64,000 nt of DNA from Puniceicoccus vermicola (GCF_014230055.1 NZ_JACHVA010000053.1:124001-188000), one strand, 5' to 3'; positions 1 through 64,000 are shown, counted from the first letter of the stretch. Notes: generated by a model not told the origin, from the letters alone. Numbers and translations are program-made.

Positions 1-914
1 CGGGCGTTCTCTTTGGCCTCCGCCTCGATTTCGGAAATTTCTTCTTCCGTAAGAATTTTCTCGGCGAGGAGTTCTTCCCGGAGCAATTTGATCGGGTCGC
101 GTTCCTCGGTTTTTTCGAGTTCTTTTTTGCAGCGGTAGAGACGGTGGTCATCGGCGCTGGAGTGGCTGGTGCCGCGCTCGAGATCCAGCCAGAGGAAGCT
201 CGGTCCACCGCCGGAGCGGGCTTTGGCGACTGCCTCGGCACCCGCGTGGTAGACATCTGCGACCTTAGTGCCATCGACTTGGACCCAGCGCTCTTTGTCC
301 ATGACTCCGAGGGCCAGTGGGTTCGCGTTGCGATTGGGCGTGCTGATGGCGATGCCATTGTCTTCGACGACGAAGACTACGGGAAGTTGCTTCTCGATCG
401 CGACGCAGGCGGCTTCGAAAAAGTCACCTTGGCGTGAGGCGCCCTCACCGGTCGAGGCGACGACGACGTTGTTTTTGCCGTCGAGCTTAATGCCCCAGGC
501 GATCCCGCAGGCAGGCAGGAGATGGGAGCCTACCGGTGATGGATGCGACCAGATGTTGTTCTTCCGGGAGCTAAAGTGCCCGGGAAGCTGACGCCCGCCA
601 CTGGAGGAAGAGCGTTTGCCGAAAAAGGTGAGCGCGATGTCGTGGGTCGTCATCCCGCGAGCGAGGACGAGAGCACGGTCGCGATAATAGGGGGCGACGA
701 AGTCGTCTTTCTCGAGGTGAGAAGCGATGGCCGAGACGGCTTCGTGTCCGATTCCGCCGACGTGAAACCATCCGTGCCCTTGCCGTAGAAGACTCTGTTC
801 GCGATGGTCCCCCATCCGGCTCTCGATCATGAGCCGGAAAAAACGCAATTTGGTGTCGCGATCTAAGTCGCGGTGGCTGGTTGGGTTTGGCGATGCCATG
901 AAGTTCGGGATCAT
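1..914 (-). CDS. Thiamine-diphosphate-dependent 2-oxoacid dehydrogenase E1 component, alpha part (partial)
   Basis: The 3' end lies beyond the left edge of the window; about 304 residues are visible. E1-alpha subunits decarboxylate a 2-oxoacid (pyruvate or branched-chain) on thiamine diphosphate and hand the acyl group to lipoyl-E2. The visible frame contains the ThDP/Mg motif as STGEGASRQGDFFEA followed by VVFVVEDNGIAIS, and an upstream HVGGIGHEAVS segment, all typical of E1-alpha. The ATG at 914 has no clear Shine-Dalgarno. An in-frame TTG at 938 is preceded by AGGAG with 11-base spacing and could be the true start; an in-frame stop lies just upstream at about 962. It follows the TolC gene on the same strand after 73 bases. 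Whether an E1-beta domain is fused at the C-terminus cannot be seen. Family assignment is firm, substrate unknown. Confidence 0.85.
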   Translation of the reverse strand, partial: MIPNFMASPNPTSHRDLDRDTKLRFFRLMIESRMGDHREQSLLRQGHGWFHVGGIGHEAVSAIASHLEKDDFVAPYYRDRALVLARGMTTHDIALTFFGKRSSSSGGRQLPGHFSSRKNNIWSHPSPVGSHLLPACGIAWGIKLDGKNNVVVASTGEGASRQGDFFEAACVAIEKQLPVVFVVEDNGIAISTPNRNANPLALGVMDKERWVQVDGTKVADVYHAGAEAVAKARSGGGPSFLWLDLERGTSHSSADDHRLYRCKKELEKTEERDPIKLLREELLAEKILTEEEISEIEAEAKENA

Positions 915-987
915 CGTAGCTGCGTCGACTGAACTCAAGCGGTTTTCTGCTCCTGCAGACTAGAATATAAAGAGCTACTTTTTGTTA

Positions 988-2493
988 TCAGACATCGTCA
1001 AGTCGAGCCCGGAAATCTTCGATGAACTCTTGACGTGCCTCTTCGTCGGCGAGGGGTTCGGCCCAGGAGAGAGAGCGTTGATAGGAAATGAGATCCTGGA
1101 AGAAGCGGTAGAGGTCGATCGAAGCCGTGAGTTTCTGGACCAGCGCATTATTCTGGGCGTCGAGGAGATCGACGATGGAAACGCTGCCCTGCTCGTATTT
1201 TTCCTGAACGATTTCGAGATTGGCGTCGGCCCGCTCGGAAGCGATGCGGGAGAGCCGGATGGATTGCCAGGAGCTGGCCATGGCCGCGAGGGAATTGCTC
1301 ACATTGACCGATACGGCTTGGCGTGTCTGTGCGTCCTGCCATTGGATCGAGCGGAGACCGGCCCGGGCTTGGCGAATATTGCCAAATCGGGCCCCGCCTT
1401 CGAAAAGAGGGAGAGAGGCCGAGATAAGAAAAGTCCAAGTATCGTCCTCCTCGGGGGTGCTGATCGAAGACGGATATTCCGAATCGAGGATATGGCTATA
1501 TTGAAAAGAGGCTTCTACATCAGGAACGAAGAAACTGCGGCGGTTCTCATCGAGCTGGAGCTGCTGGGCCGCTGCAGAATAGCCGAGGGAGGCGACCTCC
1601 GGTGAGCGGGAGAGTGCGTAGGCGATACTCGCCATGCGAAAGCGATCCGACGATTTTTGGGAACTGGCCAACGGAATGAGAGTCGAAAGGCTCGTATTGA
1701 AGACGGCCGATTCGAGGGTGATGTCCTCCAAGTTCCAGGATCGGTCGGGGGATTCGCCGAGAACTTGGTTCAGGTCGTTCATCGCACTGTGGAGGCGATT
1801 CCTTTGCGACCAGAGTTCGCTCTCCTGCTGGGCCTCTTCGGACTCGAAGCGGAGGATTTCTTCCGGGCCCGAGGTTCCGACGGAGCGACGGATGCGCGCG
1901 ATCTCAAGATTTTCCCGAGTGATCCGCAAATTGTCCTCGGCAATCTCCAGGTTGGAAAGGATGGAGAGGACCTTGATGTAGGCGAGCCCCGCTTGGGAGG
2001 CGATGTCCAGGGCCACGGATTTGTCCGACTCTTGGGCCGCTTCGAACTGACGCCGGGAGGAGCGAACCGCGGTCACCTGCGTGTCGTTGTAAATCATCTG
2101 GCTGGCGTTGAGGCTCAGGGCCGTTTGCTTTTCCGGGCTGAAACCAGCCTCAACCGCATACTGATCCTCATTCACCTGCTGGTAGTTCACGCCCACCGAA
2201 ACCTGAGGCAGGACAGGACCACGGGCCTGCTCGACCGAAGCCCGGGCCGAAGCGACATTCTCCTGACTGATCTTCCGATCGAAATTATTCGCAAGCGCCA
2301 GCTTCATCGCCTGAGCGATATCGAGCTTGGGCGCCGACTCCGACTGCGTATTCACCAACGTGGACAGCATCTCCGGGTTGACCGGAGGCGGAGGAGCCTC
2401 GACGGCGGATTGAGGTACGACCGGCACAGACACCGCTTGGAGCGCAAGAGTGCCCATGAACAGGGAGAGGAGGATCGTGCGCAAAGATTGCAT
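988..2493 (-). CDS. TolC family outer-membrane efflux protein
   Basis: A 501-residue protein with an N-terminal signal peptide (hydrophobic residues about 5-25) and two repeated long helical halves, the standard TolC/OEP layout. These proteins trimerise into an outer-membrane beta-barrel with a periplasmic helical tunnel and serve tripartite pumps or type I secretion. The C-terminal half carries the usual EKYEQGSVSIVDLLDAQN element, and the first half has LDIAQAMKLALANNFD. A Pro-rich linker (about residues 33-40) follows the signal peptide. No adaptor (HlyD) or inner-membrane pump gene is adjacent, so the partner system is unknown. The start has no obvious Shine-Dalgarno sequence. Length is normal for the family. 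Confidence 0.92.
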   Translation of the reverse strand: MQSLRTILLSLFMGTLALQAVSVPVVPQSAVEAPPPPVNPEMLSTLVNTQSESAPKLDIAQAMKLALANNFDRKISQENVASARASVEQARGPVLPQVSVGVNYQQVNEDQYAVEAGFSPEKQTALSLNASQMIYNDTQVTAVRSSRRQFEAAQESDKSVALDIASQAGLAYIKVLSILSNLEIAEDNLRITRENLEIARIRRSVGTSGPEEILRFESEEAQQESELWSQRNRLHSAMNDLNQVLGESPDRSWNLEDITLESAVFNTSLSTLIPLASSQKSSDRFRMASIAYALSRSPEVASLGYSAAAQQLQLDENRRSFFVPDVEASFQYSHILDSEYPSSISTPEEDDTWTFLISASLPLFEGGARFGNIRQARAGLRSIQWQDAQTRQAVSVNVSNSLAAMASSWQSIRLSRIASERADANLEIVQEKYEQGSVSIVDLLDAQNNALVQKLTASIDLYRFFQDLISYQRSLSWAEPLADEEARQEFIEDFRARLDDV

Positions 2494-2630
2494 CGGAAAA
2501 GCGGAGAGTTAGTTCCGGTTGGCGCTTAGGTCAAGAAGTGAGGCACTCCTGGGCGGTAAATTCGTAAACTTGCTTGCGGGAAAGCACCTCAGAACTTGCG
2601 GCCATTCCGGCGGGCTGTCATGGATGAGGC

Positions 2631-2885
2631 GTGAAGGTTTTCCAGTTTTCAGTGGTCGTGGTGCGGTTGGCCGGGCTCATTCTCTTTCTCAGTGGACTGC
2701 TGCGATTGCTCACGGCGATCGCAGCGTCGTGGGGCAAGGTGGGTTTGGTTTATTGGCAAACGTTTCTCCTCACCGTGGTTTTGCCACCGGTGATTCTGGC
2801 CCTCGCCGGGTTGATTGTATTGCTTCTTGCCCGCCCGATTGGACGCTTTTTGGCCCGGGGACTCGAGAGTGCGGAGACCGATTGA
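2631..2885 (+). CDS. Small two-helix membrane protein
   Basis: An 84-residue protein starting with GTG, with two long hydrophobic segments (about residues 5-30 and 42-67) and a short charged C-terminus. I do not recognise the family. It overlaps the start of the heparinase-like gene by 17 bases, which suggests translational coupling. It could be a membrane accessory of that lipoprotein's pathway, but this is only inference from adjacency. A very short alternative frame from the ATG at 2620 stops immediately, supporting GTG 2631 as the start. Confidence 0.5.
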   Translation: MKVFQFSVVVVRLAGLILFLSGLLRLLTAIAASWGKVGLVYWQTFLLTVVLPPVILALAGLIVLLLARPIGRFLARGLESAETD

Positions 2886-4863
2886 GATTTTCCGGGTTTC
2901 GGCGGTCCTCCTTTCTCTCCTCTGTGCGGGCTGTGGTCTGCGTCAGGAGGAAGCGGTTCGGCCGGAGAATCCGAATGAGGTTCTTCTCGCGGAGTTGGCC
3001 GAATCCCTGAACCCGGAGATCGAGGGCTTACAGCCATTTTTTGCCTGTTGGGAAGAAGGGGATGTCGCCGAGGCCCAGGAAGCCGTTCTTACTTATTTTC
3101 GGAATCGTGAGATTCCGGAAGCCGCCTTGCCGGAGCCTTTGCCTACGGAACAGGCTTTGCTGGTATCGGGGCTGGATGCCTGGCGGGGCAGCTTTACTTT
3201 TCAGGGGGTGAAGGGGCAGGCGGCCGAGCCGGATGGACCCATTGATTGGGAATATCAGGGCCCTCAGGGCAGCAATGAATGGGCTTGGTTTCTGAACCGG
3301 CACGCATTCTTTCGTGAGATGCTTCTCCTTTACGAGGTGCAGGGTCACGAAGAGTTCGTGAACCGTTTGGGAGACTATTTGGTCGATTGGTTCTGGAAAT
3401 ATCCCCCGCCGGATCGCCGTAGTTTTTCCGCATCGTGGCGGGCACTGGAGGCAGCGCGGCGCTATGTGGATTCCTGGCTTCCCGTTTACGCCAAATTGCG
3501 GGGAAACCCTGCTTTCGGGGATGAGGCGGAGCTCGCAGTAATCGCCGGTGCCGCCCGTCACGCGAATTATTTGCGGGACCATCACCATTTCGGGGGGAAC
3601 CATTTGGTCACGGAGATGATGGCCCTCGCCGCGATATCTGTGGTTTGGCCCGAGTTTCGCGAGGCTCCGGGCTGGTTGGATTACGCCGAAGAGCGGTCGC
3701 TCGAAGAGATGGAGCGTCAGGTCTATCCAGATGGGGCTCATAAGGAGTTGGCCAACCACTATCAATGGATTGCGGGTTCATCCTTTCAGCGGCTCTATGG
3801 TATCCTAGTCGGAGCCGACGCGGGCGATGCTGCGGATCGAATCTTTCCCTGGATGGAGTTGATTTGGGATTACTACGCCTGGGTTACCCGTCCGGATGGT
3901 ACAGGGCCTTTGAACAATGATTCGGACCTCGAGCCCAACGCTGAGCAGCTTCTGCCCTTGGCTGATTTTTATTTTCGGCCCGACTGGCGCTATATTGCCA
4001 CCGGCGGAGAGGAGGGAGAGCGTCCTGCTGGTTTACCCTCGCGGGTTTTTCCGTGGGCGGGTCAGGTCATCCTCCGAACGGATTGGGGTCCGCTGGGAGA
4101 TTGGGTTTTCTTTGATGCGGGGCCTTTCGGCACCGATCACCAGCAAGAGGATCGGCTTCACGTGTCCGCTAGTCTTATGGGCAAAAATTTGCTCGTTGAT
4201 TCCGGGCGCTACGTTTATCGAGACGACGAGTGGGCTGAATATTTCCGGGGACCCCGAGCTCACAATGTTCCTACCTTCGACACTTATCAGCGGATCTCCC
4301 CGGATCCGGAAACCTTTGAGCCGCAGAAAAACCTAGCCGATTTCTCCGGAGAACTCTTGGTCGCCTCGGCCAAGATGCCTTTACGGGAGGGAGAATCGGG
4401 ACCTTGGTCGGGAACCCATTCGCGGAAAGTCGCCTTGGGGCCGGGATTCCTCTGGATCGTCGACTACTTGGATTTTGCGGTGCCGGATCAAGCCAACTTT
4501 CGTTGGCATTTTCACCCGGATCTAAAATTGGAAAAATCGCCGGAAGGCTGGGTCGCCAGCGATTCCGAAGGTCCGGTGGCCCAATGGTCTGTGGCATCCA
4601 ACCTCACCCTGACCGGGAAAGAAGTTCGGGGCCAATCCAAGGGTGAGATCGAGGGCTGGTATTCACCGGAGTACAATGAGCGTTTGCCCAACTCGGTTTT
4701 GATCTTCCGCACCCCCGCCGCCACCTCCGGAGTCTTCGCATGGCTCCTGGTCGCAGAGGATGCAGATATCGATCAGGCCTTCCTTTCTGTCACCGATCAA
4801 GGTTCTCGTCTTGAGATTCTTAGCGAAGGGAAACTCCATGAGTATTCCTTGGAGGTGGACTGA
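2869..4863 (+). CDS. Heparinase II/III-like polysaccharide lyase, predicted lipoprotein
   Basis: Starting from GTG 2869 the protein is 664 residues and begins with a lipoprotein signal peptide: basic start, hydrophobic stretch, then lipobox LCAGC with the acylated Cys at residue 22. A longer reading from 2815 would bury this signal inside the preceding gene, so the GTG is preferred. The middle is an (alpha/alpha) toroid region with YLRDHHHFGGNHLVTEMMAL. The C-terminal part has the heparinase II/III beta-sandwich signature, including FGTDHQQEDRLHVSAS and GRYVYRDDEWAEYFRG. Family members eliminate uronic-acid-containing polysaccharides such as heparinoids, alginate or ulvan-like glycans; the real substrate is not predictable here. 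It probably sits on the cell surface or in the periplasm. The sulfatase at the other end of the window fits a glycan-degrading lifestyle, though it is not linked. Confidence 0.85.
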   Translation: MRRPIEIFRVSAVLLSLLCAGCGLRQEEAVRPENPNEVLLAELAESLNPEIEGLQPFFACWEEGDVAEAQEAVLTYFRNREIPEAALPEPLPTEQALLVSGLDAWRGSFTFQGVKGQAAEPDGPIDWEYQGPQGSNEWAWFLNRHAFFREMLLLYEVQGHEEFVNRLGDYLVDWFWKYPPPDRRSFSASWRALEAARRYVDSWLPVYAKLRGNPAFGDEAELAVIAGAARHANYLRDHHHFGGNHLVTEMMALAAISVVWPEFREAPGWLDYAEERSLEEMERQVYPDGAHKELANHYQWIAGSSFQRLYGILVGADAGDAADRIFPWMELIWDYYAWVTRPDGTGPLNNDSDLEPNAEQLLPLADFYFRPDWRYIATGGEEGERPAGLPSRVFPWAGQVILRTDWGPLGDWVFFDAGPFGTDHQQEDRLHVSASLMGKNLLVDSGRYVYRDDEWAEYFRGPRAHNVPTFDTYQRISPDPETFEPQKNLADFSGELLVASAKMPLREGESGPWSGTHSRKVALGPGFLWIVDYLDFAVPDQANFRWHFHPDLKLEKSPEGWVASDSEGPVAQWSVASNLTLTGKEVRGQSKGEIEGWYSPEYNERLPNSVLIFRTPAATSGVFAWLLVAEDADIDQAFLSVTDQGSRLEILSEGKLHEYSLEVD

Positions 4864-4935
4864 TTGGATTGGTGTGAAAGGTAAGGCTCTGAAGCATAGG
4901 GCCTTATGGGATTAAAGATCTCTGTTCTAAAATGA

Positions 4936-4964
4936 TTGACATCGTAGATATAGCGTTAAGGTAT
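4936..4964 (+). promoter_or_regulatory. Candidate sigma-70-type promoter
   Basis: A perfect TTGACA (4936-4941) is followed after 17 bases by AGGTAT, which is a poor -10. It lies in the gap ahead of the NYN/DUF2851 pair. The -35 match and the spacing are what support it; the weak -10 keeps confidence low. Confidence 0.3.
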
Positions 4965-5053
4965 TTTTTGTGATGATTCTCGTTCCGCTTTCGGTTCGTT
5001 CTTCTTGACTTTTAGGTGGAGCCGTTCGGACTGGGTTTGACGAGGGGAATGAG

Positions 5054-5566
5054 GTGAAGAAGCAAATGGATAAGCATCTTTTGATCGATGGCTATAACAT
5101 GATTCATGGCATTCCTACTTTGAGCCGGGTACTGGAAGAGAGTCCGGATGCTGCTTGTGACAGTCTGGTCCAGATGGCCCGGACGATTCATGATGAGGAT
5201 GGGCTTCGAGTGACAGTGGTTTTTGACGGACGGGAGAAACGGATCCAAGTGGAAAATCCCTGCAATCGCCCGACGTTTTCCGTCATTTACGCTCCCCGGC
5301 AGCTTTCTGCGGATGGAGTGATAGAGCAGCTTTTGGCGAAGACCAGGGTCCCGGAATCGGTGACGGTGGCTTCGCGGGATAATATGATTCGGGAGGCGGC
5401 GGCAGCCCGGGGTTCGTTCTCGATTGATGGGCGGGGGTTCGAGGATTGGGTTGGGAGGTGTGAACGTCGGACCTCTTCGCGATTGGGAGCGGGCAAGACG
5501 CCAAAATGGAAATCCTCCCTCGGCGATCAGTGGAAGATGCCAAGGGTGCCGGAGGAGTCTTCTTGA
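5054..5566 (+). CDS. NYN domain (YacP-like) predicted nuclease
   Basis: A 170-residue protein. The N-terminal LLIDGYNMIHG, the central VVFDGREK and the later APRQLSADGVIEQLL and VTVASRDNMIRE are the acidic PIN/NYN-fold motifs of the YacP family (DUF901), related to Rae1-type ribosome-associated mRNA endonucleases. A role in RNA cleavage is inferred from family. The GTG at 5054 has GAGGGG six bases upstream; an alternative ATG at 5066 has a weaker site. The C-terminus beyond about residue 135 is basic and not obviously conserved. It is followed four bases later by the DUF2851 gene, so the two are probably co-transcribed. Confidence 0.8.
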   Translation: MKKQMDKHLLIDGYNMIHGIPTLSRVLEESPDAACDSLVQMARTIHDEDGLRVTVVFDGREKRIQVENPCNRPTFSVIYAPRQLSADGVIEQLLAKTRVPESVTVASRDNMIREAAAARGSFSIDGRGFEDWVGRCERRTSSRLGAGKTPKWKSSLGDQWKMPRVPEESS

Positions 5567-5570
5567 CGGT

Positions 5571-6803
5571 ATGAATTCGGGAAATCGAGTCGAGGAGCTG
5601 ACGGGGCTCTATGGTCCAGTTTTTTTCGCGGAAAAGCAGGTCCAACGGATTTGGGCGACTCGCTCCTTTCGCCAGGAGGGTCTGGTGACCCGTTCGGGTA
5701 AGGTTTTGGAAGTTTTGGATCCGGGACGTTGGAACTTTCAGGAAGGTCCCGATTTTCGGGACGCGATTCTCGTCCTGGATGGGCGTCGTTGTCATGGAGA
5801 TGTAGAGATCCACCTTCATGAGCGGGATTGGCTCCGGCACAAACACGGGATAGATCCGAATTTTGATGAGGTGGTTCTCCATGTGGTGCTCTTTCCCGAT
5901 CGGCGTGACGATCTCGACCAAGGCGAGGCGGGATCAACCTTCGAGACGCTGGAATGGCTCAAGTATCTGGATCGTGATTTGGAGACCTATTTTGACGATC
6001 AGGGAGTCGATCAGTTGTTGGATGAAGGGTTGCCTGATTCGCTGACCTTTCTCCTCGATCTTCCGCCGGAAGCCCGGGAGAGCGTCTTGGTCCGAGCCGC
6101 CCGCGAGAGGTGGGATCGTAAAGTGGGCGTGATGCAAAAACGGGTGGAAGTGGCCGGACGGGTGGCGACTTTTCATCAGATATTTTTGGAAACCCTCGGG
6201 CTGAAGCGGAATCGTGCGACCATGAGCCGCTTGGCGATTGCTTATCCATTCGAGCAGTGGCAGCAAGCCCCGATGGAGACGGCGGCGGAGGCTTTTGCAT
6301 CCTTCCAGGACGATTGGCATTTGGCGGGATGCCGGCCTGCGAACCACCCGCGTCGTCGTTTGGAGAGTTATGGGCAATGGATTGCCGGTGGTCAGTTGAA
6401 CGGCCCGGAACGTTTGATTGAGCGACCTTGGCGTCGTTCGGCGGAGGGAGGAAGTCTCGAGATGACGAGCCTCCGGGTGGCCCGCCGGAGAAAGGAGTGG
6501 GAGCTTTCGAAGCAGGAAGAGGAGTGGCGAGCGATTTTTGCTCCCGGCGTGGTCGGGAGCCGTTTCCACACTTGGATCGGAGATGGTTTATTGCCGTTTT
6601 TGGCGGCGGAGCTTCCGGATTACAATGGGTTTCCCGGCTGGTTCGTCTGGCCGGTAGGGGATGTGCCGGATCGAATGAAGCGAACGCTGAAGGTGTTGGA
6701 GGTGACGGGGCCTGGGCGTCCGTTGTGCAACGGATGGACGCAAGGGATCATTCGCCTTCTCGAACCGGATTACGATCCGTCGTCGGCACTCGGCGGTGCG
6801 TAG
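5571..6803 (+). CDS. DUF2851 family protein
   Basis: A 410-residue protein starting at ATG 5571, with a good GGAGGAG Shine-Dalgarno lying inside the end of the previous gene. It shows the family's hallmark N-terminal region: FQEGPDFRDAILVLDG, then CHGDVEIHLHERDW and DEVVLHVVL. DUF2851 proteins are common in Bacteroidota and Verrucomicrobiota and have no established function; the E/D-rich N-terminal core resembles a nuclease-like arrangement, but that is my speculation. Its 3' end overlaps the convergent transglycosylase gene by 34 bases. No membrane segments or signal peptide. Confidence 0.8.
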   Translation: MNSGNRVEELTGLYGPVFFAEKQVQRIWATRSFRQEGLVTRSGKVLEVLDPGRWNFQEGPDFRDAILVLDGRRCHGDVEIHLHERDWLRHKHGIDPNFDEVVLHVVLFPDRRDDLDQGEAGSTFETLEWLKYLDRDLETYFDDQGVDQLLDEGLPDSLTFLLDLPPEARESVLVRAARERWDRKVGVMQKRVEVAGRVATFHQIFLETLGLKRNRATMSRLAIAYPFEQWQQAPMETAAEAFASFQDDWHLAGCRPANHPRRRLESYGQWIAGGQLNGPERLIERPWRRSAEGGSLEMTSLRVARRRKEWELSKQEEEWRAIFAPGVVGSRFHTWIGDGLLPFLAAELPDYNGFPGWFVWPVGDVPDRMKRTLKVLEVTGPGRPLCNGWTQGIIRLLEPDYDPSSALGGA

Positions 6804-7303
6804 GGCTGGATGTTGCCCGCGAAGATCTCCTGATAGATTTTGTTCGTCGGTTTGGGTAACCGAGAGAGGGTGTAGTTCGCGTTTTTGACAGCTCCTGGGC
6901 CATAGCGGTAGGAAGCTGCGAGGAGGGGGTAGTTGAAATGGCGGGCGTCGACCAATGCTTCGCGGCAATGCGCTAAGTAGAGCATGGCCGTATTGAGATT
7001 GGTCCGCCAGTTCCAGGCTCGTTTGTACGAGATATCGGTGACCGTCGTCCAGGCATCCTCGCTCATTTGAGTGATTCCGCGGGCGACTCCACTGTCGGCG
7101 TAGGCATTGAAGGAACTCTCGGCGAAGGCGATGGAATAGACGAATCCGGGGTCGAGTTGATGTTCCGGGGCTCGCTTGAGGATGTAGGCCCAAACGTCTT
7201 CGGCGGGAATGATCTTCTTCTCCGGACGGGAGCAGCTGCTCAGAACGAGGGCCGTCCCGATCAAAAGAACGGGAAGGAAATTTCGGGCGGATCGATTGAG
7301 CAT
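6770..7303 (-). CDS. Lytic transglycosylase (SLT domain) lipoprotein
   Basis: A 177-residue protein with a lipoprotein signal peptide (hydrophobic core and lipobox LSSC at about residues 21-24) followed by a small SLT fold. The catalytic Glu sits in AFAESSFNAYA, followed by GVARGITQMSEDAW and then a helical segment ending AASYRYGPGAVKN. Enzymes of this type cleave peptidoglycan glycan strands with anhydro-MurNAc formation and are anchored to a membrane. It is shorter than Slt70 but matches MltC/EmtA-like catalytic domains. The 3' end overlaps the opposite-strand DUF2851 gene by 34 bases. Confidence 0.88.
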   Translation of the reverse strand: MLNRSARNFLPVLLIGTALVLSSCSRPEKKIIPAEDVWAYILKRAPEHQLDPGFVYSIAFAESSFNAYADSGVARGITQMSEDAWTTVTDISYKRAWNWRTNLNTAMLYLAHCREALVDARHFNYPLLAASYRYGPGAVKNANYTLSRLPKPTNKIYQEIFAGNIQPYAPPSADDGS

Positions 7304-7378
7304 GGTAAAGTGGCAGCAGGGGTGAGGAGCGCACCTGCGCGGTGCAAAGTCCCGGGGTGGTTCTTTGCGCCGCGCAGT

Positions 7379-8521
7379 TTAAGTAGAGGCTTCGCCGATT
7401 TCGAGGATGCCGGGGAGGTTGAAAGAGGGAAGGCTGTCAGGCTGAAAGGCGTCGGGGAGGAAGATCATCCCGCCCGAATCCTGAGGTGAAAGCGTGCCGT
7501 CGATAGTGATGTTTGTCTTTTCGACGAAGACTCGAGCGCGAGCTCCAGCGCGCCACGAATCGGCATCCATCTCAAAGAGGCGGTTCCGATTGATCGATAC
7601 CTGGATGATGATCGGACCATCACCCCGCCGGCGCGCTTCGATACGGAAGAGTGTGGTCTCGTCGGGAAGGAGGCCTTCAAGGAGAGCCCTATTCTCGCGG
7701 GTAAGAACGTTGGGGAAGACAGTTGCCCCGGAAAAAGCGAGCTCGGTTAGAGTCTGACCGGCGAAATCCTGCTCTCGCTCGGAGGCAGTGATGAGGCGGA
7801 TTCCTTGGTAGAACTGCCAGTTCTTATCGAGAACGAAGCTTCCCTCGAATTCGATCTGACCAAAAGGTTGCAGCAGGGACCGAAAGGGTTGCTCGTCGAA
7901 AAAGGAGAAAAAGTAGGGGTTGGATCGGCGATCGTAGGAGCCCTCAAAGGAACCGCCGTTTTCGAGGGAATCCCAACCGAGACGGAGGAATCCTTGCACC
8001 GTAAGGCCTCCCCCGGTCACGCGGGCGGTGGAGTCAATGGCTCCGGATCGATTGCGGACAGCGGTCAGATCGGTCTCAAGGGCCGAGGGGAAGATCGAAA
8101 GATTCAGTGAGGCGCCGGAGAGGTCGGCTTTCTCGATTGGGAGCCGGGCCGGATCCAGAAGATCTTTCCAACGGGAAAAATCGATATGCTGAAAACGTTC
8201 GGGGGCTTCGCTGAAATCGATCCGAGCCTTTTTGAGGCGGACGAGGTTGATGGATCCCTCGAGGATGAGATCCAGCCAGCGGTTTTCCGCCGTGATCGAG
8301 TCGGCGAGAATCGTGAGAGATTGGTTCGTCCAGCGGATCGGGCGGACGCTGAGTGAATCACCATCGAGATTCCACGTCGCCTCAGGGGGCGCTCCCTGCG
8401 AGATGATTCGCCAAGGAAGAGAACCGCGCCAGAGAGCAAAACCGATCAGGCCGAGTACCAGGGCGGTGAGGATGACCAGGAGGAGACCCTTCGACTTTTT
8501 CGATTTTTGACCGGCAGCCAT
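7379..8521 (-). CDS. Membrane-anchored protein of unknown function
   Basis: A 380-residue protein that I do not recognise. It has a Lys-rich N-terminus, one transmembrane helix (about residues 12-30) and then a long beta-rich extracytoplasmic region with alternating hydrophobic residues, for example SLTILADSITAENRWLDLIL and ITIDGTLSPQDSGGMIFLP. This looks like the AsmA/TamB-like or LptC-like beta-strand architectures found in envelope proteins, but no signature is decisive. It lies between gcvP upstream and the lytic transglycosylase downstream (75-base gap), all on the minus strand. Confidence 0.65.
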   Translation of the reverse strand: MAAGQKSKKSKGLLLVILTALVLGLIGFALWRGSLPWRIISQGAPPEATWNLDGDSLSVRPIRWTNQSLTILADSITAENRWLDLILEGSINLVRLKKARIDFSEAPERFQHIDFSRWKDLLDPARLPIEKADLSGASLNLSIFPSALETDLTAVRNRSGAIDSTARVTGGGLTVQGFLRLGWDSLENGGSFEGSYDRRSNPYFFSFFDEQPFRSLLQPFGQIEFEGSFVLDKNWQFYQGIRLITASEREQDFAGQTLTELAFSGATVFPNVLTRENRALLEGLLPDETTLFRIEARRRGDGPIIIQVSINRNRLFEMDADSWRAGARARVFVEKTNITIDGTLSPQDSGGMIFLPDAFQPDSLPSFNLPGILEIGEAST

Positions 8522-8590
8522 GAATCTTGTTGAGCGTGGGGATTCTGGACGAGAGGTCGATCAAGAAGCGATCCGCGGTCGGTTCATGGC

Positions 8591-11500
8591 TCAAGCCTCG
8601 ACGGCTTCCGCGGCAATGGGCAGGTTGCGAAGTTCGGCGAGGATCTCCGGAACGGGCCGGGCGAGCAGCTCGCAGGAGGCCGGCCCGATCGCGGGCGTTT
8701 CCGGCAGCGTGGCCATCGACTCCCGAAGGACCGGATTGCGGTTGGCCGAGACTTCGTCGAATCGTTTGACCGGGGTGAAGTGCGGGCCGTCTCGGACGAT
8801 CTCGGGATGAGAGATCACCAGCTCGCCGATCGCTTTGGCCGTCTCGGCGAGACGGTCCAATTCGGCCTGAGTGTAGCTCTCGGTCGGCTCAAACATGAGG
8901 CCGAGTGCTTCCGGGAAGGCAACCGTGGGAGCGTGGTAGCCAAAATCGAGAAACATTTTCCCAAACGAGGGGATCGCCTGCGGGCGGGAAACGCCGACCT
9001 TTTCGAGGGCTTCAAATTGTTCCTCGGTCAGGGAGAGGATAAACTCGTGCATCCGGGGAGCCGCATCGGTTCCTGTCGGCAGAAGCGGGAACTGGTCGTC
9101 GAGAGACTTCTGCAGGTAACGGGCGGCGAGGACAGCGGTTCCGCTCATCCGGGGGATGCCTTCCTTGCCGAGGCGGAGGAGGTAGGTGTAGCAGCGAACC
9201 TTGTGGGCGAAGTTACCCCAATGCCGGTGGAAAGTGCCGATCGAAGAGGGCGGTGTGATAGTGGTGAAATGGTCGCCGTTGCGGATGATTTGCTTCCCGG
9301 GAAGGAAGTCGGTCAAGCGTTCGCTGACGGCCACGATTCCGTCTCCAGGGCCTCCGCCGCCATGGGGGATGGTCCAGGTTTTGTGAAGGTTGCTGTGGAC
9401 GGCGTCGACGCCCATGGCCCCGAGGTCGATCCAGCCCGCGATGGCGTTCAGGTTGGCACCGTCGAGATAGACGAGGCCGCCCGCCTTGTGGACCTTCTCG
9501 GCGATTTCGGCAAAGGCAGTTTCGAAAATGCCGCCCGTATTCGGGTTCGTGATCATGATCCCGGCGATGCGGGGACCGAACTCCTCGATCTTGGCGTCGA
9601 GATCTTCGGGGTCGATGCACCCGGTGGAATCGGCTTTGAGAAGGGCAATCCCCCGTCCTGCGGGGAATCCGGCCATGGCCGCCGTGGCGAAATTGGTGCC
9701 GTGAGCCGAGCGGGGGATGAGCATGACGTTGCGGTGCTCGTCGCCGCGGGCACGGTGGTAGGCCTGGAACATTTTCAGTCCGACCAGTTCTCCTTGGGCT
9801 CCGGCGACGGGTTGAGTCGTCACTCCGGCGAGGCCAGTCATGTTCTTAAACCACTCTTGGGTTTCGAAGAGAATTTCGAGAGATCCCTGTATGCAACTCT
9901 CCGGCGCCGCAGGATGAATCCGGGTGAAGCCTTCGAGGCCGGCGGCCCACTCGTTGAGGTACGGGTTGTACTTCATCGTGCAGGAGCCGAGCGGGTAGGG
10001 CGCTTCTTCCGGTGCGGCGTTTAAAGCGTCGAGTTTCCGGTAGTATGCGTATAGCTCCTCTTCCGAGAATCGGGGAATCTCCGGCCCTTCGCTGCGGAGG
10101 GCGGAAGCGGGGGGTTCGGCGACAGACGCGGCGTCCGAAGCCGAACCTTCCTTTGCGCAGGCTTGGAGGACCGAGATCAAGGTTTCCAGATCTTCGGAAG
10201 TGGTGCGATCGGTAAAAGTGAGCTTGAGAAAGGAGGTTTGGGAACTGGGGATCCGCGCGCTGACGTCCGTTCCGACAAGGATTCCGGCTTCCAAACCCTT
10301 TTCGAGAGCGTCGCGAACCGGGAAATCGGTGGCGAGGGTGATCTCGGTAAAGACGGGGCTCTCGGGGAAAGCACAGCGGACTCCGGGGATTTCCGGGAGT
10401 TTTCCGAGAAACGCCTGCAGGCTGCTGCGAGCCGAGGCAATCGCTTCCCTCAGCCCTTCGCTGCCGCGGCGGAGGAGAGCTGCACCAACGAGGGTGGCCA
10501 GGAAGGCCTGATTGGAGCAGATGTTCGAGGTAGCCTTCTCCTTGCGGATGTGTTGCTCGCGGGTTGAGAGGACCATGACCTTGCCGCTTTGACCCGACCG
10601 ATCGGAAGCTCCTCCGACGAAACGTCCCGGGGCGTTGCGAATGTCATTGCGGTGCTTGCTGTCGAAGCGGATGGCAAAGAGACCGAGGCCGGGACCTCCG
10701 AAATTGGGTTCGAGAGCGAGGTGTTGGCCTTCTCCGATGGCGATATCCGCTCCCGCTTCTCCGAAATGGATTGGGGCTTGGAGGCCGCCGGGTCCGAGGA
10801 GAAAGGGATCGATGACGGCGATGCTGCGAACGCCGATCTCGCGGCAGAGGTCGGTGAGGGCATCGACTTCTTCCAGAACGCCAAAGGTATTGATCTGGGG
10901 AAAGGCAAAGGCGGAGATCTCGTCGGCCTGCTCGGCTAGAATCGTGCGGACGGTCTCCGGATTCATCCGACCGGTCTTTGGGTCACATTCGATGCGAAGG
11001 ACATCAAATGCAGTATCGGCGAGATGGGTGTCGAGCACGTCGAGGTCCGAGGGCTCGAGCGAACCCGCGACGGCGATCAGGGAAGATTTCTTTTTGAGGC
11101 GAAGGGAGCAGAAGGAGGCTTCGACCAAGGCGGTGGAGCGATCATAGAGTGAAGAGTTGACCGCCTCGTATCCGGTGATCTCCGAAAGCAGACATTGGTA
11201 GATCCAATGGGCAGTCAAAGTGCCCTGACTCCGCTCCGGCTGGTAGGGAGTGTAGCTGGTGGCGAGCCGGCGAAGTGCTGAAACGCGGGCGACGATCTCC
11301 GGCTGGGTCCAATCGGGGAGTCCGTCGGAAGCAAAACTGGGCAAGGGACGGTTCGCATTTGCCAACCGAGAGACATGGGCGCGGGTCTCGGATTCATTCA
11401 GCTCTTCGGGGACCGGGAGCTCCGACTGAAACTGGATCGCCTGGGGAATGTGTTGGTAGAGATCGGACAATGTTTTCACCCCGACCTTGGCGAGCATCGT

Positions 11501-11593
11501 GGACTCTTCCTCCGGGCTGAGCGGAATGTAGTGGCGGGCGGTTTCGCGAAAATTTTCGGTAAGAAGCGGAGGGAGCGTCTGATCTTCAGGCAT
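8591..11593 (-). CDS. gcvP: Glycine dehydrogenase (decarboxylating), fused A and B halves
   Basis: A 1000-residue P-protein of the glycine cleavage system, which decarboxylates glycine on PLP and transfers aminomethyl to the H-protein. Residues 1-475 resemble GcvPA (TSYTPYQPERSQGTL and SNICSNQAFLA motifs). Residues about 505-1000 resemble GcvPB: YPLGSCTMKYNPYLNEW, GAQGELVGLKM, and the PLP lysine in SNLHKTWTIPHGGGGPG near residue 735. An Ala/Ser/Glu-rich linker joins them. The look of each half is that of the two-subunit type, here made into one chain. No gcvT or gcvH is adjacent. A divergent gap of about 110 bases separates it from trpG. Confidence 0.93.
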   Translation of the reverse strand: MPEDQTLPPLLTENFRETARHYIPLSPEEESTMLAKVGVKTLSDLYQHIPQAIQFQSELPVPEELNESETRAHVSRLANANRPLPSFASDGLPDWTQPEIVARVSALRRLATSYTPYQPERSQGTLTAHWIYQCLLSEITGYEAVNSSLYDRSTALVEASFCSLRLKKKSSLIAVAGSLEPSDLDVLDTHLADTAFDVLRIECDPKTGRMNPETVRTILAEQADEISAFAFPQINTFGVLEEVDALTDLCREIGVRSIAVIDPFLLGPGGLQAPIHFGEAGADIAIGEGQHLALEPNFGGPGLGLFAIRFDSKHRNDIRNAPGRFVGGASDRSGQSGKVMVLSTREQHIRKEKATSNICSNQAFLATLVGAALLRRGSEGLREAIASARSSLQAFLGKLPEIPGVRCAFPESPVFTEITLATDFPVRDALEKGLEAGILVGTDVSARIPSSQTSFLKLTFTDRTTSEDLETLISVLQACAKEGSASDAASVAEPPASALRSEGPEIPRFSEEELYAYYRKLDALNAAPEEAPYPLGSCTMKYNPYLNEWAAGLEGFTRIHPAAPESCIQGSLEILFETQEWFKNMTGLAGVTTQPVAGAQGELVGLKMFQAYHRARGDEHRNVMLIPRSAHGTNFATAAMAGFPAGRGIALLKADSTGCIDPEDLDAKIEEFGPRIAGIMITNPNTGGIFETAFAEIAEKVHKAGGLVYLDGANLNAIAGWIDLGAMGVDAVHSNLHKTWTIPHGGGGPGDGIVAVSERLTDFLPGKQIIRNGDHFTTITPPSSIGTFHRHWGNFAHKVRCYTYLLRLGKEGIPRMSGTAVLAARYLQKSLDDQFPLLPTGTDAAPRMHEFILSLTEEQFEALEKVGVSRPQAIPSFGKMFLDFGYHAPTVAFPEALGLMFEPTESYTQAELDRLAETAKAIGELVISHPEIVRDGPHFTPVKRFDEVSANRNPVLRESMATLPETPAIGPASCELLARPVPEILAELRNLPIAAEAVEA

Positions 11594-11702
11594 GCAGCTA
11601 CGCTAGGAGGACTCCCGTCGTGTGCAAGTCCTTGAAATAGGTGAAATGAAGAAACCTGCACGTTCTTGACCGGAAGGCTTTGTCTCATCACTCTTTTCCT
11701 CC

Positions 11703-12299
11703 GTGCTTCTCGTCCTCGATAACTACGATTCCTTCACCTATAACCTAGTTCAGTATTTCGGCGAACTGGGAGCGCCGCCGCGTGTCTATCGCAACGACCA
11801 GCTCACGGCGGACGAGGCGGAGGCGCTCAATCCGACCGCTATCGTGATCTCCCCCGGACCCTGCTCGCCCAATGAAGCGGGTCAGAGTCTGGCCTTTATC
11901 GAGCGTTTTGCCGGGAAGGTTCCGCTCCTCGGGGTTTGTTTGGGGCATCAGTGCATCGGCCAGTATTTCGGTGGCAAAGTTGTGCGGGCCGATCGGCTCA
12001 TGCACGGAAAAACCTCTCCGATCCAACACACCGAGCAGAGTGTGTTCGCGGGATTACCCAATCCGTTTGAAGCGACGCGCTATCATTCTCTGATCGTCGA
12101 TCGCCCGTCGCTGCCTGATTGTCTCGAGATCACCGCGGATACGGCAGAGGGCGAGATCATGGGCCTGCGACACCGGGAGCTTGCGGTGCATGGGGTTCAG
12201 TTTCACCCCGAATCGCTGGCGACTTTTCAGGGAAAGAAGATCCTCGCCAATTTCCTCCGTATGGCCGGGCTCATCCCCGAGTCTCAGACGGTGGCCTAA
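11703..12299 (+). CDS. trpG: Anthranilate/aminodeoxychorismate synthase glutamine amidotransferase
   Basis: A 198-residue class I glutamine amidotransferase. The N-terminal [13 protein letters not shown], the nucleophile in [15 protein letters not shown] and the C-terminal HPES of the catalytic triad are all present. It supplies ammonia from glutamine to TrpE (at 50179-51714 here) and, as in many bacteria with one copy, perhaps also to PabB. The GTG start at 11703 gives the canonical N-terminus. It stands alone, divergent from gcvP, rather than beside trpE. Family assignment is secure; trpG versus pabA cannot be separated by sequence alone. Confidence 0.92.
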
Positions 12300-12357
12300 T
12301 GCGCTCTGATTAGAGCTAACCTCGGGGGCGGACGGCATCTTTGGGGGGCTTTCCCGA

Positions 12358-12387
12358 TCTCGAACCTCGGATCGAGAAGAGTTTTTT
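12358..12387 (+). terminator. Weak candidate intrinsic terminator after trpG
   Basis: A six-base-pair stem (TCTCGA at 12358-12363 with TCGAGA at 12372-12377, eight-base loop) is followed by AGAG and then six T (12382-12387). The stem is short and the spacer reduces its strength. Confidence 0.4.
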
Positions 12388-12401
12388 CACCATGCGGGGC
12401 G

Positions 12402-12430
12402 TTGGTTTAAATGAAACTTGTTTCTATAAC
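12402..12430 (+). promoter_or_regulatory. Candidate promoter for nrdR operon
   Basis: TTGGTT (12402-12407), a 17-base spacer and TATAAC (12425-12430, five of six to consensus) lie about 140 bases before the nrdR ATG, just past the candidate trpG terminator. Position and spacing support it; there is no experimental evidence. Confidence 0.4.
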
Positions 12431-12572
12431 GAATTGGTAGCCATCGGATTATAGGTGAGTTGGGTTGTTTGTGGACCTCTGGAATCGTCGGCGCGGATGG
12501 CTGACCTCTTTCGGGTTGCGTTTTAAACCATTCTAAATTTCATATCTTAGTGAAGAATAACAAGATCGATTA

Positions 12573-13022
12573 ATGAGATGTCCCAAATGCAGTTCGACCG
12601 AAACCAAGGTCATTGATTCTCGCGTTGGAAAATCCGAGACCTCCATCCGGCGTCGGCGTGAATGCCTGTCGTGCGAGTATCGGTTTACGACGATTGAGGA
12701 AGTGCTTCGGGAGAATCTCCGAGTCATCAAGATGGACCAGAGTCGGGAAGATTTTGATCGATCGAAGATGCTCAAGGGCATTCGCAAAGCGATCGAAGGC
12801 CGCCCGGTTGAGATGGAGCGGATCGACATGATGATCGCGGACATCGTCGATTGTCTGCAGAAAGAATTTTTCGACGAGATTCCGAGTCGCGCCATCGGGG
12901 AAGAAATCATGAATCGTTTGAAGCAGATCGATCAGATCGCCTACGTGCGGTTTGCCATCGCCTATAAAGACATTCGTGATATCGCCGAGCTGGAGCAGGA
13001 GATTTCGGTCCTGAACCAATGA
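12573..13022 (+). CDS. nrdR: Transcriptional repressor NrdR
   Basis: A 149-residue protein with the full NrdR layout: an N-terminal zinc ribbon (CPKC at residues 3-6, CLSC near 31-34), then an ATP-cone domain beginning around [16 protein letters not shown]. NrdR senses dATP/ATP through the cone and represses ribonucleotide reductase genes by binding NrdR boxes. No nrd genes are in the window, so its targets are elsewhere. The next gene starts inside its stop codon (ATGA, four-base overlap), indicating co-translation. Confidence 0.95.
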
Positions 13023-13507
13023 GTCGTGGGAAAAACACAGATCGCGTCGATCTTCGACGTCTGAGCGAGATCAGGGCCGGGCACGGAGCTCTGCGGATTT
13101 TGTTTCCCGAGTCGGACTTCCAAGGAGTGGAGTTCGAGAAGATGCTGGATTTTGCGCAACGAGATCAGACTCCTGATATCGTCCCGGCTGCGAGCGTTGT
13201 TCGCCGATTGGTTCGCTGGTATGAGGATGGCAATCCGGGGGTTGCTTGCCGCGTTCTGGACGCGGGGGCGATCACAGGAGGTATGCTTTGGCTACAAGCT
13301 GCGGTGAACCGGGTGATCCGCGATTTTCGCCGTGGACGACCCGCAGTGCTTCTCGTTACCGGGCTTTGTGAAGCGGTTTGCAGCCCCGGACGCCGATGGA
13401 GCCGCCGAGCAGAGCGCGAGCGTCAGGAAAACCTGCAAATCCTTGAAGAACAAGTCCATCAATGGGCGAAGGCGACAGGGACCCCCATCTCCTTGTTTGT
13501 CGCGTAA
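13019..13507 (+). CDS. Hypothetical protein
   Basis: A 162-residue basic protein with no signal peptide or membrane helix and no motif I recognise. It contains [17 protein letters not shown] and an Arg-rich stretch ([13 protein letters not shown]). Its ATG overlaps the nrdR stop by four bases, so it is read with nrdR, which is the main reason to treat it as a real gene. The HIT-family gene follows after 60 bases. Confidence 0.6.
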
Positions 13508-13513
13508 GACTGA

Positions 13514-13912
<399 letters not shown>

Positions 13913-13982
13913 TCGCTTTTTCCCTGCAACCCCTCGAAGGGAGCCCTTCCTTCAAGGAGAACAGTCGAGTACGGCTGCAGAT

Positions 13983-15116
13983 TTAGCGGGTTTCAAAACG
14001 CCCATCCCCTCGCTTGCGAACGAACCGCCGAAGTTCCAGCAGTAGAAGGGTGGAGTTGACGGTTGAGGAAGGCAGGGAGGTAGCGTTGGCAATCTGGTCA
14101 GGGTGGAGAATCTCCCCTCCTTGGAGCGTTTCCATAATGGTCGTCTCGTCCGGGGTCAGGTCGGAAAGGTCCGCGGAAGACGTTTCCGACCGTTGGGGCT
14201 GAGCATCGCCCAGAGGAAGCTCGCCGACGCGCAATTCTTCAAGAATCTCGTCTGCAGAAGTGACGAGGGTGGCGCCGTCTCGGATCAGTTGGTGGCATCC
14301 CGCACTTGTAGACTGGTCAATCCGGCCCGGAATGGCCATCACCTGGCGTCCCTGTTCTCCGGCGAATCGAGCGGTAATCAGGCTCCCACCGGAAATATCC
14401 GTTTCGACAACCAAGATAGCCTGACACATCCCGGCGACGATACGGTTGCGCATCGGAAACGTCTGCCGATTTGCGCGATATCCAAAGGGAAATTCGCTGA
14501 GAATGGTGCCTTCAGCCCGAATCTGTTGAAAAAGCTCCAAATTCTCGGGCGGATAGACGATATCTGCTCCATTGCCGAGAACTGCGATCGTGCGACCCCC
14601 TACTTCGAGGGCACCCTCGTGTGCTGCGGCGTCAATCCCGCGAGCGAGCCCGCTCACGATACAGATGCCTCGCCGCGCCAGGCCGGCAGCAATCTCCTTG
14701 GCCGTCCTGAGCCCATATAGGGTGGTCCGCCGTGACCCGATAATCGCAACCGAAGGATCCCGGAAGCACATCTCACCCAAGGAGTAGAGTCCGATCGGGG
14801 GATCGTAGATTTCAAGGAGAGGTGCGGGATAGTCCGGATCCGTTTGCCGGATGAAGCGGGCATTGTGCTTGGCGATCGATCTCTTCTCCCGCTCCAGATC
14901 GAAATGCTCGTCCCAAGCTCGGATCGCGCGCGCGATCTTGGGGCCGACTCCCTCGACACCTGTAAGCTCTCTTTCAGAGGCCGAGAGGATCGTAGATGGA
15001 TCCGGGCCAAAGTGGTCAAATAGTCGGCGAAGGGTAACGGGCCCGAGGTGAGGAATTCCATTTAGGATGATCCAAGCATCCTCCTCCGAAGATGAATGCT
15101 TCTGTTTGGATTCCAT
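13983..15116 (-). CDS. dprA: DNA processing protein DprA
   Basis: A 377-residue DprA/Smf, which loads RecA on incoming single-stranded DNA during natural transformation. Layout: N-terminal helix-hairpin-helix/SAM-like region (GIPHLGPVTLRRLFDHFG, GVEGVGPKIARAI), a Rossmann core with IGSRRTTLYGLRTAKEIA, SGLARGIDAAAHEGAL, VYPPEN and SEFPFG, then a C-terminal winged helix (residues about 310-375). The ATG at 15116 is used here; an in-frame ATG at 15143 would add MGLLFFSWD, and neither has a clear ribosome site. Together with pilus genes in this window it suggests competence for DNA uptake, which is inference. Confidence 0.93.
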   Translation of the reverse strand: MESKQKHSSSEEDAWIILNGIPHLGPVTLRRLFDHFGPDPSTILSASERELTGVEGVGPKIARAIRAWDEHFDLEREKRSIAKHNARFIRQTDPDYPAPLLEIYDPPIGLYSLGEMCFRDPSVAIIGSRRTTLYGLRTAKEIAAGLARRGICIVSGLARGIDAAAHEGALEVGGRTIAVLGNGADIVYPPENLELFQQIRAEGTILSEFPFGYRANRQTFPMRNRIVAGMCQAILVVETDISGGSLITARFAGEQGRQVMAIPGRIDQSTSAGCHQLIRDGATLVTSADEILEELRVGELPLGDAQPQRSETSSADLSDLTPDETTIMETLQGGEILHPDQIANATSLPSSTVNSTLLLLELRRFVRKRGDGRFETR

Positions 15117-15315
15117 GTCCCAAGAGAAAAAGAGGAGACCCATTGCGGCAATTCTGAAATTGGAGCTCGGTCGAAATAGTGGATTTCTGTTCCGTTTTTA
15201 GGGTTTAAGATAACAGAGGTAAATTGGTTGACATGGTTTGGGATGGCTTCCCGAAGTCCGTGAAGTGGGGGCTTTCGGCGGGAATCCATCTCTGTGGATG
15301 TCAAAGAGGCATCCA

Positions 15316-15347
15316 GAGCTGGCCACCGCTCGGAGCTGGCTACCGCT
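15316..15347. repeat. Short tandem repeat in dprA-groEL gap
   Basis: Two 15-base copies (GAGCTGGCCACCGCT at 15316-15330 and GAGCTGGCTACCGCT at 15333-15347) differ at one base and are spaced by a 17-base period. The rest of the 288-base gap holds only the groEL terminator. Confidence 0.6.
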
Positions 15348-15364
15348 TTAGGTTGGGGAATGCC

Positions 15365-15396
15365 AAAGAAAAGGCGGCACCCGATGGGGTGCCGCC
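15365..15396 (-). terminator. Intrinsic terminator of groESL
   Basis: Read on the minus strand just past groEL: a perfect nine-base-pair GC stem (GGCGGCACC at 15388-15396 and GGTGCCGCC at 15373-15381 on that strand, six-base loop) runs straight into TTTTCTTT. It lies 36 bases after the groEL stop. Confidence 0.88.
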
Positions 15397-15431
15397 TGAA
15401 AAGAATACGACTCTGGTTTTTGAAACGAGAC

Positions 15432-17060
15432 TTAGTAGTCGTCGTCCATGTCGCCAGCGGGAGCGTTAGCAATCTCTTTCGCTGGGCTGTCGGCAATCAG
15501 GCACTCCGTAGTCAGGAGGAGACCGGCGACCGAGGCGGCGTTTTGGATAGCGGTGCGAGTGACTTTGGTCGGGTCGACGACTCCGGCGGCGACGAGGTCT
15601 TCGTATTTGCCGGTGGCTACGTTGAAACCTTGGTTTCCTTTGGCCTGTAGAACTTCCTGGACTTGAATGGCTCCGTCGAGCCCTGCATTTGCACAGAGGC
15701 AACGCAGAGGTGATTCGATGGCGCGACGCACGATCCTTGCTCCAGTGGCTTCATCTTCCGAGAGTCCTTTCGCCAAGCTTTCGATGGCTTTTGCGGTGCG
15801 CAAGAGTGCGACTCCGCCTCCGGGGACGATCCCTTCTTCGACGGCGGCCCGGGTGGCGTGGAGGGCGTCATCGACGCGATCTTTCCGTTCCTTCATTTCG
15901 GCTTCGGTGGCGGCTCCTACGTTGACCACCGCAACGCCTCCGGCCAGCTTGGCCAGGCGTTCCTGAAGCTTTTCGCGATCATAGTCCGAGGAGGTTTCCT
16001 CGATCTGACGACGGATGACTTTGACCCGGCTTTGGATGTCGGAGCTTTTTCCCGCCCCTTCAATAATGGTGGTATGCTCTTTGGTCACGGTGACTCGTTT
16101 GGCCTTGCCGAGGTCAGAGAGCTTCGTGTTTTCGAGCTTAATGCCGAGGTCTTCGGTGACAAACCGTCCACCGGTGAGAACGGCGATGTCCTCCATCATG
16201 GCTTTGCGACGATCTCCGAAACCGGGCGCTTTGACTGCACAGACGTTAAGGGTGCCACGGAGTCGGTTGACGACGAGAGTGGTGAGAGCTTCCCCGTCGA
16301 TGTCTTCGGCGATGATCAGGAGAGGTTTGCCGGATTTGGCGACTTTCTGAAGAATCGGAAGGATGTCCTTCATGCTCGAAATTTTCTTTTCGAAGAGGAG
16401 GATGAACGGATCTTCGAGGATCGATTCCATGGATTCATGGTCGGTCGCGAAGTAGGGACTGAGGTAGCCTTTGTCGAACTGCATCCCTTCGACGATGTCG
16501 AGGGTGGTTTCGATAGACTTGGCTTCCTCGACGGTAATGGTCCCGTCTTTGCCAACCTTGTCCATCGCTTCCGCGATGATGTCGCCGATGGTGGAGTCCC
16601 AGTTGGCGGAGACGGTTGCGACTTGGCGAATCTGTTCCCGGGTATCGATCTTCTTGGAAATCTTGTGAAGCTCGGAAACGGCTGCGGAGACTGCTTTGTC
16701 AATTCCGCGCTTCACATAGACGGGGTTTGCCCCGGATGCGACAGAACGGAGTCCTTCGCGATAGATGGACTCGGCGAGGACTGTGGCGGTTGTGGTTCCG
16801 TCTCCGGCATTGTCTGCGGTTTTGGATGCCACTTCACGTACCATTTGGGCGCCCATGTTTTCGAAGGGGTCCTTCAGCTCGATTTCTTTGGCAACCGAAA
16901 CTCCGTCCTTGGTGACCTTGGGCGATCCGAATTTTTTGTCGATGAGGACGTTGCGGCCCTTCGGACCGAGAGTGACGCTGACTGCACGAGCCAGAGTTTG
17001 TACGCCGGAGAGGATTTTACGACGGCCGGCTTCGTCGAAGAGAATTTGTTTTTTAGCCAT
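15432..17060 (-). CDS. groEL: Chaperonin GroEL (Hsp60)
   Basis: A 542-residue GroEL, which folds proteins in the cytoplasm in ATP-driven double heptameric rings capped by GroES. Landmarks: [17 protein letters not shown], the ATP-binding [27 protein letters not shown] in the apical domain, and [17 protein letters not shown] near the C-terminal domain. The tail ends AGDMDDDY and lacks the flexible Gly-Gly-Met repeats usual in main GroELs. It lies 38 bases after groES on the same strand and ends in a strong terminator. Confidence 0.97.
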
Positions 17061-17098
17061 GTTGGTATGGATTCTGGATTAAAGGTGAAGGGGGAGTC

Positions 17099-17416
17099 TC
17101 AAAGGATGATTCCGAGAATGTCGTCTTCCGAAACGAGAATGAATTTCTCTTCGGCGAGTTTCACTTCGGTCCCGCCGTAGGTGCTCAGGAGAACTCGGTC
17201 TCCGGCCTTTACTTCAAAAGCGATTCGTTCGCCTTTGTCGTTGGTCTTACCGGTTCCGAGGGCGATGACTTCAGCTTCCTGGGGTTTTTCGCGCGCGGAA
17301 TCCGGAATGTAGATCCCCCCGCGGACAGATTCGGTTTCTTCGATTCGTCGAAGAAGGACTCGGTCTCCGAGAGGGCGGATGGTGGCGGTTTTCTTGGATT
17401 TTGTAGCGGTGCTCAT
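17099..17416 (-). CDS. groES: Co-chaperonin GroES
   Basis: A 105-residue Hsp10 that caps the GroEL ring. The start at 17416 gives [20 protein letters not shown], in line with the family; a longer upstream reading is unconserved. Landmarks are [11 protein letters not shown], the mobile loop [11 protein letters not shown], and the C-terminal [13 protein letters not shown]. The N-terminus carries about ten extra Lys/Thr residues. An AGAAAG stretch ahead of the ATG may serve as ribosome site. It is the first gene of the groESL operon. Confidence 0.97.
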
Positions 17417-17816
17417 GATTTTCTTTCTGATTTGATTGGTTTTGGATCCCCTGTGGAGGGACGGTTTCAATGCGGATGCGGGTGTCGCGGGAGGCATTGA
17501 AGAAACAGGACCAAAACAACCAGATAAAATCGCACCCCCGCGAATAGTGATTTCTATCAGCACTCCGTGTGCCGAGGGATGGGGCTATTATTGTAAGTTG
17601 TTGGTGGTTAGTTGAATATAGTGGTAGGGGGCGGGTGGAGCAGGATGTGAAGACGATCTGGAGCACACGCGATAGAGACAAATGTCCCGTATTGGTGTCT
17701 CATTTTCCTTGGTGGGATGTCTCACATGTCGCGGATTCTGGCTGAAACGGAGAAGGGGAATTCTTTCTCGCAGATGGCATCGGTTATGCTAATCTCTATT
17801 CATAGGTGGTCTACTG
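17417..17816. other. Divergent intergenic region, groES to 17817 gene
   Basis: About 400 bases without a gene I can support. It must hold the groESL promoter (minus strand) and that of the 17817 gene. One half of a CIRCE-like element (GAGTGCTGA on the minus strand, near 17560) is present without a matching second arm. No tRNA or clear hairpin-plus-T-run seen. Confidence 0.6.
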
Positions 17817-18485
17817 ATGAACCTTTCAGATACAGGACGCAGGTTTCACCTCCCTCGGGGGGATCTAGACTTTTTGATTCATAACTTGGCCCACGGAGAG
17901 AATGAAGCGGTAGCTCTTCTCGCTCTCTTAACCGATCCGGAGACGGTTGACCGGCTGTTGGATGGTCCTTCAATCCTCAATGTTGTTCTCAATGGACGGG
18001 GAACTTTGGGCATTTCGGAGTTTCTCTACTTTTATCTTCTGGTGCGCCGGGTGTTTCGGGATCGGGGATTGGAAGATCCGGATCTGGCCGACTATGTTGC
18101 CGGGGCCCTCACGGACTTCTCGCTAAGTCAGCGGTTGAAGAAAGGCGGTCGGACGGCTCTGCCTTTTGTGATTGATCTGGCAGAGGACCTGAGTCGGGCC
18201 ACCAGCCCTTACGAGCGTTTCTTCCTCTCGGTCCAGATCGGAAATTTTCTCCTGGTGGCGACGGGCATCTTTTACGCTCATCTGGAGGAGCGTTCGAAGC
18301 GAAGGGGAGCCCCGGGGTTGGGGTATTACGAAGACTTTGGCGCCGGGATCTTTCGAGAAGCGGGAAACCACCCACTGGCGCGGGAGTTTCTCCTCGAAGA
18401 CCGTTTTCGCCAGCTCAGCGACGCCTTTTCATCGAGCCGACGGGCGCTTAATCGGATGTCCGATCAGTTCCTGATCTGGAACTGA
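17817..18485 (+). CDS. Conserved-looking hypothetical protein
   Basis: A 222-residue, probably cytoplasmic protein, largely alpha-helical by eye, with no recognised motif. Features include LDFLIHNLAHGENEAVALL near the N-terminus, FLYFYLLVRRVFRDRG, and a C-terminal FRQLSDAFSSSRRALNRMSD. The reading frame fills the space between groES and the Nudix gene and has coding-like composition, which is the evidence for its reality. It is convergent with the Nudix hydrolase gene (36-base gap). No function proposed. Confidence 0.65.
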   Translation: MNLSDTGRRFHLPRGDLDFLIHNLAHGENEAVALLALLTDPETVDRLLDGPSILNVVLNGRGTLGISEFLYFYLLVRRVFRDRGLEDPDLADYVAGALTDFSLSQRLKKGGRTALPFVIDLAEDLSRATSPYERFFLSVQIGNFLLVATGIFYAHLEERSKRRGAPGLGYYEDFGAGIFREAGNHPLAREFLLEDRFRQLSDAFSSSRRALNRMSDQFLIWN

Positions 18486-18521
18486 TATTCGAGTAGGGCG
18501 GGCATCCGCAACGCGGAGTCC

Positions 18522-19055
18522 TTAGCTTGGAAAGAAGGGTGTCTTTAATTCGCTGATTTTGGTTTCTTGGGTGACGACCATATTGTCAGGATCGGCGCAA
18601 TCTGCGCGGAGCCCGGCAAATCCTTCGCTATGCTCATCGAAGAGGCTCCAGACTAGTCGATCATCCGTCTCTGGAATTGGAAGCGAACGAATTTCTTCAC
18701 GGGTGAAAAAGCCGAAGCGTCCTTCTTCCATATCGGGAGGTAGAGTTTGAAGTTTGCGGCGACAGTGAAAGAGAAACATCAGCCAGTGGCGCTCCCCTTC
18801 GTAGTTCTTCTCCGATACGTATCCAAATAGATGAAGATCCTCATCGGAAATGGTCAGTCCGGCCTCTTCCTGAGTCTCTCTCCGTGCGCATTCGAAGGGA
18901 GATTCTCCGATCATCATGTCGAGTTTGCCTCCAATGGGGCTCCATTTGCCTTGGTTAGGGGCTCGGTTCCGATGGAGGAGGAGAAAGCGATCTTCCTCGT
19001 CTCGGAGGAAAACCAGGGTGCTGATTCGAAAAGGTAGGTCCTTCAATGGGTTCAT
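18522..19055 (-). CDS. Nudix hydrolase
   Basis: A 177-residue protein with a Nudix box, reading GGKLDMMIGESPFECARRE followed by TQEEAGL. The catalytic REXXEE-type core (RETQEEAG) is intact. The loop between GG and the first Glu has two more residues than the classic GX5E pattern; I have seen the same WSPIGGKL..GESP style in other Nudix proteins of this size. The family hydrolyses nucleoside diphosphates linked to X; the substrate here is unknown. No signal peptide. It is divergent from the pilus cluster (142-base gap). Confidence 0.88.
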   Translation of the reverse strand: MNPLKDLPFRISTLVFLRDEEDRFLLLHRNRAPNQGKWSPIGGKLDMMIGESPFECARRETQEEAGLTISDEDLHLFGYVSEKNYEGERHWLMFLFHCRRKLQTLPPDMEEGRFGFFTREEIRSLPIPETDDRLVWSLFDEHSEGFAGLRADCADPDNMVVTQETKISELKTPFFPS

Positions 19056-19197
19056 CGCTTCTACTTTGCGTATCTGCTCTCAGGGGCGCACGGAAAAAGA
19101 TATAGATAGTAAAAAAAGGGAGTAAAATTATCGGAACATCACATATCTGCGGAAAAAGACTTGCCCCATCGCCAGGGTTTGTGCGTTATCAGCGCCG

Positions 19198-19824
19198 ATG
19201 GCTTCTGCATTGAAATCCCCTTTGCTACTGCTTCTGACATTCATTTCTTCGATTTCGGCTCTCGCTCAAAATGCGCCGGAAATCGAAGTGTCGAATGTTA
19301 GATTCGATCGTGGTCCCGACGACTGGATGATGGCAACTGTCCAGATCTCGCCTGAACGCAATCCTTTGCCGGATGCGCGGGATGAGGACTACATGGATGA
19401 TGTCCTCCTCACTTTGACTCTTTGCTATAAGGTGAAGAATCCAGCCGAGGGGCAGTCTCCGCTCTCTTTTTACCGGTCAACGGTGCGTATGGTCTCGATC
19501 GAGCAATCGAAGCGTTACTCTCTTTATTTCTTCCTCCCCGGTGTGATTCGGGATCGGGATGAGTTGGACGTGGAGCCTTTTGCCTGGATGGTTGAGATGG
19601 AAGTATCTGGCACAAAAGTCGGAATGTCTCTTGATCAGGCTGGCGGAGAGGTCCAGAAGGATAAGGAAGGCTATGATAACTTCCTGTCGCAGGCGAGTTC
19701 AGGTGTCCAAGAAAACGAAGGGCTCCTAGTCCCGGTTTACTTGGCCCCGAATCATATCGTCGATAGCTCTCGGCTTCGATACACAGAAGTTCCTGCTTTT
19801 TACCGCTTCGAGCCTGAAAATTAG
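19198..19824 (+). CDS. Amuc_1102-like pilus-associated protein
   Basis: A 208-residue secreted protein: signal peptide (residues about 1-23, ending ALAQN) then a beta-rich domain, e.g. EIEVSNVRFDRGPDDWMMATVQIS. I assign it by position and architecture: it precedes PilM-, Amuc_1100-, Amuc_1099- and secretin-like genes in the order of the Akkermansia Amuc_1102-1098 block, where the first member is reported to have an immunoglobulin-like or archaeal-pilin-like fold. Direct similarity was not computed. The likely location is periplasm or outer face. It reads in the same direction as the next gene, with a 62-base gap that may hold a further promoter. Confidence 0.6.
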   Translation: MASALKSPLLLLLTFISSISALAQNAPEIEVSNVRFDRGPDDWMMATVQISPERNPLPDARDEDYMDDVLLTLTLCYKVKNPAEGQSPLSFYRSTVRMVSIEQSKRYSLYFFLPGVIRDRDELDVEPFAWMVEMEVSGTKVGMSLDQAGGEVQKDKEGYDNFLSQASSGVQENEGLLVPVYLAPNHIVDSSRLRYTEVPAFYRFEPEN

Positions 19825-19843
19825 TTCAGGCAAGATTCGAAGC

Positions 19844-19873
19844 TTGATTGTCCCTATTCGCGTTACTTATATA
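19844..19873 (+). promoter_or_regulatory. Candidate promoter ahead of pilM
   Basis: TTGATT (19844-19849), an 18-base spacer and TATATA (19868-19873) end 13 bases before the pilM ATG, so a transcript from here would have a very short leader. Confidence 0.35.
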
Positions 19874-19886
19874 GCGTTTCTATTGT

Positions 19887-21557
19887 ATGAGCTCCACTAA
19901 AATTTCTATCCTCAACTGCGGCGCAAGTCAGTTTGCGTTCGGGGTGTTCTCAGTCGAGGGATCGGAACCGACGATGGAGCGTCTGGTTACCCGCAGTCTC
20001 AATTACGACTTTTCTGAAGAAGAACAATGGCTTAGCGCGACCCTCTCTGGTTTGCGTGAATCCGTCAGTGCCGATAAGATTTCTGGCGAGGTTCAGGTCG
20101 TTCTTCCCGGATTCCTGCTTCTGACGAAAACTTTGCGAATTGCCCATGTCGAAGGAGGCAAGCAGGCGCAGATGATCGCCTACGAAGCGCAGCAAAATAT
20201 TCCCTATCAGCTTTCGGATTTAAATTGGAGCTATCAGGTTCTTTCCGATGATGGAATCGAGACGGAAGTGCTCTTTATCGGAATTCGCTCATCCATCTGC
20301 CGGCGGTTCTGCGACGAGATTTCGAAACTTGGTTTTCAGACCGTTTCCGTCAATGCCTCGACGATTCTCGATTACAACGCATTCCAACTGACGGATCCTT
20401 CCGGTGATTCGGAAGCGCTTGTCGTGAATATTGGAGCGCGGGCGTCCAATCTGACCTTTATTCAAGAGTCCGGGTTTTTTGTCCGGAACATTAATCTCGG
20501 CGGAAATGCCCTGACTCAAAGTCTCGCCGACGCCTTAGGCAAAAGTTTTGCGGATGCGGAACGCATCAAGGTGAATTATTTCACCTCTGAGCGGGCCGAC
20601 CACTCTTCTACTGAGATTATCGACAAAGCGACCAACAGTTTCATGCGGCGCCTGTCTCAGGAAATCACGCGGTCGATCGTTAATTTCCGCCAGCAGAAGA
20701 AAGGGGCCGCTCCCAAGCGCATCCTCTTGACGGGACGGAGCGCACTGATTCCTGGCCTGACCGATTTCCTGAGCGAATCTCAGAGGGTAGAGGTTTCATT
20801 TTTCCAACCCGGCAAATTCATCCAGCTCGGTTCGAATGCGAATGTCGCACCGGACTCGATGGAAATCTTCCAAGCCTCCGAATTGATCGGGGAAGCGGCC
20901 AAGTCGCTCGTGCCGAATGGCGTCGGTGTTGATTTGTTGCCGGAAGAACTCCGCAAGGAGATGAGCTTCAAGCGGAAGCGACCTTGGATTTTGGCTGCAG
21001 CCGTGGTCTTGGCGGCCGCTCCGGTTCCGTTTTTCCTTCAAACTCGGGAAACTGTAGAGCAATACGAGACGGCTGAGCAGGAGATCCAGCAAGAGCTCCC
21101 TGGGCGTCAGTCTGAGTATCAGCAAATCGAAAATCTAATCGAGAAAATCGAGGCTGCTGAAATTCAGGTGCATCGGTTTGACGACCTCGTGAATGCCAAG
21201 TCGAATTGGATCCAATTTTTCTCAGGACTCCAGGGTGCCTTATTTAGCATTGGTGACGTTTGGCTCGACGATCTGAAGGTGGACCGCATGGAAGTCGGCG
21301 GTCAGGTTCGGTATCAGCTGAATGTCGACGGGCGTCTTCTCGTCCGCCAAAAAGATTCGGATGCTGTGGTGGCAATGGCCGAGATCGATGAAGAGCTTCT
21401 GTCAAACCGGATTCGGACACTTTCAGAAGTCTTCACTTCATCCCGATTTATTTCCGAACGCATTTCCATGCGTATCGATTTTCAGGCGATTCAGGGAGGA
21501 GAGCCTTTGCTCCCCTTTGAATTTGTATTTTCTATCGACCCCAAACGGCCTCTCTAA
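19887..21557 (+). CDS. pilM: Type IV pilus assembly protein, PilM-PilN-type fusion (Amuc_1101-like)
   Basis: A 556-residue protein. Residues 1 to about 355 form an actin/FtsA-like PilM domain (N-terminal ISILNCGASQFAFGVF; VVNIGARASNLTFIQESG; ILLTGRSALIPGLTDFLSE). After KRKRPW comes a transmembrane helix (about residues 366-385), a heptad-rich coiled coil (QEIQQELPGRQSEYQQIENL) and a PilN-like C-terminal domain. In standard pilus systems PilM is cytoplasmic and binds the N-terminus of the inner-membrane PilN; here both appear on one chain. It is followed two bases after its stop by the Amuc_1100-like gene. The pilus role follows from the secretin in the same run. Confidence 0.82.
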   Translation: MSSTKISILNCGASQFAFGVFSVEGSEPTMERLVTRSLNYDFSEEEQWLSATLSGLRESVSADKISGEVQVVLPGFLLLTKTLRIAHVEGGKQAQMIAYEAQQNIPYQLSDLNWSYQVLSDDGIETEVLFIGIRSSICRRFCDEISKLGFQTVSVNASTILDYNAFQLTDPSGDSEALVVNIGARASNLTFIQESGFFVRNINLGGNALTQSLADALGKSFADAERIKVNYFTSERADHSSTEIIDKATNSFMRRLSQEITRSIVNFRQQKKGAAPKRILLTGRSALIPGLTDFLSESQRVEVSFFQPGKFIQLGSNANVAPDSMEIFQASELIGEAAKSLVPNGVGVDLLPEELRKEMSFKRKRPWILAAAVVLAAAPVPFFLQTRETVEQYETAEQEIQQELPGRQSEYQQIENLIEKIEAAEIQVHRFDDLVNAKSNWIQFFSGLQGALFSIGDVWLDDLKVDRMEVGGQVRYQLNVDGRLLVRQKDSDAVVAMAEIDEELLSNRIRTLSEVFTSSRFISERISMRIDFQAIQGGEPLLPFEFVFSIDPKRPL

Positions 21558-21559
21558 CC

Positions 21560-22597
21560 ATGGGATTTTTCAAGCGATATCCAATTTTCTGTGTCGTACT
21601 GGTTTTGCTGGTGCTTGCACTGGGCGCGGGCGTTTACCTCGTGATCAGTCAACAGGCCAAAGTCGAAGATGCGAAGGAGAGTTACGAAAACCAAGTTAGA
21701 CGCTTACAAGAAGTTTCACGGGGTGTTTTGTATAATCCCGAAACCGGTCAACGTGTCGCCCCGAACAAGGCGAACCGGGAACTCCTTCAAGTTCGACTGG
21801 ATCAGGTCGATGGCGACTTGGAGCGAATTCGGAGTGGTATGGTTGCTCGAACCGACAGAATTCTAAACGACTCTGCCGACGAATTCACCTTCTTACCGAA
21901 ATTACAGTCTTTCATCGCTTCGCTCAAGGCTTTGGCAGCCAAGAATCATGTAATTCTCCAATCCGACGAGGCATTCGGGTTTGCCAAATACGCGACTCAG
22001 GCGGCTCAACCGAAGAAAGAAATGATCCCGATGCTGAATCGGCAACGCCAAGTGCTGGATTATATTCTGAAGCAATTGATGGCTTCAGAACCGGTTTCAA
22101 TTTTGGCCGTCGAGCGAGAATTTGTCGAAAGACCGCCAGAGGAAGAGAATTCCCGAAATCGCGGTCGCAATAGCAATACCAAGGAAGATGATGTTTTCAC
22201 AATTCAAGAGTTGGTGACAGCACGGTCGAACGAGTTTATTGAAACTTCCGCATTCCGAATCGTATTCACGGGTAGGACGAATGCTCTCCGCGAATTCCTC
22301 AATCGCCTCGGAAAATTTGAGTTACCGTTGATCGTCCGAAGTGTTGAGGTGGTACCAGCCACAGAATCGGATGTTCCGAAGCAAGCCGAAGCGCCAAAGC
22401 AAAATAGTTCGGAAAATGCGCTTTTCGCATTATTCGGAGGCGGCGATGAAGAGGAGGCAGAAGTTGAGGTAACTGAAGAGACTGATCCGAATAAGAAACC
22501 GGTGATTACCGAAACTGAATCCAAATTCACGGTCGTGATTGAATATGTTGAGGTTGATATCGACTCCGACGATGAGACAGAGGAGGCAGGATCGTGA
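21560..22597 (+). CDS. Amuc_1100-like (PilO-like) pilus alignment protein
   Basis: A 345-residue inner-membrane protein: short cytoplasmic start, one transmembrane helix (about residues 8-29), coiled coil (ISQQAKVEDAKESYENQV), then a periplasmic domain interrupted by acidic and Asn/Arg-rich low-complexity stretches (ENSRNRGRNSNTKEDD; GGGDEEEAEVEVTEETD). The segment FGFAKYATQAAQP resembles what I remember of Akkermansia Amuc_1100, and position in the cluster agrees. PilO/GspM-type proteins join PilN to the secretin. The next gene's GTG overlaps this stop by four bases (GTGA). Confidence 0.72.
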   Translation: MGFFKRYPIFCVVLVLLVLALGAGVYLVISQQAKVEDAKESYENQVRRLQEVSRGVLYNPETGQRVAPNKANRELLQVRLDQVDGDLERIRSGMVARTDRILNDSADEFTFLPKLQSFIASLKALAAKNHVILQSDEAFGFAKYATQAAQPKKEMIPMLNRQRQVLDYILKQLMASEPVSILAVEREFVERPPEEENSRNRGRNSNTKEDDVFTIQELVTARSNEFIETSAFRIVFTGRTNALREFLNRLGKFELPLIVRSVEVVPATESDVPKQAEAPKQNSSENALFALFGGGDEEEAEVEVTEETDPNKKPVITETESKFTVVIEYVEVDIDSDDETEEAGS

Positions 22598-23517
22598 AGC
22601 ATATTGAGAAGATAATTTTCCTGGTCGTTCTGATCGTTGTAGCGGGTCTTTCGGCGTGGGTGTTCATGGGAGACGCGAAAGCGCCGAATGCCTCCCAAGA
22701 CATTCCCCCAGCTGGCGGCTCTTTCCCCTTAGAAGAATACACAGGCATCCCCCCCCTTCCTCAGGTCAATTGGCCGGAGCCCATGCCTCAGGATTCGGAA
22801 GGTAAGTGGCTCTACCGCGTCTTCACTCCGCCTGTTTTGTACATTGTCGATGGAGCCTTTGTTCCTGTACGTCCGGTGGATCCGGTGCCCGATGAGCCCG
22901 AGCCTGAGCCGGAACCATTCGGGGTCGCTCTCACCGATATAACTCGGAACATGTATCGACTTCAGCTCGACGCGATCTATGAAACGAAGTTAAATGATGT
23001 CGATTCGGCAGTGCTTTCTTTCGAGAACGTCTATGCCACTCAGACTGAGCGTCCTACGGTAACTCTGAAAAAGGGTGAGACCGATGAACATTTCCAGTTC
23101 CGCGTTGATGATATTGAGCGTAAAGAAAAGCGAATAGGTGGCGGTCTCGAGCGTGAACATGTCGCCACGATTACAGATCTAAAAACAGGAAAAACCGTAC
23201 TCCTTTCTGATCGCGATACTCTCTACGAGGAGGGCGTGACCCTCACCTTCGAATCGACGGTGTCACCGGGCCAGACGGTGACGTTGAAGTCTGTGGGTGA
23301 AACCTTCGAGATGAACGACGCTACTTACACACTCTCCGAAATCAATTTAGATAATTCCTCTGTCCAATTGGTGAAAGAATCTGAAACTCTGGATGTTCCG
23401 GAGGTGAAAACGCTTACCCCTGAAACAGTGGAGCCCGTGACGGAAACACCGTCACCACAGGCGACACAACCGAATACGGAATCCGGCAGCTCGGATTTTG
23501 ATCAACTGTTCAACTAA
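22594..23517 (+). CDS. Amuc_1099-like pilus cluster protein (PilP-like position)
   Basis: A 307-residue protein starting at GTG, preceded by a strong AGGAGG eight bases upstream. One N-terminal transmembrane helix (about residues 5-25), a Pro/Glu-rich linker (DPVPDEPEPEPEPFG), then a beta-rich periplasmic region and a Thr/Pro-rich tail. By order it corresponds to Amuc_1099, and functionally to the PilP/GspC slot that touches the secretin. No direct motif confirms this. It overlaps the preceding gene by four bases. Confidence 0.6.
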   Translation: MKHIEKIIFLVVLIVVAGLSAWVFMGDAKAPNASQDIPPAGGSFPLEEYTGIPPLPQVNWPEPMPQDSEGKWLYRVFTPPVLYIVDGAFVPVRPVDPVPDEPEPEPEPFGVALTDITRNMYRLQLDAIYETKLNDVDSAVLSFENVYATQTERPTVTLKKGETDEHFQFRVDDIERKEKRIGGGLEREHVATITDLKTGKTVLLSDRDTLYEEGVTLTFESTVSPGQTVTLKSVGETFEMNDATYTLSEINLDNSSVQLVKESETLDVPEVKTLTPETVEPVTETPSPQATQPNTESGSSDFDQLFN

Positions 23518-23575
23518 GATTGATTGCAAAAAATATAATTCTATCTGCGATTATTACTTTAAATTATACTTATTG

Positions 23576-26500
23576 ATGAAGACCCTGAATAACCTACTCC
23601 GAGCAGCGATGACCTCGGCCGTATTGAGTGCTGCACTCGTCAGCGCTCCAGTTGCATACGCCGCGCAGGACGCGGGGATCAACCCGACGGAGAAAGTCGG
23701 GTTGATGGCCTCCGCTCTCAGCCTGAAAGATCAAGGGGACTATGCCGCTGCCTTCGAGAAGGCGACCCTTCTCCGCGAGATCGCTCCGAATGATCCATCG
23801 GTTAACCGCTTGTACAACGAGCTTGTCGAAGAGATGGAAGCTGAAGGCATTCCTTTTGATTTAATCGCAACCGACGAGTCGGGCAGCGATGAATCGACAG
23901 TAGCCCCAACAGCTACAACGGAAGAAGCGGCTCCGGTCGTATCTCCGGACGCGAACGTCAAGGCCAGCATCTCTCAAGCTCAAAAACTAGCTGCCGAAGG
24001 AAGCTATCCTGAGGCGATTACTCTGCTCAATCAGGCGAAAGCCAATTCCACGGATCCCGCCACTCAGGCGCAGATCGATGATCTCATTGCAAGTTATATT
24101 CTCGATCAGGAATCCAGCTATGTAGAAACGGCGATGGAAAATTCCCGCGAGGATATGGCTCGTGCTGAAGAACTCGCTGATGAAGGCCGATATTCTGCAG
24201 CTTACGAGCTTTTGGACGCATCGATTAATCGTCTTCCTGTCAGCACCGGAACCGAGGACCTCATTGAAACCTTGGAGAACACCAAGAAAGAAATGCTACT
24301 TGAGCAAGCCGAAGAGTTGGCTCAGAAGGGCGAAGGTAACGATGCCATGGCCGCTTTTCAAGAATACCAGCGTGATCCTAGCACCGACGCGAGTATTCAG
24401 GACCAAGCGAAAGATGTGCAGAAAATGGTGAAGAACCCTTACGCTTACAACATTCGCGAAATTAGCCCTGGGTTCGTTGCCGAATACCAAGAAGTTCAAG
24501 ATCTGCTCGTCAAGGGGCGCGCACAATTTGTCAACGGCGACTACGAAGGTGCCCGTCAAACTTTTGCTCAGGTCGAAACAATCAGTCCGGAAAATGTTGA
24601 AGCTAAAGCATTTCTTTATGAAATCGCGGAGCGTTCGACCAACAGCGGTCATATTGATCGCACAAAAACTCGTGCTGAAATGTTGAATCAAGTCAGTCGT
24701 GCTTGGCAGCAACCCCGAGTCTATGTGGATGATCGTGGACCGGGCACTGGGGGCGTTGAAACTACTAGTCCTGTTCTGAAAAAGCTAGAAACGATCGTGA
24801 TTCCCCGCGTTACCTTCACCGGAACCAGCCTTTCTCGCGCAGTCCAGTCTCTTTCCGAAATGTCGGAAGAGTTCGATCGCAACGCTACCTCCGCGGAAAC
24901 ACGCGGCGTAAACATGGTCGTATCGGGTCAAGGGGGCACAGATCGCCAGGTGAACTTCTCTGTTCGCAACCTTTCTCTCCTCCGCATCCTCGACATTGTT
25001 GGCCAGCAGACGGGTTACCAATGGGATGTGGTTGATCAAGTCGTTGAGTTTCAACCGAGCGACCAGAAAGGGGGGAACAATCGGCTTCAACGGGCGATCA
25101 TTCCGATTTCCAAAGGAACGCTCGACCTCATCCTCGACATTCAGTCCGCTTCGGGAGGAGGAAGCAGTTCGGTAGCTGACGATCCTTTCGCCGCTCCAAC
25201 TGGACCTTCCGGCCCGGCTACCGATGATCGTCAAGATGCTTTGGTGAACTTCTTTGAAGCATCCGGTATTGAGTTTCGTAATATCACCGGTGCTAGCATC
25301 GTCAATCGTGGATCCCGACTTTTGGTGAATCAGACTTCGAGGAATATCGAAGAAATTCGCCAGACCCTCCGCGAACTAGACATCACCGATCAGGTGGAAA
25401 TCGAAGCCAAGTTCATGGAAGTTGTTCAAGGAAATCTTGACGAATTGGCTTTCGAGTGGAATGCCGGCAACCAAGGGAATGCAGTAATTACTCGTTCTCA
25501 ATCTACAAGCACGACTAGATCAAACGGAAGTAATCGATCTTACACGGGCACTTCAAGCGGATCGAATACGGTTAATACCATTGGGCCTCCCCCTACTTCT
25601 TCTTTCATTGGTCAAGATTCAACAACCTACAATTCGACGGTTGGAAACAATTCGAGCTTCAATTCGACCACATCATCTTTCGAATCGCCGCAATTTGACT
25701 CATATGGCAACCCCAGAAGAGATCCAACCAAGGGGTACAACGGTAGTATGAATACTTTGGCCTCGATTTTCGGCACAACGGAAACCTCCGAACAGGGGAC
25801 CATCAGCTCTCCATCTGGAAATACACCTTTCTCGGTTGCTCCGGGAACGCCAGCGAATGCATTGGACCTGGGTGCTGATATTATCAGCAACTTTTTTACC
25901 CAAGGTGTGATCGGAAACTTCGATATCTCTATGGTTATGCGAGCCGTTTCCCGAATGGAAGGTTCGGACCTTTTGTCCGCTCCTCGTGTGACTGTCATGT
26001 CTGGTAAGTCGGCGAACATCGTGGTCGCTCAAGAGTTCATTTACCCGACCTCTTATGGGGAGCCAACTGTAACCGCTTCTTCTGGTAGTTCTGATGATGG
26101 TGGTGGCGGCGGCGGCGGTGCGGTAGCACTCGCTTCGGGTGTTCCAGAAGATTTCGAAACCCGGAATCTGGGCGTCGAACTTACTGTGACCCCAACTGTA
26201 GAGCCGAATGATAAGATTAATCTCGCTCTTCAACCCCGGGTTACCGAGTTCGAAGGATATGTTTCTTACGGCGGTCCTAACATCGCTTTGACGGACCAGA
26301 CCTCTGTGCAGTCGCCCTCCGGTTATTTCCAACCAATCTTCTCGACCCGCACCGTCGAAACGGAAGTAACGGTTTTCGATGGGGCGACAGTGGTCCTGGG
26401 TGGATTAACCCGGGAAGAAGTTCAAGAGTACAAGCAAAAGATTCCGATTCTTGGTGACATTCCATTAATTGGTCGTCTCTTCCGTTCAGAAGGGGAAACC

Positions 26501-26677
26501 TCACAGAAGCGTAATCTGATTATCTTCGTCACTGCGAATCTGATCAGTCCCGGGGGCTCACCAGCCAACCAGTCATTTCAAGGCACTGAGTCGAATTCGC
26601 TCTTCCAGAATCCGACTGTGATCAGTCCCGGAGGGATTCTCTCCCGCGACAAACAAAAACAACCAGTCGAAGAGTAA
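23576..26677 (+). CDS. pilQ: Type IV pilus/type II secretion secretin with N-terminal TPR region (PilQ-like)
   Basis: A 1033-residue outer-membrane secretin starting at ATG 23576 with a signal peptide ending near AYAAQD. Residues about 30-270 hold TPR-like helical repeats (ALSLKDQGDYAAAFEKA; ELADEGRYSAAYELLD). Next come N-domains (VNFSVRNLSLLRILDIVGQQTG; then ITGASIVNRGSRLLVNQTS) and a Ser/Asn/Thr-rich insert (about 642-722). The secretin pore domain carries a poly-Gly loop near 845 and the C-terminal signature VVLGGLTREE..KIPILGDIPLIGRLF. An AT-rich stretch of about 55 bases precedes the start. A rho-independent terminator follows. Confidence 0.92.
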   Translation: MKTLNNLLRAAMTSAVLSAALVSAPVAYAAQDAGINPTEKVGLMASALSLKDQGDYAAAFEKATLLREIAPNDPSVNRLYNELVEEMEAEGIPFDLIATDESGSDESTVAPTATTEEAAPVVSPDANVKASISQAQKLAAEGSYPEAITLLNQAKANSTDPATQAQIDDLIASYILDQESSYVETAMENSREDMARAEELADEGRYSAAYELLDASINRLPVSTGTEDLIETLENTKKEMLLEQAEELAQKGEGNDAMAAFQEYQRDPSTDASIQDQAKDVQKMVKNPYAYNIREISPGFVAEYQEVQDLLVKGRAQFVNGDYEGARQTFAQVETISPENVEAKAFLYEIAERSTNSGHIDRTKTRAEMLNQVSRAWQQPRVYVDDRGPGTGGVETTSPVLKKLETIVIPRVTFTGTSLSRAVQSLSEMSEEFDRNATSAETRGVNMVVSGQGGTDRQVNFSVRNLSLLRILDIVGQQTGYQWDVVDQVVEFQPSDQKGGNNRLQRAIIPISKGTLDLILDIQSASGGGSSSVADDPFAAPTGPSGPATDDRQDALVNFFEASGIEFRNITGASIVNRGSRLLVNQTSRNIEEIRQTLRELDITDQVEIEAKFMEVVQGNLDELAFEWNAGNQGNAVITRSQSTSTTRSNGSNRSYTGTSSGSNTVNTIGPPPTSSFIGQDSTTYNSTVGNNSSFNSTTSSFESPQFDSYGNPRRDPTKGYNGSMNTLASIFGTTETSEQGTISSPSGNTPFSVAPGTPANALDLGADIISNFFTQGVIGNFDISMVMRAVSRMEGSDLLSAPRVTVMSGKSANIVVAQEFIYPTSYGEPTVTASSGSSDDGGGGGGGAVALASGVPEDFETRNLGVELTVTPTVEPNDKINLALQPRVTEFEGYVSYGGPNIALTDQTSVQSPSGYFQPIFSTRTVETEVTVFDGATVVLGGLTREEVQEYKQKIPILGDIPLIGRLFRSEGETSQKRNLIIFVTANLISPGGSPANQSFQGTESNSLFQNPTVISPGGILSRDKQKQPVEE

Positions 26678-26712
26678 CCTCTCTGGCCCAAGAGGCTATT
26701 CACAACTTTACA

Positions 26713-26745
26713 GGCGGCCACTCAATGAGAGTGGTCGCCTTTTTA
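26713..26745 (+). terminator. Intrinsic terminator of the pilus cluster
   Basis: An 11-base-pair stem (GGCGGCCACTC at 26713-26723 with GAGTGGTCGCC at 26729-26739, one G-U pair, five-base loop) is followed by TTTTTATT. It sits 36 bases past the secretin stop. Confidence 0.9.
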
Positions 26746-26831
26746 TTGGGCGAGAATGGATCAATGGATCGCTCTTTGAATTCAAAGATTGGCATCGACG
26801 ATGATCTGATCGATCCTTAATATCGTGTTCT

Positions 26832-28154
26832 ATGGCTACTCGTACGAAAGTCCGCTTTGTTCTCGTTTCTCTCTGGGTGGCGACCGTGGCTGCGGCTTTT
26901 ACTGCGGGGCAACGGATGACAGATTCTTCATCCCGAGCGGAGGCCGATGATGAATCATCTATTCAAGCCGTCGGAGCGGATTCGAAGGCACCCACTAACA
27001 CTGTGGGTCGTGAAATCGACTTGGCGTCGGGTTTGCAGCCAATAGAGGGCGAAATCGGAGGCAACGAACCCCTTCTGTCTCAGGTGTTGAAGGGGAGTCG
27101 TGACTCAGAAGATTTACGATCAGCTACACTCGAGGCGGAATTGCTCGGCCCCGAAGATGCCCGGTATTGGGCGGAATCCTATTTGCGGATGCCTCCTGAC
27201 CCTGGAAGAAATCGCTTACTTTCTGTTTTGTTGGGATCGCTTGCGGAGAGCGCTCCATTGGAGGCACTCCAGATGGCCCAAGGAATCGGATCTGTTTCGG
27301 CGAGCGAACAGGCGCGCCGACGTATTTTGGAATCGTGGGCTAGGCGAGATCCTCAAGCCGCTCTCACCTGGTTGGAGGAAAATCGAGGTTCAATTCCTGG
27401 CAGGATGCATTCAGGGAGATTGGAATCTTGGATGGAAGGATATGCTGAAACCGATCCTGGCGGTGCCTTTGCGTATGTGGTGGGGATGAGTGAACAATCG
27501 AATTCTGATCGCTGGTTGAAGCGTCGGCTGATCGAGAGTGTTGTCGAAGCCCAAGTAGCGGGCGATCAATTAGAAGAAGCATTGGCTTCACTGCAAAGTC
27601 TTCCTCAAGGCTTGTTGCGTTCAGAGGCATTACAGGAGTTTTATTCGGAGTGGGCAAAACAGGATCCAGCCGGAGCTGCGGAACATTTTCTTTCGAATCG
27701 GGAGGAGGGAAGTGAACGAGCAGCGGCGGGTCTTATCCGAGAATGGGCGTCGTCAGATCCAGAATCTGCCGCCGGATTTGTTTCGACATTGGAAGCGACT
27801 GATCCCGCTTACCAAGTCGCCATCTCTTCTCTGATCGAACGGTGGTCACGCTACGATCTCGAAGGCCCGGCGCAGTGGTTGAATGAACTTCCGCCTTCGG
27901 AGGGAATCGACCGCGCAGTCGCCGTATTTTCGGTTCGCGCCTCGGAAGAAGACCCAGAAGGAGCAATGACCTGGGCGGCCTCTATTGCCAGCGAACAAAC
28001 CCGTAGCCGAGTTATGCAGAGGGTTGCGGCTAATTGGAAAGAAACGGATCCGGACGGTTTGGAAGAGTTTATCGAATCGAGCGAGTTTGATGAAGAAACT
28101 GCAAAACAGCTGAGAGAAGCAAGAGGCCGCCCCCGTTGGAGAGGCCCCTATTGA
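26832..28154 (+). CDS. Secreted/anchored alpha-helical repeat protein
   Basis: A 440-residue protein with an N-terminal hydrophobic anchor (about residues 9-25) followed by an acidic linker. The remainder is a series of about 35-residue helical repeats with a recurring W-x4-DP-x-AA pattern: SWARRDPQAALTWL, GYAETDPGGAFAYV, EWAKQDPAGAAEHF, EWASSDPESAAGFV, RWSRYDLEGPAQWL, NWKETDPDGLEEFI. This resembles TPR/HEAT-like scaffolds for protein binding. I know no function. It follows the pilus terminator, so it is probably a separate unit. Confidence 0.72.
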   Translation: MATRTKVRFVLVSLWVATVAAAFTAGQRMTDSSSRAEADDESSIQAVGADSKAPTNTVGREIDLASGLQPIEGEIGGNEPLLSQVLKGSRDSEDLRSATLEAELLGPEDARYWAESYLRMPPDPGRNRLLSVLLGSLAESAPLEALQMAQGIGSVSASEQARRRILESWARRDPQAALTWLEENRGSIPGRMHSGRLESWMEGYAETDPGGAFAYVVGMSEQSNSDRWLKRRLIESVVEAQVAGDQLEEALASLQSLPQGLLRSEALQEFYSEWAKQDPAGAAEHFLSNREEGSERAAAGLIREWASSDPESAAGFVSTLEATDPAYQVAISSLIERWSRYDLEGPAQWLNELPPSEGIDRAVAVFSVRASEEDPEGAMTWAASIASEQTRSRVMQRVAANWKETDPDGLEEFIESSEFDEETAKQLREARGRPRWRGPY

Positions 28155-28232
28155 GACTAATTTCCCTCGGGTATGTGATGATCCCGATTGCGTCCAGCGG
28201 GTTTCCTGATAGGCCTGATCTTTAGCCAGAAC

Positions 28233-29051
28233 ATGGATCAGTTAGACGAGAAAAAATCGCGAAAGCATCTTCTTCGCTCTGATGAGGAGATGACTTTCCT
28301 AGAGCACCTGGAGGAATTGCGTTTTACCCTCGCGAGGTGTGTTGGAGCTTTCGCGATCGGTGTGATCATTCTGGTCTTCTTCCTCCCGTCACTGACGGAC
28401 CTGTTAAAGTTGCCGTTTGTTTGGGCTCAGGGAGACGGTCATCCCGATATGATCGAAGGGCTTTTCTCACGAAAGCCGATGGGCGTTTTTTCGGTGATGA
28501 TGCAGGTGCTTCTACTGGGAGGGATGGCCTGTTCACTTCCCTTTATTCTCTTTGCTGTCTCCCAATTCGTGGCACCAGCTCTGACTGAAAAAGAAAAGAA
28601 AGTTTTAATCCCGGGACTTGCCGCCGGATTTGTACTTTTTCTTCTCGGTGGCTCATTCGCCTTCTTCGTAATTCTCCCAGCCGCGTTGCGGGTCTCAATT
28701 GCTCTCAACGCCATGCTGGGTCTGGAGCTGCTCTGGGGGGCGTCGGAATACTATAGTCTGGTTGTGTGGCTCTGTGTCCTGATGGGAAGCCTGTTTGAGT
28801 TTCCGGTCGTTCTAGTGCTCTTGGTCTATCTAGGTATTCTGACAGCCGATGCTCTTCGATCTCAGCGAAAAGCCGTTTTTGTTGGGTTGATGATCCTTTC
28901 TGCGGTCATCACTCCGACAGGTGATCCGATCACTTTTATGATTATGGCTCTTCCGCTTTACGGTCTTTATGAATTGGCAATTATCGTGGGAGAACGCTGC
29001 CAGAAGTCGAAATCGGAAAGTGATGAGGAGGAAGAAGATGTCCTGGATTAA
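28233..29051 (+). CDS. tatC: Sec-independent translocase TatC
   Basis: A 272-residue integral membrane protein and the core receptor of the twin-arginine translocase, which moves folded proteins across the inner membrane. The N-terminal MTFLEHLEELRFTLAR is the signal-peptide binding signature of TatC, followed by six hydrophobic segments. FFVILPAALRVSIAL and FEFPVVLVLLVYLGILT match conserved loops. ATG 28233 is chosen over an upstream in-frame TTG (28188). The tail is highly acidic. TatA/B are not adjacent. Confidence 0.94.
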   Translation: MDQLDEKKSRKHLLRSDEEMTFLEHLEELRFTLARCVGAFAIGVIILVFFLPSLTDLLKLPFVWAQGDGHPDMIEGLFSRKPMGVFSVMMQVLLLGGMACSLPFILFAVSQFVAPALTEKEKKVLIPGLAAGFVLFLLGGSFAFFVILPAALRVSIALNAMLGLELLWGASEYYSLVVWLCVLMGSLFEFPVVLVLLVYLGILTADALRSQRKAVFVGLMILSAVITPTGDPITFMIMALPLYGLYELAIIVGERCQKSKSESDEEEEDVLD

Positions 29052-29080
29052 TCTCGCGCAGTCATGAGAGCTCCCGAAAT

Positions 29081-30115
29081 TTAGGATTCCGGGATCAACT
29101 TAATTTCACTATCTCCACCAGGCAAAAAATAGATTTCTCGAGTCCCTACTGTGGCCTGAATAAGCACCGTAGTTTCAGATGTGACGGATACTACTCCGTC
29201 GGCGGGGACGATCTCACGATTGATCGTGAGTGTTTCAATCTGGCTATCCATCTGCGGTTTCACATTGGATTCGAATGAGGTCCATTGGGCGAGTGCGTTG
29301 GGTGACTTGTTGCCCGGAAGGAACTGGTTGAATCGGTCGAGGTAGGGGACAAGGCTCCTTTCAAGCCATGTGAGTGTCGCTCGGCTTTGTTCGCCACGGG
29401 GACGATCCCCATCGATACTGCGCCCCTGAATCGAAGCGATGTCTCTTTCGGCTTTCTCTTTGAGGGACGGGAGTCGGCTGTTCAGGGTTTCCAGATCCAA
29501 TTGGTTAACCAGTGAATAAAACTGACGGAGAGTCGCGAGTCGCACTCCAGACGTCAGGCCTTCCCCTCTGGTCTTGACGCTGGAAGAGCCGGTGGAACGG
29601 ATGCGACGATCATCTCCACCTGGAAATTCGGATTTGATCTCTACGAATTTTGCCTGATCGGCTTCCTTCGCAGAAGGTTGGTTCGCCAAGATACCTTGAA
29701 ATAGTTGATTTTGGGTGCTGAGTTTGCTTTCAAGGTCATCTGGTAGATCAGAGAGGAACACGGCCGTTTTTTCGCTTTTTAGCCAATCGCTCCATGCTCC
29801 AGTGTGAACCGTCAAGGATTGGGTCTCGCTCTTTTGAAGAAGGCTCCGAATCGGTCCATTTTCTTTTTCCCAGTATTGCCATCCAAAATATCCACCTGCG
29901 CCCAGCACTGCAATGACCAGGAGTATCACTCCCGCCCGGAAAGTTTTGCGGGCGGCATTTTTCTTGTGATAGTTTTTGAGTAACTGCCGAGCCTGAACCT
30001 CAGTGATTCGGGAAACCTGATGGGAAGGAACGAGCCCATGTTTAATCAGCTCCAGTCTTTGGTCTTTTGTGGCCTTATTGGCTGTGTCGTTAAGACTATA
30101 CGGTTCGTTGCTCAT
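29081..30115 (-). CDS. Hypothetical single-pass membrane protein
   Basis: A 344-residue protein of unknown family. The first 55 residues are soluble and helical (TEVQARQLLKNYHKKNAARK) and are followed by one transmembrane helix (about 60-79). The large C-terminal region would be periplasmic and is helical, ending in a short beta-rich module (VVSVTSETTVLIQATVGTRE). It is convergent with tatC (29-base gap). Charge distribution places the N-terminus in the cytoplasm. No function can be given. Confidence 0.6.
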   Translation of the reverse strand: MSNEPYSLNDTANKATKDQRLELIKHGLVPSHQVSRITEVQARQLLKNYHKKNAARKTFRAGVILLVIAVLGAGGYFGWQYWEKENGPIRSLLQKSETQSLTVHTGAWSDWLKSEKTAVFLSDLPDDLESKLSTQNQLFQGILANQPSAKEADQAKFVEIKSEFPGGDDRRIRSTGSSSVKTRGEGLTSGVRLATLRQFYSLVNQLDLETLNSRLPSLKEKAERDIASIQGRSIDGDRPRGEQSRATLTWLERSLVPYLDRFNQFLPGNKSPNALAQWTSFESNVKPQMDSQIETLTINREIVPADGVVSVTSETTVLIQATVGTREIYFLPGGDSEIKLIPES

Positions 30116-30383
30116 GTTTCGGGAAATCGTTGTGTTCTTGGATCAGTTTCTGGGAACGAGATACTATTTCTTTTTAGGCCGGAGGGTCATATTTTAGAGC
30201 GTTTCCACCAGGGAATCGACAAAAAGGCTCCGACTGTGGTCATATCTTCCCCTTTTTTCGGAGCATTTTACACTGGGGGCGAGCCTTTTAACCGATTTGG
30301 ATTCACTTCCCGGAGAATTTCTCAGCCAGCAGGAGAGTGGGCGGAATCGATTGTTAGACCGCATTGCGCATAATGCGCTCTGA
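30116..30383. other. Intergenic region without a supported gene
   Basis: 268 bases between two minus-strand genes. Near the left flank of the lycopene-cyclase gene it holds a small inverted repeat (GCGCA at 30366-30370, TGCGC at 30374-30378 with a three-base gap). No T-run follows, so I do not call it a terminator. Confidence 0.5.
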
Positions 30384-30731
30384 TCAGGTTCTTTCCCTAG
30401 AGGCTGGCTCGGGTAGGTAACACAGCACAATCAGACAGACGAGAGTCGCTTCGATAATGAAGAAAGCGTATTCTTCGAAAGGAATATGGCCAAACCACGG
30501 AAGTGCTTTATCTAGTCCGACGAGAGGATAGCCCAAGGACACGTTTTCTCCGAATCCCCAGATACCCAAATAGACTGCGTAGTTGTCCCAGGGGGTCGTA
30601 AAACAGAAGACGATTCCGACTAGGACCAGCCAACAGATTACATGAGGGAGCTGGATTCGTTTTCGAAACCGAAAAAAGAGAATCAGGAGTGGGGGCAGTG
30701 TGAAGATGAGATGGTATTGCCAGTAGGTCAT
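30384..30731 (-). CDS. Lycopene cyclase domain protein (CrtYc/CrtYd-like)
   Basis: A 115-residue protein with three hydrophobic helices and the signature of heterodimeric lycopene cyclase domains: VFCFTTPWDNYAVYLGIWGF, then IPFEEYAFFIIEATLVC. These domains cyclise the psi ends of lycopene in carotenoid synthesis, usually as a CrtYc-CrtYd pair or a duplicated chain. Only one domain is present here. ATG 30731 is chosen because GGAGG lies about eight bases upstream; an ATG at 30746 would overlap the DUF721 gene by 11 bases. It is last in the pilC-DUF721 run. Confidence 0.82.
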   Translation of the reverse strand: MTYWQYHLIFTLPPLLILFFRFRKRIQLPHVICWLVLVGIVFCFTTPWDNYAVYLGIWGFGENVSLGYPLVGLDKALPWFGHIPFEEYAFFIIEATLVCLIVLCYLPEPASRERT

Positions 30732-30735
30732 CCGA

Positions 30736-31131
30736 TCAGCCTCCACGCAAAAGGATGGACCGTACGAAAAGGCAGCCCGGAAGCTTTCGGATTTTGAACA
30801 GAAGTCTTCTCTTTTGTAGGCTCAGTTCCTGACGAATAATTGGATTGGGTGCGAGAATGATGAAAGTGCCATCCCGTTCGATCCGGCCCGGGGCGCAGCG
30901 CTTTGCGTAGGATTTCCCGATCAGGTATTCCCAGCTCTGCAATATGGTCTGTTCTGGGGTCTTCTCGGTCGTAACTCGCAGGCTCGAGAGAATGCGGTCC
31001 ATGGAGGAGGCCAAATCGTTCGGCTTCCGTGTCTTGCGGATGGGATTGCGGGGCAATCCGCGAAATCGATCGATGACGGCAAGATCTTCGGCGGAAAAAG
31101 GCCGATGTTTTTTCGGATGAGGAGAAGCCAT
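30736..31131 (-). CDS. DUF721/DciA-like protein
   Basis: A 131-residue basic protein matching the DUF721 family, whose member DciA recruits the replicative helicase DnaB at initiation in bacteria lacking DnaC. Visible parts: a variable N-terminus rich in basic residues, then EQTILQSWEYLIGKSYAKRC, and FIILAPNPIIRQELSLQK near the C-terminus, as expected for the conserved KH-like fold. It begins six bases after pilC ends and is followed four bases later by the lycopene-cyclase-domain gene. Confidence 0.8.
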   Translation of the reverse strand: MASPHPKKHRPFSAEDLAVIDRFRGLPRNPIRKTRKPNDLASSMDRILSSLRVTTEKTPEQTILQSWEYLIGKSYAKRCAPGRIERDGTFIILAPNPIIRQELSLQKRRLLFKIRKLPGCLFVRSILLRGG

Positions 31132-31137
31132 ACCGGA

Positions 31138-32283
31138 TCAGTCCAGTCCTCCGACGACGCCAGCCATGTTGAAGATCGGGAGAAACATGGCCATGACGAT
31201 GGTTCCGATAATTCCGCCGAGAAAAACGATGATTAGAGGTTCCATCAAATCCGTGAGAGAGCCGACCGTATTCTCGATCTCGACGTCATAGAAGTCGGAA
31301 ACCTTCATTAGCATTCCATCGACATTACCGGTTTCCTCACCCGCTTTCGCCATGTGTTTCACCATAGATGGAAAATAGGGATCGCCAGCGAGGATGTCGG
31401 AAATCTGGGCTCCTTCGCTCACCGCTTTCTGGATCCTTGTGATCGAGCTTTCAATGAAGGTGTTGTCGCTCGCTGAAGAGGTGATGTCGAGACTCTGAAG
31501 GATCGGGACTCCACTGCGCATGAGAATGGAGTAGGTGCGGCAAAATCGAGAGAGGGCAATCTTCCGTGACAAGCTTCCCATGATCGGAACCTTGCTGACG
31601 AGCACATCGCGAAATCGTCGTCCCCGCGGGGTCTTTATAAACTTTTTCAGTGCAATGAATGCGATGACCAATCCGATGAGGATCGCAAAGATCCACGATT
31701 TCAGGAAATCCGAGGCAGAAATCAGCATCCGGGTCAGGAGAGGGAGCTCTTTGCCGAAGCTGTCAAACATCCCTGCGAAAACCGGAATCACGAAAATGAG
31801 AAGGACGTTGACGAGAGCGATCGCGATCAGAATCACCGCTACCGGATAAGTCATTGCGCTTTTCACTTTCTTCTGCAGGCGCACGGTATCGTCGAAATAG
31901 GTTGCCGTTTTACTAAGGATCTCGGCCAAATTTCCGCTCGCTTCTCCCGCTTCGGCCATCGACCGAAAGAGATTGGGGAAGGCATTGGGGAATTTGCTGC
32001 AGGCCTCGGAGAAAGCCGTTCCTCCGGATACGTCGCTACGCACTTCTCGAATCACCACCTTGAAATAGGCGTTCTCCGTCTGTTCGTAGAGAGCCTCCAT
32101 TGCCGTGACCAGAGGCAAGCCAGCTTCGAGCATCGAAGAAAGCTGTTCCGTGAACATGGCAACATCGCCCAGAGGAATCTTCTTCTTGCGGGCCTTTTTC
32201 TCGATGCTCTTCTGTTTGGCAAGGCGCTGATTCTCCCAGAAGGAAGGTTTGGACTTTGCTGAAGTCGAAGAGAGGGTTGCCAT
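31138..32283 (-). CDS. pilC: Type IV pilus assembly / type II secretion inner-membrane protein
   Basis: A 381-residue GspF/PilC family protein, the inner-membrane platform that couples assembly ATPases to pilin insertion. It has two T2SF domains: residues about 40-165 (FTEQLSSMLEAGLPLVTAMEAL; LFRSMAEAGEASGNLAEIL) and 240-365 (FCRTYSILMRSGVPILQSL; MAKAGEETGNVDGML), with three transmembrane regions (about 150-175, 195-215, 350-370). The ATPases PilB/PilT and the pilins are not in the window. It most likely serves the same machine as the 19198-26677 cluster. First gene of the pilC-DUF721-crtY operon. Confidence 0.93.
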   Translation of the reverse strand: MATLSSTSAKSKPSFWENQRLAKQKSIEKKARKKKIPLGDVAMFTEQLSSMLEAGLPLVTAMEALYEQTENAYFKVVIREVRSDVSGGTAFSEACSKFPNAFPNLFRSMAEAGEASGNLAEILSKTATYFDDTVRLQKKVKSAMTYPVAVILIAIALVNVLLIFVIPVFAGMFDSFGKELPLLTRMLISASDFLKSWIFAILIGLVIAFIALKKFIKTPRGRRFRDVLVSKVPIMGSLSRKIALSRFCRTYSILMRSGVPILQSLDITSSASDNTFIESSITRIQKAVSEGAQISDILAGDPYFPSMVKHMAKAGEETGNVDGMLMKVSDFYDVEIENTVGSLTDLMEPLIIVFLGGIIGTIVMAMFLPIFNMAGVVGGLD

Positions 32284-32440
32284 GAATTCTCGAGTTTGCT
32301 GATGCTTAAGAGAAGAGAGAGTTTAACCTATGGAACTTTCTCCCGTTAAGCAAGTTGCACTCGATCTGGGCGATAAGAAAATGCGGTTTCTGCGATTTCA
32401 TTACCCCCGGATCCGGGCTAATTCTGGCGTTACGCGATCT

Positions 32441-33436
32441 TTAGAAGAAAACCGCTTCGCTCAGAGCCTCGCGAGTTCCGAGAAGGTGAGCTTCAAAGGG
32501 CCATTCATCGCCACTTCCGAAGCGCGCCATCAATTGTCCACAAGACTTATCCAGATCAATCTCAAAAGAGAAGATCTCCTTGCCCGCCTGGTCCACCCAC
32601 TTCCCTGAGATGAAGCGGCGATCGTCTTTCGCGGGTGAGAATTTTTCGGAAAGATCCTCTGGTGCTCCCGCGGCGACGAGGCAACCCTTCATCCATTTGG
32701 ACATATTACGGGCTTCGCCGTTGAGAGCTTCAGAATGCGTTACTTCAAGTCCGGTGACTCCGTCGATGAGTACTTCCGGGGGAAACCCGCTGAGATATTG
32801 TCCAATGGACTGGCGCAGCGGCAGGAGTCGAGCTTTGGCCAGATCCTTAACCCTTTCCGGGTGTTCCCAGGGAATCTCCTCAAAGGAATCATTCTCGATC
32901 GAGCTGTCGAAGAGGATCCGCTTCATTCCATGGCTGAAGGTCCGGTAATGTTCCCGGATTCTTTCGATGGGAACGCGGTGAAACCAGTGACAGGTGGGCA
33001 GATCGCTTTCGAGCCAAATGGAGACTTGGTTTTTAAGATAGCCTTTGTCGTCAGGCGGATACCCGAGCATGAGGGCTTCGCAGCAACACATTGTCCGCGG
33101 AGTGTGGCCGATATAGCATTGCGCGAACAACTTTCCCTCAAGGGAGTGATCGGTTGACTCCTTCGTTTCTGGGCAGAGAACAATGATCCGGCAGGGATAG
33201 CGCTGGCTGAAGTGAATGGCCTCGTCGAATCGCGCTTGGGCATCCTCCGGTGTCGTGCTTTTCCCGAAGTGGAGGATCAGGTTCATCTGTGAAGCACGGA
33301 ACTCTGATGGCGCACCGGAACCTTCCTTGCCGGGTTGCCACATGCGACCCAGTTGGCGGTTTACCTCAGCAATCGGCATGAGAATGCCGGGAAGGGAATC
33401 GAGAATGTTGGTAGTCACGTCTTTATCTCCTGACAT
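32441..33436 (-). CDS. opcA: Glucose-6-phosphate dehydrogenase assembly protein OpcA-like
   Basis: A 331-residue protein of the OpcA family, which allosterically activates or assembles G6PD in cyanobacteria and actinobacteria. ATG 33436 is chosen because the upstream extension lies inside zwf. Recognisable parts: LILHFGKSTTPEDAQARFDE, the central WLESDLPTCHWFHRVP, and YLSGFPPEVLIDGV. It follows zwf by 22 bases on the same strand, and that pairing is the strongest support. No signal peptide or membrane segment. Confidence 0.82.
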   Translation of the reverse strand: MSGDKDVTTNILDSLPGILMPIAEVNRQLGRMWQPGKEGSGAPSEFRASQMNLILHFGKSTTPEDAQARFDEAIHFSQRYPCRIIVLCPETKESTDHSLEGKLFAQCYIGHTPRTMCCCEALMLGYPPDDKGYLKNQVSIWLESDLPTCHWFHRVPIERIREHYRTFSHGMKRILFDSSIENDSFEEIPWEHPERVKDLAKARLLPLRQSIGQYLSGFPPEVLIDGVTGLEVTHSEALNGEARNMSKWMKGCLVAAGAPEDLSEKFSPAKDDRRFISGKWVDQAGKEIFSFEIDLDKSCGQLMARFGSGDEWPFEAHLLGTREALSEAVFF

Positions 33437-33458
33437 GGAATCGCAGTGGCGGGAGCTA

Positions 33459-35006
33459 TTACGGCCCGGAGCGGCGCCATTCGTGCTGGCGCTCCCATAG
33501 GAGGCGATCAGCTGCGATAGGACCCCAAGACCCAGAGTTGTAGCTGTGAAGTCCGTTTCGACCGTTTGCCTCCCATTGTTCAAGCACGGGAGTGATCAAG
33601 GACCAAGAGGCTTCCGTTTCATCGCCGCGAATGAAGAGGGTCGAATCACCAACCATCGCATCCATGATAAGTCGCTCGTACGCTTCCGGAGTATTGGAGC
33701 CGAACGTTGCCGCGTAGCGGAAGTGCATCTTGACCGGCTGAGTCCGGGTTTCGAGTCCCGGAATTTTCGAGTTAAGCAAAAGCGTTAGCCCCTCATCCGG
33801 TTGGATTCCGATGACCATAGTATTCGAGGCCAGGTCATAGAGGTTGCTTTCGCTGAAGAGGATGCCGGGGGGGCGCTTGAATTGAATCGCGATTTCGCTG
33901 ACTCGCCGTGCGAGCCTCTTTCCGGAGCGAACATAAAAGGGGACGCCCTTCCAACGCCAATTGTTAATCGAGAGGCGCATCGCTACATAAGTCTCGGTGG
34001 ACGAATCCTCAGGGACGTCTTTCTCGGAAAGGTAGCCTTTTACCTTTTCCCCTTCGATGAGGCCTTCGTCGTACTGTGCCCGCACGACGTCACCACCTTC
34101 CGGGCTCGCGTTAGGGACCTGAATCGCCTTGAGGACTTTCACCTTCTCGTCCCGAATCGCTTCCGGATCGAGGGAGACCGGAGGCTCCATGGCGGTCAGA
34201 GAGACCAGCTGCATCGCATGATTCTGGATCATATCCCGCATGGCTCCGCTGGAATCGTAATATCCGGCCCGGGTTCCTACGCCCAAGTCTTCAGCCACCG
34301 TAATCTGGACCGACTCCACAAACTGGCGATTCCAGAGAGGTTCAAAGATGCTGTTGCCGAACCGCTGGACGAGAAGATCCTGAACCGTCTCCTTCCCCAG
34401 ATAGTGGTCGATGCGATAGACCTGGTTCTCTGTGAAATCCCGGGAGAGAGTTTCGTTGAGTGCACGAGCGCTGGCGAGATCCCGCCCGAACGGCTTTTCA
34501 ATGATGATCTTCGACTCACAGCGTGAGCGTGCATTGTGGCGGGCCAGACCGATCTCCCCCAAGTTTTCCAAAATTGGAGTGAAAACGTTTGGGGGGGTTG
34601 AAATGTAAAAGAGGAACTGAGTGTCCCGGCCGATCTCCTTTTCGATTTCCGAAAGTTTTTTGGAGAGCTCCTTGAACGACTCTGCGTCGTCGTAAGCTCC
34701 TGAATGGTAGTGGATGTTCGGGCGAATCCGGTCCCAGACGTCGGAATTAAGCTCACGACGGGAATGGTCCTCGATAGCCGACGTCGCCAGTGACTGGAAT
34801 TCGTCATCCGGGATCGGTTTTCTCCCGTATCCCACAAAGTGGAAGTCGGAGGGAAGAAGATTGTCGAGACCCAGGTTATAGAGTGCCGGAATCAGCTTCC
34901 GAGCCGTAAGGTCTCCGGAAGCTCCAAAAATGACGATCACCGTTGGCGGTGCGCCTCGATGTTTACTGAGTCCCTGAAGAAAGGGATGACGGTTGTCCTG
35001 ATCCAT
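33459..35006 (-). CDS. zwf: Glucose-6-phosphate 1-dehydrogenase
   Basis: A 515-residue G6PD, the first enzyme of the oxidative pentose phosphate pathway (glucose 6-phosphate plus NADP to 6-phosphogluconolactone). The NADP fingerprint [13 protein letters not shown] is at residues 26-38, the catalytic RIDHYLGKE near 198, and [10 protein letters not shown] and [13 protein letters not shown] are all intact. It is followed by opcA, forming a two-gene unit that sits close to the glycogen/maltodextrin and PFK genes. Start ATG 35006 has the expected N-terminal length. Confidence 0.96.
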
Positions 35007-35015
35007 GAGAGGAAT

Positions 35016-35489
35016 TTACGAGTGGTTAGGTCGGTCGTATTTGCGGAATATCGGGATATGCTCGAAATGACGCAGATCCGCGACGGTACCGTTATTGAGT
35101 TCAATCTCGGTGATGTCGAAGCGAAAATGTTTCGGGGACGGGTGGCATTGCTTTAAATAAGCAAGAGCGCAGCTGCGGAGGGTCTTTCGTTTCTGTTTTG
35201 TGACCGAGTGATATCCGGGCACAAGAGCGGATTTTTGCCGTGCCCGAACCTCCACGAAGACCAAAACTTCCTTGTCCTTGGCAATTAGATCAATCTCGCC
35301 GTGGCCATGCCTCCAATTATAATTGAGAATTCGATATCCTTTATGGCGTCGTAGCCAATCGGCAGCATAGCTTTCGGCCATGGCTCCCGCTTTTTGTTGA
35401 GAGGTGAGAGGGTGGGGTCGGGGTTTGTTTCCCGGTCGGAGTCGATGAAATACTCTCTCAGCCCAATGGGTGATTGGGGAGAAATTCAT
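35016..35489 (-). CDS. YraN family (UPF0102) endonuclease-like protein
   Basis: A 157-residue protein with the UPF0102 core: GAMAESYAADWLRRHKGYRIL, GHGEIDLIAKDKEVLVFVEVR and ITEIELNN. The E...D/E-V-K arrangement is the restriction-endonuclease-like fold; in this copy the usual VEVK lysine position reads VEVR. Function in the family is not settled. ATG 35489 is preferred; the longer reading to 35576 adds an unconserved stretch. Nine bases separate it from zwf, so it may head that operon. Confidence 0.85.
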   Translation of the reverse strand: MNFSPITHWAERVFHRLRPGNKPRPHPLTSQQKAGAMAESYAADWLRRHKGYRILNYNWRHGHGEIDLIAKDKEVLVFVEVRARQKSALVPGYHSVTKQKRKTLRSCALAYLKQCHPSPKHFRFDITEIELNNGTVADLRHFEHIPIFRKYDRPNHS

Positions 35490-35969
35490 ATCGAAGTCGT
35501 AAATGAGTTTCCGGAGTATGGCGACTCTCAATTCTATTAGGCGACAGGTATGAGAGGTCGTCGGAATAATAGGCAATTTTGAATTAAGGTGGTTCTCTAT
35601 ATAACAGTTCTAAAAATAATTAACTGTTTGTGATTTTGGATATCCTTGAGGGTGATTGGCCGAGTGACGGATCTCCATTTGATGATGAGGGACTGTGTAT
35701 GGAGAGGCTCTCTTGGGAAGGGGATAGGAAAGCCTTGCGATGCAAGATTCGCTATTTTTCCGATGGAATGGGGCTAGTTTCCTAGGATTTTTGCGCAGTT
35801 CCCAGGAAACGGGGCTATTAGGTGGCAAGTGCCCAGAGGCTTCATGCCATGCGTGGGGGCTCTTGAAAGGGCTTTCCATCGGCTACGCAAAGGGAGGCCC
35901 TGACTTTTGCCCTCTGCATCCCTTGAGAAGAATTTTGGGAGCACCGAACTGGGTCGATGCTTCCTCTGC
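35490..35969. other. Long intergenic region, yraN to malQ
   Basis: About 480 bases with no gene I can support: short frames exist on both strands but none has recognisable content. It contains an AT-rich inverted repeat (AACAGTT at 35603-35609, AACTGTT at 35622-35628). Part of it is presumably the promoter of yraN-zwf-opcA. No tRNA or terminator recognised. Confidence 0.55.
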
Positions 35970-37538
35970 CTATTGTTTTGGGGATGTGTTGCGGTTGTAG
36001 AGGGAGGAAAGCTCTTTTAGGTAGTCTGAACTTTCTCCGTGGACTCGATCAACCATTTCGGGAGACGCGCGCCAGGACCAATTGCCCACAGCAGTGCCCG
36101 GTGTGTTGAAGCGGGCTTCGGTGCCGAGACTGAGGAGGTCTTGGAAGGGGACGACAAAAAGATTGGCGACGGATTGATATCCGGCGCGGATGAAATCCCA
36201 GGCAATCTCTTCTCCAGACACTCGTAGGTAGCGCCGCACGTAGTCGCGGACAGCTTCGTCTTCGGATTCGTACCAGCCGACGGTCGTATCATTGTCGTGA
36301 GAGCCTGGGTAGAGGACCGTGCACGGCTGCAGATTGTGCGGGAGATAGACGTTGGATGGGTTGTCGAAGGCGAAGTGGAGGACGGACATGCCTGGCAGTC
36401 CGGTCGCTTGGCGTAGACGATCGACTTCAGGAGTGATGACTCCTAAATCTTCGAGAATCACGCGAGGTTCCGGGAAATTCTTTTGTAATTCCTTGAAAAA
36501 GGAGAGGCCTGGGCCTTTTTCCCATTCTCCATTGCGGGCGTCCTCGGCATCCGCAGGGATGCGATAGGCGGCTTCAAATCCGCGAAAGTGGTCGATTCGC
36601 ACCAGGTCGAAGAGCTCGAAGTTGAGGCGAAAACGGTCCATCCACCAGCGGTAGTTGTCCTTTTTGAGCGCTTTCCAATCGTAGAGAGGGTTTCCCCAGA
36701 GTTGTCCGGTCTCGGAAAAATAGTCGGGAGGGACACCTGCTACGGCGAGAGGCTGAAGTTTTTGATCGAGCTGGAAAAATTCGGGGTGTTGCCAGGCGTC
36801 GGCGCCGTCGAGAGCAACGAAGATCGGAATATCGCCGATGAATCGAACTCCTTTGCTGGCTGCGTAGTTGCGCAGCTTCTTCCACTGGCCGAAGAAGAGG
36901 TACTGGGTGAACTTGTGTTCGTCAACGGACGCTTGGATCTTTGGGTCGAGCGGCTGCTCAGTGGCCCTTTCATAGGCTCGATAATCCTCCGGCCACTCGT
37001 ACCAAGGCTCGGAGTCGAAGTGTTCTTTGAGGGCTCGGAAGAGTGCGTAGGGTTCGAGCCAGCTGGCCTGCTCTTTTTCGAAATCCTGAACGGATCCGTA
37101 TTCGTCTTCGACTCGATCTTGAACTCCGGCAATGCGTTCGGAGGCCAAGTGTAGAAGGTGAGGCCGGAGATGCCAGAGCGCGCCGTAGTCGACGGCACCT
37201 CCCGGGTCGGTTCGTGAGGATTCGACTTCGTCCTCGTAGAGGAGTCCCAGTCTGATCAGTTCATCTAGGTCGACTAGATAGGGATTCCCCGCAAAGGCGG
37301 ATAGGCACTGATAGGGAGAATCTCCATAGCCAGTCGGCCCGAGTGGACAGGTCTGCCAGAGGGAGAACCCCGAATCCGCGAGGAAGTCAACAAACCTGAC
37401 CGCCTCCGCACCTAGGGTGCCGATGCCGGTGGAGCCGGGGAGGGCGGTCGGATGAAGAAGGACGCCGCTGTATCGCTCGTTAGGCCAAGCAAAAAGCGGG
37501 CTATCCGCTTTGGATTTAGTCGATTTCGTAGGGCTCAA
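35970..37538 (-). CDS. malQ: 4-alpha-glucanotransferase (GH77)
   Basis: A 522-residue amylomaltase, which disproportionates alpha-1,4-glucans in glycogen and maltodextrin turnover. GH77 landmarks: GVLLHPTALPGSTGIGTLG at the N-terminus, IGDIPIFVALDGADAW, the nucleophile region VRIDHFRGFEAAY, the acid/base region RVILEDLGVI, and YPGSHDNDTTVGW. The start is a TTG at 37538, inside the end of the PFK gene (23-base overlap), implying translational coupling. It ends ahead of the long gap to yraN. Confidence 0.93.
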   Translation of the reverse strand: MSPTKSTKSKADSPLFAWPNERYSGVLLHPTALPGSTGIGTLGAEAVRFVDFLADSGFSLWQTCPLGPTGYGDSPYQCLSAFAGNPYLVDLDELIRLGLLYEDEVESSRTDPGGAVDYGALWHLRPHLLHLASERIAGVQDRVEDEYGSVQDFEKEQASWLEPYALFRALKEHFDSEPWYEWPEDYRAYERATEQPLDPKIQASVDEHKFTQYLFFGQWKKLRNYAASKGVRFIGDIPIFVALDGADAWQHPEFFQLDQKLQPLAVAGVPPDYFSETGQLWGNPLYDWKALKKDNYRWWMDRFRLNFELFDLVRIDHFRGFEAAYRIPADAEDARNGEWEKGPGLSFFKELQKNFPEPRVILEDLGVITPEVDRLRQATGLPGMSVLHFAFDNPSNVYLPHNLQPCTVLYPGSHDNDTTVGWYESEDEAVRDYVRRYLRVSGEEIAWDFIRAGYQSVANLFVVPFQDLLSLGTEARFNTPGTAVGNWSWRASPEMVDRVHGESSDYLKELSSLYNRNTSPKQ

Positions 37539-38778
37539 GGTTTTTCTCTACTCGGCGTCCGCGGATGCGGACGAAGTTTGGCAGTCCGTTCTCAAACTCA
37601 GGAGAGATTTCTCCCTGAATGAGAGGTTGCGCGTATTTCGTGAATTGGTGGTTCATGCTGATACCGTTCTCATTGATCCAATCAGCGGGTAGTCGTTTTA
37701 CGCCGTTGGCCACTTCAGTGAGAGGAGCAAGACCGGTGACGCACTCGTACGTTTCTTTCTCGGCGCGGAGTAGGGTGACCATCTTGCCGGTTTCTCCGTC
37801 GACAGCGGCCTTGACCGCTGCTTGTCCGGCGAGAAACGCTTCTTCGTTGTCGGTCTCCGAAGAGCAATGAACAGCGGCCCGCTGGGCGTGGCCCAGTTTG
37901 GCGGCCCGAGCGCGGATGCCGAATTGTTCCTCGATGAGATTGCGCAGATATTCTCCGACTCCGCCGAGCTGGGCGTGTCCGAATGCGTCCGTCGCTCCTC
38001 CGGAGGTGGTCAAATAGTTCCCATCTTCATCGACAAGACCTTCACTGGCGACGATGAGGCAGAAGCGCTCCTTTTGGAGGATCCGCTGAACATCTTCCAT
38101 CAGCTTCTGAGGAGAGAGTGGCACCTCGGGAAGGAGAATGATGTGTGGGGGGTCTTCAGGACGATCCTTGCGCTTGGCGAGAGATGTGCCCGCGGCCATC
38201 CAGCCGGCGTTGCGGCCCATGACCTCAATAATGCCGACATAGTCGTGGTTGCCCATGGATTGGGCGTCGCAGGCCATTTCTTTGACCGTGGTGCAGAGAT
38301 ATTTGATCGCGCTGCCGTATCCCGGGCAGTGGTCTGTGGCGACGAGGTCATTGTCGACGGTTTTCGGAATACCGATGACGCGGAGGTCATAGCCGCGCTC
38401 GACAGCGAGGGCATTGATCCGGTCGGCGGAGTCCTGGGAGTCGTTTCCACCGATGTAAAAGAAATAGCGAATGTTGTGGGACTCGAAGACTTGGAGGATC
38501 CGGTCGTAATCTTCTTGGCCACGGATCTTGTAGCGGCAGGTTCCGAGAGCGGAAGCCGGAGTGGTGCGCAGGCCGCGGATGACCTGCTGGGATTCTTCAG
38601 CGAGGTCGACCAGGTCTTCCTGCAGGATGCCGATGACTCCGTTGCGGGCACCGTAAATTTCTTCGATGCAGGGATGGTTCAGGGCCTCGGTAATCGCGCC
38701 GGCCAAGCTGGAGTTGATGACCGCGGTTGGTCCGCCGGATTGAGCGATGAGACAGTTTCCGTTCAGTTCTTCTGACAT
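37516..38778 (-). CDS. pfp: 6-phosphofructokinase, pyrophosphate-dependent type
   Basis: A 420-residue phosphofructokinase. IAQSGGPTAVINSSL is the N-terminal binding motif. IGGNDSQDSADRI has Asp where ATP-dependent enzymes have Gly (GGND versus GGDG), and PKTVDNDL carries the Lys typical of PPi users. IEVMGRNAGWMA completes the site. It would interconvert fructose 6-phosphate and fructose 1,6-bisphosphate with PPi, reversibly. Phosphate donor is inferred from these residues. ATG 38778 has AGAAG upstream. Its 3' end overlaps malQ, linking glucan mobilisation with glycolysis. Confidence 0.9.
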   Translation of the reverse strand: MSEELNGNCLIAQSGGPTAVINSSLAGAITEALNHPCIEEIYGARNGVIGILQEDLVDLAEESQQVIRGLRTTPASALGTCRYKIRGQEDYDRILQVFESHNIRYFFYIGGNDSQDSADRINALAVERGYDLRVIGIPKTVDNDLVATDHCPGYGSAIKYLCTTVKEMACDAQSMGNHDYVGIIEVMGRNAGWMAAGTSLAKRKDRPEDPPHIILLPEVPLSPQKLMEDVQRILQKERFCLIVASEGLVDEDGNYLTTSGGATDAFGHAQLGGVGEYLRNLIEEQFGIRARAAKLGHAQRAAVHCSSETDNEEAFLAGQAAVKAAVDGETGKMVTLLRAEKETYECVTGLAPLTEVANGVKRLPADWINENGISMNHQFTKYAQPLIQGEISPEFENGLPNFVRIRGRRVEKNLEPYEID

Positions 38779-38839
38779 AATATTCTTCTGGGTAAAACGG
38801 CGAGGTTGTTGGGGATGACGGTGCATTACAAATCAAAAG

Positions 38840-39075
38840 AGGACCCGGCCCGTGGATTGATGTGAGCCGTGGAGAAATGTCGAAATTGTTCGATGGATTG
38901 GCACGTCCATTGCTTTCACTTATTCAATCAATCGTGCAGGATTGAGTATCAGGGAATCATTCCCCTTAATTGGGGCCCGGTGTTTAGGGGTTTTCACCGG
39001 GCCCTTTTTTTTGAAAAAATTCCGGACCCGGTTGACTGTATTCCTTTGCATGCGACGCAAGAATTAGGAACATTC
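38840..39075 (+). ncRNA. Candidate structured leader with attenuator (riboswitch-like) or small RNA
   Basis: An unassigned 236-base leader ahead of the phosphatase gene. By eye it can form a closing stem (GATTGAT 38855-38861 with ATCAATC 38927-38933), an inner stem (GTGA 38862-38865 with TCAC 38916-38919), a hairpin TCGAA-ATTG-TTCGA (38880-38893) and a hairpin ATGGA/TCCAT (38893-38910). The loop of the last (CACG 38902-38905) could pair with CGTG 38868-38871. Next come GGGAAT/ATTCCC (38952-38964) and a competing CCCC/GGGG (38962-38975), which overlaps the 5' arm of the strong terminator. I cannot match it to a known riboswitch class. Folding was not computed; a free small RNA ending at the terminator is equally possible. 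Confidence 0.4.
38973..39012 (+). terminator. Strong intrinsic terminator upstream of phosphatase gene
   Basis: A perfect 10-base-pair stem (GGGCCCGGTG at 38973-38982, CACCGGGCCC at 38995-39004, 12-base loop) is followed directly by eight T (39005-39012). It lies between the divergent pfp start and the phosphatase start with no gene before it on this strand. Confidence 0.93.
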
Positions 39076-40551
39076 TTGGTTGTGGTAGGGTTTATTGCAG
39101 GTCTCTTCGTAGGTGCCGTTTGCGCCTGGGTGGTGGTGCAGTATTTCCGCCAAAATATGCGCCTCATGAATGAGGAGAAGCAAAGGTTGGAGCAGGAGAG
39201 AACTCTGGTGCTGGAGTTTATGCACAATCTGGTGGAGGGAGTTGGTGAGGATTCTCCGCGGGTCGATCTCTATCGAAGGATCGTGCACGCCGCTATTTTG
39301 GGAACTGGAGCGGTGAGTGGCGCTTTGTTTGTTCCGGATGAACGCAAGAAGTTGCACAGCGTTGCGATTGAAGGGGTTTTCCCTCCTCAGAGGCCTCTGC
39401 CTCCAGGGACTGAAGAGAAGCTGGCGACTCGGGCGGAGTTTATCCGCAAGACCTTGGAGTCCGAAGAAATTGCTTTTGGCGAAGGGGTGATCGGGCAGGT
39501 GGCCTCCGAAGGGAAGGAGATCGTGGTGAATCAACCGGACTCCGACGATCGAGTCGCTCATCACCGTGACCCCGTGTTGCGGATTCGCGCTTTGTTGGCG
39601 GTGCCGATGTATTTTCGAAAACGGTTTTTGGGAGTGGTTGCGGTCGCGAATCCGTCGGACGGGATGGGATTCACCGATACTGACGTCTCGATGGTTTCAT
39701 CTCTGGCCGAACAGGCCGCGCTCGCGATTCACAATGCCGACCAAGTCCACCTGCAAATGGAGCGGCAGAGGTTGGATCTGGATCTTTCCCTGGCGGCCAA
39801 CATTCAGGGCATGCTTTTGCCGAATAAGTTGCCGGAGGTGAAGCGGCTGGAGTTGGCTGCGATGTATCAAACCGCCCAACAGGTGGGGGGCGATATGTAT
39901 AATGTCATTGAGTTGCCTCTCGGGAAAATCGGCGTTGCGATCGCCGATGTCTCTGGCAAAGGGATTGCGGCTTCGTTGCTAATGGCGATTTGCCAGACCG
40001 CCTTGGAGCATTTGGCCCGGGATGGGAAGGGTCCGGCCCAGGTTCTGTCTGGGATGAACGAAGAAATCATCGATGAGATCCGGGCCGACATGTTCGTGAC
40101 CATGATCTATGCGGTGATTGATCCGGTGGAGCAGACGGTCCAATTGGCCCGCGCTGGACATGAATTGCCGGTTCTTCTTTCCGTTCCGAGTGGCAATAGC
40201 GCGCTTACATGCCGGACCATCTCCTCGGAGGGAATGGCTCTGGGTATGGTCCCCAGCGACATATTTGATGCCGTGATCGAGGAGGTGACGGTTCCCTTTC
40301 ATCCGGGGGATGTGTTGGCTCTTTACACCGATGGGATTACGGAGCGAATCAACGAAGATGGCGTTGAGTATGCGACGAGTCGTCTAATGGACGTGGTCCG
40401 CCATGAGCATCGCAAAGGAGCGGAGGCGATTCAGAGCGCTCTGCTGGCCTCGGTCGAATCGTTTGCCGGAGCCGCCGCTCCCGCAGATGATATGACCCTG
40501 ATGATTTTGAAAGGGCGGGAGCCAGTGGAAAACTCCAAGAGCTCTGCATAG
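39076..40551 (+). CDS. GAF domain-containing PP2C/SpoIIE-type phosphatase (RsbU-like)
   Basis: A 491-residue protein: N-terminal transmembrane helix (VVVGFIAGLFVGAVCAWVVVQYF), coiled coil, GAF domain (about residues 45-225, with AFGEGVIGQVASEGKEIVV and RALLAVPMYFRKRFLGVVAVAN), then a SpoIIE/RsbU phosphatase (about 230-485) with VGGDMYNVIEL, VAIADVSGKGIAASLLMA, GHELPVLL and LYTDGITE. These dephosphorylate anti-sigma-factor antagonists in partner-switching systems; no such partner lies nearby. The TTG at 39076 is chosen: AGGAA sits five bases upstream. A longer reading from 38869 would translate through the terminator hairpin. Confidence 0.87.
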   Translation: MVVVGFIAGLFVGAVCAWVVVQYFRQNMRLMNEEKQRLEQERTLVLEFMHNLVEGVGEDSPRVDLYRRIVHAAILGTGAVSGALFVPDERKKLHSVAIEGVFPPQRPLPPGTEEKLATRAEFIRKTLESEEIAFGEGVIGQVASEGKEIVVNQPDSDDRVAHHRDPVLRIRALLAVPMYFRKRFLGVVAVANPSDGMGFTDTDVSMVSSLAEQAALAIHNADQVHLQMERQRLDLDLSLAANIQGMLLPNKLPEVKRLELAAMYQTAQQVGGDMYNVIELPLGKIGVAIADVSGKGIAASLLMAICQTALEHLARDGKGPAQVLSGMNEEIIDEIRADMFVTMIYAVIDPVEQTVQLARAGHELPVLLSVPSGNSALTCRTISSEGMALGMVPSDIFDAVIEEVTVPFHPGDVLALYTDGITERINEDGVEYATSRLMDVVRHEHRKGAEAIQSALLASVESFAGAAAPADDMTLMILKGREPVENSKSSA

Positions 40552-40639
40552 GAGATACCAGGGTCTTTCGGTGAGTGATTTGACCCGACTAAGCTTGATT
40601 CTCGTGGGAAAAGAAGAGAACACGAATTGACCACAGAGC

Positions 40640-40655
40640 GATTCTCTTAAGAATC
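40640..40655. promoter_or_regulatory. Palindrome just before trpB
   Basis: GATTCT-CTTA-AGAATC, a perfect six-base inverted repeat around four bases, ends five bases before the trpB ATG. It occupies the place where a ribosome binding site would lie; none is visible. It may be an operator or a translation-control hairpin. Confidence 0.4.
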
Positions 40656-40660
40656 CAGCT

Positions 40661-41902
40661 ATGTCCTCTTCCGAAACGATTGCATTTGATCCGGAGTCTG
40701 TCCCCGATTCGTTGGGCCATTTCGGAGAGTTTGGGGGCAGCTATGTTCCCGAAACTCTAGTCACTCCTCTGGCCGAGCTTTCGGCGGCTTACGCCGAAGC
40801 GTCGGCGGATCCCGAATTCCAAGCAGAACTGCAGCGGGAGTTGCGTGAATTTGCCGGCCGCCCGACCCCGCTCTATTTTGCGAAGCGCTTGACCGAGTAT
40901 TTGGGTGGGGCGCAGATCTATTTGAAGCGTGAAGATCTCCTGCATACTGGGGCTCACAAAGTTAACAATGTCGTCGGTCAGCTTCTTCTCGCAAAGCGCA
41001 TGGGCAAGACCCGGATCATCGCCGAAACGGGTGCCGGTCAGCACGGGGTGGCTACAGCAGCAGGCTGCGCCCGCTTCGGTTTGCAGTGCGTGATTTATAT
41101 GGGCGAGGAAGATATGCGGCGCCAAGCGCTGAATGTCTACCGCATGCGTTTGCACGGGGCGGAGGTCCGCGGGGTGACTGCTGGGCAGAGAACTTTGAAG
41201 GATGCGGTCAATGAGGCCATGCGGGACTGGGTCGCCGATTCGCGAAACACGCACTACGTTTTGGGGTCAGCCCTCGGGGCACACCCATATCCGATGATGG
41301 TTCGGGACTTTCACCGGGTGATCGGGCGCGAAGCTCGACAGCAGATTCTGGAAAGGACCGGGCGGCTTCCCGATGAGCTCGCTGCCTGTGTTGGAGGGGG
41401 GAGCAATGCGATCGGTTTCTTCTTCGAGTTTCTCCGTGATGCAGAAGTTCGTTTGGTTGGTGTCGAGGCGGGAGGTCGTCGGATCCATCCGGGCGACCAC
41501 GCGGCCCGCTTTTCCGGGGGGCGGCTCGGCGTCCTGCAAGGATCGAAAACCTGGCTTTTGCAGAACGAAGATGGACAGATCGAGAAAACTCATTCGGTTT
41601 CGGCCGGGCTGGATTATGCTGCGGTGGGTCCAGAGCATGCCTATTATCGGTCTCTGGGACGAATTGATTTCGCGAGCGCCAGCGATGATGAGTGCCTCAG
41701 CGCTTTCCAGCTGTTGAGCCACCGGGAGGGAATTATCCCCGCTCTCGAGTCTTCGCATGGGCTGGCCTATGGAGTTCGACGCGCGCCGGAGATGAGCAAG
41801 GACCAGATCCTTTGCATCAATTTGAGCGGGCGAGGGGACAAGGATGTGCAGGAGGCGGCAAGAGTCCTCGAGGCAGGTCGAGAGAGTTCTACCAGTGAGT
41901 GA
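40661..41902 (+). CDS. trpB: Tryptophan synthase beta chain
   Basis: A 413-residue PLP enzyme joining indole and serine to tryptophan. Conserved: [10 protein letters not shown] at the N-terminus, [14 protein letters not shown] with the PLP lysine, [20 protein letters not shown] and [11 protein letters not shown] at the end. All catalytic motifs are intact and length is standard (TrpB1 type, which needs TrpA). No trpA is in the window. The next gene's GTG overlaps the end by eight bases. Confidence 0.96.
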
Positions 41903-43658
41903 TTTGGATCGAGAACGGGGAGGAGGACGCTTCTCGCTAAAGGCGCGGGAGGGGGATTTCCTTTTCGGGCTGGCTTGGCGGGAGAAGATTAAGCAGCCCG
42001 GCAAGAAACCGTTGGTCCAGATCCATTTTTACTGGAAGCGGATCTTCGTCTTTTTGTGTGTTCTTGGAATCGTGGCCTGGTTTGTCGGAGGAGCCGCTTT
42101 ATATTTTTATTTTAAGGAGCGGCGCGGCTATGAGGAGATCTCTTATTGGAAGACACTCGTCTTGCCCTTTCGGTTGGATCAGCACCGGAAGGATATGGGA
42201 GAGTTCTTCATTGAAAGAGGGATGGAGGAGATCCAATCGGGCGAATTTCGCCGAGGATTCCATCACTTGAGAAACGGTCTTGCCCGTTCCCCTACCAACG
42301 CGGAGGCGCGCCTTCTCTTGGCGAGGATTTTTCATTCGCCCGGATTCGGAGACAGTTCTTTGGCGATCCAGGCGCTTACCGAGGGGCTAAAATATTCTAA
42401 GGAAGATCCGTCGGTCTTCGGATCTGAGTATTTGGGAACGTTGTTTTATCTTCTCTCTGAGGAAGAACTGGACGAGCGAAGGATCGAGTTGGCCGACGAG
42501 TTGATGGATCAAGTGGATGACCCTCAGGTGAAGGCACTCTTGAATCTGCAAGCTTCTCACGCCGAAGCAGAAGTGGGCGAGTTCCAAGCAGCCCTGGAAC
42601 GATTGACCAATACCCGTCTTATCGCCTCTCCGCAGGGATACATGCTTTTAGCCAATAGCCTCTGGCGCACGGGGAATCTGCGACGAGCCGTCTTAACCTA
42701 CGAACGGGGGATGGAGAATTTTCCGCAGGATCGCCGACTGGCCGATGGTTTCTTCAGTTTGCTCGAAGAAGAAGAGATGTGGGAGGAGTTACTGAGCGCC
42801 GCAAGCTACCGCCAGTTGATTCAGCCGGATTATATCAAGGCGTGGACATCGCGCTTGAGTGCGCTGGAGGGTTTGGGGCGGTCTGAAGAGGTGATTCCTG
42901 CCGTGAGTGTGATCTGGAATCGATTCCCGATGAGCGAAACCGGATTTGAGTTGCTCCGCTTTGCCGTGGAAAATAAGCGCAAGGACGTGGCGGAACTCAC
43001 GATGGCCGGATTGAAGGAACAGGGAATCTTTGAGCAGCCTCATATGGCGCTGATGGGCCTGGCTCTCTTGCGGGGAGGCGATCCGCAAGGCACGTTGGAT
43101 TTTCTCGATGAAATGGCAGAAGAGGGGACTCCCATGGAAACGACTCGTGCAGCAGGCCTTCGAGCTATGGCGCATAGGATGATGGGAAATGAGGAGGCTG
43201 CTTTGACGCAATTCCAACAGTTTCTCGATGGCGAGAATCTCCCCCCCAGCGCCTATGCGACGCTCTCGGATTTTTACGCGGAAGAAGGTTTCGAGGATTC
43301 CGCCTATCGCATTCTTCTTTCTGGAGCCGAACGGTATCCGACGAGTCGAGAAATCCTCCAAAGATTGATCCTCGAGCACGAAAAAGATTTTGTGACCGGA
43401 AGAGATTTTATCGAACATGCTCAAGCCCTAGTTCAAGGAAGGGTGCCATCGGCGGATGTCCTGACTGAGCTTCGAGCAGAGTTGGTGAGCGACCGTTACT
43501 TGTTTTTTCCTGAACAGGAGGAATTGGTCACTCGAATCGACGATATCATCGCGCAGGGCAATGCACTCCGAGCAGGCCCGGCGGTGACGACATCTGTAGG
43601 CGGTTCCCTGAACCTCTCCAATCCAAGCCTGAGCCGAGAATTCATGAAAATAAAATGA
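41895..43658 (+). CDS. Membrane-anchored TPR-like repeat protein
   Basis: A 587-residue protein starting from GTG 41895, which overlaps the trpB stop. A basic N-terminal region of about 45 residues precedes one transmembrane helix (about 50-72, [16 protein letters not shown]). The rest consists of TPR-like helical pairs such as [30 protein letters not shown] and [21 protein letters not shown]. Probably a periplasmic scaffold; no function recognised. Its ATGA overlap with the next gene links it to the salvage pair downstream. Confidence 0.75.
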
Positions 43659-44338
43659 CTGATAAGAAGACATTCTACTTTGCCGGCGATCTCTTCGATT
43701 CCAAGCACTTGGCGGGGAACGCCCTTCTTGCCGAGGCCATCTATGCGGCCTCGGATGAATCCCTGGTGCCGATCTTACCGCAGAATCTCGAACAGCGCGA
43801 GACCACCGCTCACAGTATTCGCGACAATGATATTCTTTGCCTGCTCGACTGCGATCTGGCCCTGTTTCACTTTGACGGGTCGGAGCTCGATTCGGGAACG
43901 GTCGTGGAGTTCATGTTTGCCAAGTTTGCCGACATCCCTTCGGTCGTGATCCGGTCCGATTTCCGGGCGAAAGGAGACCAGGAAATGCATCCCTGGAATC
44001 TGATGGTCAGTTATTATCCACGAACCGAGGTCCTCTTGCTGGATTCGATGAGTCTTTACCAAAATGCTTATCGACCCGAAGAAGACGAAGGACCGGAAGA
44101 ATTTTTGAAAACCGGAATGAGCGCCCGCCGGGCGAGAGGCATGCTGGAGGAAATCGCCAGCCGGGTCGTCGAGGCTTTCGGGATTGTGAGCGAACGGAAG
44201 CCGGTCCTTCCTCCAGAGCAGGCTGAAACAGTTTATGATTGGATCGCGCGTATGCCCGGATTCGTCGGGGGGCACTCGGTCCAGAAAGATCGCGTTGCCG
44301 AAGCGCTGCGGCGAAAAGTGGAGAAGAATCTATTGTGA
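43655..44338 (+). CDS. Nucleoside 2-deoxyribosyltransferase family protein
   Basis: A 227-residue protein of the PF05014 type. FYFAGDLFDSKHLAGNALLAEAI at the N-terminus and LFHFDGSELDSGTVVEFMFA correspond to the substrate and catalytic Asp/Glu motifs of these enzymes, which exchange nucleobases on deoxyribose. It is longer at the C-terminus than classical NDTs. Four-base overlaps with both neighbours (ATGA upstream, GTGA downstream) place it directly with uracil phosphoribosyltransferase, consistent with nucleobase salvage. Confidence 0.82.
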   Translation: MTDKKTFYFAGDLFDSKHLAGNALLAEAIYAASDESLVPILPQNLEQRETTAHSIRDNDILCLLDCDLALFHFDGSELDSGTVVEFMFAKFADIPSVVIRSDFRAKGDQEMHPWNLMVSYYPRTEVLLLDSMSLYQNAYRPEEDEGPEEFLKTGMSARRARGMLEEIASRVVEAFGIVSERKPVLPPEQAETVYDWIARMPGFVGGHSVQKDRVAEALRRKVEKNLL

Positions 44339-44955
44339 GAGGGGTAACCTGTATCGACCATCCTTTGGTGGGCGACCTTCTGGGGCGCTTGAGGGATCAA
44401 TCTACCGGGAAGGCCGAGTATCGAGATCTCTGCGACCGCATCTCGCTCGCTCTGGCTCTGCGGGCTCTGCATTATTTGCCCGCGGAGGGTCGGGAAATTC
44501 AGACCCCACTCGAATCGACGGAGGTCTCCCGCATCGAAGCTCCAGTCGTGGTCGTGCCCATTCTCCGAGCGGGCTTGGGGATGCTCTCGTCATTTCTTCA
44601 GCTTTATCCCGATGCCAGTGTCGGCTACATTGGTCTCGAGCGGGATGAGTCGACAGCCCAGGCGAGTGAGTATTACTGCAAGATGCCGGATATGGAAGGA
44701 GCTTGGACTTTCTTGATCGACCCGATGCTCGCTACTGGCGGATCGGCCTGTTGTGCCATTGAGGCTCTCCGGGGGCGCGGCGCTGCCCGCTGTGTTTTGG
44801 TCTCGATTTTGTCAGCCCCGGAGGGAATCCAAGCCGTGCAGGATGCTCATCCGGACGTGGAGATCGTCACGGCTGGAATCGATCGGGAGCTCGACGGCAA
44901 TAAGTACATTCGGCCGGGATTGGGAGATTTCGGCGATCGTCTCTTCGGTACCTGA
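44335..44955 (+). CDS. upp: Uracil phosphoribosyltransferase
   Basis: A 206-residue UPRTase, converting uracil and PRPP to UMP. The PRPP loop LIDPMLATGGSA lies at about residues 126-137, with VVPILRAGLGML before it and DRELDGNKYIRPGLGDFGDR at the C-terminus. The GTG at 44335 overlaps the preceding stop by four bases and gives the right length; a longer reading from 44239 is not conserved. End of the salvage operon. Confidence 0.95.
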   Translation: MRGVTCIDHPLVGDLLGRLRDQSTGKAEYRDLCDRISLALALRALHYLPAEGREIQTPLESTEVSRIEAPVVVVPILRAGLGMLSSFLQLYPDASVGYIGLERDESTAQASEYYCKMPDMEGAWTFLIDPMLATGGSACCAIEALRGRGAARCVLVSILSAPEGIQAVQDAHPDVEIVTAGIDRELDGNKYIRPGLGDFGDRLFGT

Positions 44956-45099
44956 TTGTTCAGGCCGAGGGGTCGGTTCGGTTGGCGTTTTTACCGTTTT
45001 GAGGGATCGACGTTCGGACTCTGTCGTCCCGGATTTTGGTTCGAGGCCCGAGGTTCCGCTTGCCAATTAAGCCTCTTTTTGAGGGGATCAGCGGGTTTT

Positions 45100-46359
45100 A
45101 TGGAACAGACTACCCCTTCTTCAGGAAATCTTCTTAAGGCGATTGGCCCCGGTCTCCTTGTCGCTTGCGCCGCCATCGGTGGTTCTCATCTGGTTTGGTC
45201 GACGCGGGCGGGTGCGGAATACGGCTGGCAGCTTTTGGGGCTCCTCTTTCTCGCAAACCTTTTCAAGTATCCGTTCTTCCTTTACGGGCAAAAGTACACG
45301 GCTGCTACCGGAGAATCCCTTCTCGCGGGTTACGAGCGGAAGAGCATCTTCTGTGTCTACGCCTTCTTGGGAATCAACGTTCTCACGGGTGTGATTAACA
45401 TTGCCGGGGTGTCGATGCTCAGTGCTGCATTGTTGGCAGGCTTCGGGGTCACCTTTCTCACCATTCCGCATTTAACGATCGTTATTATGATCGTCGGTGC
45501 TCTCCTCATTCTCTTGGGGCATTACCGGGTTCTCGACAGCATCGCCCGGTTGGTCATCGTCACCCTAACCATCTCTACTCTCGTGGCCTTGATTTTGGCT
45601 TTGAGGGAAGGAGGAGTCGCCCCGCCCGATTTTGAAGCGCCGTCACCGTGGACCTGGGCTTCGTTTGGGTTCTTGATTATGTTCATGGGATGGATGCCGG
45701 CGCCCATCGACCTTTCCGCCTGGTCGTCGCTCTGGATGTTTTCTCGCGAAAAGCAAACCGGTCACTTTGCCAGTGTCCGGGAGACTCAAATTGATTTCCA
45801 TCTGGGGTACGGCATGGCGGTGGGGATGGCCGTCATCTTCTTGGCGCTCGGCGCTTTGGTCATGTTCGGCTCCGGGGAGACGTTTTCGTCGAGCGGGATC
45901 GTATTTTCCCAGCAGCTGGTGGAGCTCTATTCGAAGAACATTGGAGATTGGTCTTACTATCTCATTCTTTCGGCGGCCTTTATCACGATGCTGAGCACCT
46001 CCATCACCTGTGTGGATGGCTACCCTCGGGCTCTGGCGGCTTGCACTTCGCTGATCGTTCCTTCGCTCTTCCCGAAGTTTCGGCTACTGCACGGCATCTG
46101 GATTGTTGTCTCCGTTGCCGCAGCATCGGTCATCATTCTTCAGTTTGTCAGCAACCTCCTGCAGCTGCTGGGGTTCGCCGCGATTATTTCCTTTGTCACC
46201 TCTCCGGTTTTGGCCGGTATCAACTTCTGGGTGATGTCAGGAGAAAACGTTCCCGAAGAGCATCGTCCCGGCCCTGTGTTGAAGGCCTTGAGCTGGCTGG
46301 GGATCGCGTTCTTCGTCGTGATGACTGTTGGGTTCGTCTACTCGAAGTTTATCGCCTAG
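45100..46359 (+). CDS. Nramp-family-related transporter with altered metal-site motifs
   Basis: A 419-residue protein with about 11 transmembrane helices. The first helix begins AIGPGLLVACAAIGGSHLVW and matches Nramp helix 1, but the metal-binding DPGN is replaced by GGSH. Helix 6 reads MGWMPAPIDLSAW where canonical Nramps have MPHN. The fold assignment is therefore Nramp/APC-like, while transport of manganese or iron is doubtful. The ATG at 45100 has GAGGGG upstream; a longer frame to 44956 is not conserved. 144 bases follow upp. Confidence 0.78.
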   Translation: MEQTTPSSGNLLKAIGPGLLVACAAIGGSHLVWSTRAGAEYGWQLLGLLFLANLFKYPFFLYGQKYTAATGESLLAGYERKSIFCVYAFLGINVLTGVINIAGVSMLSAALLAGFGVTFLTIPHLTIVIMIVGALLILLGHYRVLDSIARLVIVTLTISTLVALILALREGGVAPPDFEAPSPWTWASFGFLIMFMGWMPAPIDLSAWSSLWMFSREKQTGHFASVRETQIDFHLGYGMAVGMAVIFLALGALVMFGSGETFSSSGIVFSQQLVELYSKNIGDWSYYLILSAAFITMLSTSITCVDGYPRALAACTSLIVPSLFPKFRLLHGIWIVVSVAAASVIILQFVSNLLQLLGFAAIISFVTSPVLAGINFWVMSGENVPEEHRPGPVLKALSWLGIAFFVVMTVGFVYSKFIA

Positions 46360-46387
46360 GAGTGGACTCGAAGGGACCTGGATCGCC

Positions 46388-47035
46388 TTAGCCGGCGATG
46401 CCGTACATAAGTCCAAGAGCAAGGCTTCCCACAAAGAGGATTCCGCGCCAGAGGAGTTCGCCGAATGGAGTAAGAAGCAAAAGGCCGATCAATATAAAAA
46501 ATCCATATTGAGAAAAGCGGATGAAGGCCATCTCACTCATTCCGATCAGATGGCGCAGGACATGTGAACCATCTAGGGGCGGAATGGGAATCAGGTTGAA
46601 TACCATCAAGAGTGCGTTGATGAGGATGATCTGTCCGGCCAGGGGGGCGATAGTTTCGAGCCCGGTGAAGCGACCGACGATGCCAAAAACGACCGCTACC
46701 AACAGGGCGATGGCCAAGTTCGAGGCCGGTCCTGCCATAGAGACGAGAATGTCGTCTCGGACGGGCTTGCGGAAGTTGCGGGGATTGACCGGAACAGGTT
46801 TGGCCCAAGCAAAGAAGGCTGAGCCTCCGGAAAATAGAAGGAAAAAGAGTGGAAGAATAATCGTTCCGATCGGATCAATGTGAGGAATCGGATTCAAGGT
46901 CACGCGCCCCATTGACCGGGCGGTGGGATCGCCCAACTTTTCTGCAGTCCAAGCGTGGGCCCACTCGTGGACCGAGGCGCTGGCCATCAGAATGAGAAGG
47001 GTCTCAAGGACATAGACTATGTTGATATCCGACAT
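46388..47035 (-). CDS. Site-2 protease family (M50) membrane metalloprotease
   Basis: A 215-residue compact S2P-like protease with four to five transmembrane helices. The zinc site HEWAHAW (HExxH type) is at residues 23-29, and the third ligand lies in NLIPIPPLDGSHVL (about 160-173). SMAGPASNLAIALL is also typical. There is no PDZ domain, as in the short group of intramembrane proteases. Substrate unknown. It is convergent with the Nramp-like gene (28-base gap). Confidence 0.93.
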   Translation of the reverse strand: MSDINIVYVLETLLILMASASVHEWAHAWTAEKLGDPTARSMGRVTLNPIPHIDPIGTIILPLFFLLFSGGSAFFAWAKPVPVNPRNFRKPVRDDILVSMAGPASNLAIALLVAVVFGIVGRFTGLETIAPLAGQIILINALLMVFNLIPIPPLDGSHVLRHLIGMSEMAFIRFSQYGFFILIGLLLLTPFGELLWRGILFVGSLALGLMYGIAG

Positions 47036-47169
47036 GGTGGGGGAGGCTACGTTTCAATATCGAACCTGACCAGCGGAAAGTCCGATCGGCCCATCGGATC
47101 TCTCCTCATAGAACATAGATTTGACGGATTCGGAGCGCTCGTTTGATTGGGCGGCCGAGGCTTGTGAGG

Positions 47170-48042
47170 CTACTCGACGTTTGCTGCCTGCTCGCGGAGC
47201 TTTTCCAGCTCTTGCTTGGCCTCGATCACTACCGCCGAAAGTTCGGAGAGGCTAGCCTTCGATCCGACAGTATTGAATTCCCGGTGGAGTTCCTGGAGAA
47301 GAAACTCGATCTTACGCCCGATCGGTTCATCAGCATCCAGGGCTTCATTGAGGGCAGTGAGATGGCTGTCAATCCGGGCGGTTTCCTCGCTGATGTCGCT
47401 GCGGTCGGCGAGAAATGCGAGTTCTTTCGCAACCCTTTCGTCGGACAGGTCGAGATCCAGATCCATCTGGCGGAGACGAGACAGAAGGGCGTCGCGATGA
47501 TGAATCGTCCGGCCTTCGTCCAAATCTGTAATCTTTTGCAGCGCTTCGCGGAGAAGTCCTGCCCGCAGGGCAAACTCTTCTCGTAGCCTTTTGCCTTCTT
47601 CGGCCCGCATAGCAAGGAGGCCTTGGCCTGCTTCTTCCAATGCCGAGAAGACCGTGTCTTTCACCGGTTCCCACTCGGGGGCGGAGCTCTCCCGGTCACT
47701 GTCCGATAAGATGCGGTAGAGGACGTCGGGAGTGATGGGCTCCTCGACCTGATGGCGAAACATGGCCTTGCGTAGCAATTTTACCCGTTTATCGACCTCT
47801 TCCCAGTTCGCGCCTTCGGTTCCGTCCTCGCTTGCACGGGAAAACCGGAGGCTGACGTTGAATTTTCCGCGAGTCACGCGTTCGCGGAGCCAGTTACTGA
47901 TCTCGGTGTCGAGACCTCCCCACTCGCGAGGAGCGTGAACTTGGACCTGAAGGCCCCGTTGATTGACGGAGTGGAGCTCCGCTTCTACGTGAAATGTGTC
48001 CGTGCCCGCGTTCCCGGACCCGTACCCCGTCATGCTATTCAT
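47170..48042 (-). CDS. yicC: YicC family endoribonuclease
   Basis: A 290-residue protein with the YicC layout: MNSMTGYGSG at the start, ELHSVNQRGLQVQVHAP, a long helical middle, and C-terminal EFLLQELHREFNTVGSK. Family members are metal-dependent endoribonucleases acting in RNA decay and stress. The central helical region is well preserved (ALLSRLRQMDLDLDLSDERVAKELAFLADRSDISEE). It lies 9 bases after the M42 peptidase gene, last in the trpE operon. Confidence 0.93.
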   Translation of the reverse strand: MNSMTGYGSGNAGTDTFHVEAELHSVNQRGLQVQVHAPREWGGLDTEISNWLRERVTRGKFNVSLRFSRASEDGTEGANWEEVDKRVKLLRKAMFRHQVEEPITPDVLYRILSDSDRESSAPEWEPVKDTVFSALEEAGQGLLAMRAEEGKRLREEFALRAGLLREALQKITDLDEGRTIHHRDALLSRLRQMDLDLDLSDERVAKELAFLADRSDISEETARIDSHLTALNEALDADEPIGRKIEFLLQELHREFNTVGSKASLSELSAVVIEAKQELEKLREQAANVE

Positions 48043-48051
48043 CGCGATTCC

Positions 48052-49128
48052 TTACCAATCCCCACGTTCCCCCGATTCGAGGGAGAGGGCGAAATGGCGA
48101 ATGAGTTCGACGCAAGCTTCTACATCGTCGAGATCGACGACTTCACTGGGCGTGTGCATGTAGCGAAGGGGGATGCCGATAAGTCCGGTAGCAACGCCTT
48201 CGCGGGCCATTTGCACTGCACGGGCGTCAGTCGGAGTCGGTCCACCTTCCGCTTTGATCTGGATCGGGATGTTGGCTTTTTCGGCACAGGCCTCAAGGCG
48301 GTCGAAAACGATGGGATTGATGTTTGCACCCCGGTAGACGATCGGTCCACCGCCGAGGGTGAATTTGCCAATTTTGCGAGGGTCGCAATCCGGATGATCC
48401 GTGGCGTGGCCGACATCGACGGCGAGGCCGAAGTGCGGGTTTACGGCAAAGGATGAAGGAATGGCCCCACGGGTGCCGATCTCTTCTTGCGTAGTCGAGA
48501 CCGCGACGACCTTGGATTGAAGGCCTTCGCCGTTAGAAGCCAACCGACGAACCACTTCATTGACCACGTAGCAGCCCGATTTGTTGTCGAAGCCTCGGGC
48601 GATTCCGACGGATCCATAGAGGGATTCATACCCGTGGGTATAGACGACCGGGTCGCCCAAAGAAATGCGTTCGAGCGCTTCTTCCTTCGAAGAAGCTCCG
48701 ATGTCGATCCACATTTCGTGGATTTCTGGGATCTTTTTGCGGTCCTCCGCGCTCATCAGGTGGATTGCTCGCTTACCGGTGACCCCGGAGACATCTCCGC
48801 CTTTAGACATGATGCGGACTCGCCGACCGGGAATCATAATCCGGTCGTGGCCCCCTACGGTGCCGAAGTAGACGAAGCCATTGTCATCAACGTAGTTTAC
48901 GATGAAACCAAGCTCGTCCATATGGCCGGCGAGCATGAGAACCGGATCGTTCCCCTCGCCGACTGTGGCCATCCGATTGCCCAAGGTGTCCTTCGCATAG
49001 ACGTCGGAGATGGGCTCCATTGTCCGGTCGAGGACGGCTTGGATCTCCTGTTCGTATCCAGAAGGAGAGCGGGCGTTGAGTAGATCCCGGAGAAACTCCG
49101 GCGGCTGAGATTCGGTTTTTTGAGTCAC
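48052..49128 (-). CDS. M42 family metallopeptidase (glutamyl/leucyl aminopeptidase type)
   Basis: A 358-residue cytoplasmic aminopeptidase with two metal ions. Motifs: MLAGHMDELGFIVNYVDDNG, RGFDNKSGCYVV, the catalytic STTQEEIGTRGA, and VDVGHATDHPD. Members form large tetrahedral dodecamers and trim peptides. Its ATG overlaps the stop of the sigma factor gene by four bases, so the two are translationally coupled, and yicC follows closely. Confidence 0.93.
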   Translation of the reverse strand: MTQKTESQPPEFLRDLLNARSPSGYEQEIQAVLDRTMEPISDVYAKDTLGNRMATVGEGNDPVLMLAGHMDELGFIVNYVDDNGFVYFGTVGGHDRIMIPGRRVRIMSKGGDVSGVTGKRAIHLMSAEDRKKIPEIHEMWIDIGASSKEEALERISLGDPVVYTHGYESLYGSVGIARGFDNKSGCYVVNEVVRRLASNGEGLQSKVVAVSTTQEEIGTRGAIPSSFAVNPHFGLAVDVGHATDHPDCDPRKIGKFTLGGGPIVYRGANINPIVFDRLEACAEKANIPIQIKAEGGPTPTDARAVQMAREGVATGLIGIPLRYMHTPSEVVDLDDVEACVELIRHFALSLESGERGDW

Positions 49129-50168
49129 TTTTCCTCTTGGGACATGGTTTTCTTATAAAACTCATGTAACACCTGCATTCTCTTCTTTTCCAGATTTTCT
49201 TCTTGGATTTCTTCGGCGGTGCGCTGGCGCTCACGGCCCATCATATTGCGACGCATTTTGCTGATGGCAATATTCTGGAGCTGACGGACGCGCTCACGAG
49301 TGATGTCGAATTTTTCGCCGACCTCCTCCAAGGTGAGAGGGCCTTCGTTTCCGACGCCGAACCGCAATTTGATGATTTGCGCTTCACGTTCCTCCAGATC
49401 GTCCAAAATCTCGTCCAAATCGATTCGTTGGGATTTGGTCCGCAGGGTGTCAAATGGGTTGATGGCGTTCTCGTCTCCGATCAATTGGCCAAAACTGGTG
49501 TTCTCGTCGTCGCCGATGGGAGCGTCGAGAGAGGTTGGGCGAACGCTCACGGACTTCAGGTGCGCTACCTTGTTGACGGGGATCCCCATCTCGGCAGCGA
49601 TCTCATCATCGTTGGGCTCACGTCCGAATTCGTCTGCGAGCGCAGAAGTGATCTTTCGCATCTTAGCGATCCGGTCGACGAGGTGGACGGGAAGCCGGAT
49701 GGTCTTGCTCTGGTTTGCCAAGGCGCGCTTGATCGACTGTTTGATCCACCAGGCGGCATAGGTGCTGAGCTTGCCTCCCTTGTCCGGATCGAAGCGCTCG
49801 ACGGCCTTGACCAAGCCGATGTTCCCTTCGCTGATCAAATCGAGCAACGGGAGTCCAAAATTATTGTAGTCGTGGGCAATTTTAACGACTAGGCGAAGAT
49901 TGGCCTGCACCATCTTATTGCGGGCCTCTTCATCGCCTTTTTGAATCTTACGGGCCAGCGCGACTTCTTCCTCGGGTTTGAGGAGAGGGGTGCGGCCGAT
50001 CTCTTGAAGATAGAGCTTGAGTGCACTCTTTTCCGACGAAGGAAGATTGCGAATGTCCTCGGGCTGGTCGTCGTAGGTTTCTACGGACCTCCGAACCTGG
50101 AATTCTTTCTCAGGCTTTTTGGGGCCCTCGCTCTTGTCGCGAGAGGAGCGTTTTTTCGGAGGAGGCAT
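49125..50168 (-). CDS. RNA polymerase sigma-70 family factor (RpoD/RpoS-like)
   Basis: A 347-residue sigma factor. Region 1.2 (SALKLYLQEIGRTPLL), region 2 (ANLRLVVKIAHDY, GNIGLVKAVERFDP, YAAWWIKQSIKRAL), region 3, and region 4 (EREAQIIKLRFGV, LEEVGEKFDITRERVRQLQ) are complete. The N-terminal region 1.1 of large primary sigmas is missing, so this may be a group 2 factor or a compact primary one. The ATG at 50168 is 10 bases after trpE. Sitting between trpE and an aminopeptidase is an unusual place for it. Confidence 0.94.
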   Translation of the reverse strand: MPPPKKRSSRDKSEGPKKPEKEFQVRRSVETYDDQPEDIRNLPSSEKSALKLYLQEIGRTPLLKPEEEVALARKIQKGDEEARNKMVQANLRLVVKIAHDYNNFGLPLLDLISEGNIGLVKAVERFDPDKGGKLSTYAAWWIKQSIKRALANQSKTIRLPVHLVDRIAKMRKITSALADEFGREPNDDEIAAEMGIPVNKVAHLKSVSVRPTSLDAPIGDDENTSFGQLIGDENAINPFDTLRTKSQRIDLDEILDDLEEREAQIIKLRFGVGNEGPLTLEEVGEKFDITRERVRQLQNIAISKMRRNMMGRERQRTAEEIQEENLEKKRMQVLHEFYKKTMSQEEK

Positions 50169-50178
50169 GGAAATCGGA

Positions 50179-51714
50179 TCAGCGGGAAACGTGTGGATCG
50201 GTCGTCGTAGCTGCGTTCTCATCCTCCACTATCTCCGATATTGCCACAGCTTTCAACAGCCCGCGTGCTTTATTTATCGTTTCGTCGAACTCATTGGAGG
50301 GAATTGAATCGGCGACGAGGCCCGCTCCGGACTGGACCAGAACCTTCCCCTCGCGGATCATTGCCGAGCGAATCGCGATACAGGAATCGTAATTACCGTC
50401 ATAAGAAAAGTAGCCGAGAGCCCCAGAATAGGGGCCTCGTGTGGTTTTTTCCTTTTCGGCGATAATCTGCATCGCTCTGACCTTGGGGGCCCCGCTAACG
50501 GTGCCTGCCGGGAAAGTCGCTCGTAGCAAATCGAAGGCATTTTGGTCCTCAGAAAGTTCACCTTCGACCTGAGAAACAATGTGCATGACGTGCGAGTAGC
50601 GCTCGATCGCCATAAAATCCGGGACGTGAACACTTCCCGGGGAGCAAACGCGACCAATATCGTTGCGGGCCAAATCAACCAGCATGAGGTGCTCAGCGCG
50701 TTCTTTGGGATCAGCGAGGAGATCCTCCTCCATGCGGAGATCTTCGGCAGCGCTCTTGCCACGGGGGCGGGTTCCAGCAATCGGGCGGATTTCAACCTTT
50801 TTGCCAGTTAAGCGCACATGCACTTCCGGGGAGGCCCCCACGAGGGCGAAATCTCCAGTCTCAAGGATGAACATGTAAGGGGATGGATTGATCGTTCGCA
50901 GCGTCCGATAAAGATCGATCGGAGCATGTTGGTATTCTTTCTCAAAGCGTTGGGAAAGAACCACCTGAACGACATCACCGCTGTGAACATATTCGCGACA
51001 TTCAGTAACGGCTTTCTCAAAGTCCTCCTTTTTGAAATTGCCGTGAGGGATCTCAAAGCTGGGTTCAGAAGGGACCGAGCGGAGACTCGCCGGTGTCGGT
51101 TCTGCCAGCATTTTCGCCAAATTGGCCAGTTCAGCCAAGGCGCGATCATATGCGGCATCCGCATCCTCCTCCTCGTCAATGGAAACTGTGGCGCAGAGAA
51201 GCAGCTTTTGATGGGCGCGGTCGAAAATGACCAGCGAATCGATCATCGCATAATAAATGAGCGGGCAATCGAGTTGGTCCTCTTCGGCTCGGGGGACTGT
51301 CGGTTCGATGCGATGAATATACTCGTAGGACAGAAATCCGACGGCTCCGCCCACAAAGGGAGGAAAACCTTCAATCTCAACCGGTTGGAATCGCTGGATC
51401 TCTTCTTCAACGAGTTTGAGTGGATCTTGAGGCGTGGGGATTTCCTGCGTTTTGCCGCCTCTCTCATGAATGAGGGTAGTCTTCTCACGAGCTTCGAAAA
51501 CCTTTCGCGGATTGCATCCCAAAAAGCTGAAGCGACTCGCATTCTCTCCGCCCTCAACCGATTCAAAAAGGAAGGCGGGTCGCGAAGCAGCAAGCTTCGC
51601 GTAGGCGGAGACGGGAGTTTCGAGATCGGCGAAAAAATCAGCGAGCACCGGAATCAGGTTTCCCTGTTTGGCGAGCTTACGAAATTCCTCACGGGTGGGT
51701 CGCGGAATGAACAT
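50179..51714 (-). CDS. trpE: Anthranilate synthase component I
   Basis: A 511-residue chorismate-utilising enzyme producing anthranilate with TrpG. Conserved blocks: NPSPYMFILETGDFALVGASPE, IRPIAGTRPRGKSAAED, HLMLVDLARNDIGRVC, FPAGTVSGAPKVRAMQII and YSGALGYFSYDGNYDSCIAIR. The ATG at 51714 is taken; the upstream extension to 51771 is unconserved. The feedback Trp-binding LLES-like segment near residue 50 appears as AFLFESVEGGE. First gene of the trpE-sigma-M42-yicC run. Confidence 0.95.
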   Translation of the reverse strand: MFIPRPTREEFRKLAKQGNLIPVLADFFADLETPVSAYAKLAASRPAFLFESVEGGENASRFSFLGCNPRKVFEAREKTTLIHERGGKTQEIPTPQDPLKLVEEEIQRFQPVEIEGFPPFVGGAVGFLSYEYIHRIEPTVPRAEEDQLDCPLIYYAMIDSLVIFDRAHQKLLLCATVSIDEEEDADAAYDRALAELANLAKMLAEPTPASLRSVPSEPSFEIPHGNFKKEDFEKAVTECREYVHSGDVVQVVLSQRFEKEYQHAPIDLYRTLRTINPSPYMFILETGDFALVGASPEVHVRLTGKKVEIRPIAGTRPRGKSAAEDLRMEEDLLADPKERAEHLMLVDLARNDIGRVCSPGSVHVPDFMAIERYSHVMHIVSQVEGELSEDQNAFDLLRATFPAGTVSGAPKVRAMQIIAEKEKTTRGPYSGALGYFSYDGNYDSCIAIRSAMIREGKVLVQSGAGLVADSIPSNEFDETINKARGLLKAVAISEIVEDENAATTTDPHVSR

Positions 51715-51784
51715 GCGGAGAGACGGTGAAAAAGTCTTGGAAAATGAAACATTAACACCTGCCGATAACACGGCTCGGAGGCAA

Positions 51785-51800
51785 GGCGGAAGGTTCTGCC
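51785..51800. repeat. Short imperfect palindrome between RAYT and trpE
   Basis: GGCGGAA-GG-TTCTGCC forms a seven-base inverted repeat with one G-U pair. It lies 43 bases beyond the RAYT stop, where REP-type hairpins could occur, but I see only this single copy. Confidence 0.3.
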
Positions 51801-51842
51801 GGTAAAGCCTTTGAGCAATCTCTCGTGAGAAGGAAAACTCTT

Positions 51843-52766
51843 CTATTCAAAGAGCTTTTTGTGCAACCCGGTCCCGACCGAAAGCCCCTTCCAGTCACTC
51901 CCCCGCAATGGGTGAGGCCTTCGCGCCCGCTTCCCATCGGGTTCATTCTCGAGGAACTTGTTCACAAAGTCCTCCGACCCAAGCACCATCCCGTCCGAAA
52001 AATAACGAACCCGGCACCGCAAAACCACTGAAAGAGGCAACTTCCCTTTCTCCTCCCGCAAAACCCGCACCGCTTCTTCGTGGGAAATAGACGCTTTCCC
52101 CTCTTTCTCACCATCGCCAGCCCCATACAAAGTCTGCCGATACCCCGCCAGATCCTTATCGACAACCGAAAGCCCGGCTCGAGCCAAGCGTCCTCCCCCA
52201 AGAGCCTCCGCATATCCGCAAAAGCGGTAATCCTTAGGATCCGAAACCAGCCCGGCCCGAACCGCATTCAGGTCAATATAGGCCGCTACCGTCCGTAGCG
52301 CCCAACGATCCCCTTCGACCAAAACACTCTTAAAACGAGCCGACCAAAGCGGCCCAAACCGATCTCGTGACCGGTTAAACCAAAGCGTAAAACGAAGCTT
52401 CAAAGTCCGCATAAACTCCGAAACATCATGCATCCGACGAGTCAGCTCCTTGCGCAACTCCCTCCCATCAAGAAAGTTATCCTTCAAATGCCCCTCCAAA
52501 ACCTCCGCAGGCATTGGATTCCAGGGAGTAGGCTTAGGATACAACTTCCGATACCGACGAACCAACTCCACATCCGAAACCTCCGTCCCTGCCGGTGGTA
52601 CCTCCACCAAAATATGGAAATGGTTCTTCATCACCGCATAAGTAACCACCCGAACCCCAGAAAACTCAGCAACCTGCCAGATCATCTTTCGCAAAACCTC
52701 CCTCTCCCGATCCCCGAAGAAAGCCTCTCCATTCACTGTCCGGCTCATCAGATGATGATAAGACAA
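51843..52766 (-). CDS. REP-associated tyrosine transposase-like (Y1_Tnp, RAYT) protein
   Basis: A 307-residue HUH-type protein. The HUH pair is VMKNHFHILVEVP, and the region AAYIDLNAVRAGLVSDPKDYRFCGYAEALGGG is the common Y1_Tnp/RAYT C-terminal block. RAYTs mobilise or maintain REP palindromes and are usually single-copy domesticated genes. There is no second transposase gene and there are no clear terminal inverted repeats, so it is not a complete insertion sequence. Complete by length, with no frameshift. It lies upstream of trpE on the same strand. Confidence 0.85.
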   Translation of the reverse strand: MSYHHLMSRTVNGEAFFGDREREVLRKMIWQVAEFSGVRVVTYAVMKNHFHILVEVPPAGTEVSDVELVRRYRKLYPKPTPWNPMPAEVLEGHLKDNFLDGRELRKELTRRMHDVSEFMRTLKLRFTLWFNRSRDRFGPLWSARFKSVLVEGDRWALRTVAAYIDLNAVRAGLVSDPKDYRFCGYAEALGGGRLARAGLSVVDKDLAGYRQTLYGAGDGEKEGKASISHEEAVRVLREEKGKLPLSVVLRCRVRYFSDGMVLGSEDFVNKFLENEPDGKRARRPHPLRGSDWKGLSVGTGLHKKLFE

Positions 52767-52887
52767 TCGATCCGATTATTTGTGTCTACGCTTGCCCATG
52801 TTGCTCAATATAGGGCATCAACAATTTTGGTCAAACAAAAATAGAACAGTTATATAAAACTAGTAGCTATTTAAGAAATAGGAGTGA

Positions 52888-53724
52888 TCAGGAATCAGAA
52901 TCGTAGGGTTCGAATAGAACAGCGGTGGTGTTGTCGCGGCCGCAGACCTGTACGGCTTTGTTGACTAGGGTTTCGGCTAGCTTGGGATCGTTGAAGTCGG
53001 CTTTTTGCAAATATTCGGCTAGGCCGCGGTCCCAGTGGCCGCCGATTAGGCCGTCGGAACAGATTAGGAATCGGTCGCCAGGTTCGTAGCCGATGGCGCC
53101 GATTTGGGGTTCGATGTTGCTTACGCCTCCGCCGAGGACTTGTTGTAGTTGGTTTCCTGTAGGGTGGGTCCGTTCTTCACGTTCGTTGATTTTTCCGGCT
53201 CTCCGGAGCCATCCGGCGTGGGTGTGGTCTTCGGTGACTTGGCGCATTTCTCCTTTTGCAGGGAGGTAGTAGATGCGGGAGTCTCCAATATGGCCGAAAT
53301 AGACCCAGCCGGGCGTCACCCAGCAGAGGCTGAGGGTGGCTCCCATGCCACGGCAGTCTTCATACATGATACCGAGCCAGGTGATCTCAGAGTGAATCTG
53401 GTCGAAGAGTTCGGGGATGAGGTCTTGGAAGCCGCGATTGAAGCCTTTTGCCGAGCTGAGGAAGGACTTTGGGAAAAGGCGGGTGATTCGGTCGACGGCG
53501 ATGCGACTGGCGAACTCTCCGGCTTTGGCTCCTCCCATTCCATCGCTAACGGCGAAAATGAAATCTTGCTCCTCAAGGGAGGCTTGTCCGGTTTTGCCCA
53601 AGTAGCGGACTTCTTGGGATGAGACGGTTAGGGCGAGGAACGCATCCTCGTTGTTTTTTCGGAATTTGCCGGTGTGGGTGCAGCCCCCCCAGCGAATTGA
53701 GGTTGCGGGAATTTCTTCGCTCAT
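52888..53724 (-). CDS. PPM-type (PP2C) serine/threonine phosphatase
   Basis: A 278-residue metal-dependent phosphatase. Motifs: KNNEDAFLAL at about residue 23, AVSDGMGGAKAGEFAS, HIGDSRIYYL, FLICSDGL and VCGRDNTTAVL, all with the Asp residues that bind Mn/Mg intact. There is no membrane segment, so it is cytoplasmic. The gene overlaps the kinase-like gene by four bases (ATGA), which argues that they act on the same phosphoproteins. Confidence 0.93.
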   Translation of the reverse strand: MSEEIPATSIRWGGCTHTGKFRKNNEDAFLALTVSSQEVRYLGKTGQASLEEQDFIFAVSDGMGGAKAGEFASRIAVDRITRLFPKSFLSSAKGFNRGFQDLIPELFDQIHSEITWLGIMYEDCRGMGATLSLCWVTPGWVYFGHIGDSRIYYLPAKGEMRQVTEDHTHAGWLRRAGKINEREERTHPTGNQLQQVLGGGVSNIEPQIGAIGYEPGDRFLICSDGLIGGHWDRGLAEYLQKADFNDPKLAETLVNKAVQVCGRDNTTAVLFEPYDSDS

Positions 53725-54236
53725 TTGTGTCGTTTCCGTGGGGCTGGGGGCCGGCGGCGGATGTAGGGGTTGTCGACATCGTGTTCCGGATCTGCCTTGC
53801 GTTGAGTCTTGTCGGCGCCGCGATGGGCGTTCAGGTCTACTGGCGGGGGCTCGCCGTCGTAGTCCTCAAGAATAGTGGCGAATTCAAAGTCGATGACGCA
53901 AAACCGTCCGTCGCTACGGCGGTAAGTAAGGTTTCGCTTTTCGGCGTCATCGTGGCGGACGCCGTAGGACTTGAGATCGGCGAAGATTTGCTCCTGTTTC
54001 TCTTGGCTGATGCGGTCCACTCTGGCCCCGCAGTTGGTCGTGACGAGAAGGAGTTTCTTGTCGTCGGTTTCGATCACCTTGGGAACAAAATTACATTCTT
54101 TGTCTTCTAGATACCTAAGGACGCGGCATTCGTTCTGGTATCGCTCCTTGGCGTCTTCCCCGAGGAAGGTCTTGTAAACCTTGCCGTCAAAGGTGAGGTG
54201 AACAATCGATCGTTGGGTGTGTTTCGCTTCCTCCAT
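53721..54236 (-). CDS. Miniature protein-kinase-like (Kdo/RIO-type) protein
   Basis: A 171-residue protein. It shows a reduced kinase core: Lys in VYKTF (K22), Glu in the following helix (E36), a catalytic-loop-like GVRHDDAEKRNL (H95, D97, N102) and a metal-binding VIDFEFA (D116), with a basic tail (IRRRPPAPRKRHK). This order matches small atypical kinases such as lipopolysaccharide or RIO-type folds rather than Hanks kinases. It begins the operon and overlaps the PP2C phosphatase gene, giving a kinase/phosphatase pair. Activity is inferred. Confidence 0.7.
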   Translation of the reverse strand: MEEAKHTQRSIVHLTFDGKVYKTFLGEDAKERYQNECRVLRYLEDKECNFVPKVIETDDKKLLLVTTNCGARVDRISQEKQEQIFADLKSYGVRHDDAEKRNLTYRRSDGRFCVIDFEFATILEDYDGEPPPVDLNAHRGADKTQRKADPEHDVDNPYIRRRPPAPRKRHK

Positions 54237-54326
54237 GACTTTCCGTTCTTAGGCTAGGTTGAGGACCGGGGGATCTTCAATCCCGGAGTTGTGGCTCGCG
54301 GGCTTATGGTGACAGAAGAAGACTCT

Positions 54327-55115
54327 TTAGAGGCGGACCCAGCGGGTAAGAATTGAGTCAATGGCTCCTGTCGCACTCCACTGGGCGAGGATCTGGTTGA
54401 CCTGACTCAGGAGTTGTTGGTTCTCCAGGTTAACTCCCCAGCACATGAGGTCTCGACTGAGGACTGGAGGGGCTACGGTGACCCCTTTACTTTGATACAG
54501 TCCAGCCATCCAATACGCTGTGGGGGCATCGTGGATAAACAGTTCGATCTCTTCGTTCATGAGTGCTTCGGTGCCTTTTTCAGCCGAGGAGTAGGTTTTG
54601 AGGGAGGCTTTGGGAAAGCTTGATTCTACTAAAAAGGCTCCGGTTGTCGCTTTCTCGGCGCCGACTTTGGCTTTGGTGGTTACAATGAATCCGGCCATGG
54701 GGTATTTTGAGGCATTCTTCAGCAGGACGAGGGCTTTTTGGCCGCTCTGCACATAGGGGGCGGTAAATGAGATGATCGCCTCTCGCTCCCGATTGTAATT
54801 CATCCCGGACATGATGATGTCGATCTTGCTTTTGCGGAGGGAGGGGATCAGGTCGCTCCATTTCATTTTAACAAACCGAACCTTCATTCCGAGTTCGTTG
54901 GCGAGGGCAACTGCGAAGTCGATCTCCAAGCCGACCAGTTTTCCGTCCTGTTCAAAGACAAAGGGGGGCATGTTTGCGGCGACGCCGACCCGCAATACTT
55001 CTGCATCGGATTTCTGATTCGACGAGGAGCCTGTCGAACCGGGATTCGGAGCGGTTTGGCAGCCTCCGAGAAGCAGGGCAAAGCAGGTAATGAAGATGCT
55101 GGTAAAGGAGCGCAT
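54327..55115 (-). CDS. Family 3 extracellular solute-binding lipoprotein
   Basis: A 262-residue protein of the SBP_bac_3 type. From ATG 55115 it has a lipoprotein signal peptide with lipobox LGGC at residues 17-20. Then VLRVGVAANMPPFVFEQDGKL, GLEIDFAVALANELGM, WSDLIPSLRKSKIDIIMSGM and REREAIISFTAPY are the usual amino-acid-binding-protein motifs. Permease and ATPase genes are not adjacent, so the transporter or sensor it serves is unknown. ATG 55142 is an alternative start. Confidence 0.9.
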   Translation of the reverse strand: MRSFTSIFITCFALLLGGCQTAPNPGSTGSSSNQKSDAEVLRVGVAANMPPFVFEQDGKLVGLEIDFAVALANELGMKVRFVKMKWSDLIPSLRKSKIDIIMSGMNYNREREAIISFTAPYVQSGQKALVLLKNASKYPMAGFIVTTKAKVGAEKATTGAFLVESSFPKASLKTYSSAEKGTEALMNEEIELFIHDAPTAYWMAGLYQSKGVTVAPPVLSRDLMCWGVNLENQQLLSQVNQILAQWSATGAIDSILTRWVRL

Positions 55116-55236
55116 AAGCCGATCAGAAATGGTGGAGAACATGGGAGAGTCCGGAGCCGTTAAATCCATAGGCTTTTCCCATGGGGTCAAGGGAAATGCA
55201 GGCGTCGCCGTGGGGGCAGCGGCATCTCCGGGCGAT

Positions 55237-56169
55237 TTATTGAGACGGTTGTTGTTGGATTGGTAAGGCTTGAAGATGATCGTCTGCCCATTGGTTTCGA
55301 AGAATCGTGAGTTGTGCAAATTGTTGCTCAATCATTGCTCTGAGGATTGGATCCCGGCTTAGTTGGGGGCGCACTGTTTCGGGTGCGTCTCGCAGGCCGC
55401 GCAGACCTTGACTGATCTCCGTAGGAGAGCTCTTGCGGAGGGGAAGACGATGCCACTTGTCTTTGCCCAAAGGGGTGGGGGCGGCGAACCGTTTTAAACC
55501 ATTTTGGCATCTTTTTATGGGGCGCGGGCTGGTTTCGAAAATGGGCGGCAGTTGGACCGGGTTGTAGCTGAGGTCCATGGATTTGCACCAATCCCACCAT
55601 TTAAATTCGTTGATTTGGCTGAACATGTGGACCGGGATCCACGGGATTCGGAGAGAGTCAGCGACGATTACGCCATGCATGGCTTCAGACAGTAGGAGCT
55701 CGCACTGGCTGATTTCGTGAAGAACTCTCTCGACCGATCCCTCCGGGTTGATGAAATGGAGGCCGTGTCTGGGGCAGTGAGTTGCCCAGTCCACGGCATG
55801 GATACTCCGATGATGGGGCATCCAGCCGATCGTGTTGCGGGTCTTCGGCGGTTCAGGAACGAAGTCTCGAATCAGGAGTCCGGGGTCGGAGAACACCATT
55901 TCTGATGGAAGGCCGAGCTCTTTCGCGGTCAAAGGGCCTCGAACTCCATAGATTTTCCAAGAGGAATCCATTCGGAGGTTTTCGTCTCCAGCCCACCCGG
56001 ATCCGAATATATACTTCTTGGGAGTAGTCGGTAGCTTGTGGTTGAGGATTGTCCCTATGCCGAGAAAGAGGCTTTCGACTTCTTCTGAAAGCAACTCGGG
56101 GGCAAGTTGAGACCAGAGCCATGGGTTAAGCTCATCTCCAAAATTTTGGTTCCTGCAGTAGTGAAGCAT
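55237..56169 (-). CDS. Polysaccharide pyruvyl transferase family protein
   Basis: A 310-residue protein with the PF04230 N-terminal hallmark CRNQNFGDELNPWLW, then FLGIGTILNH, GVRGPLTAKELGLP and SEAMHGVIVADSLRIPW. The family adds pyruvate ketals to surface glycans. ATG 56169 places the hallmark near the N-terminus as in relatives; longer readings to 56445 run into the opposite-strand VWA gene start and look unconserved. No neighbouring glycosyltransferases, so its glycan is unknown. Confidence 0.82.
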   Translation of the reverse strand: MLHYCRNQNFGDELNPWLWSQLAPELLSEEVESLFLGIGTILNHKLPTTPKKYIFGSGWAGDENLRMDSSWKIYGVRGPLTAKELGLPSEMVFSDPGLLIRDFVPEPPKTRNTIGWMPHHRSIHAVDWATHCPRHGLHFINPEGSVERVLHEISQCELLLSEAMHGVIVADSLRIPWIPVHMFSQINEFKWWDWCKSMDLSYNPVQLPPIFETSPRPIKRCQNGLKRFAAPTPLGKDKWHRLPLRKSSPTEISQGLRGLRDAPETVRPQLSRDPILRAMIEQQFAQLTILRNQWADDHLQALPIQQQPSQ

Positions 56170-56371
56170 CCGAGCGAGTTGATCTCTGCTTTGTAGCGGG
56201 AGGGGTGAGTCGATTCCAAGAATATTCGAAGATAGTCGAAACTGGGCATGACAGAAACCTGACATTCTTCTGACGGAGCCCTGACGACATTCTCCGCGTG
56301 ATTGGGCACAATGGAGGAGTAAATCACGAGGCCGCCCGAGAACGGCGGTCGATATAACAAAAGGAAATCTC

Positions 56372-57721
56372 ATGAAACTTATCCAAAAATATTTATGCAG
56401 AGCGTCAGTCCTCGTTGGGTTGCTCGGCTCTATTTCATTTCTCACTGCCGGTTCACCCCAAGAGCCGATCCGGGTCGACGCCCGTTTAGACCGTCCGGTA
56501 GTCTACGCCAATCAGAGTGGGAAGGTGGTTGTCCAAATCGAGTTGCAGCCCGAGAAGATCGCTTCTTCCCAAGAGAGGGCTCCGGTCAACTTAGGCTTGG
56601 TTCTGGACCGGTCGGGTTCGATGCGAGGAGAAAAGATGCGGCAGGCGATTGAGGCGGCACGACTTGCGGTGTCTCAGCTGGGGCCTCAAGACATCATCTC
56701 GGTGGTGATCTACGACAATGAGATCGATACCATCGCACCCGCAGGAAAGGCGGCGCGGGAGTATCGGGAGAGCATTCGAAGGGAGCTTTCATTAGTCACT
56801 CCCCGAGGCAATACGGCGATCTATGGAGGCCTAACTCAGGCAGCGGCCGAACTGCGAAAGTTCGGCAAGGAAGGATATGTGAATCGGTTGATCCTCCTCT
56901 CTGATGGACTCGCGAACGAGGGTCCTAGTGCTCCTTCTGATTTTGGGCGTCTGGCCCGGGCTTTTGCGAATGAAGACTTCATTGTGAGCACCATCGGGCT
57001 GGGGCTCGACTTCAACGAGGACATCATGACGACGCTCGCTGCCGCTGGGCAGGGGAATACCTATTTCGTCGAAACCGCCCGGGATCTGCCCCGCATTTTT
57101 GAGCGGGAACTCGGAGACGTATTGAGCGTGGCTGCGACTGATATCGAAATCACCATTCGCAGTCGTGAGGGCATCAAGGTTCTACGGGGAATTGGGCGCG
57201 AGGCCGAGGTGGAAGGCGGTCGAGTCGCCCGGGTTCGCATGCCTCAGGTCTATGGCGGATTGGACAAACTGGCTCTTGTCGAGCTCGAGGTTCCCGCGGG
57301 GGAAGCGGGTGAGCGCCGAGAGTTGATTGATGTCGAGGTCTCCTACCGTCCGGCAAGTGGCGGCGAAATGCGGCGGCAGCAACTGGTTGTGCCGGTGACT
57401 TATTCGGCGGCTCAGGAAGAGGTGGCAAAAGCGGTCCAAGAAGAGGTCGTGGTCAACGTAGCCGAGAACCGGATTGCAGAATCCAAGGTGCAAGCAATTG
57501 CCTATGCCGATGCGGGTGACCTCCAGAGTGCCGGAGGGATCCTGCGCGCCGCTGCCGAAGATTTGCATCGAGATTACGACGGGTATGCGGTGGACGATGA
57601 GGTTTCTTCGGTGAGCGCAACCACGGAGACTGAGGCCGACGAAATTGAGAGTTCAGGACTCTCGAATCGCAAGCGTAAGGAGTATCGCTCTGACAGTTAT
57701 CAAACCGTGAACCAACAGTAA
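56372..57721 (+). CDS. Secreted von Willebrand factor A domain protein
   Basis: A 449-residue protein with a signal peptide (about 1-27) and one VWA domain (about 68-255). The MIDAS motif is DRSGSM, with the Thr in SLVTPRGNTAIYGG and the Asp in LLSDGLANEG. After it comes a beta-rich segment and a Glu-rich C-terminus. VWA domains bind ligands in a metal-dependent way. It precedes a histidine kinase and regulator on the same strand (gap 210 bases), so it may be a sensed or regulated factor; that link is inference. Confidence 0.87.
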   Translation: MKLIQKYLCRASVLVGLLGSISFLTAGSPQEPIRVDARLDRPVVYANQSGKVVVQIELQPEKIASSQERAPVNLGLVLDRSGSMRGEKMRQAIEAARLAVSQLGPQDIISVVIYDNEIDTIAPAGKAAREYRESIRRELSLVTPRGNTAIYGGLTQAAAELRKFGKEGYVNRLILLSDGLANEGPSAPSDFGRLARAFANEDFIVSTIGLGLDFNEDIMTTLAAAGQGNTYFVETARDLPRIFERELGDVLSVAATDIEITIRSREGIKVLRGIGREAEVEGGRVARVRMPQVYGGLDKLALVELEVPAGEAGERRELIDVEVSYRPASGGEMRRQQLVVPVTYSAAQEEVAKAVQEEVVVNVAENRIAESKVQAIAYADAGDLQSAGGILRAAAEDLHRDYDGYAVDDEVSSVSATTETEADEIESSGLSNRKRKEYRSDSYQTVNQQ

Positions 57722-57753
57722 GCCGGAGAAATCGGCCGTTGCAGCCGGAATCA

Positions 57754-57784
57754 GCTGCCCTTGGGTTCGGTGCCCGAGGGCGGC
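57754..57784 (+). other. Stable hairpin between VWA and kinase genes
   Basis: GCTGCCCTTGGG (57754-57765) and CCCGAGGGCGGC (57773-57784) pair over 12 positions with two wobble pairs around a seven-base loop. No T-run follows, so it is not a standard intrinsic terminator; it may mark an mRNA processing or stability site. Confidence 0.5.
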
Positions 57785-57931
57785 TCGTTCTCTCCTTGGG
57801 AGGAAGTATTCTTTTTCCGTTCTTGCGATTCTGGGTAAGAGAGGGTCTGAAGGTCTTCTGTTTGCAATGGGTTGTCGCAACCTCTCCGAGCTGGTCTCCT
57901 TCCCAATTACCCGCTTCACTTTACTTCTTCG

Positions 57932-60193
57932 ATGAAACTGCGCCCCGTACATCTCGTTTGGTTGCTCCTCCTGGGGGCGACTCTCGCCATGGGGGCGGTG
58001 GCGTTTTGGCTGTTGGGCCGGGAAGCGAAGCGGGTGGAAGACCTCGCTCGCGAAACGCTGGTCAATCGGGCTACGACCGTCGCCGACAATCTTGATTTTC
58101 TGGTGTCGGAGATTCGTTCGGGGGTGGGAGAGTCGCTCTACGCGCTAGCTGATGCTGGAGATCGAAGGGGGGCGATGGCGCGACTGGTGGCCTCCAATCC
58201 TTTCATTGCCGCGGGGTTTCAAATGCGAGAAACGGACGGAGTCACTTTCTGGTTTGGAGACCGTGGGACCCTCCCGGATCCGTCTCAGGTGCTGACGCCC
58301 CAGATTCTCAGCGAAGAACGCATCGTCGATACGTTGGAAGAAGAAACCCCCGCACCGGTCGGTGAAGTGCAGAAGGTAGAGGGAGATCTTTCCCGGACTC
58401 GCTCGCAGGCACCGACGGATCGCTTGGAGGAGTCGAAGGTGCAGCCGGAAATTCTCTCTTTCCGTGATATTGAGGAGGGTCGTATGGACGACGAGGGGCA
58501 GAGCGCCGCTGTGGAATCTCGCAAAGCGAAGTCAGCCCTCAAGCAGCAGATCGCGGTGGTGCGGGAGCTGAATGTAGCCAACCGACGAGAGATTTTCGAA
58601 GCGCAACAGGCTGAGATTTCAACGGAAGCGGATGAGGGGGAGGTGATTTTGGCTGAGAACTTCCGTGAAGGTCGTCTTGGGAGGTCAGCTTCCAAGACGG
58701 CCTCAGGCCAGGTTTTGGCTGACTCCGACACAGCCCCTGAGACCTTGACGGAATCGGAAGTGGCGGAGGAACCGGCAGCGCCGCTCAAGAAGGACGGCTC
58801 GATGACCCAGGGACCGGATGTAAGCTCGCTCTTGGGGGTCGCGGCTTTCGATGAAGCGGATCAAAACGCCAGCCGAGATGATCCTGGGTCGAGCGTTGGG
58901 GGCGGGGAGAGTTCGAATTCTGCGGATTACGACATGGCAGAGCTGTTTGGGGTTTCGCCCCCTTCAGAGAGTCCTGTGAAAGATGCTTCGGAAGGAAAAA
59001 ATGAAACTACCGGAGACTACGATCTCGCATCCTTATTCGGTTTTTCGCCCGCGAAAGAGGAACTCCCGGAGCCCATGCCGGTTTCTGGATGGTTGACGGA
59101 CTCCGTTGAAGGTCAGGAAAGCCAGTTGGGGTGGATCCGTTTTCCGGCGGATAATTTGGTTCTGGGGGCTTGGCTCGATCCGGCGGCCATCGACGCAGAG
59201 CTGGCCAAGGCGGTTTATCTCAACGAGCGGGAAGGATTGAGAATCACCTTAATCCGACCGGATGGAGAGATTCTGCAGGCGGGACATGAGGAGGATTCCT
59301 CTTCCGTTGATTCCATTGAAATCCCGGTGGGTCCGTCTCTGGCGGGGTGGCGTTTGCGGGCTTTCGAAACCGGGGGAAACCCGTTTGGGCAGAGCTTTCG
59401 AGTTCTCGGAGCGGTCGTGGTGTCAGGGTTGGTTCTGGCAATCCTTTCGGCTGGGAGTCTCCTCCTCCGTCAATCTCGTAAAGACGCCCTCGAGGCCCAG
59501 CGGAAAACGACTTTCGTCGCCAACGTTTCTCATGAACTCAAGACGCCTCTCACAGGCATCCGAATGTTTGCCGAAATGCTGGCGGAAGGTCGGGTGGAGG
59601 ATCCGGTGAAGCAAAGCCGATACTTGGAGCGGATTTCGGCAGAAACCCAACGATTGGGGAGACTGGTGAACAATGTTCTCGATTTCAGCCGTCTGGATCG
59701 GAAGAAGCGCGACTTTCGGCTGGAGACTCGGGACCTCGTGGAAGAGGTGCGGTCTTTTCTGGAAATGCAAGGGTCGCGGTTGGCGGAGGAGGGGCTCTCC
59801 GTTGAGTTTGTCCCGCCCAATCGCCCGGTTCCTGTCGCCGTGGATCCCGATGCACTGGAGCAAATTCTCCTCAACCTCGTCGATAACGCGGTCAAATATG
59901 CTTCCGACGGGGTGCGCGTCTGCATCGAAGTCGACCCGGGTGCGACCGGAGTGGAGTTGCGGGTTCGCGATTTCGGTCCCGGGATTCCTCCGCGTGAGCG
60001 AGAGCGGGTCTTTCAGGCCTTCCACCGCGTGGATGACCGCTTGACCAGTGAACAGTCTGGATGTGGGCTTGGATTGAGCATCGGAATGCGTCTGGCCGCG
60101 GGCATGGGGATCGATCTTTTGTTGGAGGAGAACCATCCCCGGGGCTGTTGTTTTATTCTCCGATGGCGGAGTGATCGAAAGGCAAAAGCATGA
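57932..60193 (+). CDS. Sensor histidine kinase with long extracytoplasmic region
   Basis: A 753-residue kinase. Transmembrane helices at about 7-29 and 490-513 enclose about 460 extracytoplasmic residues, including a long acidic low-complexity stretch (about 130-400) with a recurring motif: DVSSLLGV, DYDMAELFGVSP, DYDLASLFGFSP. The cytoplasmic part has the H-box FVANVSHELKTPLTGIRMFAE, N-box NLVDNAVKYASD, and G1/G2 FGPGIPPRERERVF and CGLGLSIG. The ATG at 57932 gives a clean anchor. It overlaps the response regulator by four bases. The length of the disordered insert is unusual. Confidence 0.92.
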   Translation: MKLRPVHLVWLLLLGATLAMGAVAFWLLGREAKRVEDLARETLVNRATTVADNLDFLVSEIRSGVGESLYALADAGDRRGAMARLVASNPFIAAGFQMRETDGVTFWFGDRGTLPDPSQVLTPQILSEERIVDTLEEETPAPVGEVQKVEGDLSRTRSQAPTDRLEESKVQPEILSFRDIEEGRMDDEGQSAAVESRKAKSALKQQIAVVRELNVANRREIFEAQQAEISTEADEGEVILAENFREGRLGRSASKTASGQVLADSDTAPETLTESEVAEEPAAPLKKDGSMTQGPDVSSLLGVAAFDEADQNASRDDPGSSVGGGESSNSADYDMAELFGVSPPSESPVKDASEGKNETTGDYDLASLFGFSPAKEELPEPMPVSGWLTDSVEGQESQLGWIRFPADNLVLGAWLDPAAIDAELAKAVYLNEREGLRITLIRPDGEILQAGHEEDSSSVDSIEIPVGPSLAGWRLRAFETGGNPFGQSFRVLGAVVVSGLVLAILSAGSLLLRQSRKDALEAQRKTTFVANVSHELKTPLTGIRMFAEMLAEGRVEDPVKQSRYLERISAETQRLGRLVNNVLDFSRLDRKKRDFRLETRDLVEEVRSFLEMQGSRLAEEGLSVEFVPPNRPVPVAVDPDALEQILLNLVDNAVKYASDGVRVCIEVDPGATGVELRVRDFGPGIPPRERERVFQAFHRVDDRLTSEQSGCGLGLSIGMRLAAGMGIDLLLEENHPRGCCFILRWRSDRKAKA

Positions 60194-60918
60194 GCGAAGG
60201 CAGATTTACAATTTTGGTGGCGGAGGACGATGCGAGCATTCGCCTGGGATTGACGGACACCCTCGAGACGGAGGGCTATCGGGTTGCGGTGGCGGCTAAT
60301 GGGGAAGAGGCCCTGAGGAGATTTCGTTCCGAAACTCCAGATCTGGTGCTGCTCGACGTTATGATGCCGCGGATGAGTGGCTATGACGTCTGCCGCGAGA
60401 TCAGGGGGAAGAATCGAGAAGTGCCGATCTTGATGCTCACCGCCAAGGGAGAGGAGATTGATAAAGTCCTGGGCCTGGAGCTGGGTGCAGACGACTACAT
60501 CACCAAGCCGTTTGGTATCCGGGAATTGTTGGCGCGTGTCGCTGCAGCGTTGAGACGGAGTCGATTGAAGAGTGCACCTGCCGAAGCGCGTGACCCAGTC
60601 GAACCGTTCCCTTTCGGCACAGCGGTGGTCGAGCCAGGCCTGCGGGAATTGAAAAGAGGTGACGAGAAAATTTCACTGACCCAGTTGGAGTCCCGTCTCA
60701 TCCTCGCTTTTCATCGCAATCCCGATCGAGCTCTCAGCCGAGATCATCTTCTCAACGAAGCCTGGGGTATCGATTATTGCGGGACGACCCGTACCCTGGA
60801 TCAGCATGTTTCCCAGCTACGGAAAAAAATCGAGCTAGACCCGGCTCGGCCTGAGTTTATTCTCACGGTTCATGGCCTAGGATACCGGTATCGTCCAGTG
60901 GGGGATCAAGAGGGTTGA
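60190..60918 (+). CDS. OmpR-family response regulator
   Basis: A 242-residue regulator: receiver domain (residues 6-120) with phospho-acceptor in DLVLLDVMMPRMSGYDV, acidic pair EDDAS, and the Lys of DDYITKPFG. A linker follows, then a winged-helix domain (about 145-237) with SRDHLLNEAWGIDY, RTLDQHVSQLRKKIE and ILTVHGLGYRYRPV. Its ATG overlaps the kinase stop, so the two form one two-component system. Targets are not visible. Confidence 0.95.
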   Translation: MSEGRFTILVAEDDASIRLGLTDTLETEGYRVAVAANGEEALRRFRSETPDLVLLDVMMPRMSGYDVCREIRGKNREVPILMLTAKGEEIDKVLGLELGADDYITKPFGIRELLARVAAALRRSRLKSAPAEARDPVEPFPFGTAVVEPGLRELKRGDEKISLTQLESRLILAFHRNPDRALSRDHLLNEAWGIDYCGTTRTLDQHVSQLRKKIELDPARPEFILTVHGLGYRYRPVGDQEG

Positions 60919-60962
60919 ATTGTTTTTTTTTCGAAGGTTTGATCGTTTGATGAGATTCTCGA

Positions 60963-60992
60963 TCTAGTCTTGGGACTCATTTGTCTAGTCTT
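60963..60992. repeat. Direct repeat upstream of sulfatase
   Basis: TCTAGTCTTG occurs at 60963-60972 and again at 60983-60992, exactly two helical turns apart. A small hairpin GACCT/AGGTC follows (60993-61007). This spacing suits tandem regulator binding. It lies after the regulator gene and about 170 bases before the sulfatase. Confidence 0.4.
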
Positions 60993-61160
60993 GACCTTTT
61001 CGAGGTCGGAGAGTTAACCGGATTCGTCAGGCTCTTCGCTTCAAGGGGATTTCACACTGTTGTCCTCTGATGGTATTCACAGCGTCGAGCCATCTGTGTT
61101 TATCGATTTTTAAACCTTTGATCCATTGCTGGAAGGAACGAAGTCCTCTGTTTGTAAATT

Positions 61161-62543
61161 ATGAAAAAGTCCCCGATTAACTTGTTATTTGTATTCAGTG
61201 ACCAACATCGTTGGTGTGATTTGGGTTGTTATGGAAACTCTGATGTCATTAGCCCGAATATCGACGCTTTTGCTTCCGAGGGGCTGCGATTTGATCAGTG
61301 CTATTCCAATTGTCCACTTTGTGTGCCGGCACGAGGTAACTTATTAACAGGACTTCACTCGATGCGTCATGGAGCAGTTGCGAACGATTTGCCGATCGAT
61401 ACAGACTTAGAAAGTGTCGCTCATGTTTTGAACCGGGCTGGCCACGAGAGTGGATATATCGGAAAGTGGCATTTAGCGGGTGTCCCTCGCGATCAATCCG
61501 TTCCGGCCGAAGAACGTATGGGATTTCAATCGTGGAAGGTGAGGCAGTGCAGTCACGATTATTTGAATCCGGAGTATCATGACGAATCCGGAGTTTTGCA
61601 TAAGGTCCCTGGCTATGAACCAGAAATTCAGACAGATCTAGCGAAGAGCTTTATCAGTGAGAATCAGTCCAATCCGTGGGGTCTAGTATTGTCCTGGGGC
61701 CCTCCGCATGACCCATATGACAAGGTTCCGGAAAAATACAGAAAGTTATTCGATCCAGAAAAACTCAAGTTGAGGCCGAACGTTCCGGAAATGATTCGAC
61801 ACAACCTGAAAAAAGAGGTTTCCCAGGAAACGATCCGGGAATGGATGGCGGGTTATTATGCTCACATTGCGGGTTTGGACGAGCAATTTGGTCGACTGGT
61901 TCAGCATGTGAAAGACTTGGGATTATGGGAAAATACACTGATTGTTTATACCAGCGACCATGGAGATCTCTTGGGAAGCCAAGGACTTACCTTGAAACAA
62001 CTGCCTTATGAGGAATCTGCGCACATCCCCCTGATTCTCGGAGGAGGAGTTCCTGAGCTGCGTCAAGGGGAATGCAAGGAACTGATTGGTTTTGTCGATT
62101 TATTCCCGACATTGCTGGGCATGATGGGGCTTTCGTATTCAACGGAAATTGATGGCTCGGACCTTTCGCAGTTGTTGCGGTGCGAATCAGCAAAGGGGCG
62201 GGAGGAGATCTACCTATATAATCCGATCCCATGCCATCATGGAGTGGATCGCGGAGATGGTTGTTGGAGGGCCATTCGTAAGGGGAATCATGTCTTTGCT
62301 TTGAACCTGGACGATGATTCGGACTGGTTCCTATACGACGTGGTTCAAGATCCTTTCCAACTGAACAACCTTCTAGGAAAATCAGAAGAGGATGATCGGG
62401 TAGCCAGCGAATTGCGTAGGGATTTGATGAGGGAGGTGGGTCGGTATGATGCGGCTCTTCCGTGGCCAGAGTTGATCGATCAGTTGGGTCTTCGAGATCG
62501 ATGGAATACCAGTCAGCGCTATTTTGATTTACCGGAAATGTAG
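61161..62543 (+). CDS. Type I sulfatase (formylglycine, Cys-type)
   Basis: A 460-residue arylsulfatase-like enzyme. The maturation motif is CVPAR followed by GNLLTG, with C54 to be converted to formylglycine; metal ligands appear in VFSDQHRWCDLGCYG and YTSDHGDLLGSQG; IGKWHLAG is also typical. There is no signal peptide, so it would act in the cytoplasm, or the start lies elsewhere. It probably releases sulfate from imported glycan fragments. The convergent LacI gene is 34 bases away. Confidence 0.92.
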   Translation: MKKSPINLLFVFSDQHRWCDLGCYGNSDVISPNIDAFASEGLRFDQCYSNCPLCVPARGNLLTGLHSMRHGAVANDLPIDTDLESVAHVLNRAGHESGYIGKWHLAGVPRDQSVPAEERMGFQSWKVRQCSHDYLNPEYHDESGVLHKVPGYEPEIQTDLAKSFISENQSNPWGLVLSWGPPHDPYDKVPEKYRKLFDPEKLKLRPNVPEMIRHNLKKEVSQETIREWMAGYYAHIAGLDEQFGRLVQHVKDLGLWENTLIVYTSDHGDLLGSQGLTLKQLPYEESAHIPLILGGGVPELRQGECKELIGFVDLFPTLLGMMGLSYSTEIDGSDLSQLLRCESAKGREEIYLYNPIPCHHGVDRGDGCWRAIRKGNHVFALNLDDDSDWFLYDVVQDPFQLNNLLGKSEEDDRVASELRRDLMREVGRYDAALPWPELIDQLGLRDRWNTSQRYFDLPEM

Positions 62544-62577
62544 GATAGGGCCGGTCTATCGGCTGGAGAACTTTGTT

Positions 62578-64000
62578 TTAGGAGTCTTGGGAGCAGGTTG
62601 TGGTTCCCGGTCGAAATTTACCTTCTACCATGAAGGATCTTGGTGATTGGGGGACCCCTCGTTCATTATTTCTCATAAGGCTAAGAAGAAGGTCGATTGA
62701 AGCGAAGCCCACTTGCTGGGATTGTTGGTCGATCCCGGTAACTTCCTGCATAGCCGGGGTTAGGTTTACATGAGCAAGACCTACTTCCTCTGGGTATGGG
62801 ATTTCCAGTTCTTTGAGCCACCGCTGGATTTCCGGCCCAGTTGTGACAATCGCATCAGGGCGGGAATTTTCAAACCATTGGCCGAATCTCTTCCGATTCC
62901 AGTCGCGGCTTAAAAGGAATGGAGCTTCCTCAGGTGCGGTTTTTCCTGAAAGGGCTGAGAGATAGCCGCCCTTCCAGTTGTGCTGCACTCGGTTATCTTG
63001 GTCTTCTTCCATCGCGAAACCGATCCGGTGGTATCCTATCTTCTGGAGTTCACGCATCAGTAATTGCATGGATTGAAACTGGTGGTTGCACGCTCGATAC
63101 AGCGAAGGGTGCTGAAGCGAGTATCCCAGCTCAACTGCGGAGAAGTAATGCCACCGAAAAGCCTCCAGAGACGGGCGAGATTGCGGGAGTGGTGCGACGA
63201 CTACGCCTTCGATCCCACGTTGGCGAATGATTTCACTCAGCCTGTGAGCAGACATTTCCGGTTCGTTGAGCCAAAATTCTTCAAGTTGGTACCCACATTG
63301 GCGTGCACGCTCATAGGCACCCTCCCTGTAAGCTCGATGGGTTGGATTCTTCTGCCAGTCATTGCGATCCTGATAGGCGGTCAGATACGCGATAATGTCA
63401 GGCGTCCGGTTTCGGCGATTCTCCCGAACTTTTTCCATCAATTTCTCCATATTTGGATCAGGAGCATATCCCCATTTATTGGCTAACGTCTTGATGTATC
63501 GCCGGGTTTTCTCGGGTAGGGTAGAGCTATCGCGTAGTGCCAGTGACACGGTAGTTTTGGAGTAGCCGGTTGCTTTGGCTAGATCCAGGAGAGTCGGGAC
63601 CTTGTCAGGTCTTTCTTCGGAGGTTAGGGACCGAGTCTTTTGTTTACTCCACCCGTATTTATGCAGGAGGCGATACAGCGTGGTTTTTGGCACCTTGCGA
63701 CCTAGCTTCTGAGCCAGAGCCTCTGATATCTGGTTTACCAGTTCTGGGGGATTTTCGCGGATTTCATGATTCCAGGCTTTAAAAAAATCCCGTTCTTCCT
63801 TGGGACTCATGATCGCGTTGCGGCGTCCTCCTCGATGATCTTTCGATTGAGCATTTTTGACCGGTCGTTTCTGGAGGCGGATCAGCGTAGATCGGCTAGT
63901 GCCGAGACTCTTCGCGGTTTGTTCCTGGGTGAGTCCGGCCAGCTGAGGCAGGATTATCGACTGCGCCTGCCTTAGTTCATCCAGCGTTTTTGCTTCTCGG
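62578..64000 (-). CDS. LacI-family regulator with N-terminal IS630-transposase-like DNA-binding region (partial)
   Basis: The frame stays open to the right edge (474 codons visible), so the start is outside. Before the ATG at 63810, the upstream codons read LAGLTQEQTAKSLGTSRSTL, a transposase-like homeodomain HTH. After it, MSPKEERDFFKAW then LGRKVPKTTLYRLLHKYGWS is the winged helix of IS630-type transposases. This is followed in frame by a normal LacI HTH (LLDLAKATGYSKTTVSLAL) and a periplasmic-binding-like sensor (about 300 residues, ending near GTTTCSQDS). No ATG, GTG or TTG lies just before the LacI helix, so a separate LacI start is unlikely. No DDE catalytic domain is present. It faces the sulfatase gene and may control it. 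Confidence 0.85.
   Translation of the reverse strand, partial: REAKTLDELRQAQSIILPQLAGLTQEQTAKSLGTSRSTLIRLQKRPVKNAQSKDHRGGRRNAIMSPKEERDFFKAWNHEIRENPPELVNQISEALAQKLGRKVPKTTLYRLLHKYGWSKQKTRSLTSEERPDKVPTLLDLAKATGYSKTTVSLALRDSSTLPEKTRRYIKTLANKWGYAPDPNMEKLMEKVRENRRNRTPDIIAYLTAYQDRNDWQKNPTHRAYREGAYERARQCGYQLEEFWLNEPEMSAHRLSEIIRQRGIEGVVVAPLPQSRPSLEAFRWHYFSAVELGYSLQHPSLYRACNHQFQSMQLLMRELQKIGYHRIGFAMEEDQDNRVQHNWKGGYLSALSGKTAPEEAPFLLSRDWNRKRFGQWFENSRPDAIVTTGPEIQRWLKELEIPYPEEVGLAHVNLTPAMQEVTGIDQQSQQVGFASIDLLLSLMRNNERGVPQSPRSFMVEGKFRPGTTTCSQDS

Follow-up and report, generated by a model that had tools for sequence, protein, structure and literature searches.

Amuc_1100 of Akkermansia muciniphila is a widely studied host-active protein that has been assigned to the outer membrane or to pili. 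The gene block to which it belongs, Amuc_1098–Amuc_1102, has been published in Akkermansia (PMC5332112, PMC4960237) and, under the name of MUL2, has been reported across Verrucomicrobiales and, more weakly, in Chthoniobacterales, in a paper the main text of which does not mention Opitutales (PMC13174399). Here, these genes, the PilMNOPQ systems of type IVa pili (e.g., of Pseudomonas, Myxococcus, and Thermus), and the type II secretion system (T2SS) are compared with a block found in a 64,000-nucleotide stretch of DNA (the window) from Puniceicoccus vermicola, whose genome assembly spans 5.2 Mb and 143 contigs. An earlier note on this DNA had described an Akkermansia-type pilus block in a non-Akkermansia context. 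The genome does belong to Opitutales, but this context is less surprising than the note implied: in the genome index, Akkermansia falls into the same class as the window genome and into another order, and conservation of the block in Verrucomicrobiales has been published (PMC13174399). The homologies, the breadth within the phylum, the taxonomy-following tree, and the motor genes beside CoaE–Rho, all detailed below, suggest that the block most likely provides the alignment complex, together with the secretin, for the phylum's own type IVa pilus; this reading, with an architecture specific to Verrucomicrobiota, is given a probability of roughly 0.75.

The block (19198–26677) comprises five collinear ORFs on the plus strand with a strong terminator at the end. 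They encode a secreted beta-rich protein resembling Amuc_1102 (19198–19824, 208 aa; assigned by profiles, synteny, and the N-terminus), a predicted PilM–PilN fusion resembling Amuc_1101 (19887–21557, 556 aa; NF045709, PF11104, 3jc8, and a motif), an Amuc_1100-like protein in the PilO position (21560–22597, 345 aa; NF038287 and fold), an Amuc_1099-like protein in the PilP position (22594–23517, 307 aa; profile–profile comparison and fold), and an Amuc_1098-like, TPR-containing outer-membrane secretin (23573–26677, 1034 aa; NF042912 and PF00263). The intrinsic terminator closing the block (26712–26740, plus strand) has a 12-pair stem with eight GC pairs, followed by TTTTT. The genes are separated by 62 bp, 2 bp, a 4-bp overlap (22594–22597), and 55 bp; the collinear genes and the terminator are thus as the earlier note had them, but its “overlaps” reduce to a single true one. 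The secretin starts with the ATG at 23573; a TTG at 23498 was rejected, since from there the ORF would run into the preceding gene. Directly upstream of the block lies a divergent NUDIX hydrolase gene (18522–19055, minus strand), a stable neighbor found at this place in most Opitutales loci (L034–L050).

In single-sequence searches, three of the five proteins matched NCBIfam models, i.e., those of the Amuc_1101 family (NF045709, 1.3e-76), the Amuc_1100 family (NF038287, 8.2e-23), and the Amuc_1098 family (NF042912, 1.1e-126). All three scores are below the curated equivalog cut-offs (258.8 vs. 650, 81.3 vs. 180, and 423.9 vs. 750, respectively); hence, the window proteins are homologs that fall outside the curated equivalog families. 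The proteins in the 1102 and 1099 positions did not match the NCBIfam models of their families, and single-sequence searches of NCBIfam and Pfam (for the 1102-position protein, also of PDB) returned nothing useful for them. Pairwise BLAST against Akkermansia gave no match for these two and a weak one for the 1100 protein. The sample used for profiles covered regions of at most 18 kb surrounding each Amuc_1100 match in 19 genomes of the same genus or order, 20 of the same class, and 20 of the same phylum; these 59 loci and the window make up 60 loci. Iterated profiles detected the 1101, 1100, 1099, and 1098 genes in all 60 loci and the 1102 gene in 51; the matches occupied collinear positions with few exceptions.

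When order-only profiles were compared with class-only ones, each gene matched its own counterpart with a probability of 98.9–100% (e.g., 98.9% and E = 1.5e-16 for 1102, 99.6% and 1.6e-23 for 1099, and 3.7e-42 for 1100). The only off-diagonal match, a weak one between 1100 and the C-terminus of 1101, is as expected if the pair represents PilO and PilN. As the members of both groups were collected by iterated searches, the profiles depend in part on each other; conserved position provides the independent check. In the locus of an A. muciniphila-type genome (L056), all five block proteins matched the NCBIfam Amuc models above the cut-off, with the 1102 protein matching 7dsz at 6e-145 and the 1100 protein matching 6lad/6kny at 1e-183. 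Judging by profiles and position, all five genes of the window block are homologous, in order, to A. muciniphila Amuc_1102-1101-1100-1099-1098: the families, the order, and the orientation are the same at about 20–32% protein identity. This bears out the observation of the earlier note, three genes being recognized by NCBIfam HMMs and the 1102 and 1099 positions, which BLAST misses, by one-to-one profile matches.

The first product (19198–19824), a putative periplasmic or surface accessory, carries a Sec-type signal peptide ending in SALAQ. Its similarity to Amuc_1102 was found by profile–profile comparison, by synteny, and by a profile of Opitutales 1102 proteins plus those of other classes of the phylum: with all Verrucomicrobiales left out, 7dsz (Amuc_1102) was the clear first PDB match at 2.1e-14. 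The Opitutales-only profile reached 7dsz only at E = 0.62, in second place behind a chance match. The 1102-position gene went undetected in 9 of the 60 loci harboring the other four genes (L038, L041, L046, L047, L062, L072, L081, L082, and L091; the L081 locus is cut close to a contig end), suggesting that it may be dispensable or fast-evolving.

In the second product (19887–21557), an actin-like PilM domain is followed by a VDLLP docking motif, a single transmembrane segment (TM; residues ~367–385), and a periplasmic domain in the PilN position. The PilM domain was recognized by PilM_2 (PF11104) in the window protein (2.2e-18) and in 34 of 34 relatives, and the M. xanthus PilM structure 3jc8 matched at 2.8e-18. 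A motif of the docking class occurs at the PilM–TM junction of 41 of the 60 relatives, vs. 0.2 expected from shuffled sequences; in A. muciniphila, it is degenerate (NIDLEP). For comparison, the start of Thermus PilN, as encoded by a cloning primer, is MIRLNLLP (PMC6325625). Among the 34 relatives, Pfam recognized PilN (PF05137) in one and T2SSL in two. As far as can be told from sequence, this protein is a PilM–PilN fusion which has kept the PilN docking motif.

The third product (21560–22597) displays similarity to Amuc_1100 both by HMM and by fold. In a Foldseek search with its predicted model (mean pLDDT 65, higher in the core), ten Amuc_1100 chains came on top, followed by PilO of M. xanthus and P. 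aeruginosa; VIA-align gave a Z of 19.2 for Amuc_1100 (6lad/6kny/6laf), 9.9 for PilO (2rjz), and 6.9 for GspL/XcpY. The protein consists of a short cytoplasmic N-terminus, a single TM, a long helix, and a ferredoxin-like core. Throughout the Amuc_1100 family, a hydrophobic segment (hydropathy of at least 1.6 in 58 of 60) leads into the long helix, and a short N-terminus, hydrophobic segment, and long helix constitute the topology described for PilO (PMC5805733). The depositors of 6kny label the removed part of Amuc_1100 a transmembrane region. PilO was not recognized in the 1100 proteins by the Pfam search. The fold and the topology lend support to the proposal of the earlier note that Amuc_1100 was originally a pilus alignment protein; the likeness of the five-gene set to the envelope-spanning core of a type IV pilus machine suggests that it is an inner-membrane pilus part by origin, and the family presumably resides in the inner membrane. 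A review reports, as a personal communication, Amuc_1100 on the pili themselves (PMC10688800), which counts against this reading of the block.

The product in the PilP position (22594–23517) has an N-terminal TM, a proline-rich linker, and beta domains. The structure that its model, which is of middling quality, matches best is 3jc8_Pa, the PilP chain in the M. xanthus machine, at a Z of 7.2, which falls short of a clear match; the next match, an unrelated one, has a Z of 5.0. Residues ~138–210 of the model are apparently inserted. Foldseek by itself returned nothing significant for the 1099 model, and PilP was not among the Pfam matches of the 1099 proteins. With moderate confidence, the modeled protein can be regarded as PilP-like. 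The last product (23573–26677) matches Secretin (PF00263) at 9.3e-38 and TIGR02515 (PilQ) at 3.4e-34, the latter below the curated PilQ cut-off, and also scores with GspD (9e-43); Amuc_1098 has likewise been described as a TPR-secretin (PMC4960237).

At E 0.001, 262 of the 337 genomes from the phylum yielded a match to the Amuc_1100 family. Some of the weak matches may be due to chance, as one unrelated control genome yielded a match below the cut-off; the count also misses some genomes, since two Amuc_1100-negative genomes of the same order (G134 and G298) show a match to the block-type secretin at ~1e-81, broken by an internal stop in one of the two. In the 1101 tree (root not inferred), the order forms one clade (SH-aLRT 100) and the families are followed. 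This tree and the 262 genomes, with the said uncertainty of weak matches, speak for the view of the earlier note that the machine is ancestral to the phylum. Horizontal transfer of the block from Akkermansia was set aside because the tree groups it with its own order and family. A contig search with the window protein alone, in which only Opitutales and unnamed Verrucomicrobia came up, placed Opitutales MAGs (UBA4506, with 82% for 1101) and members of Coraliomargarita/Puniceicoccaceae closest among named relatives. PilT was detected in 323 of the 337 genomes, and 9 of the 14 genomes lacking it also lack an Amuc_1100 match (Fisher p 0.0007, uncorrected for relatedness). Two f8/g33 genomes, probably Methylacidiphilales, were searched and displayed no secretin, PilT, or block secretin; the absence of the block secretin there agrees with PMC13174399. 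Three small MAGs with the genus code of A. muciniphila, g29 (G051, G069, and G193; loci L064, L065, and L070), carry a strongly diverged block, with Amuc_1100 matches of E ~1e-22 to 1e-33 vs. the usual ~1e-90; two secretins appear to be present at L070.

In P. vermicola, genes for the rest of a pilus machine lie outside the block. Contig C40 carries PilB-PilT-PilB-PilC beside CoaE and Rho; the genome also encodes other PilT-like ATPases and a single prepilin peptidase, as well as three GspF/PilC proteins; prepilin-type N-termini number 54. Its three secretins belong to the block, to a T2SS cluster on C118, and to a second PilMNOPQ-like locus on the same contig as the window and upstream of it (C53:62671–69059; L112:4672–11058). 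In this second set, PilM, PilN, and PilO are unfused and are accompanied by a small secreted protein and by a PilQ-like secretin of canonical type that contains STN domains (TIGR02515, 5e-68); the set occurs in 39 of the 337 genomes, almost only in Opitutales. A third PilC/GspF platform gene (31138–32283, minus strand) lies 4.5 kb downstream of the block, with 35% identity to the C40 PilC and no adjoining ATPase.

The block in the window is followed by 26832–28154 and then TatC, not by CoaE–Rho. Outside Opitutales, CoaE or Rho lies 3' of the block in 29 of 40 loci, with Akkermansia and deeper lineages among them, vs. none of the 20 Opitutales loci, so the lack of this neighbor is a lineage trait and not a core one. 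In all seven Opitutales loci examined, CoaE adjoins the PilB–PilT cluster, as does Rho (unlabeled in one); here CoaE–Rho precedes PilB–PilT, usually with a second PilB and PilC. A. muciniphila has PilB-PilB-PilC away from the block and only two secretins. These gene orders suggest that the block, CoaE–Rho, and motors once shared an older common neighborhood, but the three occurred together in no genome examined; motors directly after Rho were looked for in 12 loci where the block precedes CoaE–Rho, and none were seen.

If the block operates as a pilus machine, its parts would be arranged as follows. The PilM half of the fusion would be cytoplasmic and dock on the PilB/PilT ATPases, while the PilN half would span the inner membrane and pair with the PilO counterpart (21560–22597); the PilP counterpart (22594–23517) would bridge to the secretin (23573–26677), corresponding to PilQ. 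The motors and platform would act in trans from C40, along with the single prepilin peptidase and the many prepilins. These parts would assemble into one machine forming a pilus. With the type IVa PilMNOPQ systems, the block shares the PilM domain, the PilN motif, the PilO fold, the PilP-like match, the secretin, and the M-N-O-P-Q order. It departs from them in the fusion of PilM with PilN, in what looks like a beta domain inserted into the PilP-like protein, in the TPR region at the N-terminal end of the secretin, in an additional secreted protein (1102) encoded ahead of the set, and in motors that are not encoded next to it. The T2SS (GspL/M/C/D) shares with it a GspL-related fold and the secretin domain, whereas the PilM and PilO-type proteins set the block apart.

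The T2SS likeness, i.e., the GspD score of the secretin and the resemblance of 1100 to GspL/XcpY, could be taken to mean that the block is a part of a type II-like secretion system. This is very improbable: a T2SS set that includes a secretin, an ATPase, GspF, and pseudopilins of its own is encoded separately in the genome, leaving no need for the block to fill that role; moreover, the actin-like domain is that of PilM and not of GspL, PilO outscores GspL, and no T2SS family was found in the window 1099 or 1100 proteins. A glycan-capture or uptake apparatus (MUL2) built from borrowed type IV pilus parts, devoid of a dynamic pilus and with 1102 as the binder, would fit the name of mucin utilization locus given to the block in A. 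muciniphila and its tie to attachment to fucose-rich glycans in marine Akkermansiaceae (PMC13174399). Still, the block is phylum-wide, reaching beyond polymer-degrading gut lineages, PilT is present in 323 of 337 genomes, and the PilM-PilN-PilO-PilP order and the motif are kept, which renders this explanation unlikely; an attachment pilus would reconcile it with a pilus function.

The second set raises a different doubt. Since such a locus exists here and in most Opitutales, the motors might serve it, so that the block would be a phylum-old pilus core whose motors in Opitutales have been taken over and which now does something else. The more canonical PilQ of the C53 set and the presence of C53-type sets in 35 of the sampled genomes (the present one and those of its genus and order) are in line with such a takeover; same-order genomes with no match to the second set (e.g., G001, G085, G210, G149, and G175) nevertheless keep Amuc_1100 and PilT, and the takeover is an unlikely explanation as well. 

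The present analysis adds to the published picture the extension to Opitutales and the breadth across the phylum, the motif of the PilM–PilN fusion, the placement of Amuc_1100 with PilO from an independent lineage, and the link of CoaE–Rho to the motors. The Opitutales extension and the last three points were not found in the literature, of which subscription journals were thinly covered, and priority is not claimed. An even chance is given to a broader proposal, that of a phylum-old type IVa architecture with PilM and PilN in one protein, an insert in PilP, 1102 as an extra core part, and Amuc_1100 as an inner-membrane PilO. Were the latter correct, the reported host effects of Amuc_1100 would come from released or recombinant protein and not from a surface-exposed pilus subunit, and its native location, exposure, and the reason for its conservation would need re-examination. 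The presence of the block may also be used to recognize type IV pili in Verrucomicrobiota, including cases such as this one, where two of the five genes lack a match to curated models. Elsewhere in the window, an ORF of a Y1/IS200-like (RAYT-type) transposase was noted at 51843–52766 (minus strand); several copies occur in the genome (L111, L113, and L115), and one RAYT-type copy adjoins a PilB-like gene on C127.
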